Position numbers and translations under genes: made by a program
Shown here: positions 1 to 39,368 of the stretch, in pieces
How positions within the stretch are numbered: the stretch's first letter is position 1
Layout of the letters: each line of letters starts with the position of its first letter
Virus record (IMG/VR): IMGVR_UViG_3300040811_001156
Span: 1-39,368 of that record
Reading direction: 5' to 3' (one strand)
Length of the DNA stretch: 39,368 nucleotides
From: a virus
Notes under the pieces: model-generated
The model's database searches: none
Told to the model about the DNA's origin: nothing
The model's input: only the letters and a program-made list of their open reading frames with translations

Positions 1-39
1 CTCCTAAATAGTGGTATAACATTTCTTTTGGATTAGAAG

Positions 40-546
40 ATGGCAGAACTTACCGACAATATCAACTTGTTTCAACCAACGGGTTTCAAACTGATCATCG
101 ATCGCAAGAACTACCCCAATCTCGAGTTTTTTGCTCAGACTGTCAGTCATCCAGGCGCAACTCTAGGTGCTGCTGAAGTTCCATTTAGCAGAATACAATC
201 GTTGCCGCAACCTGGAGATACCTTGTCTTTTTCCGAACTTTCAGTTACAATACTACTCGACGAGGACTTTAATTCTTACACTGAAATGTACAACTGGATG
301 GTACGTCTGATACAGAACAAACAAAAGAGTGCATTCGAAGCATCGCAAAAAGAAGGTGCTTTGGCAACCTACACTGATATCACAGTGGTTGCATTGACTA
401 GTCATAACAATCTTAACAAGAAGATTCGTTATGTCGATGCTATCCCTGTATCAGTAGGCGATATTAACTTCGAAGCAACAAACTCTGGTGTAGAGTATAT
501 TACATTCCCTGTCAATTTTAGGTTTAGTTATTTTGAAATAGAGTGA
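40..546 (+). CDS. Tail tube-like structural protein (gp19/gp54 tube superfamily)
   Basis: 168 residues. The pattern fits the beta-barrel tail tube fold of T4-like phages: an N-terminal NLFQPTGF segment, a first strand (FKLIIDR), a long loop ending in PGDTL, a strand with LSVTILLDEDF, a helix entered by a Trp (MYNWM), and a final strand ending FRFSYFEIE. T4 gp19 is 163 residues, so the length fits a tube monomer; gp54, the tube initiator with the same domain, is about twice as long. The ATG follows a purine-rich TTGGATTAGAAG. It lies just upstream of uvsY, where T4-like phages switch from tail genes to recombination genes. The fold is inferred from sequence pattern only. Confidence 0.6.
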   Translation: MAELTDNINLFQPTGFKLIIDRKNYPNLEFFAQTVSHPGATLGAAEVPFSRIQSLPQPGDTLSFSELSVTILLDEDFNSYTEMYNWMVRLIQNKQKSAFEASQKEGALATYTDITVVALTSHNNLNKKIRYVDAIPVSVGDINFEATNSGVEYITFPVNFRFSYFEIE

Positions 547-550
547 TTAT

Positions 551-994
551 ATGACATCATTAGATGATATTCTCGAGATGTGGTCTCGAGATTGTGAAAT
601 TAGTAATAAACTTGACGAAGAATCAAAACAAACCCCAAGTCTACACGCAAAATATCTTTCGCTTCTCAGCATTGCGAAATTGCAACTGAAACGTGCTGAG
701 AACTCTCAGAAAATTTTGCTGAAAGAAAAGTGGTTATATTATAATGGTAAGATGGATCAAGACACGTTGAGTGAAAAAGGATGGCGTCCTGACCCCTTTG
801 ATGGTCTGAAAGTAATGAAAGGAGATATGGACTACTACTACGAGTCTGATATCGATATTCAAAGATCAGAAGAAAAGGTGCAGTATTATAAGACGATGAT
901 CGATACATTAAAAGAGATCGTCGAGACACTGCGCTGGCGGCATCAAACGATCGGTAATATTATTAAATGGAGACAGTTTGAAGCAGGATCCTAA
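551..994 (+). CDS. uvsY: UvsY-like recombination mediator protein
   Basis: 147 residues, close to T4 UvsY (137). UvsY helps load the UvsX recombinase onto single-stranded DNA coated with gp32. The match is in overall pattern: a helical N-terminal half rich in Lys and Glu, a central KEKWLYYNGKMD resembling the T4 segment with LDYYSGRGD, and a C-terminal WRQFEAGS matching the FEAGK tail of T4 UvsY. The gene is followed by a DUF2452-like gene and uvsW, as in other T4-like genomes. It overlaps the next gene by 17 bases, which suggests translational coupling. Confidence 0.85.
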   Translation: MTSLDDILEMWSRDCEISNKLDEESKQTPSLHAKYLSLLSIAKLQLKRAENSQKILLKEKWLYYNGKMDQDTLSEKGWRPDPFDGLKVMKGDMDYYYESDIDIQRSEEKVQYYKTMIDTLKEIVETLRWRHQTIGNIIKWRQFEAGS

Positions 995-1331
995 AAAGTC
1001 TCTACTTGCTTATGGCACAACTCCTTCTTTTCCTGCTCTTGTAGAACAAGAGAATCCCCTCAAGTCGAACCAATATATAAGTTCTCGAGTGGAAGAATTG
1101 AAACAAGAGTATGATGAGATCGTGCAGATAATGCAAGATACTATGAGAGTACAAATGGCAAATATTGGTGTCACACCAATTGTTGGTAGAGAGTATTATT
1201 TGTATGGAAACGATGAAGAATTTTTGAGCATGATTGCACCTGACGAATGGACAGAACACACTAAACCCAAAGAATATCTTGGGTGTTTCATACTAACGAC
1301 AGACGGAATATGGAAACGACAAACGTACTAA
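978..1331 (+). CDS. Conserved phage protein, DUF2452-like
   Basis: 117 residues. The N-terminus (SLLAYGTTPSFPAL) and the C-terminal half (a GREYYLYGN segment, then LSMIAPDEW and a final GCFILTTDGIWKR) match a family of small T4-like phage proteins that I recognise as DUF2452, of unknown function. A helical middle (residues 30-60, rich in Glu, Gln and Met) links two probable strands. The gene is wedged between uvsY and uvsW with overlaps on both sides, so it is probably co-translated with recombination genes. No catalytic motif is visible. Confidence 0.6.
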   Translation: MKQDPKKSLLAYGTTPSFPALVEQENPLKSNQYISSRVEELKQEYDEIVQIMQDTMRVQMANIGVTPIVGREYYLYGNDEEFLSMIAPDEWTEHTKPKEYLGCFILTTDGIWKRQTY

Positions 1332-2782
1332 CTATACAAATGTCCGATCATAGTAATATGGCAGTTCTATGTGACCCTGGAATTAGAAACGAATTGTCAG
1401 AATACTTTTCGTTCTATGTTCCTGGTTATAAGTTCATGCCTGCTTATAAGAATCGTGTATGGGACGGAAAGATCCGACTGTATAATAATATGACATGTGA
1501 GATAAATGTCGGACTGTACCACAAAATAAAAAAGTTTGCTGCTGATCGTGGGTACGGTATAAACCTCAAACCTTCTCGATATGGTGTTCCAGGAAAAACA
1601 AACAAAGTTGATCACCAGTCTCTGGTGAAATTTCTAGACTCTCTCAATTTACCATTCGATCTTCGAGACTATCAGTACGAAGCATTGGTGAAGGGTGTTG
1701 AAAGCAAACGTACAGTGTTGCTCTCTCCGACTGGATCTGGTAAGTCTCTTATCATTTATTCCTTGATGAGATGGTATCTCGAAAACCACGACAAAAAAGT
1801 TTTAATCATTGTTCCGACTACTGGTCTTGTGGAGCAAATGTACAAAGATTTTGCTGACTATGGATTTAACTCTGAAAAAGAATGTCACATAATTTACTCT
1901 GGTAAAGACAAAGTCACCGACAAACGAGTAGTAATTTCCACGTGGCAATCTATTCACAAAATGCGTGCTGATTGGTTTCATCAGTTTGGTTGTGCGTTTG
2001 GTGACGAGTGCCACCTGTTTAAAGCAAAATCACTATCAAGCATTATGAATAAAATGACCAAAGCAGAATATCGTTTTGGTACTACTGGCACACTTGATGG
2101 TTCGCAAACTCACAAACTCGTACTTGAGGGTCTGTTTGGACCCACCTATAAGGTTACAACCACCAAAACTCTTCAGGAAAAAGACACGCTTGCTCCTTTG
2201 TCTATTGAGATGCTTGTGATTGAATACCCAGAAGTTGTACGAAAAGATTTTGGTCAGAAAACTTATCAACAAGAAATGAATTTTATTGTCTCGCACGAGG
2301 CAAGAAATAAGTTTATTCGAAACCTTGCCTTAACGCAAACTGGTAACACGCTAGTGTTGTTTCAATATGTGGAGAAACACGGAAAGGTTTTACATGATAT
2401 GATCTCTGAGAAAAACGAAAACGTGTTCTACGTGCATGGTGGTACTGATACTGCAGATAGAGAAGCGATTCGAGGGATCGTAGAAAGGAAAAGTGGTGCA
2501 ATTATCGTCGCCTCAATGGGTACGTTTAGCACAGGTATAAATATTCGTAATCTACATAATATTATTTTTGCTTCACCGAGTAAATCACAAATCAGAGTAT
2601 TGCAATCCATCGGGAGGGGGTTAAGAAAGAGCGACGACAATACAACAACAAAGTTGTTCGACATCGCAGATGACCTCCATTGGAAATCGCGAAAGAACTT
2701 CACCTTGTTGCATTCGTTTGAACGGATTAAAATCTATAACAAAGAGCAATTCGAATACAAAATTCATAAGGTGGAATTATGA
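1310..2782 (+). CDS. uvsW: UvsW-like RNA-DNA and recombination helicase
   Basis: About 490 residues from the ATG at 1310 (T4 UvsW 503). UvsW is a superfamily 2 helicase that unwinds R-loops and branched DNA and helps shift T4 from origin-dependent to recombination-dependent replication. The N-terminal domain carries a GYKFMPAYKNRVWDGKIRL segment like T4 UvsW. Walker A is SPTGSGKS, the Walker B equivalent is GDECH, motif III is GTTGT, and motif VI is QSIGRGLRKS. The frame opens at a GTG (1283), and a further ATG lies at 1340. I prefer 1310, which overlaps the previous gene by 22 bases. Confidence 0.93.
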   Translation: METTNVLTIQMSDHSNMAVLCDPGIRNELSEYFSFYVPGYKFMPAYKNRVWDGKIRLYNNMTCEINVGLYHKIKKFAADRGYGINLKPSRYGVPGKTNKVDHQSLVKFLDSLNLPFDLRDYQYEALVKGVESKRTVLLSPTGSGKSLIIYSLMRWYLENHDKKVLIIVPTTGLVEQMYKDFADYGFNSEKECHIIYSGKDKVTDKRVVISTWQSIHKMRADWFHQFGCAFGDECHLFKAKSLSSIMNKMTKAEYRFGTTGTLDGSQTHKLVLEGLFGPTYKVTTTKTLQEKDTLAPLSIEMLVIEYPEVVRKDFGQKTYQQEMNFIVSHEARNKFIRNLALTQTGNTLVLFQYVEKHGKVLHDMISEKNENVFYVHGGTDTADREAIRGIVERKSGAIIVASMGTFSTGINIRNLHNIIFASPSKSQIRVLQSIGRGLRKSDDNTTTKLFDIADDLHWKSRKNFTLLHSFERIKIYNKEQFEYKIHKVEL

Positions 2783-3192
2783 GCAAGAAAGATCTAGCAA
2801 TTCATCAGTTTAAAATTTCAAATGGTGATGAGATTATTGCGTCAATTCAAGAATATGGTGATGGCGATTTTATTGTAAAGGCACCATTAAAAATGGTTGA
2901 AATTCCCTTTGATTTTGAAGATTCAAATAGAGCATTTGTTTTTCGTCCTTGGATGAACTATCAGGATGAAATTGATAAAGAGATTGTACTGAGCGCAATA
3001 AGTGTTGTTGCGTTTTATGAACCAAGTGATCATATGATTGAAGGGTATCTAAACGCCGTTGAAGAAGTAAGAGAATTTTTTGACGGTGAATTTAAAGCAG
3101 AAGTTAGAACACGAAAGAAGAAGAAAGTTGCCACAGAAACTTCTGGTAATGTCATTAATATGTTCGATGACACTGATCCGAGTATTCACTGA
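2779..3192 (+). CDS. Small phage protein with LSm-like N-terminal beta domain
   Basis: 137 residues. The first 85 residues look like a small Sm/LSm-type barrel: KISNGDEIIASI, then FIVKAPLKM, then a loop and VLSAISVVAF. The C-terminus is basic (RTRKKKKVA) and then acidic. Marine T4-like phages often have a protein of this kind between uvsW and gene 55; its function is unknown. It overlaps the end of uvsW by 4 bases (ATGA). A second protein of similar architecture starts at 26372. RNA or peptide binding would be a guess from fold type alone. Confidence 0.6.
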   Translation: MSKKDLAIHQFKISNGDEIIASIQEYGDGDFIVKAPLKMVEIPFDFEDSNRAFVFRPWMNYQDEIDKEIVLSAISVVAFYEPSDHMIEGYLNAVEEVREFFDGEFKAEVRTRKKKKVATETSGNVINMFDDTDPSIH

Positions 3193-3230
3193 GCGGCGAA
3201 GGCGTTCTTGATTATAATGATTTTTTTCGG

Positions 3231-3248
3231 AAAGTAAAGCTTTACTTT
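3231..3248. repeat. Perfect 18-bp palindrome in the gap before gene 55
   Basis: AAAGTAAAGCTTTACTTT reads the same on both strands. It can form a 7-bp A/T-rich hairpin with an AGCT loop followed by two further T residues, which would make only a weak terminator. It lies between the stop of the LSm-like gene and a weak promoter-like sequence, so it could equally be a dimeric repressor site. Confidence 0.5.
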
Positions 3249-3276
3249 TTGTTGAGAATGAGTAAGATTGTATATT
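3249..3276 (+). promoter_or_regulatory. Weak sigma70-like promoter candidate for gene 55
   Basis: TTGTTG (3249-3254), a 16-base spacer and TATATT (3271-3276) lie 24 bases before the gene 55 start. Both boxes deviate from consensus. It is listed because gene 55 follows a 107-base gap and needs some promoter. Confidence 0.35.
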
Positions 3277-3299
3277 GTTATTTTTATTGAGGTATTATT

Positions 3300-3911
3300 A
3301 TGTCTAAACGAAGTCCAGAGCATTATGTAAACAATGCTCAATTCTCTGCGGCGGTTGTCGAATACGTGGAAAGGGCGAACAAAGCATCTGATGCAGGGAA
3401 ACCCATTCCTATAGTTACCAACTATATTGCAGAGTGTTTTCTTAAGATCGCAGAGGGACTCTCCCACAAATCCAACTTCGTGCGATATACGTTCCGTGAA
3501 GAAATGGTCATGGACGCAGTTGAGAACTGTCTCCGAGCAATCAAAAACTACAATCTTGAAGCAGCAACTCGAACAGGCAAACCTAATGCGTTTGCATACT
3601 TCACCCAAATCTCTTGGTATGCTTTCCTAAGACGCATTCAGAAAGAAAAGAAAGAACAAGACATCAAACTCAAGTTTATCAATGAGTCTGGTCTTGCTCA
3701 GTTTATGATCGACCCAGAAGAAGACCCAGAGTCAGCACGTGCTATTCAATCGTTCATCGATACTCTGCGCAAAAAGATCGACGACTCTAAAGATAAGGTA
3801 GTGGTAGAAGAAAAACCAATCCCCGAAACAAAGAAGAAAACAATCATTCGAAAGAGAAAGGACTCTCTTGATTCAGATCTTATGGATTTCTTTCTGGACG
3901 ACGAAGAATGA
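3300..3911 (+). CDS. 55: Late-transcription sigma factor gp55
   Basis: 203 residues (T4 gp55 185). gp55 replaces host sigma70 on RNA polymerase and recognises TATAAATA late promoters; it is activated by the sliding clamp. Matches to T4 gp55 include a YVNNAQF start, the IAEGLSHKSNF segment, the FREEMVMDAVENCLRAI sigma helix, the NAFAYFTQISWYAFLRRIQKEKKE region, and a C-terminal tail with DLMDFF that corresponds to the clamp-binding SLDFL tail of T4 gp55. The extra length is a charged linker (about 160-190) before the tail. TATAAATA sites in this window (15854, 16889) are consistent targets. Confidence 0.93.
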   Translation: MSKRSPEHYVNNAQFSAAVVEYVERANKASDAGKPIPIVTNYIAECFLKIAEGLSHKSNFVRYTFREEMVMDAVENCLRAIKNYNLEAATRTGKPNAFAYFTQISWYAFLRRIQKEKKEQDIKLKFINESGLAQFMIDPEEDPESARAIQSFIDTLRKKIDDSKDKVVVEEKPIPETKKKTIIRKRKDSLDSDLMDFFLDDEE

Positions 3912-4969
3912 AAATTGCTATACTTAATGACACTCACGCAGGCATAAGAAACTCTTCTGACATTTTTATAAACTATCAGGAGAAGTTTTATACGGAGGTA
4001 TTCTTTCCATACCTGCTTGAGAATGATATTAAAAAGATCGTCCACTTGGGTGATTACTACGAGCACCGCAAGTTTATTAACTTCAAGGCATTGAACGCCA
4101 ACCGCATGCATTTCCTCGAGAAACTCCGAGAGTACGGTATCCACATGGATATCATTCCAGGGAATCATGACACTTACTATAAAAACACAAACGACCTTAA
4201 CTCATTGAAGGAACTTCTCGGTCATTATATGAACGAAATTAATATCGTCATGAGACCGAAGGTAATGGAATACGAAAGTTTAAAAGTTGCTCTAATCCCT
4301 TGGATCGCACCAGACGTAGAAAAAGAAACATATGAGTTTCTCGAAAACTGTGGTGCTGATGTAATCGGCGGACACTTTGAGTTGAATGGATTTGACATGT
4401 ATCGCGGCATGCCTTGCCATGACGGTATGGATCGTGGCGTTTTAAATAACTTTGAACTTGTATTGTCTGGTCACTTTCATACAAAGTCGCAACAGAGCAA
4501 TATCCATTATCTTGGTTCACAGATGGAATTTTTCTGGAATGATGCTGGGGATAAAAAATACTTTCATGTTCTCGATACAGAGACTCGCGAACTGACTGCT
4601 GTTCATAACCCTATCACGTTGTTTGAAAAGATTTATTATGATGACGAAAAAGAGGATTATCTGAAAGTTGATGTGTCTAAATATCAAGACAAGTTTGTAA
4701 AAATTATCGTTGTAAATAAATCTGATCATTTTATTTTCGACCGATTCTTAGACAGACTTCAAACAATGAATATCCATGATCTCAAGATCGCAGAAAACCT
4801 AAATGAATTCATTGGTGAAAACGTAGCAGACAGTGATGTCGATATCGAAGACACGCAAACTTTACTAAGTAGTTACATTGATGCGGTTGAAACTCCACTA
4901 GATAAAGACAGGATTAAAAACCAAGTCAACGAACTAATGATCGAAGCACAAACAATGGAGATAGCATGA
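3908..4969 (+). CDS. 47: gp47 recombination nuclease subunit (Mre11/SbcD family)
   Basis: 353 residues (T4 gp47 339). It forms with gp46 the exonuclease that resects double-strand ends for phage recombination and helps degrade host DNA. The metallophosphoesterase motifs are in order: ILNDTHAG near the N-terminus (Asp8, His10), HLGDYYEHR, GNHDTYY and SGHFH. The C-terminal third is the capping/partner-binding region. The start overlaps the gene 55 stop (ATGA), and the stop overlaps the glutaredoxin start in the same way, so translation is probably coupled along 55-47-grx-Mom-46. Confidence 0.95.
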   Translation: MKIAILNDTHAGIRNSSDIFINYQEKFYTEVFFPYLLENDIKKIVHLGDYYEHRKFINFKALNANRMHFLEKLREYGIHMDIIPGNHDTYYKNTNDLNSLKELLGHYMNEINIVMRPKVMEYESLKVALIPWIAPDVEKETYEFLENCGADVIGGHFELNGFDMYRGMPCHDGMDRGVLNNFELVLSGHFHTKSQQSNIHYLGSQMEFFWNDAGDKKYFHVLDTETRELTAVHNPITLFEKIYYDDEKEDYLKVDVSKYQDKFVKIIVVNKSDHFIFDRFLDRLQTMNIHDLKIAENLNEFIGENVADSDVDIEDTQTLLSSYIDAVETPLDKDRIKNQVNELMIEAQTMEIA

Positions 4970-5184
4970 TAGTCATTTATGGCGCAGAGTGGTGCACATA
5001 TTGTCTAGAAGCAAAAGAGTATTGTCGTGAAAAAGGTCTACATTATTCTTATGTCGATATTGAAAACATTGACCTAGACTTTATTGATGAAGAATTTGAA
5101 CCAGCAAAACCCATCCCCCAAATATTCGAAGAGGGCAGAAAGATCGGCGGGTTTGATGATCTGGTAAAACTATATGGATTATGA
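4966..5184 (+). CDS. Glutaredoxin (NrdC-like)
   Basis: 72 residues, a compact thioredoxin-fold protein. The active site is CTYC (Cys11 and Cys14), followed by a cis-Pro segment (KPIPQIF) and a GGFDDL glutathione-binding turn. Phage glutaredoxins such as T4 NrdC deliver electrons to ribonucleotide reductase; no reductase gene is present in this window, so the partner is either elsewhere in the phage or a host enzyme. It sits between gene 47 and the Mom-like gene with 4-base overlaps on both sides. Confidence 0.88.
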   Translation: MIVIYGAEWCTYCLEAKEYCREKGLHYSYVDIENIDLDFIDEEFEPAKPIPQIFEEGRKIGGFDDLVKLYGL

Positions 5185-5726
5185 AATCAGAATTCACTAT
5201 CCGTGAAATCTCACTCAATGACGCCCAGCAATTCATTGCAAAATTTCACTACCTCGCAGACATATACGGTAAGTTCCTTTTAGGAATCCGTCATAAGTTT
5301 TATGGGTTATATCGTGCTGATGAATTAGTCGGTGCTGTTCAATATACTGCTTATGACAACTGGGAGAGACAAGCGCTGGCAAACCACTTTGGTTTCATTG
5401 CAAATCAAAATTTAGGACACTGGGAGATTTGTAGGCTTGCCGTTGCACCAATAAAAGAGTATAATATAACGTCATGGTTTTTATCGAGAACCATGAAATT
5501 ATTATGCGAATCTGAAATAGTGGAAGGAATCATTACTGTTGCTGACGCCAGAATGCACAACGGTTGCATATATGCTGCTTGCAACTTTGATTATTATGGG
5601 TTGATGAAAGGGAGAGTGTCTGGTATGAAAGATTGCCACTTTCATGTTTTTCTGAAAACGTATAACGGCAACCAATGCGTTTGGCAGAAACAACCTTTTG
5701 AGAAGGATTATGAGATAACTTTATGA
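5181..5726 (+). CDS. Mom-like DNA modification protein (GNAT-fold)
   Basis: 181 residues. It resembles phage Mu Mom and its relatives, which have an acetyltransferase-type fold and convert adenine in DNA to a carbamoylmethyl derivative. Visible family features are FHY near residue 22, the strand pair GLYRADELVGAVQY, WEICRLAV (about 81-88), TSWFLSRTMKLL, and ADARMHNGCIYAACNFDYYG (about 121-140), in which the His, Tyr and Asn-Phe pattern recurs in Mom-like proteins. It lies immediately before gene 46 and the larger modification cluster. Substrate and product cannot be read from sequence; a different acyl transfer is possible. Confidence 0.68.
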   Translation: MKSEFTIREISLNDAQQFIAKFHYLADIYGKFLLGIRHKFYGLYRADELVGAVQYTAYDNWERQALANHFGFIANQNLGHWEICRLAVAPIKEYNITSWFLSRTMKLLCESEIVEGIITVADARMHNGCIYAACNFDYYGLMKGRVSGMKDCHFHVFLKTYNGNQCVWQKQPFEKDYEITL

Positions 5727-7441
5727 TAACATTTAAAAAGGTGAGATTCAAAAACTTCCTATCGACAGGAAATAATTTCACCGAAATTAATTTGAATGAG
5801 TACAAATCAACATTAATCGTAGGACAAAACGGTGCGGGTAAGTCGACTATGCTCGACGCGATATCATTTGGTCTATTTGGTAAACCGCATCGTAACATCA
5901 ACAAACCTCAGTTGGTGAATAGTATTAATCAGAAACAGGCAGTTGTTGAAGTTGAGTTTAGTGTGAACTCAAATCACTTCAAAGTTGTCCGTGGCGTCAA
6001 ACCAAACAAGTTTGAGATCTGGAAAGGCGACACGATGATCAATCAGTCGTCACATAGTAAAGAATATCAAAAGATCCTCGAACAAAACATCCTAAAACTG
6101 AACCACAAAACTTTTCACCAAGTAGTGGTGCTCGGTTCTTCATCTTTTATTCCTTTCATGCAACTTGCTTCTCACTCTCGTCGTGATGTGATCGAAGATT
6201 TACTGGATATTAATGTGTTCAGTAAAATGAATCAGATACTCAAAGAAAAATCTGCGACGTTAAAAGAGGATATACGTGAGAATGACTTTCAAATAGAAAT
6301 TAATTCCACCAAACTTGAGTCGCAGAAAAAGTACATCCGAGATATTTCTAAAATAAACGCAGATGTAAAGAAAGAAAAAGAAGATATTATTGAACGGTGG
6401 CAAAAAGAAAAGGACACCCATGTAAATGCTGTGGTGGATCTGAATGCTAAAGTTTTAGAAAACAGCAAAGGTCTTTCTGAAGGATTGACGGAAACAAAAA
6501 ATATTGTACTTGAATTACAATCTTCTGACACTGAAATAAAAACTAAAATAAAAGCGCTAGTAAAGGAGACAAAGTTTTATGAAAACAACGAGACTTGCCC
6601 AACCTGCGATCAGAACATCGACGAGGATCTCAAAAAAGGAAAGGTCAAGCAAGCGTCGATCACAGCAGCAGAGTTTCAATCACGTCTTGCTGAGATCGCA
6701 GAGAGTCAATCTAAAGCAACAACAGAACTTGCAGCATATGAAGCAAGACTAGCACAAAATAATGACTGGCAGAACGAAATAAAACAGCACAATGATTTTA
6801 TTAACAAGTGTGATGCTGAGATAAAACTTGCTGAAAACGATATAAACAATTTATCTAACGATAAGTCTGATCTGGCAAAAGCAAATGCTGATTTTGAAGA
6901 ATATAAAAATCTACTTGACAATTTGCGGGAACAGAAACTCAAGTTAAACGAACAGTTTCAATATAATCAGGTAGTTTTAGAACTGCTTAAAGATACTGGT
7001 ATCAAAACAAAGATCATTAAACAATATGTTCCTGTAATTAATAATTTTGTTAATCAGTATTTGCAGATCTTAGACTTTTTTGTTCACTTTGAACTTGATG
7101 AAACTTTTACAGAAACTATCAAATCAAGACATCGTGATGCATTTTCCTATGACTCGTTTAGCGAAGGTGAAAAGCAACGTATCGACTTATCATTGCTATT
7201 CACTTGGAGGCAGGTCGCTAAAATGAAGAATAGTGTTGCCACTAACTTGTTGATTTTAGACGAAACTTTTGACTCCTCACTAGATCAAGATGGCGTTGAG
7301 AATCTTATGAAGATACTATATACTCTCAGTGACGATACAAACGTTTTTGTCATTTCTCATAAGGGCGACATGCTCGAGGGTAAGTTTAACAACAAACTTG
7401 AGTTTGTCAAAGACAAGAATTTCTCGAAGATCAAAAAATGA
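5723..7441 (+). CDS. 46: gp46 recombination nuclease ATPase subunit (Rad50/SbcC family)
   Basis: 572 residues (T4 gp46 560). SMC-like ATPase partner of gp47. Walker A is GQNGAGKS (34-41). Long coiled coils flank a zinc hook CPTC near residue 290, the ABC signature SFSEGEKQRIDLSL lies near 477, and Walker B LLILDETFD near 510. Its start overlaps the Mom-like stop (ATGA). In T4, gene 46 is followed within a short distance by gene 45; here about 5 kb of modification genes separate them. Confidence 0.95.
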   Translation: MITFKKVRFKNFLSTGNNFTEINLNEYKSTLIVGQNGAGKSTMLDAISFGLFGKPHRNINKPQLVNSINQKQAVVEVEFSVNSNHFKVVRGVKPNKFEIWKGDTMINQSSHSKEYQKILEQNILKLNHKTFHQVVVLGSSSFIPFMQLASHSRRDVIEDLLDINVFSKMNQILKEKSATLKEDIRENDFQIEINSTKLESQKKYIRDISKINADVKKEKEDIIERWQKEKDTHVNAVVDLNAKVLENSKGLSEGLTETKNIVLELQSSDTEIKTKIKALVKETKFYENNETCPTCDQNIDEDLKKGKVKQASITAAEFQSRLAEIAESQSKATTELAAYEARLAQNNDWQNEIKQHNDFINKCDAEIKLAENDINNLSNDKSDLAKANADFEEYKNLLDNLREQKLKLNEQFQYNQVVLELLKDTGIKTKIIKQYVPVINNFVNQYLQILDFFVHFELDETFTETIKSRHRDAFSYDSFSEGEKQRIDLSLLFTWRQVAKMKNSVATNLLILDETFDSSLDQDGVENLMKILYTLSDDTNVFVISHKGDMLEGKFNNKLEFVKDKNFSKIKK

Positions 7442-7989
7442 AAGTAGAAGTCATGCGTGGTCTGTTTCCTGAACTTCAATGCAGATATATGGTTCAGAAA
7501 ATGGAACATGCAATTGCGACTAATCAGACAAAACGTGAGTTGCCAAATAACAAAAAGGGCATCAACGCATATTCAGTGCACGAGTTATTCCCAGAGGAAC
7601 AACTTGAAGTCCTGTATGATACAACTGAAATTGTCGGCAAAGTCCTGCTTCCAACATACAATTTTTCAAGAAAGTACGTTAAAGGGTCTATTCTCAGAAA
7701 GCACAAAGACCGTCCTGCCTGTGAGCATAGTCTGACAATAAACTTTGGTATTCATGAAAAACCTTGGACATTTTTTTGCGAAGTCGATGGAAAGACGATA
7801 GGCATTGACTTAAACCCAGGAGATGCGTTATACTATACGGGTCAAGATGTTGCTCATTGGAGAGAACCACTTGAAACTGATTACTGTTATCAATCTTTTT
7901 TTCACTATGTTGAAAAAGACGGTGAATGTAAAGATGAAGCATTTGAATCGTTGACGCGACAGGATAGAAAGGGCGTTTACAAAGGATAG
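7438..7989 (+). CDS. 2-oxoglutarate/Fe(II)-dependent oxygenase
   Basis: 183 residues. The C-terminal half has a double-stranded beta-helix pattern with the iron triad His89-x-Asp91 (RKHKD) and a distal His140 (VAHW), followed by Arg142, which may bind 2-oxoglutarate. NPGDALYYTGQDVAHWREP is typical of the last strands of phage 2OG oxygenases. It overlaps the end of gene 46 by 4 bases and opens the modification cluster. Such enzymes hydroxylate proteins, small molecules or nucleobases; a role in modifying DNA bases is inferred from position only. It is one of three 2OG oxygenases in the window. Confidence 0.75.
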   Translation: MKVEVMRGLFPELQCRYMVQKMEHAIATNQTKRELPNNKKGINAYSVHELFPEEQLEVLYDTTEIVGKVLLPTYNFSRKYVKGSILRKHKDRPACEHSLTINFGIHEKPWTFFCEVDGKTIGIDLNPGDALYYTGQDVAHWREPLETDYCYQSFFHYVEKDGECKDEAFESLTRQDRKGVYKG

Positions 7990-7992
7990 ATT

Positions 7993-8658
7993 ATGTGTGG
8001 TGTGATTGGCGTCAAAATAACTGACGTCAGTAATGTTGATGAACTTTTGATCAGGACATTATTTCAACAAACAATGATACGTGGCAAACACGCCACTGGT
8101 GTCACCTATGTTCGTGACGGTAAACTTCACACGATAAAGGAAGGAATTCCTGCTGACGAGTTTATCGAAAAGCATAACATATTTGATTGGGTTGATACTG
8201 ACAACTCAATTGCATTAATCGGTCATATCCGATATTCCACCTCAGATCTTCGATACAATCAACCATTTGCCAATGACGATTTGAGCATTGTTCACAATGG
8301 TGTTATCTCTCAGGAACCAGTCGAGACATGGCAGTTTAAAACTGAAACTGCTAACGATTCTGAAATGATATTGAGATCTTGGGAAAGTGGCATTCACCCA
8401 TTCAATTCATTTCCTATGTCTAGCATGGCAGTCTGCGCTTTGCGTAAAAGCAAGATGTTGATCGGCATGAGAAATCATGAACGACCGCTCTGGGTTTCAA
8501 AGATAGACAAGGGGATCGTATTCACTTCTACCAAAGATATCGCCTTGCGAAGTGGAATTGGCACTCCTCAAAAATGCGAAATGTTTACTGAATACATGTT
8601 TGATAAAACTTTGATAATGAGGCATCATGAAACACCTTCAGTTAACGACCTACAATAA
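7993..8658 (+). CDS. Class II glutamine amidotransferase domain protein
   Basis: 221 residues, an N-terminal-nucleophile glutamine amidotransferase domain without a synthetase partner domain. The catalytic Cys is residue 2 (MCGVIGV), exposed after Met removal. Other family features are RGKHATG, GHIRYST, the oxyanion motif IVHNGVIS, and an Asp preceding SEMILRSW. Such domains release ammonia from glutamine for a partner enzyme, as in GlmS or AsnB. Here only the glutaminase half is encoded, so ammonia would be passed to another protein. Its place among DNA modification genes suggests it feeds an amination or amidation of a base adduct (inference). RBS AAAGGA. Confidence 0.8.
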   Translation: MCGVIGVKITDVSNVDELLIRTLFQQTMIRGKHATGVTYVRDGKLHTIKEGIPADEFIEKHNIFDWVDTDNSIALIGHIRYSTSDLRYNQPFANDDLSIVHNGVISQEPVETWQFKTETANDSEMILRSWESGIHPFNSFPMSSMAVCALRKSKMLIGMRNHERPLWVSKIDKGIVFTSTKDIALRSGIGTPQKCEMFTEYMFDKTLIMRHHETPSVNDLQ

Positions 8659-9304
8659 AGATCAAGTCGAAAAACTCATCGAGAGACAACCAGAAGGAAA
8701 TAACACTAGGTTTCTCAAGTCTGCACACAACCTATGGTTTCGTTTTAAAAACTACGAGAAGCATCCTCCGTTCGTGCTCGTTGCTGATTCAGCACTAGAC
8801 GCAGGAGCAGATCCACTGGCACTAGTTTTTATTACTTTTAGTCAACGATCAAAGTATGCCAATCTATATGAGATCGTAACCCTTGAAGGCAAAGAAGGAA
8901 TGGGGTATGCTTCTAAAGTTTATTGGAGAGTTATGCAGAAGGCACATGAAAGGGGAATGCAGAGATTGAAGATGTCATGTACTCCCTCATCTGTAACTTG
9001 GCACAATCGCAATGGTACTATTTTCTGGGCAGTAGATCCGTCTGGATCCTTGCGTTGTGATGTTCCTATTTTTCCGAACCTACACGAGCAACTCACTTTT
9101 CGTGAGATGGCATTGAAAGATCATACCATTGCGTTACCACCAGAGAATGTAATTGAAAAACTAAAAAAAGAGGCACCAAATTCTCATGGGTTTGGTGTAA
9201 AGAAAATGCGACAAATTGAGGAGGCAATAAAAAGTGTTGGATCTCACTATATGCGTTGGGCACTCTACGAACCTACTTCTGCTTCCTTGGACGATTTCGT
9301 ATGA
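8627..9304 (+). CDS. GNAT-type acyltransferase with C-terminal clamp-binding-like tail
   Basis: 225 residues. A GNAT fold is suggested by YEIVTLEGKEGMGYASKVYW (about 81-100), where GKEGMGYA is a degenerate acyl-CoA pyrophosphate loop followed by the usual helix (VMQKAHERG), then RLKMSC and the NGTIFW turn. GNAT enzymes occur with amino acid:DNA transferases in known thymidine hypermodification loci. The last residues are SASLDDFV, the motif shared with other proteins here. The ATG overlaps the amidotransferase gene by 32 bases and is preceded by GAGG. The acyl acceptor is unknown; an amino group added to a DNA base is my inference. Confidence 0.65.
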   Translation: MKHLQLTTYNKDQVEKLIERQPEGNNTRFLKSAHNLWFRFKNYEKHPPFVLVADSALDAGADPLALVFITFSQRSKYANLYEIVTLEGKEGMGYASKVYWRVMQKAHERGMQRLKMSCTPSSVTWHNRNGTIFWAVDPSGSLRCDVPIFPNLHEQLTFREMALKDHTIALPPENVIEKLKKEAPNSHGFGVKKMRQIEEAIKSVGSHYMRWALYEPTSASLDDFV

Positions 9305-9522
9305 AAAAAATAATTACGACGATAAGCGGGAAGATATTCAACCGTTACAAATGGGAACCGACCGAAGAAGAACCAGTATATCCGATACAGGAATTTTACA
9401 CACCGAGGAGAGATGAACACGGACAATGGTGGTGGGGTTATCGCAAAGTGAGATTGATAAGATTACCTGAAGAAGAAAAGACTAAATATCTGGAGAAAAT
9501 GAATGCGACAAAACCACGTTGA
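9301..9522 (+). CDS. Small orphan protein in the modification cluster
   Basis: 73 residues, basic and aromatic, with an EHGQWWWGYRKVRL segment and a charged C-terminus. The ATG overlaps the stop of the GNAT gene (ATGA), which sets the start. The 3' end overlaps the amino acid:DNA transferase gene by 20 bases. I do not recognise the family. Its position, translationally coupled between two modification enzymes, makes a subunit or adaptor role plausible, but nothing in the sequence shows it. Confidence 0.6.
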   Translation: MKKIITTISGKIFNRYKWEPTEEEPVYPIQEFYTPRRDEHGQWWWGYRKVRLIRLPEEEKTKYLEKMNATKPR

Positions 9523-10480
9523 CACATTCATTGATTGGTTTGGTCGTAGTCTGGAAATTGAAGACTGCGATTCTGCTTTGTTTATGACCAATTATTTCTT
9601 CGATCGGTTTGAGTACAACTCCGAACAACGACTTTGGTTATCTTGGATCTATGGCACCACATATTATTGGCCCACTGCTTATGTCATTTGGAATGAGTTT
9701 CCTGATATGGAACTCGTCGGAGTGGAACGTCTTCGAGATTGGAATAATTCTAATTACTCTCGTCTTCGTTATCAAACTGATACTAAATGGAATAAAGGAC
9801 ACCTCGCGGATCAGTTCGTCTCCTACAAAGAATACGTTGGAGAGAGATCACAATGGTCTGCACTCACACAGGGATTTGTAGGTGACCCCGTTAAGGATTT
9901 CTATACGCTGTGGGAGACAGTAAATGCGTGGCACAAATTTGGTCGATACACTTCGTGGTTTTATATTCAAACGATCAAACAATGCTGTGACATTCCTGTT
10001 GATGTTGACAGTCTTTGGTTGCACGATTATAGCGGCTCTCGTTCGCATCGGAATGGACTATGTTATGCAGTGGGCAAACCTGATTGGATTGATCGCAAAT
10101 TAGATGAAGTCGAAATTGATTTTCTAGAAAATACTGCCAAAGAAATATTGGCAGAAACAAAACTCAGATATCCCCATGTTGCTGAAAAGGCAGATTTCTT
10201 TGCAATGGAAACCTGTCTCTGCAGTTTCAAAAAACTCTTCAGAACTCGAGAGGGTCGATATCTTGGTTACTATCTTGATCGACAAGCAGAGGAAATCAAA
10301 CGTGTTGAACAAGATGAGTGGGTTGGTATTGATTGGAAACCGATGTGGGATGCCAGAAACGAAACCCTACAGAAAAGATACTTGACAAATAAGATAGAAA
10401 AGAGTAAAATGTTTCTATTCTTAGAAACAGGCAAATTTGATCCAACTGAAAACAACTTGGGTCTTGAATCTTTCATGTGA
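9503..10480 (+). CDS. Amino acid:DNA transferase-like protein (thymine pyrophosphorylase clade)
   Basis: 325 residues. It matches my recollection of the family described computationally as alpha-glutamyl/putrescinyl thymine pyrophosphorylases. Members in phages such as ViI and M6 replace the phosphate of phosphorylated 5-hydroxymethyluracil in DNA with an amino acid. Signature stretches are FEYNSEQRLWLSWIYGTTYY (36-55), then PTAYVIWNEFPD, LRYQTDTKW, and RNGLCYAVGK (183-192). The C-terminus NNLGLESFM loosely resembles the LxDF tail of its neighbours. RBS GGAGA precedes the ATG. The kinase that would prepare its substrate is two genes downstream. The donated amino acid cannot be read from the sequence. 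Confidence 0.8.
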   Translation: MRQNHVDTFIDWFGRSLEIEDCDSALFMTNYFFDRFEYNSEQRLWLSWIYGTTYYWPTAYVIWNEFPDMELVGVERLRDWNNSNYSRLRYQTDTKWNKGHLADQFVSYKEYVGERSQWSALTQGFVGDPVKDFYTLWETVNAWHKFGRYTSWFYIQTIKQCCDIPVDVDSLWLHDYSGSRSHRNGLCYAVGKPDWIDRKLDEVEIDFLENTAKEILAETKLRYPHVAEKADFFAMETCLCSFKKLFRTREGRYLGYYLDRQAEEIKRVEQDEWVGIDWKPMWDARNETLQKRYLTNKIEKSKMFLFLETGKFDPTENNLGLESFM

Positions 10481-10487
10481 GGAATGA

Positions 10488-11885
10488 ATGGAAAGAGTTA
10501 GAATTGGAAAGTATGAATGGGACAAATACAAGGGTGATGAAGGGCAAGACGTCTACATTGCTAAGTTCCTCATTGAAGACGATGCTGTCCTCGGCACGTA
10601 TGTTGATGAAAACTCATATGATATTTTAGTTGAAGAGGACGCAGACTTTTACTTGTCATCTAATGACCTGATGGGCGAGACGCACGAGGAAGATCTGATC
10701 GCGTTTAAGTTTCGTAAAAATGTATTCACTGATGAAGAACAAAAGGGTGCTTATGAAGGTTTGTATGGTGCTGCTGTTGAGTCTAATAATCGTGGACTCG
10801 CTGCTGGACCGCGTGAAGAGACTCAGGGCAATCGTGACTGGGTGACTGGTTATCAACAAGATGTCTTGTCTTGGTATGAGCGAGGACAACCACCTAATGT
10901 TGATGGCACTGATCCCCTTCAAGAAATATTCGAACGTCATTTGTCAAACGAAGATGAAATCCGTGGTGGTGTTTGGTTGCGTACAAAGATCGAACCCGAG
11001 TTTGGCACCTACAAAGATTTCTTTCCTACACTTGAACGTCGACTCTCAGGTATGCCTATAGGTATGGCACAAGCAGAGGCACGAAGAGTTCGAACCACAA
11101 TGATTTCCGATACTTCATATGCTACTGCAATCTGGTCAGGTATCGCAGGATTTTATGGTCGATATCCTCGTATCCCCTACGGTCGACCAACAGCTTATAC
11201 CGATCATCATCGAGAAAAGTTTGAGAAGTGTTACCCCTTTGCTCGCAAACTTGAGCAGGAGTTTGCACGACTGCTCCCAGTGCGTCACGAACGTCAACTG
11301 AAATGTGCAGAGCAGATGGATAAGAAATTTCTTATCGGTGAGGATACAACCTTCACCACAATTACTGTTAATACAACGCAGGCAGATCGCAATGCACGTA
11401 TGGCATGTCATCGTGATGCTGGTTCGTTGAATCGTGGTTTTTCTAACCTGACTGTGATTACCGATCAAGGTAAGAGTTGGGAAGGTGGTTACTTGGTTGC
11501 CCCTGAAGTTCGTGCGGCGATTAACGTGCGTCCAGGTGATCTACTGCTCATTGATAACATGCGTGTGATTCATGGAAACACACCTATTACTGCGCCAAAT
11601 GGCGTAGACGAAAACTTCATGAGGATGTCTCTGGTTTTCTATTTCCGCGAAGATATGTTAAAACTTGGTTCGTGGGATTATGAACACCTGAGACGTGCTT
11701 ACGTCGACGAACGTCGTAAAAATGAAGAACACCCTCTTTGGAGACCATTCTGGAATGGTGTCAGTCCCGATATGTGGGAAGAAAAAGAGTGGTATGATTG
11801 GTTAAGTACACATGATGAAAGTCTGGTGCAAAAATATCATCCTGAAGCATATGATGTTCCTGCATCTTTGGAGGACTTCTTTTGA
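10488..11885 (+). CDS. TET/JBP-family 2OG-Fe(II) DNA base dioxygenase
   Basis: 465 residues. The core is TET/JBP-like: TTQADRNARMACHRDAG with the iron ligands His308 and Asp310, GFSNLTVIT, WEGGYLVAPE, RPGDLLLIDN, distal His362 in VIHGNTPI, and an Arg-rich last strand (MRMSLVFYFR, Arg379 or Arg387) for 2-oxoglutarate. TET enzymes oxidise 5-methylcytosine and JBP enzymes oxidise thymine in DNA; both kinds have phage members. About 280 residues precede the core. The protein ends in ASLEDFF. No cytosine C5-methylase is seen in the window, and the flanking transferase and kinase act on hydroxymethyluracil in known systems, so thymine is the likelier target. RBS GTGAGGA. Confidence 0.85.
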   Translation: MERVRIGKYEWDKYKGDEGQDVYIAKFLIEDDAVLGTYVDENSYDILVEEDADFYLSSNDLMGETHEEDLIAFKFRKNVFTDEEQKGAYEGLYGAAVESNNRGLAAGPREETQGNRDWVTGYQQDVLSWYERGQPPNVDGTDPLQEIFERHLSNEDEIRGGVWLRTKIEPEFGTYKDFFPTLERRLSGMPIGMAQAEARRVRTTMISDTSYATAIWSGIAGFYGRYPRIPYGRPTAYTDHHREKFEKCYPFARKLEQEFARLLPVRHERQLKCAEQMDKKFLIGEDTTFTTITVNTTQADRNARMACHRDAGSLNRGFSNLTVITDQGKSWEGGYLVAPEVRAAINVRPGDLLLIDNMRVIHGNTPITAPNGVDENFMRMSLVFYFREDMLKLGSWDYEHLRRAYVDERRKNEEHPLWRPFWNGVSPDMWEEKEWYDWLSTHDESLVQKYHPEAYDVPASLEDFF

Positions 11886-12448
11886 AAAAATTAATTGCAA
11901 TCATTGGCCCGCCAGGAACTGGAAAGACTACACTCGTTCGCAAACTGATGGAACGGTTCGAATGGGTGTATGATAAACCAATCGATCTTGTTGACTCATA
12001 TGTGTGTGGTAAGATAAGATTGATCGGACGATATGAAGAAGGCGAATTATTCGCTGGAACTGACAGGTTGAGTATGGCAGTACAACCTAAATTTCTCGAA
12101 TATATAAAAGACAACGATGACGAAGTTGTGATATTTGAGGGAGACAGACTCTCGTCTGTCACATTATTTGAAGAAGTTTCAAAACATAATTATGAATTGA
12201 AAATCTTCTCATTAAAAGTTTCAGATGAAACTCTGAAGAAACGATACGAACAACGAGGTTCTGATCAATCTGAGCAGTTTATCCGTGGTCGCAAGACCAA
12301 GGTTTCTAAAATTGAAGAACGATTCGGTGACAATATCCTCTTTGGATATGATGGTTGCGTTGATGAACTTCAAAATGAAACTGAAACTGAACTTGAAAAT
12401 AATGTCAACTTAATTCACAAAGAAATAACGCTTGACATTAATCATTGA
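11882..12448 (+). CDS. P-loop kinase, 5-hydroxymethyluracil-DNA kinase-like
   Basis: 188 residues. Walker A GPPGTGKT (9-16) opens the protein, GTDRLSMAVQP is at 59-69, and VVIFEGDRL at 83-90 is the acidic second motif. The GTDRLS and FEGDRL pair is what I associate with kinases that phosphorylate 5-hydroxymethyluracil in phage DNA, the step before amino acid transfer. The start is TTG (TTGA overlap with the dioxygenase stop), with a good RBS, GGAGG, upstream. The last 30 residues are acidic. A cytidine or nucleotide kinase role is a weaker alternative. The next gene, the sliding clamp, has its own promoter overlapping this 3' end. Confidence 0.78.
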   Translation: MKKLIAIIGPPGTGKTTLVRKLMERFEWVYDKPIDLVDSYVCGKIRLIGRYEEGELFAGTDRLSMAVQPKFLEYIKDNDDEVVIFEGDRLSSVTLFEEVSKHNYELKIFSLKVSDETLKKRYEQRGSDQSEQFIRGRKTKVSKIEERFGDNILFGYDGCVDELQNETETELENNVNLIHKEITLDINH

Positions 12449-12460
12449 TTCGTATAGAAT
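12432..12460 (+). promoter_or_regulatory. sigma70-type promoter for the sliding clamp gene
   Basis: TTGACA (12432-12437), a 17-base spacer and TAGAAT (12455-12460), located 30 bases before the gp45 start. The -35 box lies inside the end of the kinase gene. It gives the clamp separate, probably early, transcription. Confidence 0.8.
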
Positions 12461-12490
12461 TACTATGCAGTTAAATTATGGAGATTTGTA

Positions 12491-13165
12491 ATGCAACTTA
12501 CTGAAGAAACCCTCAACGTGTTGAGAAACTTTTCGTCTATCCAGTCTAATCTGGTGGTCCAATCTGGATCTAAAATCAAGACCATGGCAGAAGCACGCAA
12601 TGTGATGAGTTCTGCCATCATCGCTCAAGAGTTTCCGCAAGATTTTGGTATCTACGACTTGAATGAATTTCTAAATGTTCTTTCACTGGTTGACGATCCA
12701 AAACTCGATTTCTCTCCCGAGTATGTCCGAGTCACTGACTCAACTGGTCGATCTGCTGTAAAGTATTTCTTTGCAGATCCGAGCATTTTGACGAGTCCTA
12801 GTAAAGACATCACTATGCCTGATTGCGAAGTGTCCTTTACTCTGGATGAGTCTACCCTATCCCGTGTTCGTAAAGCAGCATCTGTTTTGGGGCACGAGAA
12901 AATGACCATCGAAGCAAATGATGGTTCAATCAGACTGACTGTTATTGACAACAACGATCCCACGAGCAGTTCTTTCGTGATCGATGTTCCAGGAACTTAT
13001 CAGTCTGACAAGTTCTGCTTTGTTATGAACATCAGCAACATGAAGTTGATTTCTGGTGATTATGAAGTGGGCATTTCTAGTAAACTACTCTCTCAGTTTA
13101 CAAACAAGAACGTAGACGTGGTCTACTACATTGCACTCGAAAAATCCTCAACCTATGGAGAATAA
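12491..13165 (+). CDS. 45: gp45 sliding clamp
   Basis: 224 residues (T4 gp45 228). It forms the trimeric ring that holds gp43 on DNA and activates gp55-dependent late transcription. Matches to the family are the N-terminal LNVLRNFSSIQSNLVVQSG, FGIYDLNEFLNVLSL, the interdomain YVRVTDSTGRSAVKYFFADP region, the second-domain repeat with VSFTLDESTLSRVRKAASVL, and the C-terminal YYIALEKSS. The ATG has GGAG 7 bases upstream (12480-12483). It is the presumed docking partner for the C-terminal tails seen on gp43, gp55 and several modification enzymes. Confidence 0.95.
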   Translation: MQLTEETLNVLRNFSSIQSNLVVQSGSKIKTMAEARNVMSSAIIAQEFPQDFGIYDLNEFLNVLSLVDDPKLDFSPEYVRVTDSTGRSAVKYFFADPSILTSPSKDITMPDCEVSFTLDESTLSRVRKAASVLGHEKMTIEANDGSIRLTVIDNNDPTSSSFVIDVPGTYQSDKFCFVMNISNMKLISGDYEVGISSKLLSQFTNKNVDVVYYIALEKSSTYGE

Positions 13166-13166
13166 A

Positions 13167-13364
13167 ATGTCTGATGATAACCAAGAAGTAACGGAATTTT
13201 ACGAGTTGACCAATCGTATCGTTCGCAGTACAATTGCTGTGATTGATACTGTTGTTCAACGCGGCGGTTTCCGTGGTGAAGAACTGAGCACTATTGGTCA
13301 ACTCCGCGATCAATGCGTGCAAGCTGCTCAACTCTGTGAACAGTTCCAATCAGAATCTGAGTAA
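13167..13364 (+). CDS. Small conserved helical protein with RGGFRGEEL motif
   Basis: 65 residues. The start at 13167 is chosen because GGAGA lies just upstream; the frame extends further 5' without a better start. It is mostly helical, with IDTVVQRGGFRGEEL and IGQLR in the middle. The 58-residue protein at 26218 has IDICSKRGAFEGPEL and VGQFR at the same spacing, so the two are paralogues. Similar small proteins accompany the clamp gene in marine T4-like phages; the function is unknown. Directly downstream is a strong hairpin that ends the gp45 unit. Confidence 0.7.
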   Translation: MSDDNQEVTEFYELTNRIVRSTIAVIDTVVQRGGFRGEELSTIGQLRDQCVQAAQLCEQFQSESE

Positions 13365-13369
13365 CACTG

Positions 13370-13388
13370 ATGGGGGCAGTGCCCCCAT
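13370..13388 (+). terminator. Hairpin terminator after the gp45 unit
   Basis: ATGGGGGC, loop AGT, GCCCCCAT: an 8-bp perfect, GC-rich stem. It is followed by TCAACTTTTATATT, which is T-rich but not a pure T run. It begins 6 bases after the stop of the preceding gene. Confidence 0.75.
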
Positions 13389-13414
13389 TCAACTTTTATA
13401 TTATGGGGTTTTTG

Positions 13415-13819
13415 ATGAGAAAGAAGTATAATGGGTACTCGTATCCCATCGAGTTGGACAAAAAATATAGTCATAGTTTGGTTGAATTTACATCAAGAAA
13501 AACAAAAGACTACGGATTAAGTTCGACTTTACCTGGGATGGGACACAAACCAGATACTAGGATTGCTCTATGCCTACCAGAAGATGATCCACGCGGAGAA
13601 CCTTTCTGGACAAGGATCCCTGTCTCACAAGTCTATGTTAAAAAATATAGACAAGACAAACTGCCGCATGAATTAGATCCTGCTAATGATTACAGAGATG
13701 TCAGTGTTGACCTTTGGAATCAAATGGTCAAGAATAATGAACTGTATGGTAGGTTTCAACCGACGTTTGTCATAATGAATGAAGCGGGTGAACTAAACTT
13801 GGAGAATTTTTGTGTCTGA
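13415..13819 (+). CDS. Hypothetical protein between clamp and clamp loader
   Basis: 134 residues from the ATG at 13415, preceded by GGGG. The frame is open back to 13370, but that stretch is the terminator hairpin, so an upstream start is unlikely; an ATG at 13403 is the alternative. The protein has a basic N-terminus (MRKKYNGYSYP), a central RIALCLPEDDPRGEPFW and an acidic end. I do not recognise it and see no catalytic motif. Its 3' end overlaps the gene 44 start by 8 bases, so it is probably coupled to the clamp loader. Confidence 0.65.
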   Translation: MRKKYNGYSYPIELDKKYSHSLVEFTSRKTKDYGLSSTLPGMGHKPDTRIALCLPEDDPRGEPFWTRIPVSQVYVKKYRQDKLPHELDPANDYRDVSVDLWNQMVKNNELYGRFQPTFVIMNEAGELNLENFCV

Positions 13820-14750
13820 TGAATTTCTTTGGGTCGAGAAATATCGACCCAACACTGTTGATGAATGTATTTTGCCTGACGATCTGAAACAAACATTTCA
13901 AAAGATTGTCGACAAAGGTGAGATCCTAAACATGATTCTTTCTGGGACAGCAGGTCTTGGAAAAACATCGGTTGCCAAAGCAATCTGTAAAGAACTTGAT
14001 TCCGATTATATTCTTATCAATGGATCTGAAGAAGGCAACATTGATACCCTTCGAGGCAAGATTAAACAGTTTGCCTCCTCTGTGTCATTGTCAGGTGGCA
14101 AAAAAGTTGTCATCCTCGATGAGGCAGATTATCTCAATCCTCAATCTACGCAACCTGCTCTCCGTGGGTTCATCGAGGAGTTTAGTAACAACTGTCGATT
14201 TATTCTGACTTGTAACTTCAAAAATCGTATCATTGAACCACTGCATTCACGGTGCGGTGTATATGAATTCAATACGACCAAAAAAGACTTAGCAGGTCTT
14301 GCTGGTCAATTTATGAAGCGACTAAAGTTTATATTCAAGCAGGAGGAGATCGAGGCGAACGACGAGGACATCGCCAACCTTATCATGAAGTTCGCTCCAG
14401 ACTGGAGGCGTATCCTTAACGAGGCACAGAGACGGTCTCGAGAAGGTTCTCTACAACTAAACGCTGCTAGTTCGAGCAACGAACAGATATTCGATCAAAT
14501 CTTTTCCTATCTAAAGGACAAAGACTTTAAGAAAATGCGACAGTGGGTTGCTAACAACGTGGACATCGACACTTCTGCGATTTTCCGTGGTGTGTTCGAT
14601 GCCATGGACGATAAGGTGGAGTCGGGTAGTATTCCGCACCTAGTGCTCATTCTTGCTGACTATCAATACAAAGATGCGCATGTTGCCGATCATGAACTGA
14701 ACTTGGTCGCATGCTTCACGGAGATTATGGCAAATGTCAAATTCAAATAA
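13812..14750 (+). CDS. 44: gp44 clamp loader large subunit
   Basis: 312 residues (T4 gp44 319). AAA+ ATPase that with gp62 opens and loads the gp45 ring. It begins FLWVEKYRPNTVDECILP, the clamp-loader signature. Walker A is GTAGLGKT, Walker B is VVILDEADYL, and sensor and arginine-finger motifs are FILTCNF and HSRCG. The start is GTG with GGAG upstream. The 3' end overlaps an epimerase gene, which separates it from gp62, whereas in T4 genes 44 and 62 are adjacent. Confidence 0.95.
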   Translation: MSDEFLWVEKYRPNTVDECILPDDLKQTFQKIVDKGEILNMILSGTAGLGKTSVAKAICKELDSDYILINGSEEGNIDTLRGKIKQFASSVSLSGGKKVVILDEADYLNPQSTQPALRGFIEEFSNNCRFILTCNFKNRIIEPLHSRCGVYEFNTTKKDLAGLAGQFMKRLKFIFKQEEIEANDEDIANLIMKFAPDWRRILNEAQRRSREGSLQLNAASSSNEQIFDQIFSYLKDKDFKKMRQWVANNVDIDTSAIFRGVFDAMDDKVESGSIPHLVLILADYQYKDAHVADHELNLVACFTEIMANVKFK

Positions 14751-15462
14751 AAAGATCTTACTGACAGGCGGTGAAGGATTCATCGGTCGTAACTTCTACA
14801 AGTTATACAAAGACAAGTATGAGATTGTAGATGACCGAACAGACGTTCGTGAAATTGAAATCGACATGTTTGCTGGTTATGACATGGTGGTACACCTTGC
14901 TGCTTATGCTGGCGTTCGTCGGTCTCACGAAATTCCTGATGAATTTTGGGACAACAACGTAAACGGCACACAAAATATTTTTCGTGAGGCACAGACTGCG
15001 AGAGTACCAGTCATTTATGCTTCCTCTTCTTCGATCTATGAGTGGTGGTTGTCCCCTTATGCGACCACGAAAAAAGTCTGCGAGCAAATAGCAGGTCCAA
15101 AAACTCTTGGTTTGCGATTTCACACAGTATATGGTGCAGATTCTCGCCCTGACATGTTATATGATATGCTGCTGAACCGCAAAGTAAGTTATTTGACTAA
15201 TCATGTTCGTGACTGGACTCATGTAGAAGATATCTGCTCTGCTATCGACATCTGTATTGAGAAATTTGACTTGATTGATCTACCTGCTATCGACGTGGGC
15301 AACGGCAAACCTGTTCTTGTGACTGATATGGCAGAGAAGGTATGGCCAGGAAATAATCTTCCAGTGAAAGAAGTGAGTGGTGAGCGAGAATCTACTTGCG
15401 CCGATCCCAGTGTTTTAGTACAATTGGGTTGGCAACCAAAACATCACATACTGGAGGATTGA
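14734..15462 (+). CDS. NAD-dependent epimerase/dehydratase (extended SDR family)
   Basis: 242 residues. Rossmann fold with GGEGFIG near the N-terminus for NAD(P), VVHLAAYAG, SSSSIYE and a YATTKK active-site Tyr-x3-Lys. The family acts on nucleotide-activated sugars; at 242 residues this one is shorter than usual (about 300), with a reduced C-terminal sugar-binding part. It is inserted between genes 44 and 62 with an overlap to gp44 and a 1-base gap to gp62. With the UDP-sugar-dehydrogenase-like gene (21891) and two glycosyltransferases (28397, 29344) it may supply a sugar for DNA or envelope modification (inference). Confidence 0.85.
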   Translation: MSNSNKKILLTGGEGFIGRNFYKLYKDKYEIVDDRTDVREIEIDMFAGYDMVVHLAAYAGVRRSHEIPDEFWDNNVNGTQNIFREAQTARVPVIYASSSSIYEWWLSPYATTKKVCEQIAGPKTLGLRFHTVYGADSRPDMLYDMLLNRKVSYLTNHVRDWTHVEDICSAIDICIEKFDLIDLPAIDVGNGKPVLVTDMAEKVWPGNNLPVKEVSGERESTCADPSVLVQLGWQPKHHILED

Positions 15463-15463
15463 A

Positions 15464-15850
15464 GTGAGTCCATTCGACTTTCTGAACTCAATTAACTACA
15501 CCAAAGAAAATCTCTTTGAAGGTTCGTTACCAGAGGACGAGAAAAAGTATAGTTCCTTTATGGTAAATCGTGGACTCTCGTATTTCCCCGATACTGTTGC
15601 GGTAGCAAACGAGATGAACAGATACCATCATATTGATAATAAGTTGCAGTATCTGTTCCTACTCAATATTGTTCGTAAACGCAAAAGGTTCTCAAAGTGG
15701 GACAAAGCAGTCCATATTGAAGATGTCAATGTTCTTATGGAACAATATGGTTATAGTCGAGCAAAAGCAGAATCAGTTTTAGACTTATTTGGCGAAGAAC
15801 AACTTTCAGAAATAAAGAAACGTCTCTCGAAGGGCGGTAAAAAACCGTGA
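15464..15850 (+). CDS. 62: gp62 clamp loader small subunit
   Basis: 128 residues, shorter than T4 gp62 (187). The recognisable T4-like features are SPFDFLNSINYTKENL at the start, the FMVNRGLSYFPDTV region, ANEMNRYHHIDNKLQY, and KRFSKW. gp62 bridges the four gp44 subunits in the loader. The start is GTG with a strong GGAGG upstream. The C-terminus is basic (KKRLSKGGKKP). Confidence 0.92.
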   Translation: MSPFDFLNSINYTKENLFEGSLPEDEKKYSSFMVNRGLSYFPDTVAVANEMNRYHHIDNKLQYLFLLNIVRKRKRFSKWDKAVHIEDVNVLMEQYGYSRAKAESVLDLFGEEQLSEIKKRLSKGGKKP

Positions 15851-15853
15851 TAT

Positions 15854-15861
15854 TATAAATA
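15854..15861 (+). promoter_or_regulatory. T4-type late promoter before regA
   Basis: TATAAATA, the exact consensus read by gp55, 45 bases upstream of the regA ATG and directly after the gp62 stop. No sigma70 boxes were seen here. Confidence 0.65.
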
Positions 15862-15906
15862 AATTCTAAATTGGAATGTAAACCCTTTGAACCGAGACAT
15901 AACTTT

Positions 15907-16314
15907 ATGGATAATAATTATATAGAATGGAGTCCAGCAGACATGCTGGAAGTTGTTTTGACTGAACCAGATGATTTCCTGAAAGTCAAAGAAACTCTAA
16001 CGCGAATCGGCGTTGCTTCAAGAAAAGACAATAAGTTATACCAATCTTGCCATATTCTACACAAGCAAGGTCGGTACTTCATCGTGCACTTCAAAGAATT
16101 GTTTCTCCTAGATGGCAAAAAGTCCAACCTTGAGGAGAATGATTTGATGCGCCGCAATACAATCGCAACTTTATTAAGTGACTGGGGACTAGTAGAAATA
16201 CAGGAACCACAAAAATTTAAGGAATGTGCTCCTATTAGACAAATCAAGATCATACCGCATCGTGAAAAAAGTGAATGGGAACTATGCCAAAAGTACAATA
16301 TTGGAAAGCGATAG
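15907..16314 (+). CDS. regA: RegA translational repressor
   Basis: 135 residues from the ATG at 15907 (T4 RegA 122); an in-frame TTG at 15871 is less likely. RegA binds the start regions of many early phage mRNAs, including its own. Family matches are DFLKVKETLTRIGVASRKD, the LYQSCHILHKQGRYFIVHFK block, RRNTIATLLSDWGLVEI and a basic C-terminus. The position after gp62 is as in T4. The 3' end overlaps the outer-membrane protein gene by about 30 bases. Confidence 0.95.
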   Translation: MDNNYIEWSPADMLEVVLTEPDDFLKVKETLTRIGVASRKDNKLYQSCHILHKQGRYFIVHFKELFLLDGKKSNLEENDLMRRNTIATLLSDWGLVEIQEPQKFKECAPIRQIKIIPHREKSEWELCQKYNIGKR

Positions 16315-16850
16315 CACTAATCGCAATATTCATGCTTTCGTTATGTAACGTGGCGGTCGCCGCACCTTCTGAGCACAACTATAAAGCAAAACAAAATGAT
16401 TGGGAATACACTTATCGCCATCGAGAGGGTGCTTGGCACGTTGAGATCGGTAATAAGGTTGGTCCCGTTGAAGTTATGTATCGTTATGCAGATTTGAGAG
16501 ACACACGTGAGAATCGTATCAAGTTTACACACGAACTATTCTCATACAAAGATCTAACAGTTGAACACCGTATGGAGTTTCGATCGTTTGATAAGAAAGA
16601 AGATCACTGGCGTTATCGGTTTATCTTTGAGTACACTCCTCACATCTATGGTCCATTCTATCTTTATGCTAAACTACAACCACGCTGGGCGTTTAAAGAC
16701 GGTGGAACCAAGTTTGATGCTCGCGACCAACTCGGTCTCACATACAAGCATCGGAATTGGAAGATCACACCTTTCATTGAACGCAAAGGCATGGAAGGTT
16801 ATGAGAAAAAGATGACTGTTCTTGGCACACACTTTGAGATAAAACTGTAG
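16284..16850 (+). CDS. Predicted outer-membrane beta-barrel protein
   Basis: 188 residues. Residues 1-27 are a signal peptide: a basic start (MPKVQYWK), a hydrophobic core and an AVAA cleavage site. The mature part has alternating strands rich in aromatic and charged residues (for example WEYTYRHREG, VEVMYRYADL, LTVEHRMEFRSF, WRYRFIFEYTP, LGLTYKHRNWKITPFIERKG) and ends FEIKL, like a small 8-10 stranded barrel. An upstream in-frame ATG exists at 16275. Phage-encoded outer-membrane proteins can block superinfection or alter permeability; which applies here is unknown. It reads on from regA. Confidence 0.7.
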   Translation: MPKVQYWKAIALIAIFMLSLCNVAVAAPSEHNYKAKQNDWEYTYRHREGAWHVEIGNKVGPVEVMYRYADLRDTRENRIKFTHELFSYKDLTVEHRMEFRSFDKKEDHWRYRFIFEYTPHIYGPFYLYAKLQPRWAFKDGGTKFDARDQLGLTYKHRNWKITPFIERKGMEGYEKKMTVLGTHFEIKL

Positions 16851-16888
16851 TAAATATTTAACTTTACTTTCATAGCGAAATATTATAC

Positions 16889-16896
16889 TATAAATA
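16889..16896 (+). promoter_or_regulatory. T4-type late promoter for the Hsp20 gene
   Basis: TATAAATA lies in an A/T-rich 146-base gap, about 100 bases before the Hsp20 start. With the usual spacing, transcription would start near 16901, at the base of the hairpin described next. Confidence 0.75.
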
Positions 16897-16899
16897 CTT

Positions 16900-16930
16900 G
16901 TGGCGATACCGTGGGGATACGGGTCGCCAC
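16900..16930 (+). other. 5'-UTR hairpin of the Hsp20 mRNA
   Basis: GTGGCGA pairs with TCGCCAC, and inside it CCGT pairs with ACGG around a GGGGAT loop, with a small TA/G internal loop. The hairpin starts where the late transcript should begin, so it may protect the 5' end. A regulatory (thermosensor) role is conceivable but unsupported, because it does not cover the RBS at 16985-16990. Confidence 0.5.
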
Positions 16931-16996
16931 CTTCTCTACGCAGAATGGTCTGGTAGAGTATAACAACAATCTTGCTTTTAAATAAGGAGATCCGTT

Positions 16997-17443
16997 ATGG
17001 TATCTAAAGCATTTTCTTTTCCACGTTCACATTTCATCGGATTTGACCACGTATGGTCGGAGATCGAGCGTCTGTCGGATATGGCAGACAACAAACTCTA
17101 TCCTCCCCACAACGTAGTCAAGCACACGGAGTCGCAATTCTCTGTAGAATTAGCACTCGCAGGATACACTGCTGAAGACCTCAATGTTGAAGTCAAAGAG
17201 GGTATTTTGGTTGTTACTGGTGACAAAGCTGGAGACACAGTAGAACGTGAGTATCTCCACCGTGGTATTTCTGCAAAGAAATTTTCACGCACCTTTAGAC
17301 TCTCTGAACACGTTGTTGTAGATGGAGCTGACTTCAAAGATGGGTTACTGGTCATCGACCTGAGAGTAGAAATCCCTGAAGAAAAGCGTCCTCGCATTAT
17401 CCCAATTGGTAATTCGGATAAACAACTACTAACAGAGGACTAA
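16997..17443 (+). CDS. Small heat shock protein (Hsp20/alpha-crystallin family)
   Basis: 148 residues, similar in length to IbpA. It begins with a flexible arm (FPRSHFIGFDHVWSEIERL) and then an alpha-crystallin domain: FSVELALAGYTAEDLNVEVKE, the ILVVTGDK strand, REYLHRGISAKKFSRTF, and a GLLVIDLRVEIPEE stretch. An RPRIIPI tail supplies the I-x-I motif for oligomer assembly. Hsp20 holdases are common in marine T4-like phages near gene 43 and may assist capsid or tail folding. It has its own late promoter and a good RBS (AAGGAG). Confidence 0.95.
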   Translation: MVSKAFSFPRSHFIGFDHVWSEIERLSDMADNKLYPPHNVVKHTESQFSVELALAGYTAEDLNVEVKEGILVVTGDKAGDTVEREYLHRGISAKKFSRTFRLSEHVVVDGADFKDGLLVIDLRVEIPEEKRPRIIPIGNSDKQLLTED

Positions 17444-17444
17444 A

Positions 17445-17657
17445 ATGAAACACTTGGCGATTGTCGCCTTGTGTCTTTTTCCGTCTCTCGCTAGTGCTAA
17501 TACTACTGATATTGAAGAAATTGTTGTGAAAGCACGACAGGTCAAGATTGTCTTGGAATCACTGTCTAAAACTCACAAACAAAATCCGATCACTGGCGAT
17601 TGGTACTATGTTGAGAAAAAGGAATCGGAGAAATCCGAAAACAAGAACAAGGCGTAG
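17445..17657 (+). CDS. Small secreted protein with TonB-box-like N-terminus
   Basis: 70 residues. Residues 1-18 form a signal peptide ending SLASA. The mature chain begins NTTDIEEIVVKARQ: IEEIVVKA (23-30) closely resembles the TonB box (EEIVVTA) at the mature N-terminus of TonB-dependent receptors. No barrel follows; the remainder is a short, charged segment ending in Lys and Glu. It is coupled to hsp20 (1-base gap, RBS AGGA) and followed by a terminator. A periplasmic peptide that occupies TonB is my inference. The resemblance could be chance in so short a protein. Confidence 0.7.
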   Translation: MKHLAIVALCLFPSLASANTTDIEEIVVKARQVKIVLESLSKTHKQNPITGDWYYVEKKESEKSENKNKA

Positions 17658-17660
17658 AAC

Positions 17661-17684
17661 AAAGGGGGAGCAATCCCCCTTTTT
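17661..17684 (+). terminator. Rho-independent terminator after the Hsp20 unit
   Basis: AAAGGGGGA, loop GCAA, TCCCCCTTT and two further T residues: a 9-bp perfect stem with a GNRA-type tetraloop and a T run. This is the best terminator in the first half of the window. Confidence 0.9.
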
Positions 17685-17698
17685 AATAGGAGAAAATA

Positions 17699-17812
17699 AT
17701 GCTTGAAGTCATAACAATTGGGTGTATAATGATGTTACCAATGATCGCTGGCGGAATCACATTTGTCTATTCAATCAAAGTGACAAAGGATATTGGCAAA
17801 GAGATCGATTGA
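17699..17812 (+). CDS. 37-residue single-pass membrane peptide
   Basis: The ORF encodes MLEVITIGCIMMLPMI then AGGITFVYSIKV and a short charged tail, that is one membrane segment with the C-terminus charged. AGGAG sits 6 bases before the ATG, which supports translation. It lies in the gap between the Hsp20 terminator and the gene 43 promoter; its stop codon is inside the -35 box of that promoter. The function is unknown. Confidence 0.55.
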   Translation: MLEVITIGCIMMLPMIAGGITFVYSIKVTKDIGKEID

Positions 17813-17837
17813 CACCAGCATAAGTATTGTGTATAAT
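17809..17837 (+). promoter_or_regulatory. Consensus sigma70 promoter for DNA polymerase gene 43
   Basis: TTGACA (17809-17814), exactly 17 bases, TATAAT (17832-17837): a perfect match to both consensus boxes, 27 bases before the gene 43 ATG. It implies strong early expression by host RNA polymerase. Confidence 0.9.
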
Positions 17838-17864
17838 ATTCCCTTTGAGTAAAGATTTAATTAT

Positions 17865-20384
17865 ATGAAATTTTATACGTCCGTTGCACGTATCGGTAAC
17901 AACATCGTCTACCGTGGTTATGAGAATGGTCTCAGAGTCAAAAAACGATATCCGTTCAAACCTACCATGTATGTCACTGCCAACCGAGATTCAGACTGGC
18001 AAACTCTGACAGGCGAGAAGGTAGTTCCCAAAAAGTTTGATACGATGAAAGAGGCAACTGAGTTCTCACATCAGTATGAAAACGTATCAAACATGAAAGT
18101 GTATGGTATCAACAACTTTGTCTCGCAGTTCGTCTACGAAGAGTTCCCAAACGACATACCCTTTGACCGAGATCTAGTGAACGTTGCGACGATCGATATC
18201 GAGGTCGCCTCTGACGATGGATTCCCTCATCCCGAGGAAGCAACTAAAGAAGTCATCTCGATCTGCTTGAAGAACAATCAGAGTGGCACCTACTTTGTGT
18301 GGGGTCTTGGCAATTACGATTCATCTATCAGTATTGTTGGTGAGGAAAATGTTCGATATGTTCACTGCGACGACGAGGTAGATTTACTTCAGAAGTTCCT
18401 GGGATTCTGGTCAGGCGATACCACCTGCCCTGATGTCATTACTGGTTGGAACAGTCGACTATTTGACCTTCCATATCTAATCAATCGAATGCAAAATATC
18501 CTCGACCCAGATGCCTACAAGAAAATGTCACCTTGGGGAATGGTTCGTGAGAAGAAGTTTGCATTAAATGGTCGACATCTACAGGCATATGAGATTGTCG
18601 GTATTGAGCAACTTGATTACTATGATTTGTTTCAGAAGTTTGGTGTCTACTCATATGGTGTGCAAGAATCGTACAAACTTGATCACGTTGCCAACGTAGT
18701 GCTCGATGAAAAGAAGTTATCGTACGAGGAGTTTGGTACACTACACTCACTCTACAAACACGACTATCAAAAATTCATCGATTATAACATCAAAGACGTA
18801 CAGTTGGTTGAACGCATCGAAGACAAGATGGGGTTGATCACGCTTGCTATGACGATGGGATACAAGGCAGGTTGCAACTATACTGACTCGTTTGGCACCA
18901 CATCACTCTGGGACACCTACATCTATCGATCCCTGACGAGCAGGAAGGTGGTTGTGCCACAAAAAGATGACAAACCAAAACAGGAACTTCCAGGTGGTTT
19001 TGTGAAGAGTCCCCATATTGGTCGTCACTCATGGGTGGTCTCCTTTGACTTGAATAGTCTATACCCTCACCTGATGTTGCAATATAATATGTCACCAGAA
19101 ACGGTTATGGTTGATAGAACTTCAGGTGTCAGTGTTCAAAACTGCCTAAACAAAACTCGACCAGAATCCAAACGTCCTGACTGCGCAATTGCTGCCAACG
19201 GTGCGCACTTCCGAAAAGATTTTAAAGGTGTGATTCCGACTATCATTGATGGATTGTATTCTGAACGAAAGGGAATCAAACGTCAGATGCTGAATGTACA
19301 GCAGAAGATCGAGGAAGAAGGATCTTCCTATGAGTATGAGAAGATGAACACCACTCTTGATACTCAGCAGATGGCAATTAAGATTATGATGAACTCACTT
19401 TATGGTGCAATCGGCAATAGATGGTTCCGATATTATGATCATCGTATCGCCGAAGCAATTACCACGAGTGGTCAGTTATCAATCTTGTGGGCAGAAAAAA
19501 CAGTCAATGGGTTCATGAACAAGATCCTTGAAACTGATGATGTTGATTATGTGATCGCGATTGATACTGATTCAGTGTATATCAACTTTGGTCCGATGGT
19601 TGAGAAGTTTGGTCTTGAGAAGAAAGGCAAACGAGATGCAGTTGCGAAACTTGATCAAATTGCCCGTGATCAGTTTGAACCATTACTTGAAAAGGCATAC
19701 AAAGATCTATCAAAGTACATGAATGCATTTGAGAATCGTATGGTCATGGGTCGTGAAGCAATCGCCGATGCTGGTATCTGGACTGCCAAGAAACGATATA
19801 TCCTGAACGTGCATAACAACGAAGGTGTGCAATATAAAAAACCGAAGTTGAAGATTATGGGTATCGAGGCAGTGAAGTCCTCAACTCCAAACTCTTGCAG
19901 AACTGCGCTGAAAGAATTGTTCAAAGTGATTATTTCGAGTGATGAAAAAGACGTACAACAATCCATTCGTGTGTTCAAGGAATACTTCAAGTCTCTCCCA
20001 CCGCACGAGGTTGCATTTCCTCGCGGAGTCAAGAACGTGAATGGATGGAAAGATGACAAACTAGTCTATCAGAAAGGAACGCCGATCCATGTGCGTGGGT
20101 CTCTGCTGTTCAATAAACTCATAGTTGATAAATCACTGGGAAAAAGGTATAATGTTATCAACGATGGAGACAAGATCAAGTTTACTTATTTGAAAGTGCC
20201 AAACCCAATATCTGAAAACATCATTGCTTTCGCAGATTATCTACCAGAGGAGTTTGGGTTGCACGATTATGTTGATTATGAAACGCAGTTTGACAAAGCA
20301 TTCCTCAAGGTGGTTGAACCAGTCCTTGAGGCAATTGGTTGGACTGCCGAACCACGGGCGACACTAGATGAATTCTTTGGATAA
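17865..20384 (+). CDS. 43: gp43 DNA polymerase (family B)
   Basis: 839 residues (T4 gp43 898). The proofreading exonuclease is present (TIDIEVAS near residue 110, DVITGWNSRLFDLPYL for ExoII and a DYNIKDVQLVERI ExoIII region). Polymerase motif A is SFDLNSLYPHLM near 395, motif B is KIMMNSLYGAIGN, and motif C is IDTDSVYI near 567. The C-terminus ATLDEFFG is the expected clamp-binding peptide, comparable to the tail by which RB69 gp43 binds its clamp. It has a consensus early promoter. The next gene starts inside its 3' end. Confidence 0.96.
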   Translation: MKFYTSVARIGNNIVYRGYENGLRVKKRYPFKPTMYVTANRDSDWQTLTGEKVVPKKFDTMKEATEFSHQYENVSNMKVYGINNFVSQFVYEEFPNDIPFDRDLVNVATIDIEVASDDGFPHPEEATKEVISICLKNNQSGTYFVWGLGNYDSSISIVGEENVRYVHCDDEVDLLQKFLGFWSGDTTCPDVITGWNSRLFDLPYLINRMQNILDPDAYKKMSPWGMVREKKFALNGRHLQAYEIVGIEQLDYYDLFQKFGVYSYGVQESYKLDHVANVVLDEKKLSYEEFGTLHSLYKHDYQKFIDYNIKDVQLVERIEDKMGLITLAMTMGYKAGCNYTDSFGTTSLWDTYIYRSLTSRKVVVPQKDDKPKQELPGGFVKSPHIGRHSWVVSFDLNSLYPHLMLQYNMSPETVMVDRTSGVSVQNCLNKTRPESKRPDCAIAANGAHFRKDFKGVIPTIIDGLYSERKGIKRQMLNVQQKIEEEGSSYEYEKMNTTLDTQQMAIKIMMNSLYGAIGNRWFRYYDHRIAEAITTSGQLSILWAEKTVNGFMNKILETDDVDYVIAIDTDSVYINFGPMVEKFGLEKKGKRDAVAKLDQIARDQFEPLLEKAYKDLSKYMNAFENRMVMGREAIADAGIWTAKKRYILNVHNNEGVQYKKPKLKIMGIEAVKSSTPNSCRTALKELFKVIISSDEKDVQQSIRVFKEYFKSLPPHEVAFPRGVKNVNGWKDDKLVYQKGTPIHVRGSLLFNKLIVDKSLGKRYNVINDGDKIKFTYLKVPNPISENIIAFADYLPEEFGLHDYVDYETQFDKAFLKVVEPVLEAIGWTAEPRATLDEFFG

Positions 20385-20913
20385 TTATGTAAAGATCTAC
20401 GAAGATGTAATTCCTGACCACTACTGTAGATATTTAATCGAAAGATTTGAGGAAAATAAACAACATTGGGAACACGTCGATAAGCGTGGATATCCTAAGT
20501 TTAAATTGTTTTATGTAAAGGGTATGGAGGACGATTCTCTTGACTGGGTTGTGAGAGATAGACTCAAATCAATTTATGATCGATACAGAAAAGAAGTCTC
20601 TGCAAGTTTTCTCCCACAAAAAATAAATCTATCAGAACCAAAGATAAAAAAATACAACAGAGGATCAGACGATCGATATGACAAACATGTTGATATAACG
20701 ACAGCGTCTGATTCAAAGCGATATGCCGCATTTCTGATTTACTTGAACGATATTGACAAAGGCGGTTCGACCGTCTTCGATTGCATTGGACCAGTAAAAC
20801 CAAAGCAGGGTAGATGCATAATATTCCCACCCAATTGGTTGTATCCACATGCAGGATTGAGAACCATTTCGCACGACAAGTACATTATGTCTGCGTATGG
20901 ATTATATGAGTGA
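20368..20913 (+). CDS. Prolyl-4-hydroxylase-like 2OG-Fe(II) oxygenase
   Basis: 181 residues. The fold is the prolyl hydroxylase type: KKYNRGSDDRYDKHVD with iron ligands His107 and Asp109, AAFLIYLNDIDKGGSTVF, GRCIIFPPNWLYPHAG with His161, and Lys171 (DKYIMSAYG) for 2-oxoglutarate. Such phage proteins are common in marine myoviruses; the substrate is usually unknown, and protein hydroxylation is most often assumed. The ATG is within the last 17 bases of gene 43. No clear RBS is seen, so an internal TTG (20377) is possible. Confidence 0.85.
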   Translation: MNSLDNYVKIYEDVIPDHYCRYLIERFEENKQHWEHVDKRGYPKFKLFYVKGMEDDSLDWVVRDRLKSIYDRYRKEVSASFLPQKINLSEPKIKKYNRGSDDRYDKHVDITTASDSKRYAAFLIYLNDIDKGGSTVFDCIGPVKPKQGRCIIFPPNWLYPHAGLRTISHDKYIMSAYGLYE

Positions 20914-21850
20914 TATGTACGAACTGACTATTTTTAAAAATCAATATGATAACAAGACGCACAGGAAAATGCAATTTCCTGATTGGGGTAGTTTTGTTGA
21001 TCTACTTGAGAAATTGTCCAAAACTCCCCGAGCAGGGAAGAGAGACGCAGAACTAATTAGTCCTGCTGTATATACCAAAGGTTCCACCAGATCTAACAAA
21101 AACGTGGAATACTGGGGCAAATGGGCAGCAGTTGATGTTGATGAATATGAGGGAACATTAGATGGAATCCTTGACACCTTTTCTGATCGCAATTTTTGTG
21201 TATATTCTACTGCAAGTAGTAGTCATGAGAAAATCAAGTTTCGCCTTGTTTTTGATCTTACCAGAACTGTTGAGGCAGAGGAGATTAAACACTTCTGGTT
21301 CGCACTCAATCGATATCTCGGAGAACTCGGCGATCCGCAAACGAAAGACAGCAGCAGAATGTACTACATTCCTGCTGATTATGACGGATCTTATAATTTT
21401 TTCAAATATAATGCTGGCGGCATGCCTCTGGACGTTGACCAACTAAAGTCGATGTATGAGTATGTTCCGCCACCTACAGGAAATTCGTTTCTAGATAAAT
21501 TGCCGATTGAAATGCAGAAACAAGTAATAGAACACCGCAAGAACAAATTGACTAACACAAACATTCACTGGTCATCATATCGCGATTGTCCTTTCTTCCC
21601 CAGAAAACTTTCTCGTGAATATATGTCAATCAATGAAACTGGTTGGTATCACACTATGTTTCGCATCATGGTCTCAATCGCATGTAGTGCTATAAAAAAC
21701 GATTATCCGATTACTGCAAACGAGATTGAGTCTTTGTGCCGAGAGTTTGACAGCGAAACTGGAAATTGGTATCAGAATAGACCCTTTACAGTTGAAGCAA
21801 ATAGTGCACTCGAGTTTGCATATAAGAACGTTTCGTTTGACGAAATGTAA
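20906..21850 (+). CDS. Primase-like protein (archaeo-eukaryotic primase type, tentative)
   Basis: About 314 residues. A WAAVDVDEYEG segment (two acidic residues of a possible metal site), FCVYSTASSSHEKIKFRLVF, and DSSRMYYIPADYDGS followed by GGMPLDVDQL match the general pattern of AEP/primpol domains in phage and plasmid replication proteins. The C-terminal 100 residues are helical and may be a primase accessory domain. T4's own primase gp61 is of the DnaG type and is not seen in this window. The start is uncertain: ATGs occur at 20897, 20906 and 20915. Neighbours are polymerase and uvsX. Confidence 0.5.
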   Translation: MSDMYELTIFKNQYDNKTHRKMQFPDWGSFVDLLEKLSKTPRAGKRDAELISPAVYTKGSTRSNKNVEYWGKWAAVDVDEYEGTLDGILDTFSDRNFCVYSTASSSHEKIKFRLVFDLTRTVEAEEIKHFWFALNRYLGELGDPQTKDSSRMYYIPADYDGSYNFFKYNAGGMPLDVDQLKSMYEYVPPPTGNSFLDKLPIEMQKQVIEHRKNKLTNTNIHWSSYRDCPFFPRKLSREYMSINETGWYHTMFRIMVSIACSAIKNDYPITANEIESLCREFDSETGNWYQNRPFTVEANSALEFAYKNVSFDEM

Positions 21851-21865
21851 AAAATAATGTATAAT
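21837..21865 (+). promoter_or_regulatory. sigma70-type promoter for the UDP-sugar dehydrogenase-like/uvsX/gene 41 unit
   Basis: TTGACG (21837-21842), 17 bases, TATAAT (21860-21865). The -35 box lies in the last codons of the preceding gene. It is 25 bases before the next ATG (21891). Confidence 0.8.
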
Positions 21866-21890
21866 CTCTTTAATCATTTTGGAGAATAAT

Positions 21891-22793
21891 ATGGATGAAC
21901 AGAAAAGGTTGTTTCTTCCTCTATCAACAAGAAACAGAACACCAAGAATTGCAATTGTAGGATACAGTGCACTTGGACAGGCAATCGAAGCATGCTTTGA
22001 TAAGACTCAATGCAATGTTTTTATTGCTGATGAAAAATTTGACGTAAACATTGACAATGTTATGGACTTTGCTCCTGATCTTGTCTTTGTTTGTTATGAA
22101 ATTGAATCTCACGAATCTGGTCGAATGGACGCAACTAAAGTTGAAGATGCATTTCTCAAGATCCTTCGAAGAACAAAGTCCGCAATTGCAGTCTGCTCTG
22201 ATCTAACTCCTGACATCGTTGAGCGGATGTGCAACACCATTGATGATCCTGAAGACATCGGTCGTTTTATCTACTGGCCAAGTTTTGCAAAACCAGAGTC
22301 CATTGGGGTTGATACCAAACAACCAAACTTTTTAATCATGGGCGGTGTGCAGGGTTCTATTAATGACTTCAAGCATTTCTTAAACTTTTATTCGGATATG
22401 ATCATTCCAACAGGTATTATTTCTAATCCGATTGAAGCATGTTATGTGAAATGCGCAGTGAATGGATTTCTAAGTTTGAAGAGTGCTTATGTTAATCAGA
22501 TGTACGATGCGCTTGATGCCGAGTTCCCCGACAAAGTAACTAAGCACCTTATCATGAAGTCATTTATGTCTGAACCCAGAATTGGTGCTTCTTCTGGTCG
22601 CGTACTTGATTACAATGGTAATCGAGGGTTTTGCGGCGAGCAGAAAAAACTCTTGGATTGTTTCCTGGGATTTTCATCAAACTATAGTTTGTTAGAAACA
22701 GCAACAAGTATAAACGACGATGTTTATAAGCAGGAAGAAGATACAGAAATTGAAGATATTAAAGACGAGGTGACTAATGTCAATAATGAATAA
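21891..22793 (+). CDS. UDP-glucose/nucleotide-sugar dehydrogenase-like protein
   Basis: 300 residues from the ATG at 21891, which has TTGGAG upstream. The N-terminus is a Rossmann fold (RIAIVGYSALGQAIEACF, a GxxxxG variant), FAPDLVFVCYEI follows, and the middle IYWPSFAKPESIG and IEACYVKCAVNGFLSLKSAYVNQ recall the central helix domain of UDP-glucose 6-dehydrogenases. It is shorter than the usual 390-450 residues, and I do not find the typical catalytic Cys motif, so it may be inactive or specialised. The last 30 residues are acidic and overlap uvsX. Confidence 0.65.
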   Translation: MDEQKRLFLPLSTRNRTPRIAIVGYSALGQAIEACFDKTQCNVFIADEKFDVNIDNVMDFAPDLVFVCYEIESHESGRMDATKVEDAFLKILRRTKSAIAVCSDLTPDIVERMCNTIDDPEDIGRFIYWPSFAKPESIGVDTKQPNFLIMGGVQGSINDFKHFLNFYSDMIIPTGIISNPIEACYVKCAVNGFLSLKSAYVNQMYDALDAEFPDKVTKHLIMKSFMSEPRIGASSGRVLDYNGNRGFCGEQKKLLDCFLGFSSNYSLLETATSINDDVYKQEEDTEIEDIKDEVTNVNNE

Positions 22794-23829
22794 ATTGAAG
22801 CAGAACTCAAAAGTAAAAACTTCTGAGGTTCTGTCCGAATCAAAATTCTTTACCGAAGTTGATATGGTAGAGACTGACTTCCCAATGATCAATGTTGCAT
22901 TGTCTGGAAGTTTGACTGGTGGAGTAACGCCTGGACTGACAGTTCTCGCAGGACCAAGCAAACACTTTAAGACTTCGTTTGCTTTGTTGATGGCAGCTGC
23001 CTATCTAAATGCTAAACCTGACGCTGTTCTGTTGTTCTATGATTCAGAGTTTGGTTCTCCGCAGGCATATTTCGATACATTTGGAATCGATCTAAATAGA
23101 GTTCTTCACACTCCAATTACGAATGTCGAAGAACTCAAATTTGACCTGATCAATCAACTGGAAAATCTAGATCGCGAAGATGAAGTTATTATTGTTATCG
23201 ATTCTATCGGTAACATGGCATCTAAGAAAGAACTTGATGATGCGTTGAACGAAAATACTGCCGCTGATATGTCTCGTGCCAAAGCACTGAAAGGACTATT
23301 CAGAATGGCAACACCATATCTCAAGATGAAAAGTATTCCGTTGATTGCAGTAAATCATACCTACAAAGAGATCGGTCTGTTCCCGAAAGACATCGTCTCT
23401 GGTGGTACTGGTATCTACTACAGTGCAGATAACATCTGGATTCTCGGGAGGAGACAGAATAAAACTGGTACGGAGGTAACAGGATATGATTTCATTATCA
23501 ATGTCGAAAAATCTCGATATGTTAAAGAGAAGTCTAAAATCCCTGTCAGTGTTTCTTGGGATGGTGGTGTGGAGCGTTACAGCGGTTTGCTTGATGTTGC
23601 TCTACACGGCGGTTTTGTTATTAAGCCTTCCAATGGTTGGTATCAACTCGTGGATCGATCGACTGGCGAAATGGTCGGATCAAAAAAGCGAGAAAAAGAA
23701 ACTCTAACTGAAGAATTTTGGGAAAGCACACTCAAGGATGAGAAGTTCCAAGACTTCATCAAAAAATTGTATCAAGTCGGACATGTCACTGAAGAATTTG
23801 ATCCTCTAGATCTTGAGGAGCAAGCATAA
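22777..23829 (+). CDS. uvsX: UvsX recombinase (RecA family)
   Basis: 350 residues (T4 UvsX 391). Strand-exchange protein for phage recombination-dependent replication, loaded by UvsY. Key matches are SKFFTEVDMVETDFPMINVAL, Walker A GPSKHFKTS, LFYDSEFGSPQAYF, Walker B VIIVIDSIGNMASKKE, AVNHTYKEIGLF, SGGTGIYYSAD and VEKSRYVKEKSKIP. The C-terminus is acidic, as in T4. Two in-frame ATGs (22777, 22786) lie inside the previous gene. Confidence 0.96.
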   Translation: MSIMNKLKQNSKVKTSEVLSESKFFTEVDMVETDFPMINVALSGSLTGGVTPGLTVLAGPSKHFKTSFALLMAAAYLNAKPDAVLLFYDSEFGSPQAYFDTFGIDLNRVLHTPITNVEELKFDLINQLENLDREDEVIIVIDSIGNMASKKELDDALNENTAADMSRAKALKGLFRMATPYLKMKSIPLIAVNHTYKEIGLFPKDIVSGGTGIYYSADNIWILGRRQNKTGTEVTGYDFIINVEKSRYVKEKSKIPVSVSWDGGVERYSGLLDVALHGGFVIKPSNGWYQLVDRSTGEMVGSKKREKETLTEEFWESTLKDEKFQDFIKKLYQVGHVTEEFDPLDLEEQA

Positions 23830-24155
23830 TGGCACAGTACCTTTTAGTCTCTGAAGGCAACCATTATGAGATTATGCCTGGACCAGAAAATAGACCTGAT
23901 TTGATCTATGTGCTTCTAACTCTAGAGAAATATGAAAAAACTATTCTGAAGTTCTCAGAGGTTAAATTAGTTGGAACAGATGAATTGGAATTTATTCTCG
24001 ACTTAGTCGATAGTCCAAATAAAGACTTGACTGAAAAGGACGATGAGTTACAATTGATTGCTAGTTCGGTGATGCAAGATATTATCAGAAACACCACTCT
24101 TGATAAATCTGCCGAGTTCATCAATCCAGTAACAGGTGAGAAAATTGAGCGATAA
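23829..24155 (+). CDS. Conserved hypothetical protein in the gp40 position
   Basis: 108 residues. It has a strand-rich start (YLLVSEGNHYEIMPG), a helical middle and a C-terminal NPVTGEKIER. In T4 the slot between uvsX and gene 41 holds gene 40 (114 residues, head-vertex assembly chaperone); length and position match, but I cannot confirm sequence similarity, so this is a positional suggestion only. It overlaps both neighbours (ATGA-type with uvsX; 20 bases with gene 41). Confidence 0.6.
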   Translation: MAQYLLVSEGNHYEIMPGPENRPDLIYVLLTLEKYEKTILKFSEVKLVGTDELEFILDLVDSPNKDLTEKDDELQLIASSVMQDIIRNTTLDKSAEFINPVTGEKIER

Positions 24156-25506
24156 CATACAAGATATTATTCTTCGGAGTTTCTTTACAAACGAAGATTA
24201 TATGCGTAGAGTGGTTCCTTTTATGGAACCAGATTACTTTGAGGGTGATCAGAAAAATATTTTTAAATCATTTGTGCGGTATGTTGCGAAGTACAACAAT
24301 GCTCCGACGATAGAATCGTTCAAGATCACTGCAAAAGAGGAGGGGATGAATCAGGAACTATATGATCAGATCCCTTCCTTGTTTACTCCAGTCGATGCTG
24401 AGTTTGATTGGTTGATAGATAAAACCGAGAAATGGTGTCAAGATAGAGCAGTCTATAATGCCATCATGGAATCAATTACGATCATCGACGGTAAACATCC
24501 AACGATGACCAAAAATGCATTGCCAGATATCCTGTCTAATGCATTGGGGGTGACCTTTGACACGAACATTGGTCACGATTACATTGAGAACTTGGATCAA
24601 CGATATGAGTTCTATCATGAGAGAGAAGAGAGGATTCCATTTGATCTCGAGTATTTTAACAGCATTACAAAGGGTGGTTTACCAAACAAGTCACTTAACA
24701 TTGCACTCGCAGGAACTGGTGTCGGTAAGTCTCTTTTTATGTGCCATTGCGCTGCTAACGTACTGACGCAGAGTAAAAATGTTCTATACATAACTATGGA
24801 AATGGCAGAGGAACGCATCGCTGAACGTATCGATGCGAATCTATTTGACCTGCCCATTGATCAGATTGAATCATTGTCCCGTGACATGTTTCGTGATCGA
24901 GTGATGAGAATCGCCGAACGAACTACAGGTAAACTGATCATCAAAGAGTATCCAACTGGTCAGGCACATGCTGGTCATTTCCGTGCGTTACTGAACGAAT
25001 TGAAACTCAAGAAGAAATTTGTACCAGATATGATCTTTATTGACTATCTGAACATCTGTGCTTCTTCGAGGATGAAGGGTATGGGTGGATCAATCAACTC
25101 TTATTCCTACATCAAGGCGATTGCAGAGGAGATACGAGGTCTTGCAGTAGAGTTTGACCTTCCTATCATGTCTGCAACGCAAACAACGAGAAGCGGTTTC
25201 TCGTCGTCTGATCCAGGTCTTGAAGATACTTCAGAATCTTTTGGTTTGCCTGCAACAGCAGACTTAATGTTTGCGTTGATTAGCAATGACGAACTTGCTG
25301 AGAATAATCAGATCATGGTTAAACAGTTGAAGAACCGATACAATGATCCAACGCACAATAAGAGATTTGTCGTTGGTGTTGATCGGTCTAAGATGAAACT
25401 GTTTGATGCTGAGGAAACAGCACAAATCGACATTGTTGATGATGGACCAGTTTTTGACAAGACTGACGCCGGAAAACTTGTCAGTATAGAAGGGTTCAAA
25501 ATATGA
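24136..25506 (+). CDS. 41: gp41 replicative helicase (DnaB family)
   Basis: About 456 residues (T4 gp41 475). Ring helicase of the phage primosome. The N-terminal helical domain (FFTNEDYMRRVVPFMEPDYF) resembles T4 gp41. The RecA-like core has Walker A AGTGVGKS, NVLYITMEMAEERIAERID, Walker B DMIFIDYLNI, PIMSATQTTRSGF and a final KNRYNDP. The start is a GTG at 24136 or a TTG at 24145; the latter has GGTGAG directly upstream as RBS. The acidic C-terminal tail of T4 gp41 is shorter here. Confidence 0.95.
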   Translation: MRKLSDNIQDIILRSFFTNEDYMRRVVPFMEPDYFEGDQKNIFKSFVRYVAKYNNAPTIESFKITAKEEGMNQELYDQIPSLFTPVDAEFDWLIDKTEKWCQDRAVYNAIMESITIIDGKHPTMTKNALPDILSNALGVTFDTNIGHDYIENLDQRYEFYHEREERIPFDLEYFNSITKGGLPNKSLNIALAGTGVGKSLFMCHCAANVLTQSKNVLYITMEMAEERIAERIDANLFDLPIDQIESLSRDMFRDRVMRIAERTTGKLIIKEYPTGQAHAGHFRALLNELKLKKKFVPDMIFIDYLNICASSRMKGMGGSINSYSYIKAIAEEIRGLAVEFDLPIMSATQTTRSGFSSSDPGLEDTSESFGLPATADLMFALISNDELAENNQIMVKQLKNRYNDPTHNKRFVVGVDRSKMKLFDAEETAQIDIVDDGPVFDKTDAGKLVSIEGFKI

Positions 25507-25688
25507 ATGATGTAACGCACACAATTGTATCTTTACTCATGTTGATTATGGCGCATTGGTGGGGATATTGGAGAGCAGCTGCAATAGAGAGAACAGAAGG
25601 TGTCAGAGAATGCCTACTCGTTCTTCAAGAAATGGGGGTTATTGGTAATTTTAACGTCGAAGTAGAGGAGATAGACGACGATGAGTAA
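25503..25688 (+). CDS. Small membrane protein downstream of gene 41
   Basis: 61 residues. One membrane segment (about residues 6-24, TIVSLLMLIMAHWWGYW) with an acidic C-terminal tail (VEVEEIDDDE). It overlaps gene 41 by 4 bases and the peroxiredoxin gene by 8. The function is unknown; similar one-pass proteins recur in T4-like phages. Confidence 0.7.
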   Translation: MNDVTHTIVSLLMLIMAHWWGYWRAAAIERTEGVRECLLVLQEMGVIGNFNVEVEEIDDDE

Positions 25689-26205
25689 AGTAGGAACAAA
25701 AGTCCCAGAAGTAACCTTTCACACCCGAGTTCGGGATAATCTTTCGACCGACGTGAATCCGTTTGTGTGGAAAGACGTGACGACAGAGGATTTATTTGCA
25801 GGAAAACGAGTAATTGTATTCAGTCTTCCTGGCGCATTCACACCGACCTGTTCTACATATCAGTTGCCAGACTTTGAAAAGATGTACGAAGATTTCAAAG
25901 CAAAGGGCATCGATGAGATCTACTGCCTGTCAGTAAATGATTCTTTTGTCATGAATAAGTGGGCGCAAGATCAAGACCTGAAGAACATCAAAGTTATCCC
26001 AGATGGTTCTGGTGAGTTCACTCGCGAGATGGGCATGCTTGTAACCAAGGATAATCTTGGGTTTGGTTTGCGGTCTTGGAGATATGCAATGATCGTAAAT
26101 GATGGTGTGATTGAGATGTGGTTTGAAGAACCTGGATTCATGAACGAATGTCCTGATGATCCTTATGGTCGATCTTCACCACAAAATATAATTGATAAAA
26201 TATAA
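25681..26205 (+). CDS. Peroxiredoxin (Prx5/AhpC-TSA type)
   Basis: 174 residues. The active site is PGAFTPTCS with peroxidatic Cys57, embedded in VIVFSLPGAFTPTCSTYQLP. Further Prx5 features are VNDSFVMNKWA, DGSGEFTREMGM and a conserved Arg in GLRSWRYAMIV. It reduces peroxides with thiol donors; the glutaredoxin at 4966 could in principle recycle it (inference). Other Cys residues are present in EIYCLSV and NECPDD, so a resolving Cys is possible. The protein probably limits oxidative stress during infection. Confidence 0.92.
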   Translation: MSKVGTKVPEVTFHTRVRDNLSTDVNPFVWKDVTTEDLFAGKRVIVFSLPGAFTPTCSTYQLPDFEKMYEDFKAKGIDEIYCLSVNDSFVMNKWAQDQDLKNIKVIPDGSGEFTREMGMLVTKDNLGFGLRSWRYAMIVNDGVIEMWFEEPGFMNECPDDPYGRSSPQNIIDKI

Positions 26206-26217
26206 GGAGTCAGTATA

Positions 26218-26394
26218 ATGGGTGTTGATATTAATGATGTGTCTATGATGGTACAAATAATTGATATATGTTCAAAGCGAGGTGCGTTTGAAGGTCCAGA
26301 GTTACAGATGGTGGGACAATTTCGCACCAAATTAGCAACTATCGTAGAAAATGCAAACAAGGAACAGTCTGATGTACAAAGAAATGAAGAATAA
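26218..26394 (+). CDS. 58-residue conserved protein, paralogue of the clamp-linked protein at 13167
   Basis: It encodes MGVDINDVSM then MVQIIDICSKRGAFEGPEL and VGQFRTKLATIVENA, ending in a charged tail. A strong RBS (AAGGAG) lies 10 bases before the ATG. IDxxxxRGxFxGxELxxxGQxR is shared with the protein at 13167. It overlaps the next gene by 23 bases. Function unknown; it is wholly helical by composition. Confidence 0.7.
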   Translation: MGVDINDVSMMVQIIDICSKRGAFEGPELQMVGQFRTKLATIVENANKEQSDVQRNEE

Positions 26395-26656
26395 GGTGGT
26401 CACTGTGCTGACTCCTCTTGGTGAAATGATCGGTAGACTTGAATCTGTCGACACTACTTCGGTTACATTGAAAGATCCACGGTTGTTCATCTCCCAAGAT
26501 GGTGGTGGTGGATTCGCTCCTGGGATTTCTATGACAGGAGAAATGAACCCAAAAGAGGTAACTTATCAATTGAATAATGTTATCGCTATTTTGAAGTCTC
26601 ATGATGATATTGAGAAAGGATGGCAACAGGCAACGAGCGGTATTGTTCTTCAATAG
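26372..26656 (+). CDS. LSm-like small phage protein
   Basis: 94 residues from the ATG at 26372, which has GGAA upstream; an earlier in-frame ATG at 26351 is possible. The sequence looks like a small Sm-type barrel: KNKVVTVLTPLGEMIGRLES, then TTSVTLKDPRLFI, a Gly-rich loop (DGGGGFAP), and TYQLNNVIAIL as closing strand, followed by a short helix. It is architecturally like the protein at 2779. The function is not known. Confidence 0.6.
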   Translation: MYKEMKNKVVTVLTPLGEMIGRLESVDTTSVTLKDPRLFISQDGGGGFAPGISMTGEMNPKEVTYQLNNVIAILKSHDDIEKGWQQATSGIVLQ

Positions 26657-26664
26657 GAGGATTT

Positions 26665-26901
26665 ATGGCGGGAAAAGGAAGCAAACCAAGACCATTGAGT
26701 GTCAGTCAAAAACAGTTCGATGATGCATGGGACAGAATTTTCAGTAATAATAATCCACTGAAAGGAACACCGCCTGTTCCTGATATACCAGACCCAGATA
26801 AATATTGGAAGCACTCTTGCACTGTAGAGATGGGTGTGATGTTTATCGGAAAAAACGAAACCTGCAACTACTGCGGAGCATGGGAAGAGGACGATGAATA
26901 A
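26665..26901 (+). CDS. Small conserved protein with C-terminal zinc-binding-like CxxC
   Basis: 78 residues. It starts MAGKGSKPRPLSVSQKQFDD, a motif I recognise from small T4-like phage proteins of unknown function. WDRIFSNNNPLKGT follows, and the C-terminus has HSC then CNYCGAW, which could hold a zinc ion. RBS AGGAGG is 5 bases before the ATG at 26665. It overlaps the next gene by 8 bases. Confidence 0.75.
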   Translation: MAGKGSKPRPLSVSQKQFDDAWDRIFSNNNPLKGTPPVPDIPDPDKYWKHSCTVEMGVMFIGKNETCNYCGAWEEDDE

Positions 26902-27082
26902 AGAAGCAATCACTGTTAAAATTACAGGATGTTCTCATGGTGGTTGGTATCGTGATATGATCGGACAAACCTACACTGTATTCGAAGATAGTGAAGTCGA
27001 ATACATATGTCGCGCAAACGACGGGTTTTTAAATTTTATCCTGAAGAAGGATTGTGAAGTGTTGGAGTTTAATAATGAGTGA
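26894..27082 (+). CDS. Small beta-rich hypothetical protein
   Basis: 62 residues: AITVKITGCSHGGWYRDMIG, then TYTVFEDSEVEYICRA and a final NFILKKDCEVLEF. The pattern of short strands with Gly-Trp-Tyr turns suggests an SH3-like barrel. It overlaps both neighbours, so it is translated as part of the 26.2-28.2 kb run of small genes. I do not know its function. Confidence 0.6.
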   Translation: MNKEAITVKITGCSHGGWYRDMIGQTYTVFEDSEVEYICRANDGFLNFILKKDCEVLEFNNE

Positions 27083-27338
27083 GATCTTTGATTTTGGATT
27101 CACCGCAGTAGACGAGCAAGAACTTGAAGCAGTACAAACCACAGTAAAAGAACTTGATACTGCGAGTGCTACTGCTGAAGAGGCACGTGTACGACTTGAT
27201 AAGTTGTACAATGCCATTCAACCTTTGTTGAATAACCTGAAGGCAAATCCAGAGAAGGATTACATTTACTGGCCAGAACGACTGTCGAAAGTGGAGCAGT
27301 TTTCGGATCTACTCGATTCGATTTATGGTGGCAAGTGA
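27075..27338 (+). CDS. Coiled-coil conserved hypothetical protein
   Basis: 87 residues, starting MSEIFDFGFTAVDEQELEAV, a stretch that looks conserved in marine T4-like phages. Residues 20-60 are heptad-like (Leu, Ala, Val), then KDYIYWPERLSKVEQF. The start at 27075 has TTGGAG upstream and overlaps the previous stop. The 3' end overlaps the Dam methylase GTG (GTGA). Function unknown. Confidence 0.7.
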   Translation: MSEIFDFGFTAVDEQELEAVQTTVKELDTASATAEEARVRLDKLYNAIQPLLNNLKANPEKDYIYWPERLSKVEQFSDLLDSIYGGK

Positions 27339-28213
27339 AAGATCTAAAAACACCACTGCGATATCCTGGCGGTAAATCTCGTGCTGTTAAGTTTCTCTTC
27401 TCGCAAGAGAACATGCCAGCACGTGAGATAAAAGAGTATCGAGAATGTTTCCTCGGAGGTGGGAGTTGTGCCATCTATTTCTCGATGGCAAATCCCAGCA
27501 TTCCTGTTTGGGTCAACGACAAGTATTACAATCTCTTTTGTTTCTGGACCAGTCTACAAAAAGACGGAAAGAAACTTGCCGAAAAATTGCATCAAGTAAA
27601 AACCGAACTGGACTCAGCAGAGGATTCACTCCAAGCACATCTTGATTACTACCACGTAATGCGTGAAGGACTGAACACTGCTGAAGATCCATTTGAGATC
27701 GCATGGCAGTTCTACGTTATGAATCGTTGTTCGTTCTCTGGTCTCGGTGAGACAACTGGATCGTTTAGCAAAGACGCTTGTCGTGATCTGTTCACATATA
27801 ACCTGATCGCAAAGTTGCCAAAGTTTGCTCATGTGACACGCAATTGGAGAATAACCAACGAGGACTACTCTGCACTGCTGGAGGGGAGCGAGGACACATT
27901 TATTTTTGCTGACCCACCATATGACATTAAATCATTTATCTACGGTAATAACGGTGATATGCACGACTCGTTTTGCCATAAAAGATTTCACGATCAGATA
28001 GACGAGAGTGAAAGTATGGTAATGATCACCTATAACTCTAACGAAACTTTAAAGGAAGCATACACTGGGTGGAATCAGTTGGAGTGGGATCTCACTTACA
28101 CGATGCATTCCGGCGAGAAATATCTTGCCGACCAACACAACAGAAAAGAGTTACTATTGAGAAACTATGAATGCGCATCAAAGAACACATTAGAAGATTT
28201 CTTTGATATATAA
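27335..28213 (+). CDS. dam: Dam-type DNA adenine-N6 methyltransferase
   Basis: 292 residues, D12 class. It opens TPLRYPGGKSRAVKFL (SAM-binding element), then ECFLGGGS (37-44) and the catalytic DPPY in FADPPYD near 192, and ends with a strand carrying HNRKELLLRNY. T4 Dam methylates GATC; the same specificity is likely but not shown here. GATC is frequent by eye and not avoided in the window. The C-terminus is NTLEDFFDI, the same tail type as in gp43 and the TET/JBP enzyme. Start GTG. Confidence 0.9.
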   Translation: MKDLKTPLRYPGGKSRAVKFLFSQENMPAREIKEYRECFLGGGSCAIYFSMANPSIPVWVNDKYYNLFCFWTSLQKDGKKLAEKLHQVKTELDSAEDSLQAHLDYYHVMREGLNTAEDPFEIAWQFYVMNRCSFSGLGETTGSFSKDACRDLFTYNLIAKLPKFAHVTRNWRITNEDYSALLEGSEDTFIFADPPYDIKSFIYGNNGDMHDSFCHKRFHDQIDESESMVMITYNSNETLKEAYTGWNQLEWDLTYTMHSGEKYLADQHNRKELLLRNYECASKNTLEDFFDI

Positions 28214-28232
28214 TTCTTTTGGGGACAATGAG

Positions 28233-28400
28233 ATGAAGTTCCATAAACTTGACGAAAAAATTGTCGAGAGAGCACAGGAACCAACCGAACTAGAAATTTA
28301 TAAGGCACGGTGGGTGTGGTATCATACCATACTGGCAATTGAGATATTTCTTACCAATGTTTTACTCATCGCAATCTTGATGGTTCTGGCGTTTAAATGA
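28233..28400 (+). CDS. Small C-tail-anchored membrane protein
   Basis: 55 residues from the ATG at 28233, with GGGGA upstream. The first 30 residues are soluble and charged (KLDEKIVERAQEPTELEIYK); the last 25 are one membrane segment (IFLTNVLLIAILMVLAF). The stop overlaps the next start by 4 bases. Function unknown. Confidence 0.65.
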   Translation: MKFHKLDEKIVERAQEPTELEIYKARWVWYHTILAIEIFLTNVLLIAILMVLAFK

Positions 28401-29347
28401 AAGTAGTCAATTGGAGAGGCATGCATGGATACGGCGACTTTGTACCACCATTCACTTTTGCATTCAACGAGTCGGTTCGACTCGACGATGATGTGCATGT
28501 TATTTTCCACTTTGTAACTCCACAGAGAAAATTCAAACCACAAGACACAAACACATACGAAGAAATTATCGAGTTCGTTTACGATAATATCGACAGGAAG
28601 GATGTAACAAAGAACATAACATGGGAGGCACGATACAATGTGCCGTATGAATATATCCCAGAGCCGATGCATTCTAACTCAGTTGATGCAATGTATGGCA
28701 TTCATAACTTTCGTGCCTGCAATGAAGAGTATCTGTGGCGTGGTAGAAACGAAACTGAAATCGCCATGGTTTCGACGATTAATCATGCAGAGAAATTTCG
28801 CGACATAAAATATCGCAATCAACCTATCGGTATCAAAAGTTGGAAAGATCCCTGGCCAGATAGATGGCAAGAGTTTGCTGAGAAATTTGAACGGATAGGG
28901 TTTACTGTTCGACATATTCATTATGATATGGGAGTGAAGGAGATTGCCGAGATTATCAGGGATTGTGGTATGGTATACAGTTACCATGCAGGTGCTGCTT
29001 GGTTAGCAAGATGGCAATGTGCGCCGATGGTTGTTGTGTCTGGAACCAAACATTTTAGTGAGGGGATATTCCCTTGGTCTGTTTGGTACGGTGAAAAGAG
29101 TTTTGACGAGATACCATTTAAGATCTTTGATGATATCGAAATCAGTCTGGGACGCAGAGATAAATATTTGTTCAATGCCGAATTATACAAATATGCAGTT
29201 CCAGGAACTCACGTTTGGCAAAACCTGCAAAAATACTTTCACCTCCGATCATGGCCATATGTGAGTCACTCTGGTGCAAAGCAGTGGGAAAGATATTTCG
29301 CAAAAGAACAAAAAGACATTGAAAAAGTTTTGGAGAAATTAAATTGA
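28397..29347 (+). CDS. GT-B fold glycosyltransferase-like protein (GT9-like)
   Basis: 316 residues. The C-terminal half is the nucleotide-sugar-binding side of a GT-B enzyme: VKEIAEIIRDCGMVYSYHAG, then AAWLARWQCAPMVVVSG, as in heptosyltransferase-like proteins, where a His or Ser near the GxxH loop contacts the donor. The N-terminal half (MKVVNWRGMHGYGDFVPP) has the GxGD acceptor-side loop of that fold. It is coupled to a GT-A enzyme downstream. Possible substrates are phage DNA bases or host surface sugars; the sequence does not decide. Confidence 0.65.
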   Translation: MKVVNWRGMHGYGDFVPPFTFAFNESVRLDDDVHVIFHFVTPQRKFKPQDTNTYEEIIEFVYDNIDRKDVTKNITWEARYNVPYEYIPEPMHSNSVDAMYGIHNFRACNEEYLWRGRNETEIAMVSTINHAEKFRDIKYRNQPIGIKSWKDPWPDRWQEFAEKFERIGFTVRHIHYDMGVKEIAEIIRDCGMVYSYHAGAAWLARWQCAPMVVVSGTKHFSEGIFPWSVWYGEKSFDEIPFKIFDDIEISLGRRDKYLFNAELYKYAVPGTHVWQNLQKYFHLRSWPYVSHSGAKQWERYFAKEQKDIEKVLEKLN

Positions 29348-30018
29348 TATTTGTTGGTTATGACCCAAAGGAACAATTGGCGTTCAACATTTGTAGATAC
29401 TCAATCATGCAGGTTTCTAAGATGACTGTGTTTCGTGTATTCTCCGAAACAATTGACTATTATTGCCGAGACTTTGGCGAACCGCAGTCGACTGACTTCA
29501 CCTTCACTCGGTTTCTTGTACCTCACCTGTGCAACTTCGAAGGTTATTCGATATTCTGTGACAGTGACTTCCTGTTTCTTGAAGATCCACAGAAACTATT
29601 AGACATCGCAGCTGCGAATCCAGACAAAGCAGTTCATGTGGTGAAGCATCCAAACTATGTGCCAAAATCTGATCTGAAAATGGACGGCAAACCACAACAC
29701 AGAGCACCGAGAAAAAACTGGGCATCACTCATGGTGTTCAATAACAGTCATCCATCCACTAAAACTCTCACTCTTGATTACATCAACAATCATCCGAGGG
29801 GGAGAGACTTTCATGATATGACGTGGGTGAAGGACGATGAAATCGGATCCCTGCCTCTTGAGTGGAACTGCCTCGACGGATACTATGATCTTGAAAACCC
29901 CCACGCAATTCACTATACCGACGGTGGTCCATGGCATGGGGTCACCAACACCCAGTACAGTCATCTATGGGAAGAAATGTATGCTATGTGGCCTCCTGGG
30001 AAATGGAGCAAAGTATGA
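29344..30018 (+). CDS. GT-A type glycosyltransferase (GT8-like)
   Basis: 224 residues. The start is TTG (TTGA overlap). A DxD metal/nucleotide-sugar motif is in SIFCDSDFLFLED (Asp73 and Asp75), preceded by the FTRFLVPHLCNFEGY segment. Later, NWASLMVFNNSHP and LPLEWNCLDGYYD followed by HYTDGGPWHG fit GT8-type donor and acceptor loops. Such enzymes occur in many T4-like phages. With the GT-B gene it forms a two-gene module between Dam and a zinc-binding protein. Confidence 0.78.
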   Translation: MIFVGYDPKEQLAFNICRYSIMQVSKMTVFRVFSETIDYYCRDFGEPQSTDFTFTRFLVPHLCNFEGYSIFCDSDFLFLEDPQKLLDIAAANPDKAVHVVKHPNYVPKSDLKMDGKPQHRAPRKNWASLMVFNNSHPSTKTLTLDYINNHPRGRDFHDMTWVKDDEIGSLPLEWNCLDGYYDLENPHAIHYTDGGPWHGVTNTQYSHLWEEMYAMWPPGKWSKV

Positions 30019-30518
30019 ACGGGTTTAGAAAAATGCAACAACGATTGCGTGCAGAAGGTTGGTATGTGGGGTGGAACTTACCCTGCTGTCAAAGTTGTGC
30101 ATGGGCAGATTTGCCCTACGAGTTCGAAGACGGCACTGAAATAGATTTTAGTAAAGTGCTGTTTAATCACAGTCAAGATTGTGAGGTAGATTTAGAAGGA
30201 GATGACTGTCCTGCATGTGACGGCAAAGGCGGCGACGAATCCGAAGACGGTGAGTGGTTTGATTGTGAACGCTGTGATGGCGAAGGATATGTGTTCAAAG
30301 CATACGATGGTGACAGGGCAGACCTAGATGAAAGTGTACATGGGTTCACTTGTTTAACACCCGAGGCACAACACCACAGTACATTCTGTTTCGCTGGCGA
30401 CAAAGAGGGTGTTAAGAACCTCAAAGCAATCCTTCCTATTATCGAAGAGTGTGGTTGCAGTTGGACTTGGAATCAAAAAGGCGATCAACGTATTGAAATA
30501 AGTTGGGATAACAAATGA
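30015..30518 (+). CDS. Zinc-finger protein with DnaJ-type CxxCxGxG motifs
   Basis: 167 residues from the ATG at 30015, with GGAG upstream. The N-terminal segment is GWYVGWNLPCCQSCAWADL. The centre has two CxxCxGxG repeats: CPACDGKGG and CERCDGEGY, typical of the zinc-binding fold in DnaJ. The C-terminal part (NLKAILPIIEECGCSWTWNQ) is a small alpha-beta domain. The role could be chaperone-like or nucleic-acid binding; not determined. It is the last gene before the early region. Confidence 0.7.
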   Translation: MNGFRKMQQRLRAEGWYVGWNLPCCQSCAWADLPYEFEDGTEIDFSKVLFNHSQDCEVDLEGDDCPACDGKGGDESEDGEWFDCERCDGEGYVFKAYDGDRADLDESVHGFTCLTPEAQHHSTFCFAGDKEGVKNLKAILPIIEECGCSWTWNQKGDQRIEISWDNK

Positions 30519-30527
30519 GTAAGTATG

Positions 30528-30647
30528 TAAGTTGTTGATTTTACAGCAGATTTTCATACCATATACAAAATGGCTATATCCATATAAAAACTCGGTATAA
30601 AAAAACCTGAAAAATAGCTTGCCGATTCTGAAAAATGAGCGTAGAAT
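30528..30647 (+). promoter_or_regulatory. Promoter region with upstream TAAGTTGTTGATT element
   Basis: The element is at 30528-30540. The best boxes are TTGCCG (30619-30624) and TAGAAT (30642-30647) with 17 bases between. Unlike the other four copies, the element is 78 bases from the -35 box. The intervening stretch is A/T-rich with two CCATATA words. It probably drives the genes at 30687 and 30866. This gap (30519-30686) holds no gene I can support. Confidence 0.6.
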
Positions 30648-30686
30648 ATCCTTTCGACAGTTGGTCGAGCAATTTAAGGAGATTTT

Positions 30687-30869
30687 ATGTTTTTCAAAAC
30701 GCCGCTTACAGAACGTATTCAACGGTTTTTAGATAACTACCCCAACGCAACGTACATACCAGTACACCCCGACGATTACGCGATTTTAGAAAGCGCTAAC
30801 GCATTAGAAAAATTTCCCCTACCGTTTAAAGAGTTAGGAAAAATTTACGCCGAGGAATTTGAAGAGTGA
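30687..30869 (+). CDS. Small hypothetical protein, first gene of the early region
   Basis: 60 residues, acidic: MFFKTPLTERIQRFLDNYPN then YIPVHPDDYAILES and KELGKIYAEEFEE. RBS AAGGAG is 8 bases upstream of the ATG. It overlaps the GIY-YIG gene (GTGA). I do not recognise the family; small acidic early proteins of T4-like phages often act on host factors, but nothing here shows that. Confidence 0.65.
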   Translation: MFFKTPLTERIQRFLDNYPNATYIPVHPDDYAILESANALEKFPLPFKELGKIYAEEFEE

Positions 30870-31528
30870 AACCGACCGGCGAATTTTTCGCCACTCTGGG
30901 TCAGTATGTGTACGCATATATTGACCCCGACTCTGGTAACTGGTTGTACACTGGTAAAGGCAACGGTGATCGATGCTGGCATCACGTGGATGATAAAGAG
31001 TATGACCCAGAGTGGTGTCACATCATTGCTCGAAACCTTGAAGTGTTTGCCAAGAAAGACTGGCAATCCTTCTGTATCGAATCATTTCTAATTCAATTCA
31101 TGAATCCCAGAGACAACAGTGTTTCTGGTCATTACAAGGACTGCTTTATTATGAAAACTTTAGCCTCTCTTTTCAAAGACCATGTCGACGCACAACGTGA
31201 TATGTTCAAAGAGTTATTTGAATTGGTTGAAAACAACATGGAACTATTTGACAGTCGTGTTGGGTTCACCGAGTCGCGACAAACATCTTTTTATATCGAG
31301 ACACGTATGCGGGAGTCTACCTATCTCGGAATGAAGTTTAATGCCGACGACACCATCAGGGTGGTCCTGAAGTCTAACAAAGGCGGCGATCACTTCAAAT
31401 CTTTGTGCGCAGGTGTTGAAGATATCCTTCAAGGTGACCGACCAACGAATCTTGGTTCTGACAATATTTCATTCCTTGCCGCGACTCAAGAGGAAGCACT
31501 GCGGTTCTGGGCAGACTTCCACGCCTAA
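30866..31528 (+). CDS. GIY-YIG family nuclease-like protein
   Basis: 220 residues, GTG start. The GIY-YIG core is at the N-terminus: YVYAYIDPDSGNWLYTGKG (14-32), where YVY and LYTG correspond to the GIY and YIG strands, and GKGNGDRCWHH supplies the conserved Arg and His. A C-terminal extension (100-220) with a strand-rich end is of unknown type. It may cut host DNA or act as a homing-type enzyme; a role in host DNA breakdown is an inference from the early position. Its TAA stop begins the next promoter cassette. Confidence 0.75.
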   Translation: MKPTGEFFATLGQYVYAYIDPDSGNWLYTGKGNGDRCWHHVDDKEYDPEWCHIIARNLEVFAKKDWQSFCIESFLIQFMNPRDNSVSGHYKDCFIMKTLASLFKDHVDAQRDMFKELFELVENNMELFDSRVGFTESRQTSFYIETRMRESTYLGMKFNADDTIRVVLKSNKGGDHFKSLCAGVEDILQGDRPTNLGSDNISFLAATQEEALRFWADFHA

Positions 31529-31587
31529 GTTGTTGATTTAATTCAGTTTTTAGTGATGTTGACATTTTCAGCAAATTGAGAGAGAAT
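31526..31587 (+). promoter_or_regulatory. Early promoter cassette, copy 2
   Basis: TAAGTTGTTGATT (31526-31538, its TAA being the stop codon of the nuclease gene), 20 bases, TTGACA (31559-31564), 17 bases, GAGAAT (31582-31587). It feeds a leader with a terminator-like hairpin before the gene at 31684. Confidence 0.85.
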
Positions 31588-31601
31588 ATCGTCAATGGTT
31601 T

Positions 31602-31666
31602 GGGGTGTGTCGTGCTTTCGAAAATTGCTACCGACTGCTATGTGGCACGGCACCCCAGTTTTTTTT
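31602..31666 (+). terminator. Leader hairpin with T8 run (attenuator or short-RNA terminator)
   Basis: GGGGTG (31602-31607) pairs with CACCCC (31651-31656), and CGTGC (31611-31615) pairs with GCACG (31645-31649), with a small bulge between. Eight T residues follow (31659-31666). The hairpin starts about 8 bases after the expected transcription start and ends 17 bases before the next ATG, so it can stop most transcripts as a roughly 70-base RNA. Confidence 0.65.
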
Positions 31667-31683
31667 AATGTTTGGAGATGTTT

Positions 31684-32076
31684 ATGAGTGATAAAAAGTT
31701 TTTTGGTCTGGTTGTTCAAAACGGTGAACCTGTTGCTGTACCAGTGGACAAACTGCCAAAGAATCACTTCGACTCTAAGACTCGGACACGCGCCAAGTTT
31801 ACAGAGGAGCAAGTGAAAAGTTTGGGTGTTGATGTCGTCGACTCGATGCCTGAAAAAGTGAAGAAAGTCAAAGTTCGTAATGTAAAGGAAAAAGCTATGT
31901 CAAAGCCTAATGTAACTGTTTCAGTAAAGCAAAAGAAAATGCCAAAGTTGGTATCTGAATGGCAAGAGATTCGCGAAGCAATTCGTGATGGTCGCAAACT
32001 CAAGTTGATTGCTCAGCAATACAACGTGCGTTATTATGACGTGTATCGGGTCAAAGTCCACGCAATGGATCTTTGA
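31684..32076 (+). CDS. Basic DNA-binding-like protein with C-terminal HTH pattern
   Basis: 130 residues from the ATG at 31684 with TTTGGAG upstream. The middle is strongly basic (KVKKVKVRNVKEKA, VSVKQKKMPK). The C-terminal 35 residues (REAIRDGRKLKLIAQQYNV followed by RYYDVYRVKV) fit a helix-turn-helix in which IAQQYNV is the turn. It could be an early regulator of the promoter cassettes around it (inference). Its mRNA leader has the hairpin described above. Confidence 0.65.
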   Translation: MSDKKFFGLVVQNGEPVAVPVDKLPKNHFDSKTRTRAKFTEEQVKSLGVDVVDSMPEKVKKVKVRNVKEKAMSKPNVTVSVKQKKMPKLVSEWQEIREAIRDGRKLKLIAQQYNVRYYDVYRVKVHAMDL

Positions 32077-32092
32077 TCGAGTCTATGGGGAC

Positions 32093-32158
32093 GAGTGACA
32101 CGGTGGTGAACCTGCCAGACACCCCCACAAAACGGATTATATGGATCCCGTGTCACTC
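32093..32158 (+). ncRNA. Candidate structured RNA: 11-bp perfect stem in the gap before the VWA gene
   Basis: GAGTGACACGG (32093-32103) and CCGTGTCACTC (32148-32158) are perfect reverse complements enclosing 44 bases. No T run follows, so it is not an ordinary terminator. It lies 16 bases after the preceding stop and 8 bases before the next promoter cassette. A retained RNA, a processing site or a mRNA 3' end are possible. Confidence 0.45.
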
Positions 32159-32166
32159 ACTTATCG

Positions 32167-32242
32167 TAAGTTGTTGATTTCATTATGTTTTTAGTGGAGT
32201 TGACATTTATCCCCGTTTGCGGGAGAATAGATATCGTTGATT
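32167..32242 (+). promoter_or_regulatory. Early promoter cassette, copy 3
   Basis: TAAGTTGTTGATT (32167-32179), 20 bases, TTGACA (32200-32205), 17 bases, GAGAAT (32223-32228), then GTTGATT (32236-32242) at the expected start of transcription. It drives the large VWA/protease gene. Confidence 0.87.
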
Positions 32243-32255
32243 CACGGAGACGATT

Positions 32256-34493
32256 ATGTCCAACGCATCGAAAGAAATTGTAGCACGTCTGCTCGCGACT
32301 GAAAATATCACAGTCCTGCACGAGAATATCCCGACTGCTGCATTCAATGTTAAAGAACGCACTCTTCATCTGCCTCTCTGGGAGGACATGGATGACGATA
32401 CTTATTCACACCTGATTGGTCACGAAGTTGGTCACGCACTCTACACTCCCGAAGAGGGATGGCATGATGCGGTATGCCACCGTGGTGAAACTTTCAAACA
32501 GTTTCTCAACGTCATCGAAGACGCACGCATCGAGAAACTGGTTCAACGTCGATATCCTGGACTCCGACGATCATTCATCAAGTCATACAAGAAAATGCTT
32601 GCTGACGGATTCTTTGGTGCGGATATCGAGCAAATCAACGACGGTCATCTGATCGACCGCATCAACACTTATTTCAAATGTGGTCTATCCTGCGGTATTA
32701 AATTCGATTCATCTGAACGTGTTTGGATCGATGAGATCGGAGGTGCTGAGAGTTGGGATCAAGTTGAGGATATTGCCAATCGACTGTTCGCCTTTGCTCG
32801 TGGACAAGCAAAACAGAAACTTGAAGAGCAGGAACAGCAACAGGCGATGATGCAATCCGAAGGTGAAGATGACGAAGACGATGATGATCTGATGCCATCC
32901 GAGTCTGATATGCCTGACTTTGATGAGTTGTTCAGTGACGAACAAACGCAACCGAGCAATGCCCCAATCGACTGGGAAGACGACGAAGACGAAGACGATG
33001 ACTTCAGCGACACCGATCAGTTATCACCACCCAGTGCTGGTGCTGGTCGCGAACTGACTGAAGATGAGAAACTGGACAAGGAGATGGAGTCTAAAACAGA
33101 CGAACAACTCCGCAAGTCGATCGATGCTGAATACAACAACATGGTCGAAGGATCAGTGAGAAATTCTATTTTCAGGGAGTTCGACGTCAATTCCTTCCAA
33201 TATAAGGACGTGTTCCGCGAAGTTGACGCAGAAAAGACTGACAATCAATCTCGGCATGTTGGATTCAACTTGTTTGAATCGACAGCGTCCAAGCTTTGGA
33301 CTAGTTTTGCCAGTGAGAACAAACGTGTTGTCAATCATATGGTCAAAGAATTTGAAATGCGCAAGAAAGCAGCAGAGTATGCTCGTGCCAGCACTGCCAA
33401 GACTGGTGTTATTGATAACGTCAAGATGAATAACTACAAACTGACTGACGATATCTTCAAGAAAGTCACCATTGTGCCTGAAGGCAAGAACCACGGATTC
33501 TTGATCTGGTTGGACTTCTCAGGTTCAATGCAAGACTGTATCTTTGATGCTGCTGGGCAAGCACTGACTCTCGCGATGTTCTGCCGTCAGGCAAATCTGC
33601 CCTTTAAGATTATGTCTTTCACCAGTGGGTGGAGACAACTCGGGGATGAACAACCTACATTCCCATTGGGACATATCAGTCCCACACGAGATACTTGGTC
33701 GGTTGAATTGTTCAACGATCAGATGCGCAAATCGGAGTTTGCTCGCATGGCAGGATATCTGCTCGCCATGGCATACAATGCTGGTTGCACTCGCAAAATA
33801 TTCAACAAATATGGTTTCTATAAATGGTATCGCTGCCCCGAAATTATGTCTCTTGGTGGTACTCCTCTGAATGAGTGCATCCTCGCCTCCGTCAAACTGC
33901 ACGATGAATTCAAACAGCAGCATCGTCTGGATAAAGTGAACACATTCTTTATTACAGATGGTGAGTCTGCTCCCTTTGAAGTCGTGGGTGAACATGAGAA
34001 TTGGGAGAATCAAATTGTACGAAGAACATCCCAATTCTCCATGATGGGTGGCCACAAAAATGAAAACATCTATCGCATCGTCGATGAGAAAACTGGTCGA
34101 AGATATCGCATGACTCGATCTTCATGTGATTACAGAAACAGCATGACCAATCAGTGTCTGCGACTGTATCGAGATCGCACTGGTTCGACCACGATTGGAT
34201 ATCGCATCGTTGGTCACAATTCAAGAGAGTGTGGTGGTCTTGCGCATGCATACTATAATGACTGGGAATCCACTTGGGATAATCTCCGCAAGACCAATCT
34301 TGCTGAAATCAAGAACTCGGGTTATGATCAATTCTTTCTGATCTCCAAGAAAGGACTGCAAGTTGAAGCAGGCAACATGGAAGTGAAAGGTGATATGACC
34401 AAGAGCAAGTTGCGAACCGCCTTCCGCAAGTCTCAGAGTAACAAGAAGGCATCACGAGAACTAACTAATCGAATCATGGAACTGGTGGCATAA
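32256..34493 (+). CDS. CobT-like protein with metalloprotease-type motif and VWA domain
   Basis: 745 residues. The N-terminus carries GHEVGHALYTP with a zincin HExxH (His56, Glu57, His60) and a downstream NVIEDARIE that can supply the third ligand. Residues about 205-265 are an acidic linker of Asp and Glu runs. A VWA domain follows, with MIDAS motif WLDFSGSM and later FFITDGES. This is the CobT-type partner of AAA+ CobS/MoxR proteins; its ATPase partner is at 35962. In phages such pairs are known but their role is not; protein remodelling or proteolysis is plausible. RBS GGAGA. Confidence 0.85.
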   Translation: MSNASKEIVARLLATENITVLHENIPTAAFNVKERTLHLPLWEDMDDDTYSHLIGHEVGHALYTPEEGWHDAVCHRGETFKQFLNVIEDARIEKLVQRRYPGLRRSFIKSYKKMLADGFFGADIEQINDGHLIDRINTYFKCGLSCGIKFDSSERVWIDEIGGAESWDQVEDIANRLFAFARGQAKQKLEEQEQQQAMMQSEGEDDEDDDDLMPSESDMPDFDELFSDEQTQPSNAPIDWEDDEDEDDDFSDTDQLSPPSAGAGRELTEDEKLDKEMESKTDEQLRKSIDAEYNNMVEGSVRNSIFREFDVNSFQYKDVFREVDAEKTDNQSRHVGFNLFESTASKLWTSFASENKRVVNHMVKEFEMRKKAAEYARASTAKTGVIDNVKMNNYKLTDDIFKKVTIVPEGKNHGFLIWLDFSGSMQDCIFDAAGQALTLAMFCRQANLPFKIMSFTSGWRQLGDEQPTFPLGHISPTRDTWSVELFNDQMRKSEFARMAGYLLAMAYNAGCTRKIFNKYGFYKWYRCPEIMSLGGTPLNECILASVKLHDEFKQQHRLDKVNTFFITDGESAPFEVVGEHENWENQIVRRTSQFSMMGGHKNENIYRIVDEKTGRRYRMTRSSCDYRNSMTNQCLRLYRDRTGSTTIGYRIVGHNSRECGGLAHAYYNDWESTWDNLRKTNLAEIKNSGYDQFFLISKKGLQVEAGNMEVKGDMTKSKLRTAFRKSQSNKKASRELTNRIMELVA

Positions 34494-34494
34494 A

Positions 34495-35055
34495 ATGGCA
34501 AATCATGTAAACTCTTATATCAATATCCGAACCATCTCAGAAGAAGGACAAAAAGTCTGGGACTCAATCTGCCAGAAAATTTCTGGTCGGGAATTGTTCG
34601 GTGACAACAATCACCTTGGAGCATACTTCACTGACGACGAAGATGAAGTAACTGTGACCAATATGTGTAACTGGGTTGGTGCCAAATGGGCATATGCCGA
34701 AGATATACATGAGAGTGGGATGGCGATTATGTCCGCATGGAGTCCGTGTCATGAATTTGTCGAAGAAGTTATCGATGAAATATCCAAAGTCGACGAATCA
34801 ATCCAAATTGAATACACCTATGAAGACGAGATGCCGAACTTCATCGGAGTCGCCCTGTATGATCAGGATGGAGTGGTCGATGCCTGCGAGTTGGAGTGGG
34901 ATGAAATCAAGGATGAAATGATCAATGAATATGACGATCTCCGTGAGCAGTGGGACGAGGACGAGGACGATTGGAAGGATGAGGGCGAATTATTGCAGGA
35001 ATTACTGTGGGAATGGACCTCAGACTGGCAATATAAAATGATCTCGAACATGTAA
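34495..35055 (+). CDS. Very acidic protein, Api92-like ferredoxin-fold family (tentative)
   Basis: 186 residues, 1-base gap from the previous gene. The start MANHVNSYINIR and the alternating helix/strand layout recall the Api92-like phage family, whose function is unknown. The C-terminal 60 residues are extremely acidic (LREQWDEDEDDWKDEGELL). Strong acidity suggests a DNA-mimic or a protein-binding role, as for several phage anti-host proteins, but there is no direct support. Its TAA stop begins the next promoter cassette. Confidence 0.6.
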   Translation: MANHVNSYINIRTISEEGQKVWDSICQKISGRELFGDNNHLGAYFTDDEDEVTVTNMCNWVGAKWAYAEDIHESGMAIMSAWSPCHEFVEEVIDEISKVDESIQIEYTYEDEMPNFIGVALYDQDGVVDACELEWDEIKDEMINEYDDLREQWDEDEDDWKDEGELLQELLWEWTSDWQYKMISNM

Positions 35056-35128
35056 GTTATTGTTTTTATTCACTTTTTACTGCTGTTGACATTTACCCTG
35101 AAATGCCATAGAATAGGTCTTGTTGATT
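35053..35128 (+). promoter_or_regulatory. Early promoter cassette, copy 4
   Basis: TAAGTTATTGTTT (35053-35065, diverged element starting on the stop codon), 20 bases, TTGACA (35086-35091), 17 bases, TAGAAT (35109-35114), then GTTGATT (35122-35128). Confidence 0.87.
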
Positions 35129-35141
35129 GAGGAGACATATT

Positions 35142-35648
35142 ATGAAAGCAGTTATTCAAACCCAACATATGGAAAACTACGGTGCCCACGACTGGGACGG
35201 TCAGGGCACATGCCCGCAGTACTGGAAACCCAAAGGTGGCAACACCTACGTTTTCAACTGCTCGGTTGAGGACAACATGTCTCCCGAGTGGTGGGCACGT
35301 GTCGAGGCTGCTTGCACCAGCAAGTCGGAGTATTTTGAGGAATACTCAATCGGTGAGACTGTGGTCGATGATATCGACTTTCGTGTCTCCGACCACTGTG
35401 CTGAGTGGGATGCACCCTATTATGGCACGGTCAAGGACGACCGCGTGTGCTTCCACCGCACCACTCTCAACACCGAGTTCGGTTATATGCGCAAGGAAAT
35501 TGCGAAGGAGTTCACCGCGTATGACGTGTTGGACAACGGCGAGCACGTGTCTCACGGTGTCTCTTATGAGATGGTCAACGGTGACATCGTCGCCTTTGCT
35601 GATCTGCGTGCTTGGTTGGATCAATTTGCTCCTGCGGAGGCAGCGTAA
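35142..35648 (+). CDS. Hypothetical protein of G/C-rich composition
   Basis: 168 residues from the ATG at 35142, with GGAG upstream. It starts MKAVIQTQHMENYGAHDWDG then GTCPQYWKPKGG, a beginning I associate with small conserved phage proteins of unknown function. It is rich in Trp, Tyr, His and acidic residues. The gene has more G and C, especially in third positions, than its neighbours, enough that a second frame stays open for 163 codons. It may have arrived from another phage or host. Confidence 0.7.
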   Translation: MKAVIQTQHMENYGAHDWDGQGTCPQYWKPKGGNTYVFNCSVEDNMSPEWWARVEAACTSKSEYFEEYSIGETVVDDIDFRVSDHCAEWDAPYYGTVKDDRVCFHRTTLNTEFGYMRKEIAKEFTAYDVLDNGEHVSHGVSYEMVNGDIVAFADLRAWLDQFAPAEAA

Positions 35649-35866
35649 TGACAACTTGGGGATTCGAATCTGAAAGAGAAATGTATGACTACCACATGGG
35701 CAAAGTTCGCATTCGTGAACAGCAATTGGAGTCAGCAGTCCAAGAAATCAAATGGGCACTGGTCGGTTATATCGATGATTGTATCTCAGACGACCCCCAA
35801 GCAAAACGTGATCTTCAAGATGCTTGGAATACCCTGCTTGATCGTCTATATCCTGTTCAACACTAA
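35648..35866 (+). CDS. Small helical hypothetical protein
   Basis: 72 residues: MTTWGFESEREMYDYHMGKV then REQQLESAVQEIKWALVGYI and a C-terminal LLDRLYPVQH. It is almost wholly helical by pattern. The start is the TAATG overlap with the previous stop. Its TAA stop begins promoter cassette copy 5. Function unknown. Confidence 0.65.
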   Translation: MTTWGFESEREMYDYHMGKVRIREQQLESAVQEIKWALVGYIDDCISDDPQAKRDLQDAWNTLLDRLYPVQH

Positions 35867-35940
35867 GTTGTTGATTCCACAAGCAAAAATGATAGCTTGT
35901 CTTTTACCCTGTTTTGCGAGAGAATATACTCTCGTTGATT
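35864..35940 (+). promoter_or_regulatory. Early promoter cassette, copy 5
   Basis: TAAGTTGTTGATT (35864-35876, TAA is the stop of the previous gene), 20 bases, TTGTCT (35897-35902), 17 bases, GAGAAT (35920-35925), then GTTGATT (35934-35940). It drives the AAA+ ATPase. Confidence 0.85.
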
Positions 35941-35961
35941 GAAACCTGAAGGATCTATATT

Positions 35962-37140
35962 ATGTCAAAGAAACTTGAACAACGCGCCGAACTCCGTGAT
36001 GCATTATTCTCTCAGTTTGGTGAATGCGAATCTTATGATCGGAATGATATTCTTGCTGCCGCTGAATCTGTGGGGCAGGGATTCCCGAACTGGATTCTGA
36101 ACGCAACCAATCGAGTTTCTCGTGGCATGTATGCTGTTCCTGACATCGGTGCTACCACAACTCCTCGTGCGAGCAAGTCTGCTCCGACCAAGATGCGGAT
36201 TGTGAAGACCCCGACTGTTGAGGCACCTGTTCAGGCATCATTGATCACCGACTCAGATGGATTCAATGCTAATCTGATTCCTGATCGCGATAATCTGTAT
36301 GTGTCCTTCGGATATCACACCACGGTGCGTAACATCATCAAGTCGAGGATGTTTTATCCCGTCTTCATCACTGGTCTGTCTGGTAATGGCAAGACCAAGA
36401 TGGTTGAGCAGACGTGTGCTGAAACGCGACGTGAAGTCATCCGTGTCAACTTCACCATTGAGACTGACGAAGATGACCTCATCGGTGGTTTCCGCCTCGT
36501 GAACGGTGAGACCAAGTTCTTCAAAGGACCAGTGATCAAGGCAATGGAACGTGGTGCTGTCCTGCTCTGCGATGAGATTGACCTTGCCAATCCTGCGAAG
36601 GTCATGTGTCTTCAGTCGATTCTGGAAGGCAGTGGATACTTCATCAAGAAGACTGGTGAGTTTATCACTCCTGCTCATGGGTTCACTGTCGTTGCGACTG
36701 CGAACACGAAGGGTAAAGGGTCAGACGATGGACAATTCATCGGCACCAATATCCTCAACGAAGCATTTCTTGAGCGATTCCCGATCACCGTGGAACAGCA
36801 GTATCCTGCTCCCACAGTTGAGAAGAAAATCCTCAGCAAGGTGTTTGAGTCACTTGATCTGACCGATGTCGAGTTTATCGACAAACTGGTTGATTGGGCA
36901 GATATCATTCGCAAGACTTACATGGATGATGGTGTTGATGAGATCATCTCGACTCGCCGTCTGGTTCATATCAGTCGTGCGTATGCGATCTTTGGTGATC
37001 GTGCGAAGGCAATCGAACTGTGTATCAATCGTTTTGACGAGGATACCAAAGTTGCCTTTGCTGATCTGTATCTCAAGTTGGACGACCAACCAGTCGAAAA
37101 TGCTGGTGTTGAAGAGTCTCGTCCTGCCGAGGATTATTAA
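35962..37140 (+). CDS. CobS/MoxR-like AAA+ ATPase
   Basis: 392 residues. Residues 1-60 (FSQFGECESYDRNDILAAAE then FPNWILNATNRVSRGMY) form a small helical, possibly DNA- or protein-binding, domain. The AAA+ core has Walker A GLSGNGKT (138-145), Walker B VLLCDEID (200-207), the sensor region VVATANTKGKG and an arginine-finger segment LERF. C-terminal helices and an acidic tail follow. CobS/MoxR ATPases act as remodelling motors with VWA proteins; the partner is the gene at 32256. The two are separated by three small genes, unlike the usual adjacent pair. Confidence 0.9.
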   Translation: MSKKLEQRAELRDALFSQFGECESYDRNDILAAAESVGQGFPNWILNATNRVSRGMYAVPDIGATTTPRASKSAPTKMRIVKTPTVEAPVQASLITDSDGFNANLIPDRDNLYVSFGYHTTVRNIIKSRMFYPVFITGLSGNGKTKMVEQTCAETRREVIRVNFTIETDEDDLIGGFRLVNGETKFFKGPVIKAMERGAVLLCDEIDLANPAKVMCLQSILEGSGYFIKKTGEFITPAHGFTVVATANTKGKGSDDGQFIGTNILNEAFLERFPITVEQQYPAPTVEKKILSKVFESLDLTDVEFIDKLVDWADIIRKTYMDDGVDEIISTRRLVHISRAYAIFGDRAKAIELCINRFDEDTKVAFADLYLKLDDQPVENAGVEESRPAEDY

Positions 37141-37143
37141 TGA

Positions 37144-37205
37144 ATATGGGAGTGTTCGCGACCGTGCTCCCGTATCTCAATCAACGATTAACGGTCGCAT
37201 TTTAT
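37144..37205 (+). promoter_or_regulatory. Two mutually exclusive hairpins before the HTH gene
   Basis: Stem A: GGGAG (37148-37152) with CTCCC (37167-37171), extended outwards by A/T and G-T pairs. Stem B: GCGACCGT (37158-37165) with ACGGTCGC (37191-37198), followed by ATTTTAT. The left arm of B is inside the loop of A, so both cannot form at once. This is the layout of an attenuator or terminator switch. Confidence 0.5.
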
Positions 37206-37230
37206 CATGTTGAAACAAAAGGAAAACATC

Positions 37231-37488
37231 ATGGCAACTCAAAGTGAAAAACTGCTTAACATTCTTCAGTCTGGCGAGTCAGTAACTGCACGACAGATCA
37301 CAGCACGTACTGGTGCTGCTAATCCTCGTGAAGTTGTTCGCACTCTCCGTGAGAATGGTTTTGCAATTTACCTGAACCAGCGTACCAACAGCAAAGGTGA
37401 GACCAAAGGTTTCTACCGACTCGGCACTCCTTCGCGTGCTATGGTTGCTGCTGCTTATGCTACCATGGGTGCAGACTTCGCGGTCTAA
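37231..37488 (+). CDS. Small winged-helix/HTH protein
   Basis: 85 residues from the ATG at 37231 (a 24-base upstream extension is possible). The layout is KLLNILQSGESVTARQITAR, then ANPREVVRTLRENGF and IYLNQRTNSKGETKGFYRL, a classic helix-turn-helix plus wing. Similar small proteins are common in T4-like phages. It probably binds DNA; its site is unknown. It ends at a strong terminator and has a structured leader. Confidence 0.8.
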   Translation: MATQSEKLLNILQSGESVTARQITARTGAANPREVVRTLRENGFAIYLNQRTNSKGETKGFYRLGTPSRAMVAAAYATMGADFAV

Positions 37489-37504
37489 TATCTCATTGGA
37501 ACTG

Positions 37505-37534
37505 AGGAGTGGGGTTTCCCACTCCTGTTTTTTT
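37505..37534 (+). terminator. Rho-independent terminator after the HTH gene
   Basis: AGGAGTGGG, loop GTTT, CCCACTCCT, G and seven T residues: a 9-bp perfect stem. It separates the 30.5-37.5 kb operons from the small genes that follow. Confidence 0.92.
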
Positions 37535-37551
37535 ATTTTCGGAGATTGAAT

Positions 37552-37722
37552 ATGACATTTGAAAATGAAATCGTTGTTATCGCAATGACTCTGATTCTCC
37601 CTGTTATCGGATGGTTCGCCGGATGGCATTTTGGTTACAGTAAAGGACGAGACGAAGGATTCAAAGTAGCAATTGAATTGTTACAGGACGAGCAAGCAAT
37701 GCGAGAGTCGTTTGACCTATGA
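37552..37722 (+). CDS. 56-residue membrane protein
   Basis: One membrane segment (IVVIAMTLILPVIGWFAG) followed by GWHFGYSKGRDEGF and an acidic, soluble end (LLQDEQAMRESFDL). RBS GGAG lies 7 bases upstream. The stop overlaps the next start (ATGA). Function unknown. Confidence 0.65.
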   Translation: MTFENEIVVIAMTLILPVIGWFAGWHFGYSKGRDEGFKVAIELLQDEQAMRESFDL

Positions 37723-37883
37723 GTCCGAAATCTATCTACATTGTCTGGGTGCGAGATGTGGACTTGAGTTATAAGTTTTGCTCCGCATGGTGGAACGAAC
37801 AGCACGCATATGATCAGTGCAGAAAGTTACAGAAACAAGATTATGAGTTGGCATACTTTGTCACCGAGGAGTTGGTATCATGA
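37719..37883 (+). CDS. 54-residue hypothetical protein
   Basis: It encodes MSPKSIYIVWVRDVDLSYKF then CSAWWNEQHAYDQCRKLQ and a short end. Compact, with two Cys and several Trp; no membrane segment. Start and stop both overlap neighbours by ATGA, which supports translation. Not recognised. Confidence 0.6.
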   Translation: MSPKSIYIVWVRDVDLSYKFCSAWWNEQHAYDQCRKLQKQDYELAYFVTEELVS

Positions 37884-38233
37884 GTCCAGAGAGTGAGTTA
37901 GATCCAACCGAAGTAATCACCAACGAGACGACTGGTCAGGAGTTCGCCGTCGGTGAGATCGAGCATTCAAATCGAATTATGAAATCAGTCACGCCGTATT
38001 ACACGGTGGACTGGTATCTCAAATGGGCAGGGAGTATCATCGTGCTCTTTGCTGTTGCTATTCGCAGTGCTGGCATTCCGGAACTGCAAATCTGGGACGT
38101 GTTCCTGTCATGGGTCGGTGCTGCCATGTGGGCAGTGGTTGGATTCCTGTGGAAAGATCGTGCCGTCCTTCTATTAAATAGTGTTTTGGCACTAATGCTA
38201 TTCAGTGCATTATTAAGGGAGTTATTCGCATGA
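37880..38233 (+). CDS. Small membrane protein, three predicted segments
   Basis: 117 residues. A soluble acidic start (MSPESELDPTEVITNETTGQ) is followed by three membrane segments: WAGSIIVLFAVAIRSAG, IWDVFLSWVGAAMWAVVGF and LLLNSVLALMLFSALL, with WKDRAVLLLN in the last loop. The WKDRA motif recalls a small membrane family (DUF6552-like) found in alphaproteobacteria; I am not sure of the assignment. Start and stop overlap both neighbours by 4 bases. Confidence 0.65.
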   Translation: MSPESELDPTEVITNETTGQEFAVGEIEHSNRIMKSVTPYYTVDWYLKWAGSIIVLFAVAIRSAGIPELQIWDVFLSWVGAAMWAVVGFLWKDRAVLLLNSVLALMLFSALLRELFA

Positions 38234-38484
38234 GTGAACCATATGTTTGGCATCGTCCGCACAAAACTGAAGAGTGGTATGAAAATCAAATCTGTGATCA
38301 GGTCTGGGAACAAATCACTGAACATTTCGGTGTTGATGAGATCACTGAGATCACTGAGGATCAAATCAAAGAAATTGAGGAGTGGAGAGAGGAGAATCTT
38401 CATGAGTACAGTGTGCTTCAGGTAGGTTTCTCCAACTTTATTCAACGGTGGGAATCTGAGACGTGGGAATTAGAGAACGCATGA
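38230..38484 (+). CDS. Acidic helical hypothetical protein
   Basis: 84 residues, acidic and Trp-rich: WHRPHKTEEWYENQICDQVW then ITEITEDQIKEIEEWREENL and FSNFIQRWESETWELENA. No membrane segment or motif is seen. It overlaps the neighbouring genes by 4 bases on each side. Not recognised. Confidence 0.65.
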   Translation: MSEPYVWHRPHKTEEWYENQICDQVWEQITEHFGVDEITEITEDQIKEIEEWREENLHEYSVLQVGFSNFIQRWESETWELENA

Positions 38485-38900
38485 TAAACAATTCGAATCT
38501 TAAATCTTTCGTCGGAGAGAGTATACTTCACATTGAAAAGGCACTCCTGCTCTTCATCGTGGTTGGTACGGTCTATGCCGCAGTCTCTGATATTCTCTCT
38601 CTGCTCTCCTCGCAGGGTAAACTGCTGCTGGCGGATTTATTCCTGCTCTTCATCTATGCTGAGATTCTGGGTATGGTCGCCGCATTCTATAAAGATCATC
38701 GCATACCCATCACACTGCCTGTCATCATCGCCATTACCGCACTCACCAGAATGCTCGTCCTTACCACAAAAGGTGGAGAAGGTATCGTCATTCTCTATGA
38801 ATCCGCAGGTATTCTCATCTGCTCCATCAGTGCTTACATTCTCAGTCTGAAGGAGAAACTCAGTCTAGAGAAACTTGAAATTCGTAAACTGCAATCGTAA
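38481..38900 (+). CDS. psiE: PsiE-family phosphate-starvation-inducible membrane protein
   Basis: 139 residues from the ATG at 38481. Four hydrophobic segments are seen; the PsiE hallmarks are a short acidic stretch between helices (ADLFLLFIYAEILGMVAAF), KDHRIPITLPVIIAITALTR, and a final helix with ISAYILSLKEKLSLE. PsiE proteins are induced by phosphate starvation in bacteria; the biochemical role is unknown. In a phage it may affect phosphate stress or lysogeny-related signalling, but that is only context. It overlaps the previous gene by 4 bases. Confidence 0.75.
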   Translation: MINNSNLKSFVGESILHIEKALLLFIVVGTVYAAVSDILSLLSSQGKLLLADLFLLFIYAEILGMVAAFYKDHRIPITLPVIIAITALTRMLVLTTKGGEGIVILYESAGILICSISAYILSLKEKLSLEKLEIRKLQS

Positions 38901-38905
38901 ATACG

Positions 38906-39040
38906 ATGAATTTATCTCTCTTCGAATATCTCCTGCTCTTTCTGATAGTCTCATTCTATTCGCTCGCAATCACCTCCGCTTACACAAATGAGAAGAAAAA
39001 AGAGATAAGGTGCCTCTGGGATATAGAAAAAGAAGGATAA
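38906..39040 (+). CDS. 44-residue membrane peptide
   Basis: MNLSLFEYLLLFLIVSFYSL then AITSAYTNEKKKEIRCLWDI and a short tail: one membrane segment at the N-terminus and a basic, then acidic, cytoplasmic end. No good RBS, only a 5-base gap after psiE, so it depends on coupling. Existence is moderately supported. Confidence 0.5.
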   Translation: MNLSLFEYLLLFLIVSFYSLAITSAYTNEKKKEIRCLWDIEKEG

Positions 39041-39044
39041 AACA

Positions 39045-39290
39045 ATGACAGATGAAAAAAATAAAATCATATCACTCACTGATGTTCTAGAGAATAAGAT
39101 CATAAAGGAAAAAGAATTGCAGTTTTATTATGAGCAATTAACAGAGATACAACGTAAAATCGCATTCCTGGAAACTGATCTCTCTCTAACAAAACAAATC
39201 ATATCACTCATAGAACAAGAAAAAATCGTCCAAGTAGATGCATCAGTACCCCTAGTTGGTCATGATAAGGATGATAATCCCTCCCATTAG
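39045..39290 (+). CDS. Coiled-coil hypothetical protein
   Basis: 81 residues. It is mostly one coiled coil: IISLTDVLENKIIKEKELQF then EIQRKIAFLETDLSLTKQII, with heptad hydrophobic positions, and a polar end (VGHDKDDNPSH). It starts 4 bases after the preceding gene. The TAG stop is the first three bases of the direct repeat at 39288. Function unknown. Confidence 0.6.
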   Translation: MTDEKNKIISLTDVLENKIIKEKELQFYYEQLTEIQRKIAFLETDLSLTKQIISLIEQEKIVQVDASVPLVGHDKDDNPSH

Positions 39291-39364
39291 TGATAAATGG
39301 CGTGATTCTGTGACGGATTCACGCCGTGTGATGTCTGATTAGAGATAAATCGCGTGATTCCGTG
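39288..39364. repeat. Direct repeat, two 25-bp copies 52 bp apart, with an inverted repeat
   Basis: Copy 1 (39288-39312) and copy 2 (39340-39364) share 22 of 25 bases; the core is GATAAAT then GCGTGATTC and GTG. In copy 1, GGCGTGA (39299-39305) pairs with TCACGCC (39319-39325) to form a 7-bp stem. The second copy continues to the window end, so the array may be longer. Confidence 0.75.
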
Positions 39365-39368
39365 TCTG

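Follow-up and report, generated by a model that had tools for sequence, protein, structure and literature searches.

A candidate DNA-base hypermodification module beginning with a TET/JBP dioxygenase in a T4-like phage

Genes and C-terminal tails at the locus

The window analysed here is a 39,368-nucleotide stretch of DNA from a T4-like phage found in an environmental sample. The genes under study lie around gene 46 and run up to the sliding clamp gene:

5181..5726, + strand: Mom-like adenine-modification enzyme (PF25680, E 4e-16, cut-off passed)
5723..7441, + strand: gene 46 recombination endonuclease subunit (AAA_23/SMC_N), a core T4-type gene, the upstream landmark and the same neighbour in many loci
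7438..7989, + strand: small 2OG-Fe(II) oxygenase, 183 aa (phrog_2954, E 1e-40)
7993..8658, + strand: gat, class-II (Ntn) glutamine amidotransferase domain protein starting M-C-G-V (GATase_6, E 1e-8)
8627..9304, + strand: GNAT acyltransferase, the type-A tailoring enzyme (PF00583, E 4e-4, just above the cut-off)
9256..9522, + strand: 88-aa ORF, unsure as a gene
9503..10480, + strand: amino acid:DNA transferase, AADT (PF18724, E 6e-22)
10488..11885, + strand: TET/JBP dioxygenase (PF12851, E 2e-15), proposed to perform the entry step, thymine-methyl hydroxylation in DNA
11882..12448, + strand: P-loop nucleotide kinase (PF18751 Ploopntkinase3, E 1e-10), proposed hydroxymethyl-base kinase
12491..13165, + strand: gene 45 sliding clamp (phmmer to T4/RB69 clamp structures, E 4e-22), to which the tails described below are proposed to dock

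Profile searches agree with the families named in the initial annotation for Mom, the class-II glutaminase, GNAT, AADT, TET/JBP and the P-loop kinase. The reading frames are open and their starts coupled, as had been described (overlaps of 4, 4, 4, 32, 49, 20 and 4 nt; gaps of 3 and 7 nt), and the set does end at the clamp, with gp45 beginning at 12491 directly after the kinase. Pfam cut-offs were exceeded by Mom (59.6 bits against 27.1 for PF25680), AADT (78.9 against 26.2 for PF18724) and TET (56.6 against 34.9 for Tet_JBP). The TET family profile matches human TET2 structures (E 1e-4), and residues H308, D310, H362 and R379, corresponding to the HxD...H iron ligands and the 2OG-binding arginine, are invariant in 18 sequences. 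For gat, Cys2 and the HxRYST, HNG and NDSE motifs are invariant in 16 relatives, as are R80, N102-G103 and D122, and PurF structures match. The GNAT has an AlphaFold model of pLDDT 93 with GNAT-fold PDB matches and a conserved ExxGxGYA-like loop.

When the AADT was aligned with ViI/M6-type AADTs by hhalign, the match was full-length (100%, E 1e-46, 310 columns). The AADT profile also hit a PDB 'glycinyltransferase', but we give this no weight, as that profile included the M6 protein; a profile built from module AADTs only matched no PDB chain. Walker A and an EGDR motif are invariant among relatives of the kinase. The kinase had been likened to 5-hmdU-DNA kinases, an assignment that we withdraw, as its best match is PF18751, a different P-loop family from PF18747/PF18748, and against the HMUDK profile only P-loop similarity was seen (16%). 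The small 2OG oxygenase has no Pfam match; the phrog_2954 name 'ferrochelatase' looks wrong, and one homologue is annotated as a 2OG-Fe(II) oxygenase. The 88-aa ORF is known from this phage only and is missing in its nearest relative (L011). Promoter and terminator scans of the window returned about as many hits as in shuffles, a tRNA search returned none, and a defence-system reading was set aside after PADLOC gave P-loop matches only.

Several proteins encoded in the window end in, or carry near the C-terminus, segments that are clamp-binding-like:

3873..3908, + strand: C-terminal segment SDLMDFFLDDEE of the late sigma factor gp55 (3300-3911), the clamp-binding region in T4 (PMC2988020)
9284..9301, + strand: GNAT tail SLDDFV, at the low-pLDDT end of the model
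10460..10477, + strand: AADT tail GLESFM
11865..11882, + strand: TET tail SLEDFF
20361..20381, + strand: tail TLDEFFG of the DNA polymerase gp43 (17865-20384), taken as the reference for clamp binding
28187..28210, + strand: tail TLEDFFDI of a D12-class N6-adenine methylase (27335-28213; PF02086, E 4e-23)

The tails of TET, AADT, GNAT and this Dam-type methylase share the hydrophobic-acidic form L[DE]xF[F/L/M/V] and resemble those of the phage's own polymerase and of T4 gp43, which ends SLDFLFG, and gp55. (The window has 246 GATC sites against 222 expected, which is not striking.) Among related sequences, whose counts are not independent, the tail was found in 8/8 polymerases, 42/49 TETs, 22/31 GNATs and, in strict form, only 30/53 AADTs; it was found in none of the kinase, GAT, gp44-gp47 or amidoligase sequences.

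From these sequence patterns we propose that the tails of TET, AADT and GNAT probably hold these enzymes on the sliding clamp. Alternatively, the shared tail could be a coincidence or a local structural feature with no clamp-binding signal. The motif is short, the families share descent, and the tail is absent from some members, the strict form being missing in most type-B GNATs (see below) and in the proteins of Caulobacter phage Cr30. However, it is common to unrelated families and to the polymerase of the same phages, it arises in shuffled sequences at a rate of 5e-4, and genome-wide it occurs in just 2/222 and 5/197 ORFs; P values were 3e-5 and 2e-4. T4 gp43 and gp55 also end alike, and either tail can stand in for the other in binding gp45 (PMC2988020). 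On balance a coincidental resemblance appears unlikely to us, if still worth serious consideration. Since several of the pathway enzymes share the tail with which the polymerase holds the clamp, the base may be decorated at the replication machinery itself. Binding of the T4 alpha-glucosyltransferase to the clamp gp45, reported by Sommer in 2004, is confirmed in PMC13216743.

The entry step and the target base

The proposal that the TET/JBP enzyme makes the hydroxymethyl base in the polymer is favoured by gene content. We found no TS-family dUMP/dCMP hydroxymethylase in any of 13 contigs that carry the module (56-162 kb, possibly incomplete) or in the 39-kb window, and no PF00145 C5-methylase in the same 13 contigs or in 17 records tested, while ThyX was present in 10/13. 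Relatives without a dUMP hydroxymethylase and without a C5-methylase but with ThyX fit hydroxylation of thymine in the polymer. A TS-family hydroxymethylase homologue was found in 5/5 classic AADT phages and TET in 0/5. Phage Cr30 combines TET, AADT and a kinase homologue with a thymidylate synthase that is strong and looks ordinary. On bioinformatic grounds, Iyer and colleagues reportedly proposed in 2013 that TET/JBP products are possible starting points for complex phage base modifications.

Thymine rather than cytosine is thus the base that gene content suggests; membership of the TET family does not by itself separate the two. Were the module to act on cytosine, TET would oxidise 5-methylcytosine, supplied by host C5-methylases or by an unrecognised methylase; 5-hydroxymethylcytosine would then be the substrate of the kinase, AADT and tailoring enzymes. 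To our knowledge the phage TETs characterised so far do act on 5mC, in phages with their own C5-methylase, which counts towards such a route. However, neither a C5-methylase of the PF00145 family nor a dCMP hydroxymethylase accompanies the module in contigs of up to 162 kb, the AADTs of known chemistry use thymidine derivatives, and ThyX is mostly kept. We therefore regard a cytosine substrate as improbable and take thymine as the presumptive base.

Module membership and tailoring cassettes

TET, the kinase and GAT occur at 27/27 related AADT loci that have enough flank; these correspond to 17 distinct loci at 95% AADT identity and, being related sequences, are not independent counts. A five-gene core was found again in dozens of other contigs and at several genomic positions, so the grouping is not due to chance. 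Judged by this distribution, the putative module is GAT, GNAT, AADT, TET and kinase, a smaller and sharper-edged unit than that of the initial annotation. What stands of the DNA hypermodification pathway proposed there is the TET/JBP entry, kinase, AADT, acyltransferase and glutaminase, which are always together; Mom and the 2OG oxygenase are judged to be outside it. The part of the literature on amidoligases and phage DNA modification that was covered does not report this gene set.

Comparison of the loci uncovered two mutually exclusive tailoring cassettes, a point that, like the clamp-binding-like tails, goes beyond the earlier observation. Type A, present in this window, is a GNAT alone, and type B comprises an apparent glutamine-synthetase-fold amidoligase, a GNAT and a ParB-like protein. 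Cassettes A and B have been exchanged at least 8 times on the AADT tree, and the sister loci L043 and L048 show a clean swap. The amidoligase is in 6/6 type-B records, whereas no type-A record (0/8) has an amidoligase of this family. Its match to PF12224 Amidoligase_2 falls short of the cut-off (20.4 bits against 22) and was obtained for 7/16 members; its profile matched nothing among PDB sequences, and only a fold search helped, with GS/GCS folds as the top structure matches at a best E of only 0.01. The type-B and type-A GNATs are at best distant kin (23% over 144 aa, E 4e-6). It had been suggested that the glutaminase provides ammonia; this is plausible for the type-B relatives with their amidoligase, and more tentative for type A, in which no amidoligase of this family was found.

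It could be argued that only TET, kinase and AADT modify DNA, with the glutaminase, amidoligase and GNAT belonging to an independent pathway next to them that modifies the surface or metabolites. Pairs of GATase and amidoligase are also found in phages that are not known to have TET or AADT, and a role in altering the cell wall has been suggested for them (PMC10580990, citing Iyer 2009). However, GAT stays linked wherever the module moves, being at every one of the AADT loci above, and the GNAT ends in the type of clamp tail seen in TET and the polymerase, for which a surface enzyme would have no use. Such a division of labour seems to us quite improbable.

That Mom and the 183-aa 2OG oxygenase add extra steps to a single adduct, as in the wider pathway first proposed, is very improbable, and both were rejected as members on their distribution: the two genes are adjacent to the rest and translationally coupled, and Mom belongs to a family that modifies DNA, but Mom is in 0/13 module contigs, the exception being a near-identical copy of this phage (L012), and the 2OG gene is a widespread, mostly cyanophage gene (154 phage records) present at only 6 retrieved loci.

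Proposed pathway and comparison with known systems

Taken together, we consider it likely that the five genes form a module for hypermodifying a base of phage DNA, with a TET/JBP enzyme at its start. In the first step, TET would hydroxylate incorporated thymine at its methyl group and so produce 5-hydroxymethyluracil in the phage DNA; the Ploopntkinase3 protein would then phosphorylate the hydroxymethyl group. AADT would swap the phosphate for an amino acid, and the product would carry a free carboxylate, plus a secondary amine if the linkage is through nitrogen. In type A, as here, the GNAT would acylate the adduct with help from the glutaminase; in type B, the GS-fold amidoligase, fed by the glutaminase, would form an amide at the carboxylate, and a second GNAT would act.

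If TET, AADT and GNAT are tethered to the clamp, modification would follow replication. We tentatively extend this, as a reading with a reasonable but by no means assured chance of being right, to a replisome-tethered line in which TET, AADT, GNAT and the Dam-type methylase sit on gp45 and turn thymine into an amino-acid adduct behind the fork, and in which the acyl/amide tailoring cassettes between gat and aadt are repeatedly swapped under host-defence pressure. Thymine would then be oxidised in place by a phage enzyme resembling kinetoplastid JBP in its action and loaded with an amino acid, a route of which we know of no biochemical description. Swappable cassettes would show how phages alter their DNA chemistry while leaving the rest of the pathway intact. 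The polymerase-like tails of the modification enzymes would provide a general, testable rule for how hypermodification keeps up with replication, and a signature by which other DNA-acting enzymes of T4-like phages could be found. Cr30, a cultured phage with TET, AADT and the kinase homologue, opens the core idea to testing.

One of the closest parallels is the thymidine hypermodification of ViI and M6, which shares the Pfam family of the AADT (profile match 1e-46) and a DNA kinase step of P-loop type; in ViI-like phages the hypermodification genes also lie near T4-type replication genes. In ViI/M6-type systems the hydroxymethyl base is presumably formed at the nucleotide level. The classic phages have the TS-family gene and no TET, and the module is the reverse; their kinases are PF18747/PF18748 with PF18723, in contrast to PF18751, and in place of GAT and GNAT the M6 cluster contains PLP and radical SAM proteins. 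The TET/TAGT phages (DLP6, P12024L, S-CBWM1) have a homologous TET, 50% identical in DLP6, but a sugar transferase replaces the kinase and AADT; no TAGT was found in the 13 module contigs or the window (0/14).

The Cmo system of Synechococcus phage S-B43 (CmoA/CmoX/CmoY) is similar in its tailoring logic, as phage CmoY, an ATP-dependent ligase, turns a carboxylate handle on the base into an amide, one ligase class has a glutamine-hydrolysing domain, and ParB-domain proteins are neighbours (PMC12783734). It differs in that the handle is on cytosine and comes from carboxy-SAM through a C5-methylase relative, the ligase is of asparagine-synthetase type rather than GS-fold, and TET, kinase and AADT are not described (PMC12783734). 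Finally, the T4 alpha-glucosyltransferase, which likewise modifies DNA, binds to the clamp gp45 of that phage (PMC13216743). It is a single enzyme ending QFDIITK, without a gp43-like tail, whereas in the module several enzymes carry the tail.

A linked five-gene module

The window, an entire IMG/VR virus record of 39,368 bases, encodes homologues of gp55, gp47, gp46, gp45, gp44, gp62 and gp43 in that order, as expected of a T4-like phage, with a nucleotide-sugar epimerase (PF01370; 14734-15462) between gp44 and gp62. The gp46-gp45 interval holds genes for a 2OG oxygenase, a class-II glutaminase (gat), a GNAT, an 88-aa ORF, an amino acid:DNA transferase (AADT), a TET/JBP dioxygenase and a P-loop kinase, their neighbouring starts and stops overlapping or almost touching; a Mom-like gene lies directly upstream of gp46. 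Pfam and PHROG profiles backed the protein names of the initial annotation except for the kinase family: the supposed 5-hmdU-DNA-kinase-like protein is a P-loop kinase, but it falls in Ploopntkinase3 (PF18751), and profile-profile comparison with the 5-hmdU kinase family found P-loop similarity only (16% probability). The M6 5-hmdU kinase and those from ViI-like phages match PF18748 or PF18747 instead. The module AADT is homologous over its full length to ViI/M6-type AADTs (hhalign E 1e-46).

Searches of IMG/VR with AADT, TET, GNAT and GAT queries gave about 90 loci. When family profiles were applied to the AADT loci with at least 5 kb upstream and at least 3.5 kb downstream (n=27; 17 distinct at 95% AADT identity), TET, kinase and GAT were present in all 27. 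Its position varies: some phages have the module in the gp46-gp45 interval, and in other phages it adjoins the polymerase gene or further genes of replication. We conclude that the five-gene module is real and mobile, and that the core of the hypermodification module first proposed had been correctly identified. The Mom-like protein and the 2OG oxygenase, also proposed as pathway parts, were not borne out by their distribution and were therefore excluded: Mom was found in 0/13 large module contigs tested, the sole further copy seen being on L012, a fragment of practically the same phage, and the 2OG gene is a general cyanophage gene (154 phage records, nearly all cyanophages) present in only six fetched loci.

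All five module enzymes look active, because their motifs, profile matches and fold matches fit. In the TET, H308, D310, H362 and R379 are invariant (18 homologues), the pattern expected of a 2OG-Fe(II) enzyme, and human TET2 is among the solved structures matched by its profile (E 1.4e-4). The glutaminase, which matches PurF structures, has an invariant catalytic Cys2 with HxRYST, HNG and NDSE motifs (16 sequences), and the kinase an invariant Walker A and EGDR (15 sequences). The GNAT retains a GxGYA-type acyl-CoA loop, and its predicted model (pLDDT 93) matches GNAT folds. The glutaminase (7993-8658 and relatives) ends in a nearly invariant D-L-Q at both kinds of locus described below.

Two tailoring cassettes

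Across the 27 loci, the gat-aadt interval holds one of two gene sets, never both: a single GNAT (type A; 14 loci, including the window), or a 290-aa protein together with another GNAT and, in most cases, a ParB-like protein (type B; 13 loci). The 290-aa protein was found in 6/6 type-B contigs and in 0/8 type-A records, the window among them. Types A and B are interleaved on the AADT tree, where well-supported branches force at least eight changes. The sister loci L043 (B) and L048 (A) share 86-88% identity across gp46, gat, aadt and tet, yet the stretch between the stop codon of gat and the start of aadt is altogether different.

Amidoligase_2 matches of the 290-aa protein were weak. The solved folds nearest its model (pLDDT 90; best E 0.01) are glutamine synthetase, gamma-glutamylcysteine synthetase, bifunctional glutathione synthetase, PafA and GmaS, and an amide ligase of the GS fold is therefore its most likely identity. 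As the AADT would leave a carboxylate on the base, such a ligase, supplied with ammonia by the glutaminase, would be the natural next step on the AADT product in type B. The scheme is at its weakest in type A, over what would accept the glutaminase's ammonia. A chemical parallel to the proposed type-B step may be seen in CmoY of phage S-B43, which forms an amide on 5-carboxymethylcytosine; some CmoY relatives carry a domain that hydrolyses glutamine, and proteins with a ParB domain co-occur (PMC12783734). In type-B loci including L006-L008, L017 and L074, the protein between the GNAT and AADT is 430-440 aa long with a ParB-like centre, and had no Pfam match above cut-off.

The entry step

A divergent TS-family gene was found in ViI, M6, Bue1, Cygsa01 and Vibrio D506 (5/5), and a TET in none of them. 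Such classic AADT phages are thought to produce the hydroxymethyl base at the nucleotide level. The module contigs, in contrast, have a TET, and among 13 of them (56-162 kb) none had a TS-family gene or a C5-methylase; ten carried ThyX, whose product is ordinary dTMP. The cultured phage Cr30 has a TET, an AADT, a kinase homologue and a TS-family gene, the last scoring 373 bits on the family profile versus 49-66 in the classic set. The TET/JBP entry step suggested initially fits this gene content; on the simplest reading, the TET would stand in for the hydroxymethylase and act on thymine in DNA, although some contigs could be partial and 5mC could come from the host.

DLP6 (KU682439) and C48C1 (OQ984149) have a TET without AADT, C5-methylase or TS-family gene. 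The DLP6 TET is paired with a TAGT glycosyltransferase, and a UDP-galactopyranose mutase lies near that of C48C1; base-J-like glycosylated 5hmU is possible in both.

Clamp-like C-terminal tails

C-terminal tails encoded in the window
TET: SLEDFF
AADT: GLESFM
GNAT: SLDDFV
DNA polymerase: TLDEFFG
Late sigma factor gp55: SDLMDFFLDDEE
D12-class N6-adenine methylase (PF02086), 27335-28213, outside the module, polymerase-like: TLEDFFDI

In T4, gp43 ends in SLDFLFG and gp55 in SLDFLYEAND; both tails bind the clamp gp45, and each can take the place of the other (PMC2988020). When C-terminal regions were screened for the pattern L[DE]xF[FLMVI] across the fetched loci, with redundant proteins removed, it occurred in 8/8 polymerases, 42/49 TETs, 30/53 AADTs and 22/31 GNATs, and in no kinase (48), GAT (44), gp46 (25), gp45 (21), gp47 (20), amidoligase (19) or gp44 (14). 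It was present in 10/345 unassigned ORFs, some HNH-like or otherwise resembling DNA-acting proteins and one a TET-associated glycosyltransferase. One nearly complete relative had it in only 2/222 ORFs (polymerase and TET), and another in only 5/197 (polymerase, TET, AADT, GNAT and a 96-aa ORF). Hypergeometric P was 3e-5 for the 197-ORF genome and 2e-4 for the window, and shuffled C-termini gave the pattern at 5e-4 per protein; none of these counts corrects for relatedness. No tail was seen in the M6 AADT or in the TETs of HTVC112P, P12024L and S-CBWM1. These tails suggest that module enzymes are probably tethered to the clamp.

Other tail-like ends were noted. A TET-associated glycosyltransferase adjoining a TET (L009:2081-2863) ends in NNLEAFF, and small zinc-ribbon-like proteins (~100-117 aa) with a clamp-like tail are inserted at varying points inside or beside the module in L021, L024, L047 and L050. 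In Nonlabens phage P12024L (L108:3685-5080), a TET-linked glycosyltransferase ends in NQLEIF and an N6/N4 methylase in QQTLF, resembling the motifs that bind the bacterial beta clamp; tethering of this kind might also occur in phages that use the host clamp. Classic AADTs and 5-hmdU kinases of the ViI-like loci L098, L100 and L104 end in NDLMGFFQ, NNLLSLFGR, NLMSLLKR, NVFDLF and SVLDLF, which are possibly clamp-binding too.

T4 alpha-glucosyltransferase, which binds gp45 (PMC13216743), offers a DNA-modification precedent, but lacks a gp43-like tail. Taken as a whole, the module is, by its gene content, a variant of AADT-based thymidine hypermodification with TET entry and exchangeable tailoring cassettes, whose chemical steps are predicted. 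What is new on that known system is the TET entry step, the swappable cassettes and the probable clamp tethering.

Follow-up and report, generated by a model that had tools for sequence, protein, structure and literature searches.

A TET/JBP dioxygenase beside predicted amino acid:DNA transfer genes in a T4-like phage, a probable post-replicative thymine hydroxylase

The window analysed here is the whole 39,368-base virus record IMGVR_UViG_3300040811_001156, in which no end repeats were found. Inspection of its open reading frames by eye indicated a T4-like gene content, including a UvsW-like helicase, gp46/47, a sliding clamp, gp44, gp43, a RecA-like protein and tail genes. On the plus strand, an ORF with an ATG start (10488..11885) encodes a protein of 465 residues, a predicted DNA thymine 5-hydroxylase that a sequence-only reading of this DNA had assigned to the TET/JBP dioxygenases. 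The assignment was confirmed: the protein matched PF12851 (Tet_JBP) with an E value of 2.3e-15 and 56.6 bits, against a curated cut-off of 34.9, and matched phrog_24024 over nearly its full length (6.6e-140). All 95 aligned phage TETs share the iron-binding residues H308, D310 and H362 and the 2-oxoglutarate-binding R379. In the AlphaFold2 model (44 sequences, mean pLDDT 81.3) the double-stranded beta-helix fold was closest to TET structures. The first 26 matches of a Foldseek search of the PDB were all TET-family enzymes (CcTet, NgTet1, CMD1, TET2), with CcTet as the best, and the VIA Z scores were 19.7 to human TET2 and 18.2 to NgTet1, versus about 14 to the best AlkB-type enzymes. A PDB sequence search with a profile of window-type TETs alone found no TET, and a wider TET profile did find it. 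Judging from its sequence and modelled fold, the ORF is a complete TET/JBP dioxygenase with an intact Fe/2-oxoglutarate site. Between N295 of the catalytic core and H308, the window TET and its closest relatives carry a five-residue insertion, TTQAD (residues 296-300), which is missing from the TETs of DLP6, Cr30 and other types.

The TET gene belongs to a row of genes on one strand, in the order class II glutamine amidotransferase (GATase), GNAT acetyltransferase, small ORF, amino acid:DNA transferase (ADDT), TET and P-loop kinase. The ADDT gene (9503..10480, plus strand) lies directly upstream of TET; its product is of the aGPT-PPlase clade 2 type (PF18724, 6.1e-22; phrog_3271) and is predicted to attach an amino acid to an activated base. 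On the other side, the kinase gene (11882..12448, plus strand) overlaps the TET stop and encodes a member of the P-loop nucleotide kinase 3 family (PF18751, 1.1e-10) that has an intact Walker A motif (GPPGTGKT), is homologous to gp4 of Mycobacterium phage Prince (2e-12) and is predicted to phosphorylate a 5-hydroxymethyl base in DNA. A kinase and an amino acid transferase thus flank the TET gene, as the sequence-only reading had stated. The GATase domain protein (7993..8658, plus strand; PF13522, 9.5e-9) is a cassette member whose nucleophile, Cys2, is kept in at least 95% of 46 homologues. The GNAT acetyltransferase (8627..9304, plus strand), whose predicted role is modification of the attached amino acid, matched PF00583 barely above the cut-off (3.6e-4). 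The small ORF between GNAT and ADDT (9256..9522, plus strand), taken from the ORF list, had no match beyond the window itself in the loci searched, and its status as a gene is weakly supported. A looser member of the neighbourhood is the small protein encoded at 7438..7989 (plus strand), which matched phrog_2954 (1.4e-40) and no Pfam family, looks by eye like a 2OG-Fe(II) oxygenase, and has a homologue near TET in 15 loci.

We then counted these genes around window-type TETs in 88 non-duplicate loci, which are related to one another, so that the counts are not independent samples. ADDT was found near TET in 50 of the 88. The kinase was present in 41 loci, always together with ADDT (41/41) and never without it, while GATase occurred in 44 (with ADDT in 38) and GNAT in 26 (with ADDT in 25). 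With G for GATase, N for GNAT, A for ADDT, T for TET, K for the kinase and L for a weakly amidoligase-like gene, the gene orders were GNATK (16 loci), TGLAK (8), TAK (7), ATK (4) and TGNAK (3), plus a few singletons. The co-occurrence of the cassette genes despite their shuffled order points to one pathway. The weakly amidoligase-like protein (L041:8009-8884 and relatives, 15 loci) is strongly conserved and occurs in many TET-GATase-ADDT-kinase clusters, mostly those without GNAT, where it may instead tailor the attached amino acid.

The phage TETs studied biochemically so far reportedly all act on 5-methylcytosine (5mC; Burke 2021, cited in PMC12730594). In the Methylophilales phage Melnitz-2, an HhaI-like C5-methylase gene immediately precedes the TET gene. 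The 5mC-acting enzymes (Burke 2021; Melnitz-2 type) have the same TET/JBP fold and catalytic residues as the window TET, and both the Melnitz-2 type and the window type lie in a modification cluster of a T4-like phage. A profile search with PF00145 found no C5-methylase in the window, as the sequence-only reading had noted. This absence says little by itself, because the window is a 39-kb record without end repeats, and we hence examined its relatives, which also served for the search of the rest of the genome that had been proposed as a check. The search among relatives covered 48 records (about 2.25 Mb, about 2.04 Mb of it of window type). PF00145 was found in none of the 46 records with a window-type TET (about 2.08 Mb), a set made up of the incomplete window genome, 42 IMG/VR contigs, most of them fragments, and the complete genomes of C48C1 (156 kb, TET 66.5% identical), DLP6 (168 kb, 50%) and Caulobacter phage Cr30 (156 kb, 39%). 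Contigs of 133, 120 and 99 kb with TET and ADDT are among these C5-methylase-free records; among the complete window-type genomes, only Cr30 has TET, ADDT and the kinase together. The clade of Melnitz-2-type TETs served as a positive control: each of its 22 records gave a PF00145 gene, with E values of about 1e-50 or better, and the search therefore detects such genes where they exist. A tree built from 95 TETs separated the 47 window-type rows from the 26 methylase-linked ones, on branches with support of 94 and 99; their junction involves long branches and is not securely placed. PF00145 was likewise absent from the third TET type, that of Pelagibacter phage HTVC112P (23 records), and from two actinophages.

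If a phage lacks a C5-methylase, the only 5-methylpyrimidine that it introduces into its own DNA is thymine. The main competing explanation is that the window TET is a 5mC dioxygenase served by a phage C5-methylase encoded outside the window, the kinase and ADDT then acting on hydroxymethylcytosine. This would agree with the reported activity of the phage TETs and with Melnitz-2, where a C5-methylase, TET and a PF18751-like kinase are clustered; yet the methylase gene is absent from all 46 records of the window-type clade, complete genomes included, and present in all 22 methylase-linked ones, and we regard this explanation as improbable. The TET could instead oxidize 5mC placed in phage DNA by C5-methylases of the host, which could act on it. 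However, the clade includes Caulobacter and Stenotrophomonas phages as well as phages with no assigned host, and a pathway common to them all would depend on identical host methylation in every case. ADDT, moreover, which accompanies TET in the cassette, is a member of a family that modifies thymine; such a source seems highly improbable. The methyl group could conceivably be supplied by an unfamiliar kind of methylase. That the substrate is N6-methyladenine (6mA) or a methylpyrimidine in RNA can hardly be credited: the window encodes a Dam-type (D12 class) N6-adenine methyltransferase (27335..28213, plus strand; PF02086, 4.4e-23; ADPPY motif), the only DNA methylase found in the window, as had been noted, and CcTet, which can act on 6mA, has both 6mA-bound and 5mC-bound crystal structures, but a Dam homologue was seen in only one other examined locus, whereas ADDT and the kinase recur, and a kinase plus an amino acid:DNA transferase would be superfluous for demethylating 6mA or oxidizing RNA. 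We rejected 6mA as the TET substrate, the Dam gene not being conserved with TET.

Two active-site positions were considered as discriminators between thymine and cytosine. NgTet1 D234, which faces the 4-position of the base, corresponds to TET2 N1387. At this position (S313 in the window TET), window-type enzymes have S in 37 cases and D in 10, all C5-methylase-linked enzymes have D and the actinophage enzymes have N; the residue is not diagnostic. The equivalent of TET2 T1372 was not decisive either: window-type and HTVC-type enzymes have T there, those of the methylase clade have S and those of actinophages have V. The restriction digests of DLP6 were considered as a sign of modified DNA, and the published text gives no usable result (PMC5349666).

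ADDT provides a further line of comparison. Homologues of the window ADDT were found in 376 phage records, mostly Ackermannviridae-type phages of enterobacteria and Vibrio, together with Mycobacterium phages, and the closest cultured homologues are the enzymes of ViI-type Ackermannviridae. The enzyme of Kuttervirus sal1 aligned with 28% identity over 292 positions (4e-34). DNA of the ViI group bears amino-acid-derived groups built on 5-hydroxymethyldeoxyuridine (5hmdU), and ViI, M6 and phi W-14 are thought to share a 5hmdU intermediate that is phosphorylated by a 5hmdU DNA kinase before groups are added (PMC6449724). The closest relatives of the phi W-14 hydroxymethyluracil synthase are in Ackermannviridae (PMC5977210). 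The ViI/M6/phi W-14 phages (Ackermannviridae and others) and the window share a P-loop kinase and a transferase of the ADDT/aGPT-PPlase type; of these components of the ViI/M6 pathway, the transferase is present in the window as ADDT (PF18724) and the DNA kinase is present at the family level, the sal1 kinase being annotated as kinase 2. Amino-acid-derived groups on hydroxymethyluracil are predicted for the window phage as well. The difference lies in the source of the hydroxymethyluracil: the ViI-type phages make 5hmdU before replication through a thymidylate synthase (TS)-family hydroxymethylase, and the window type has TET instead. No PF00303 TS-family gene was found in the window, whose genome is incomplete, and among the 46 window-type records, on which the proposed search for a dUMP hydroxymethylase was also run, only Cr30 had one (372 bits). 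Around the position corresponding to Asn177, the Cr30 gene retains the thyA motif in its canonical form, and it looks like an ordinary thyA. The TS-family gene of Kuttervirus sal1, a phage that also carries the kinase and aGPT-PPlase2, is divergent (54 bits).

The flanking genes had been read as favouring hydroxymethyluracil, and here the two genes differ. For ADDT the argument is stronger than had been stated, given its homology to the ViI-type enzymes. For the kinase it is weaker, because a related PF18751-like kinase sits with the C5-methylase and TET of Melnitz-2; the kinase does not tell thymine from cytosine, and we rejected it as proof of a thymine pathway. In Melnitz-2 (L211:4010-8090), the HhaI-like C5-methylase, TET, a 427-residue protein and the P-loop kinase are encoded in a row, which possibly represents a kinase-based hypermodification of hydroxymethylcytosine with the 427-residue protein as the transferase.

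Taken together, the genome context points to hydroxylation of thymine in DNA by the window TET. The earlier preference for thymine over 5mC gains support from the C5-methylase counts (0/46 vs 22/22) and from the ADDT homology, and the proposal that hydroxymethyluracil arises after replication and not through a dUMP hydroxymethylase gains it from the single, thyA-like TS-family gene in 46 records. On the simplest reading, hydroxymethyluracil comes from TET acting on thymine within DNA, and TET thereby stands in for a dUMP hydroxymethylase. We consider it probable, from gene content and homology, that the window TET is a JBP-like thymine hydroxylase that produces hydroxymethyluracil post-replicatively, followed by kinase activation and amino acid attachment. 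In this pathway, selected thymines incorporated by ordinary replication would be oxidized at the 5-methyl group to 5-hydroxymethyluracil by TET, using Fe(II), O2 and 2-oxoglutarate; the adjoining P-loop kinase would activate the new hydroxyl by phosphorylation, and ADDT would substitute a free amino acid for the phosphate or phosphates. Trimming or decoration of the attached amino acid by the acetyltransferase and the glutamine-dependent amidotransferase would follow, and the hypermodified thymine would shield the phage genome from host nucleases. We infer the thymine substrate, the order of the steps, the nature of the amino acid, the sequence context and the protective role.

A related module occurs in actinophages. 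Genes gp1-gp4 of Mycobacterium phage Prince encode ParB, TET, ADDT (1.4e-8) and a Ploopntkinase3 protein (1.4e-72), and neither a C5-methylase nor a TS-family gene was found in Prince. As in the window, TET, ADDT (phrog_3271) and Ploopntkinase3 are side by side without a C5-methylase, and the module is thus not unique to the phage group of the window. The Prince TET, however, is only about 20% identical to the window TET and lies on its own long branch, and the genome context is unlike that of the window, with ParB adjoining TET and no GATase or GNAT in the first four genes. Another known TET/JBP homologue is gp2 of phage Cooper. The deposited labels of the Prince proteins are 'thymidine hydroxylase' for TET and 'DNA glycosylase' for ADDT. 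Thymidine hydroxylation is thus already assigned to an actinophage TET by its depositors, although this GenBank label may itself be only a prediction; a search of the available literature returned no paper on a phage thymidine hydroxylase. Outside phages, the proposed window reaction resembles that of kinetoplastid JBP1/JBP2 in base J synthesis, in which thymine in DNA is converted to hydroxymethyluracil that another enzyme later decorates. The likeness is in the proposed reaction; the decoration is glucose for JBP1/JBP2, whereas an amino acid is predicted in the window phage and a sugar in its sister phages.

In these sister phages, whose loci are without ADDT and the kinase, a glycosyltransferase often adjoins TET, either PF20691 (TET-associated glycosyltransferase) or a group-1 enzyme. 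A glycosyltransferase was found in one of the 50 ADDT loci, that of Cr30, and in 18 of the 38 others (Fisher p 1.9e-7, ignoring the kinship of the loci). No C5-methylase was found in the glycosyltransferase-type sister phages, nor in the complete genomes of S-CBWM1 and P12024L, which are outside the clade. TET lies beside TAGT or a TAGT-type glycosyltransferase, with no C5-methylase, in loci L046, L063, L064, L098 (S-CBWM1) and L096 (P12024L), which makes these phages candidates for base-J-like glycosylated hydroxymethyluracil; for all the glycosyltransferase-type phages, sugar-bearing hydroxymethyluracil like base J is predicted. With somewhat better than even confidence, we propose that a large T4-like clade makes hydroxymethyluracil only post-replicatively, with a JBP-like thymine hydroxylase standing in for a dUMP hydroxymethylase, and then processes it along largely exclusive branches, one with the kinase and amino acid transferase and the other with a glycosyltransferase. 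Several phages, represented by L060:3586-4965 and relatives, also showed a weak match to GmrSD_N (type IV restriction) near TET and a group-1 glycosyltransferase.

In the published accounts examined, phage TETs work alongside C5-methylases to modify cytosine, and hydroxymethyluracil in phages arises before replication. A thymine hydroxylase that supplies an amino acid pathway in a phage would newly join TET oxidation with hydroxymethyluracil hypermodification; it is a variant of TET/JBP oxidation and of 5hmdU-based hypermodification, and no categorically new system. It would also be a phage counterpart of JBP, with a bearing on the origin of base J. If the two-branch proposal is true, the glycosyltransferase branch would represent base-J-like DNA in phages; phages would then be home to TET/JBP enzymes that oxidize thymine, and base J itself may have its roots there. 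The enzymes are candidates for site-selective thymine oxidation or hydroxymethyluracil labelling.

The window carries a further DNA-modification gene, missing from the sequence-only reading, that encodes a Mom-family protein (5181..5726, plus strand; PF25680, 4.2e-16; phrog_1384). It belongs to a separate adenine pathway outside the TET cassette, and no homologue was found near TET in the other loci examined. Its presence in the same phage as the TET cassette suggests that two unrelated base-modification routes may coexist. In GenBank, the product name given to TETs of DLP6, Cr30, S-CBWM1, HTVC112P and mycobacteriophages is 'SNF2 DNA repair protein' or else 'queuine tRNA-ribosyltransferase', and the kinase of Cr30 is entered as 'terminase small subunit'; these labels look like spreading mis-annotations.
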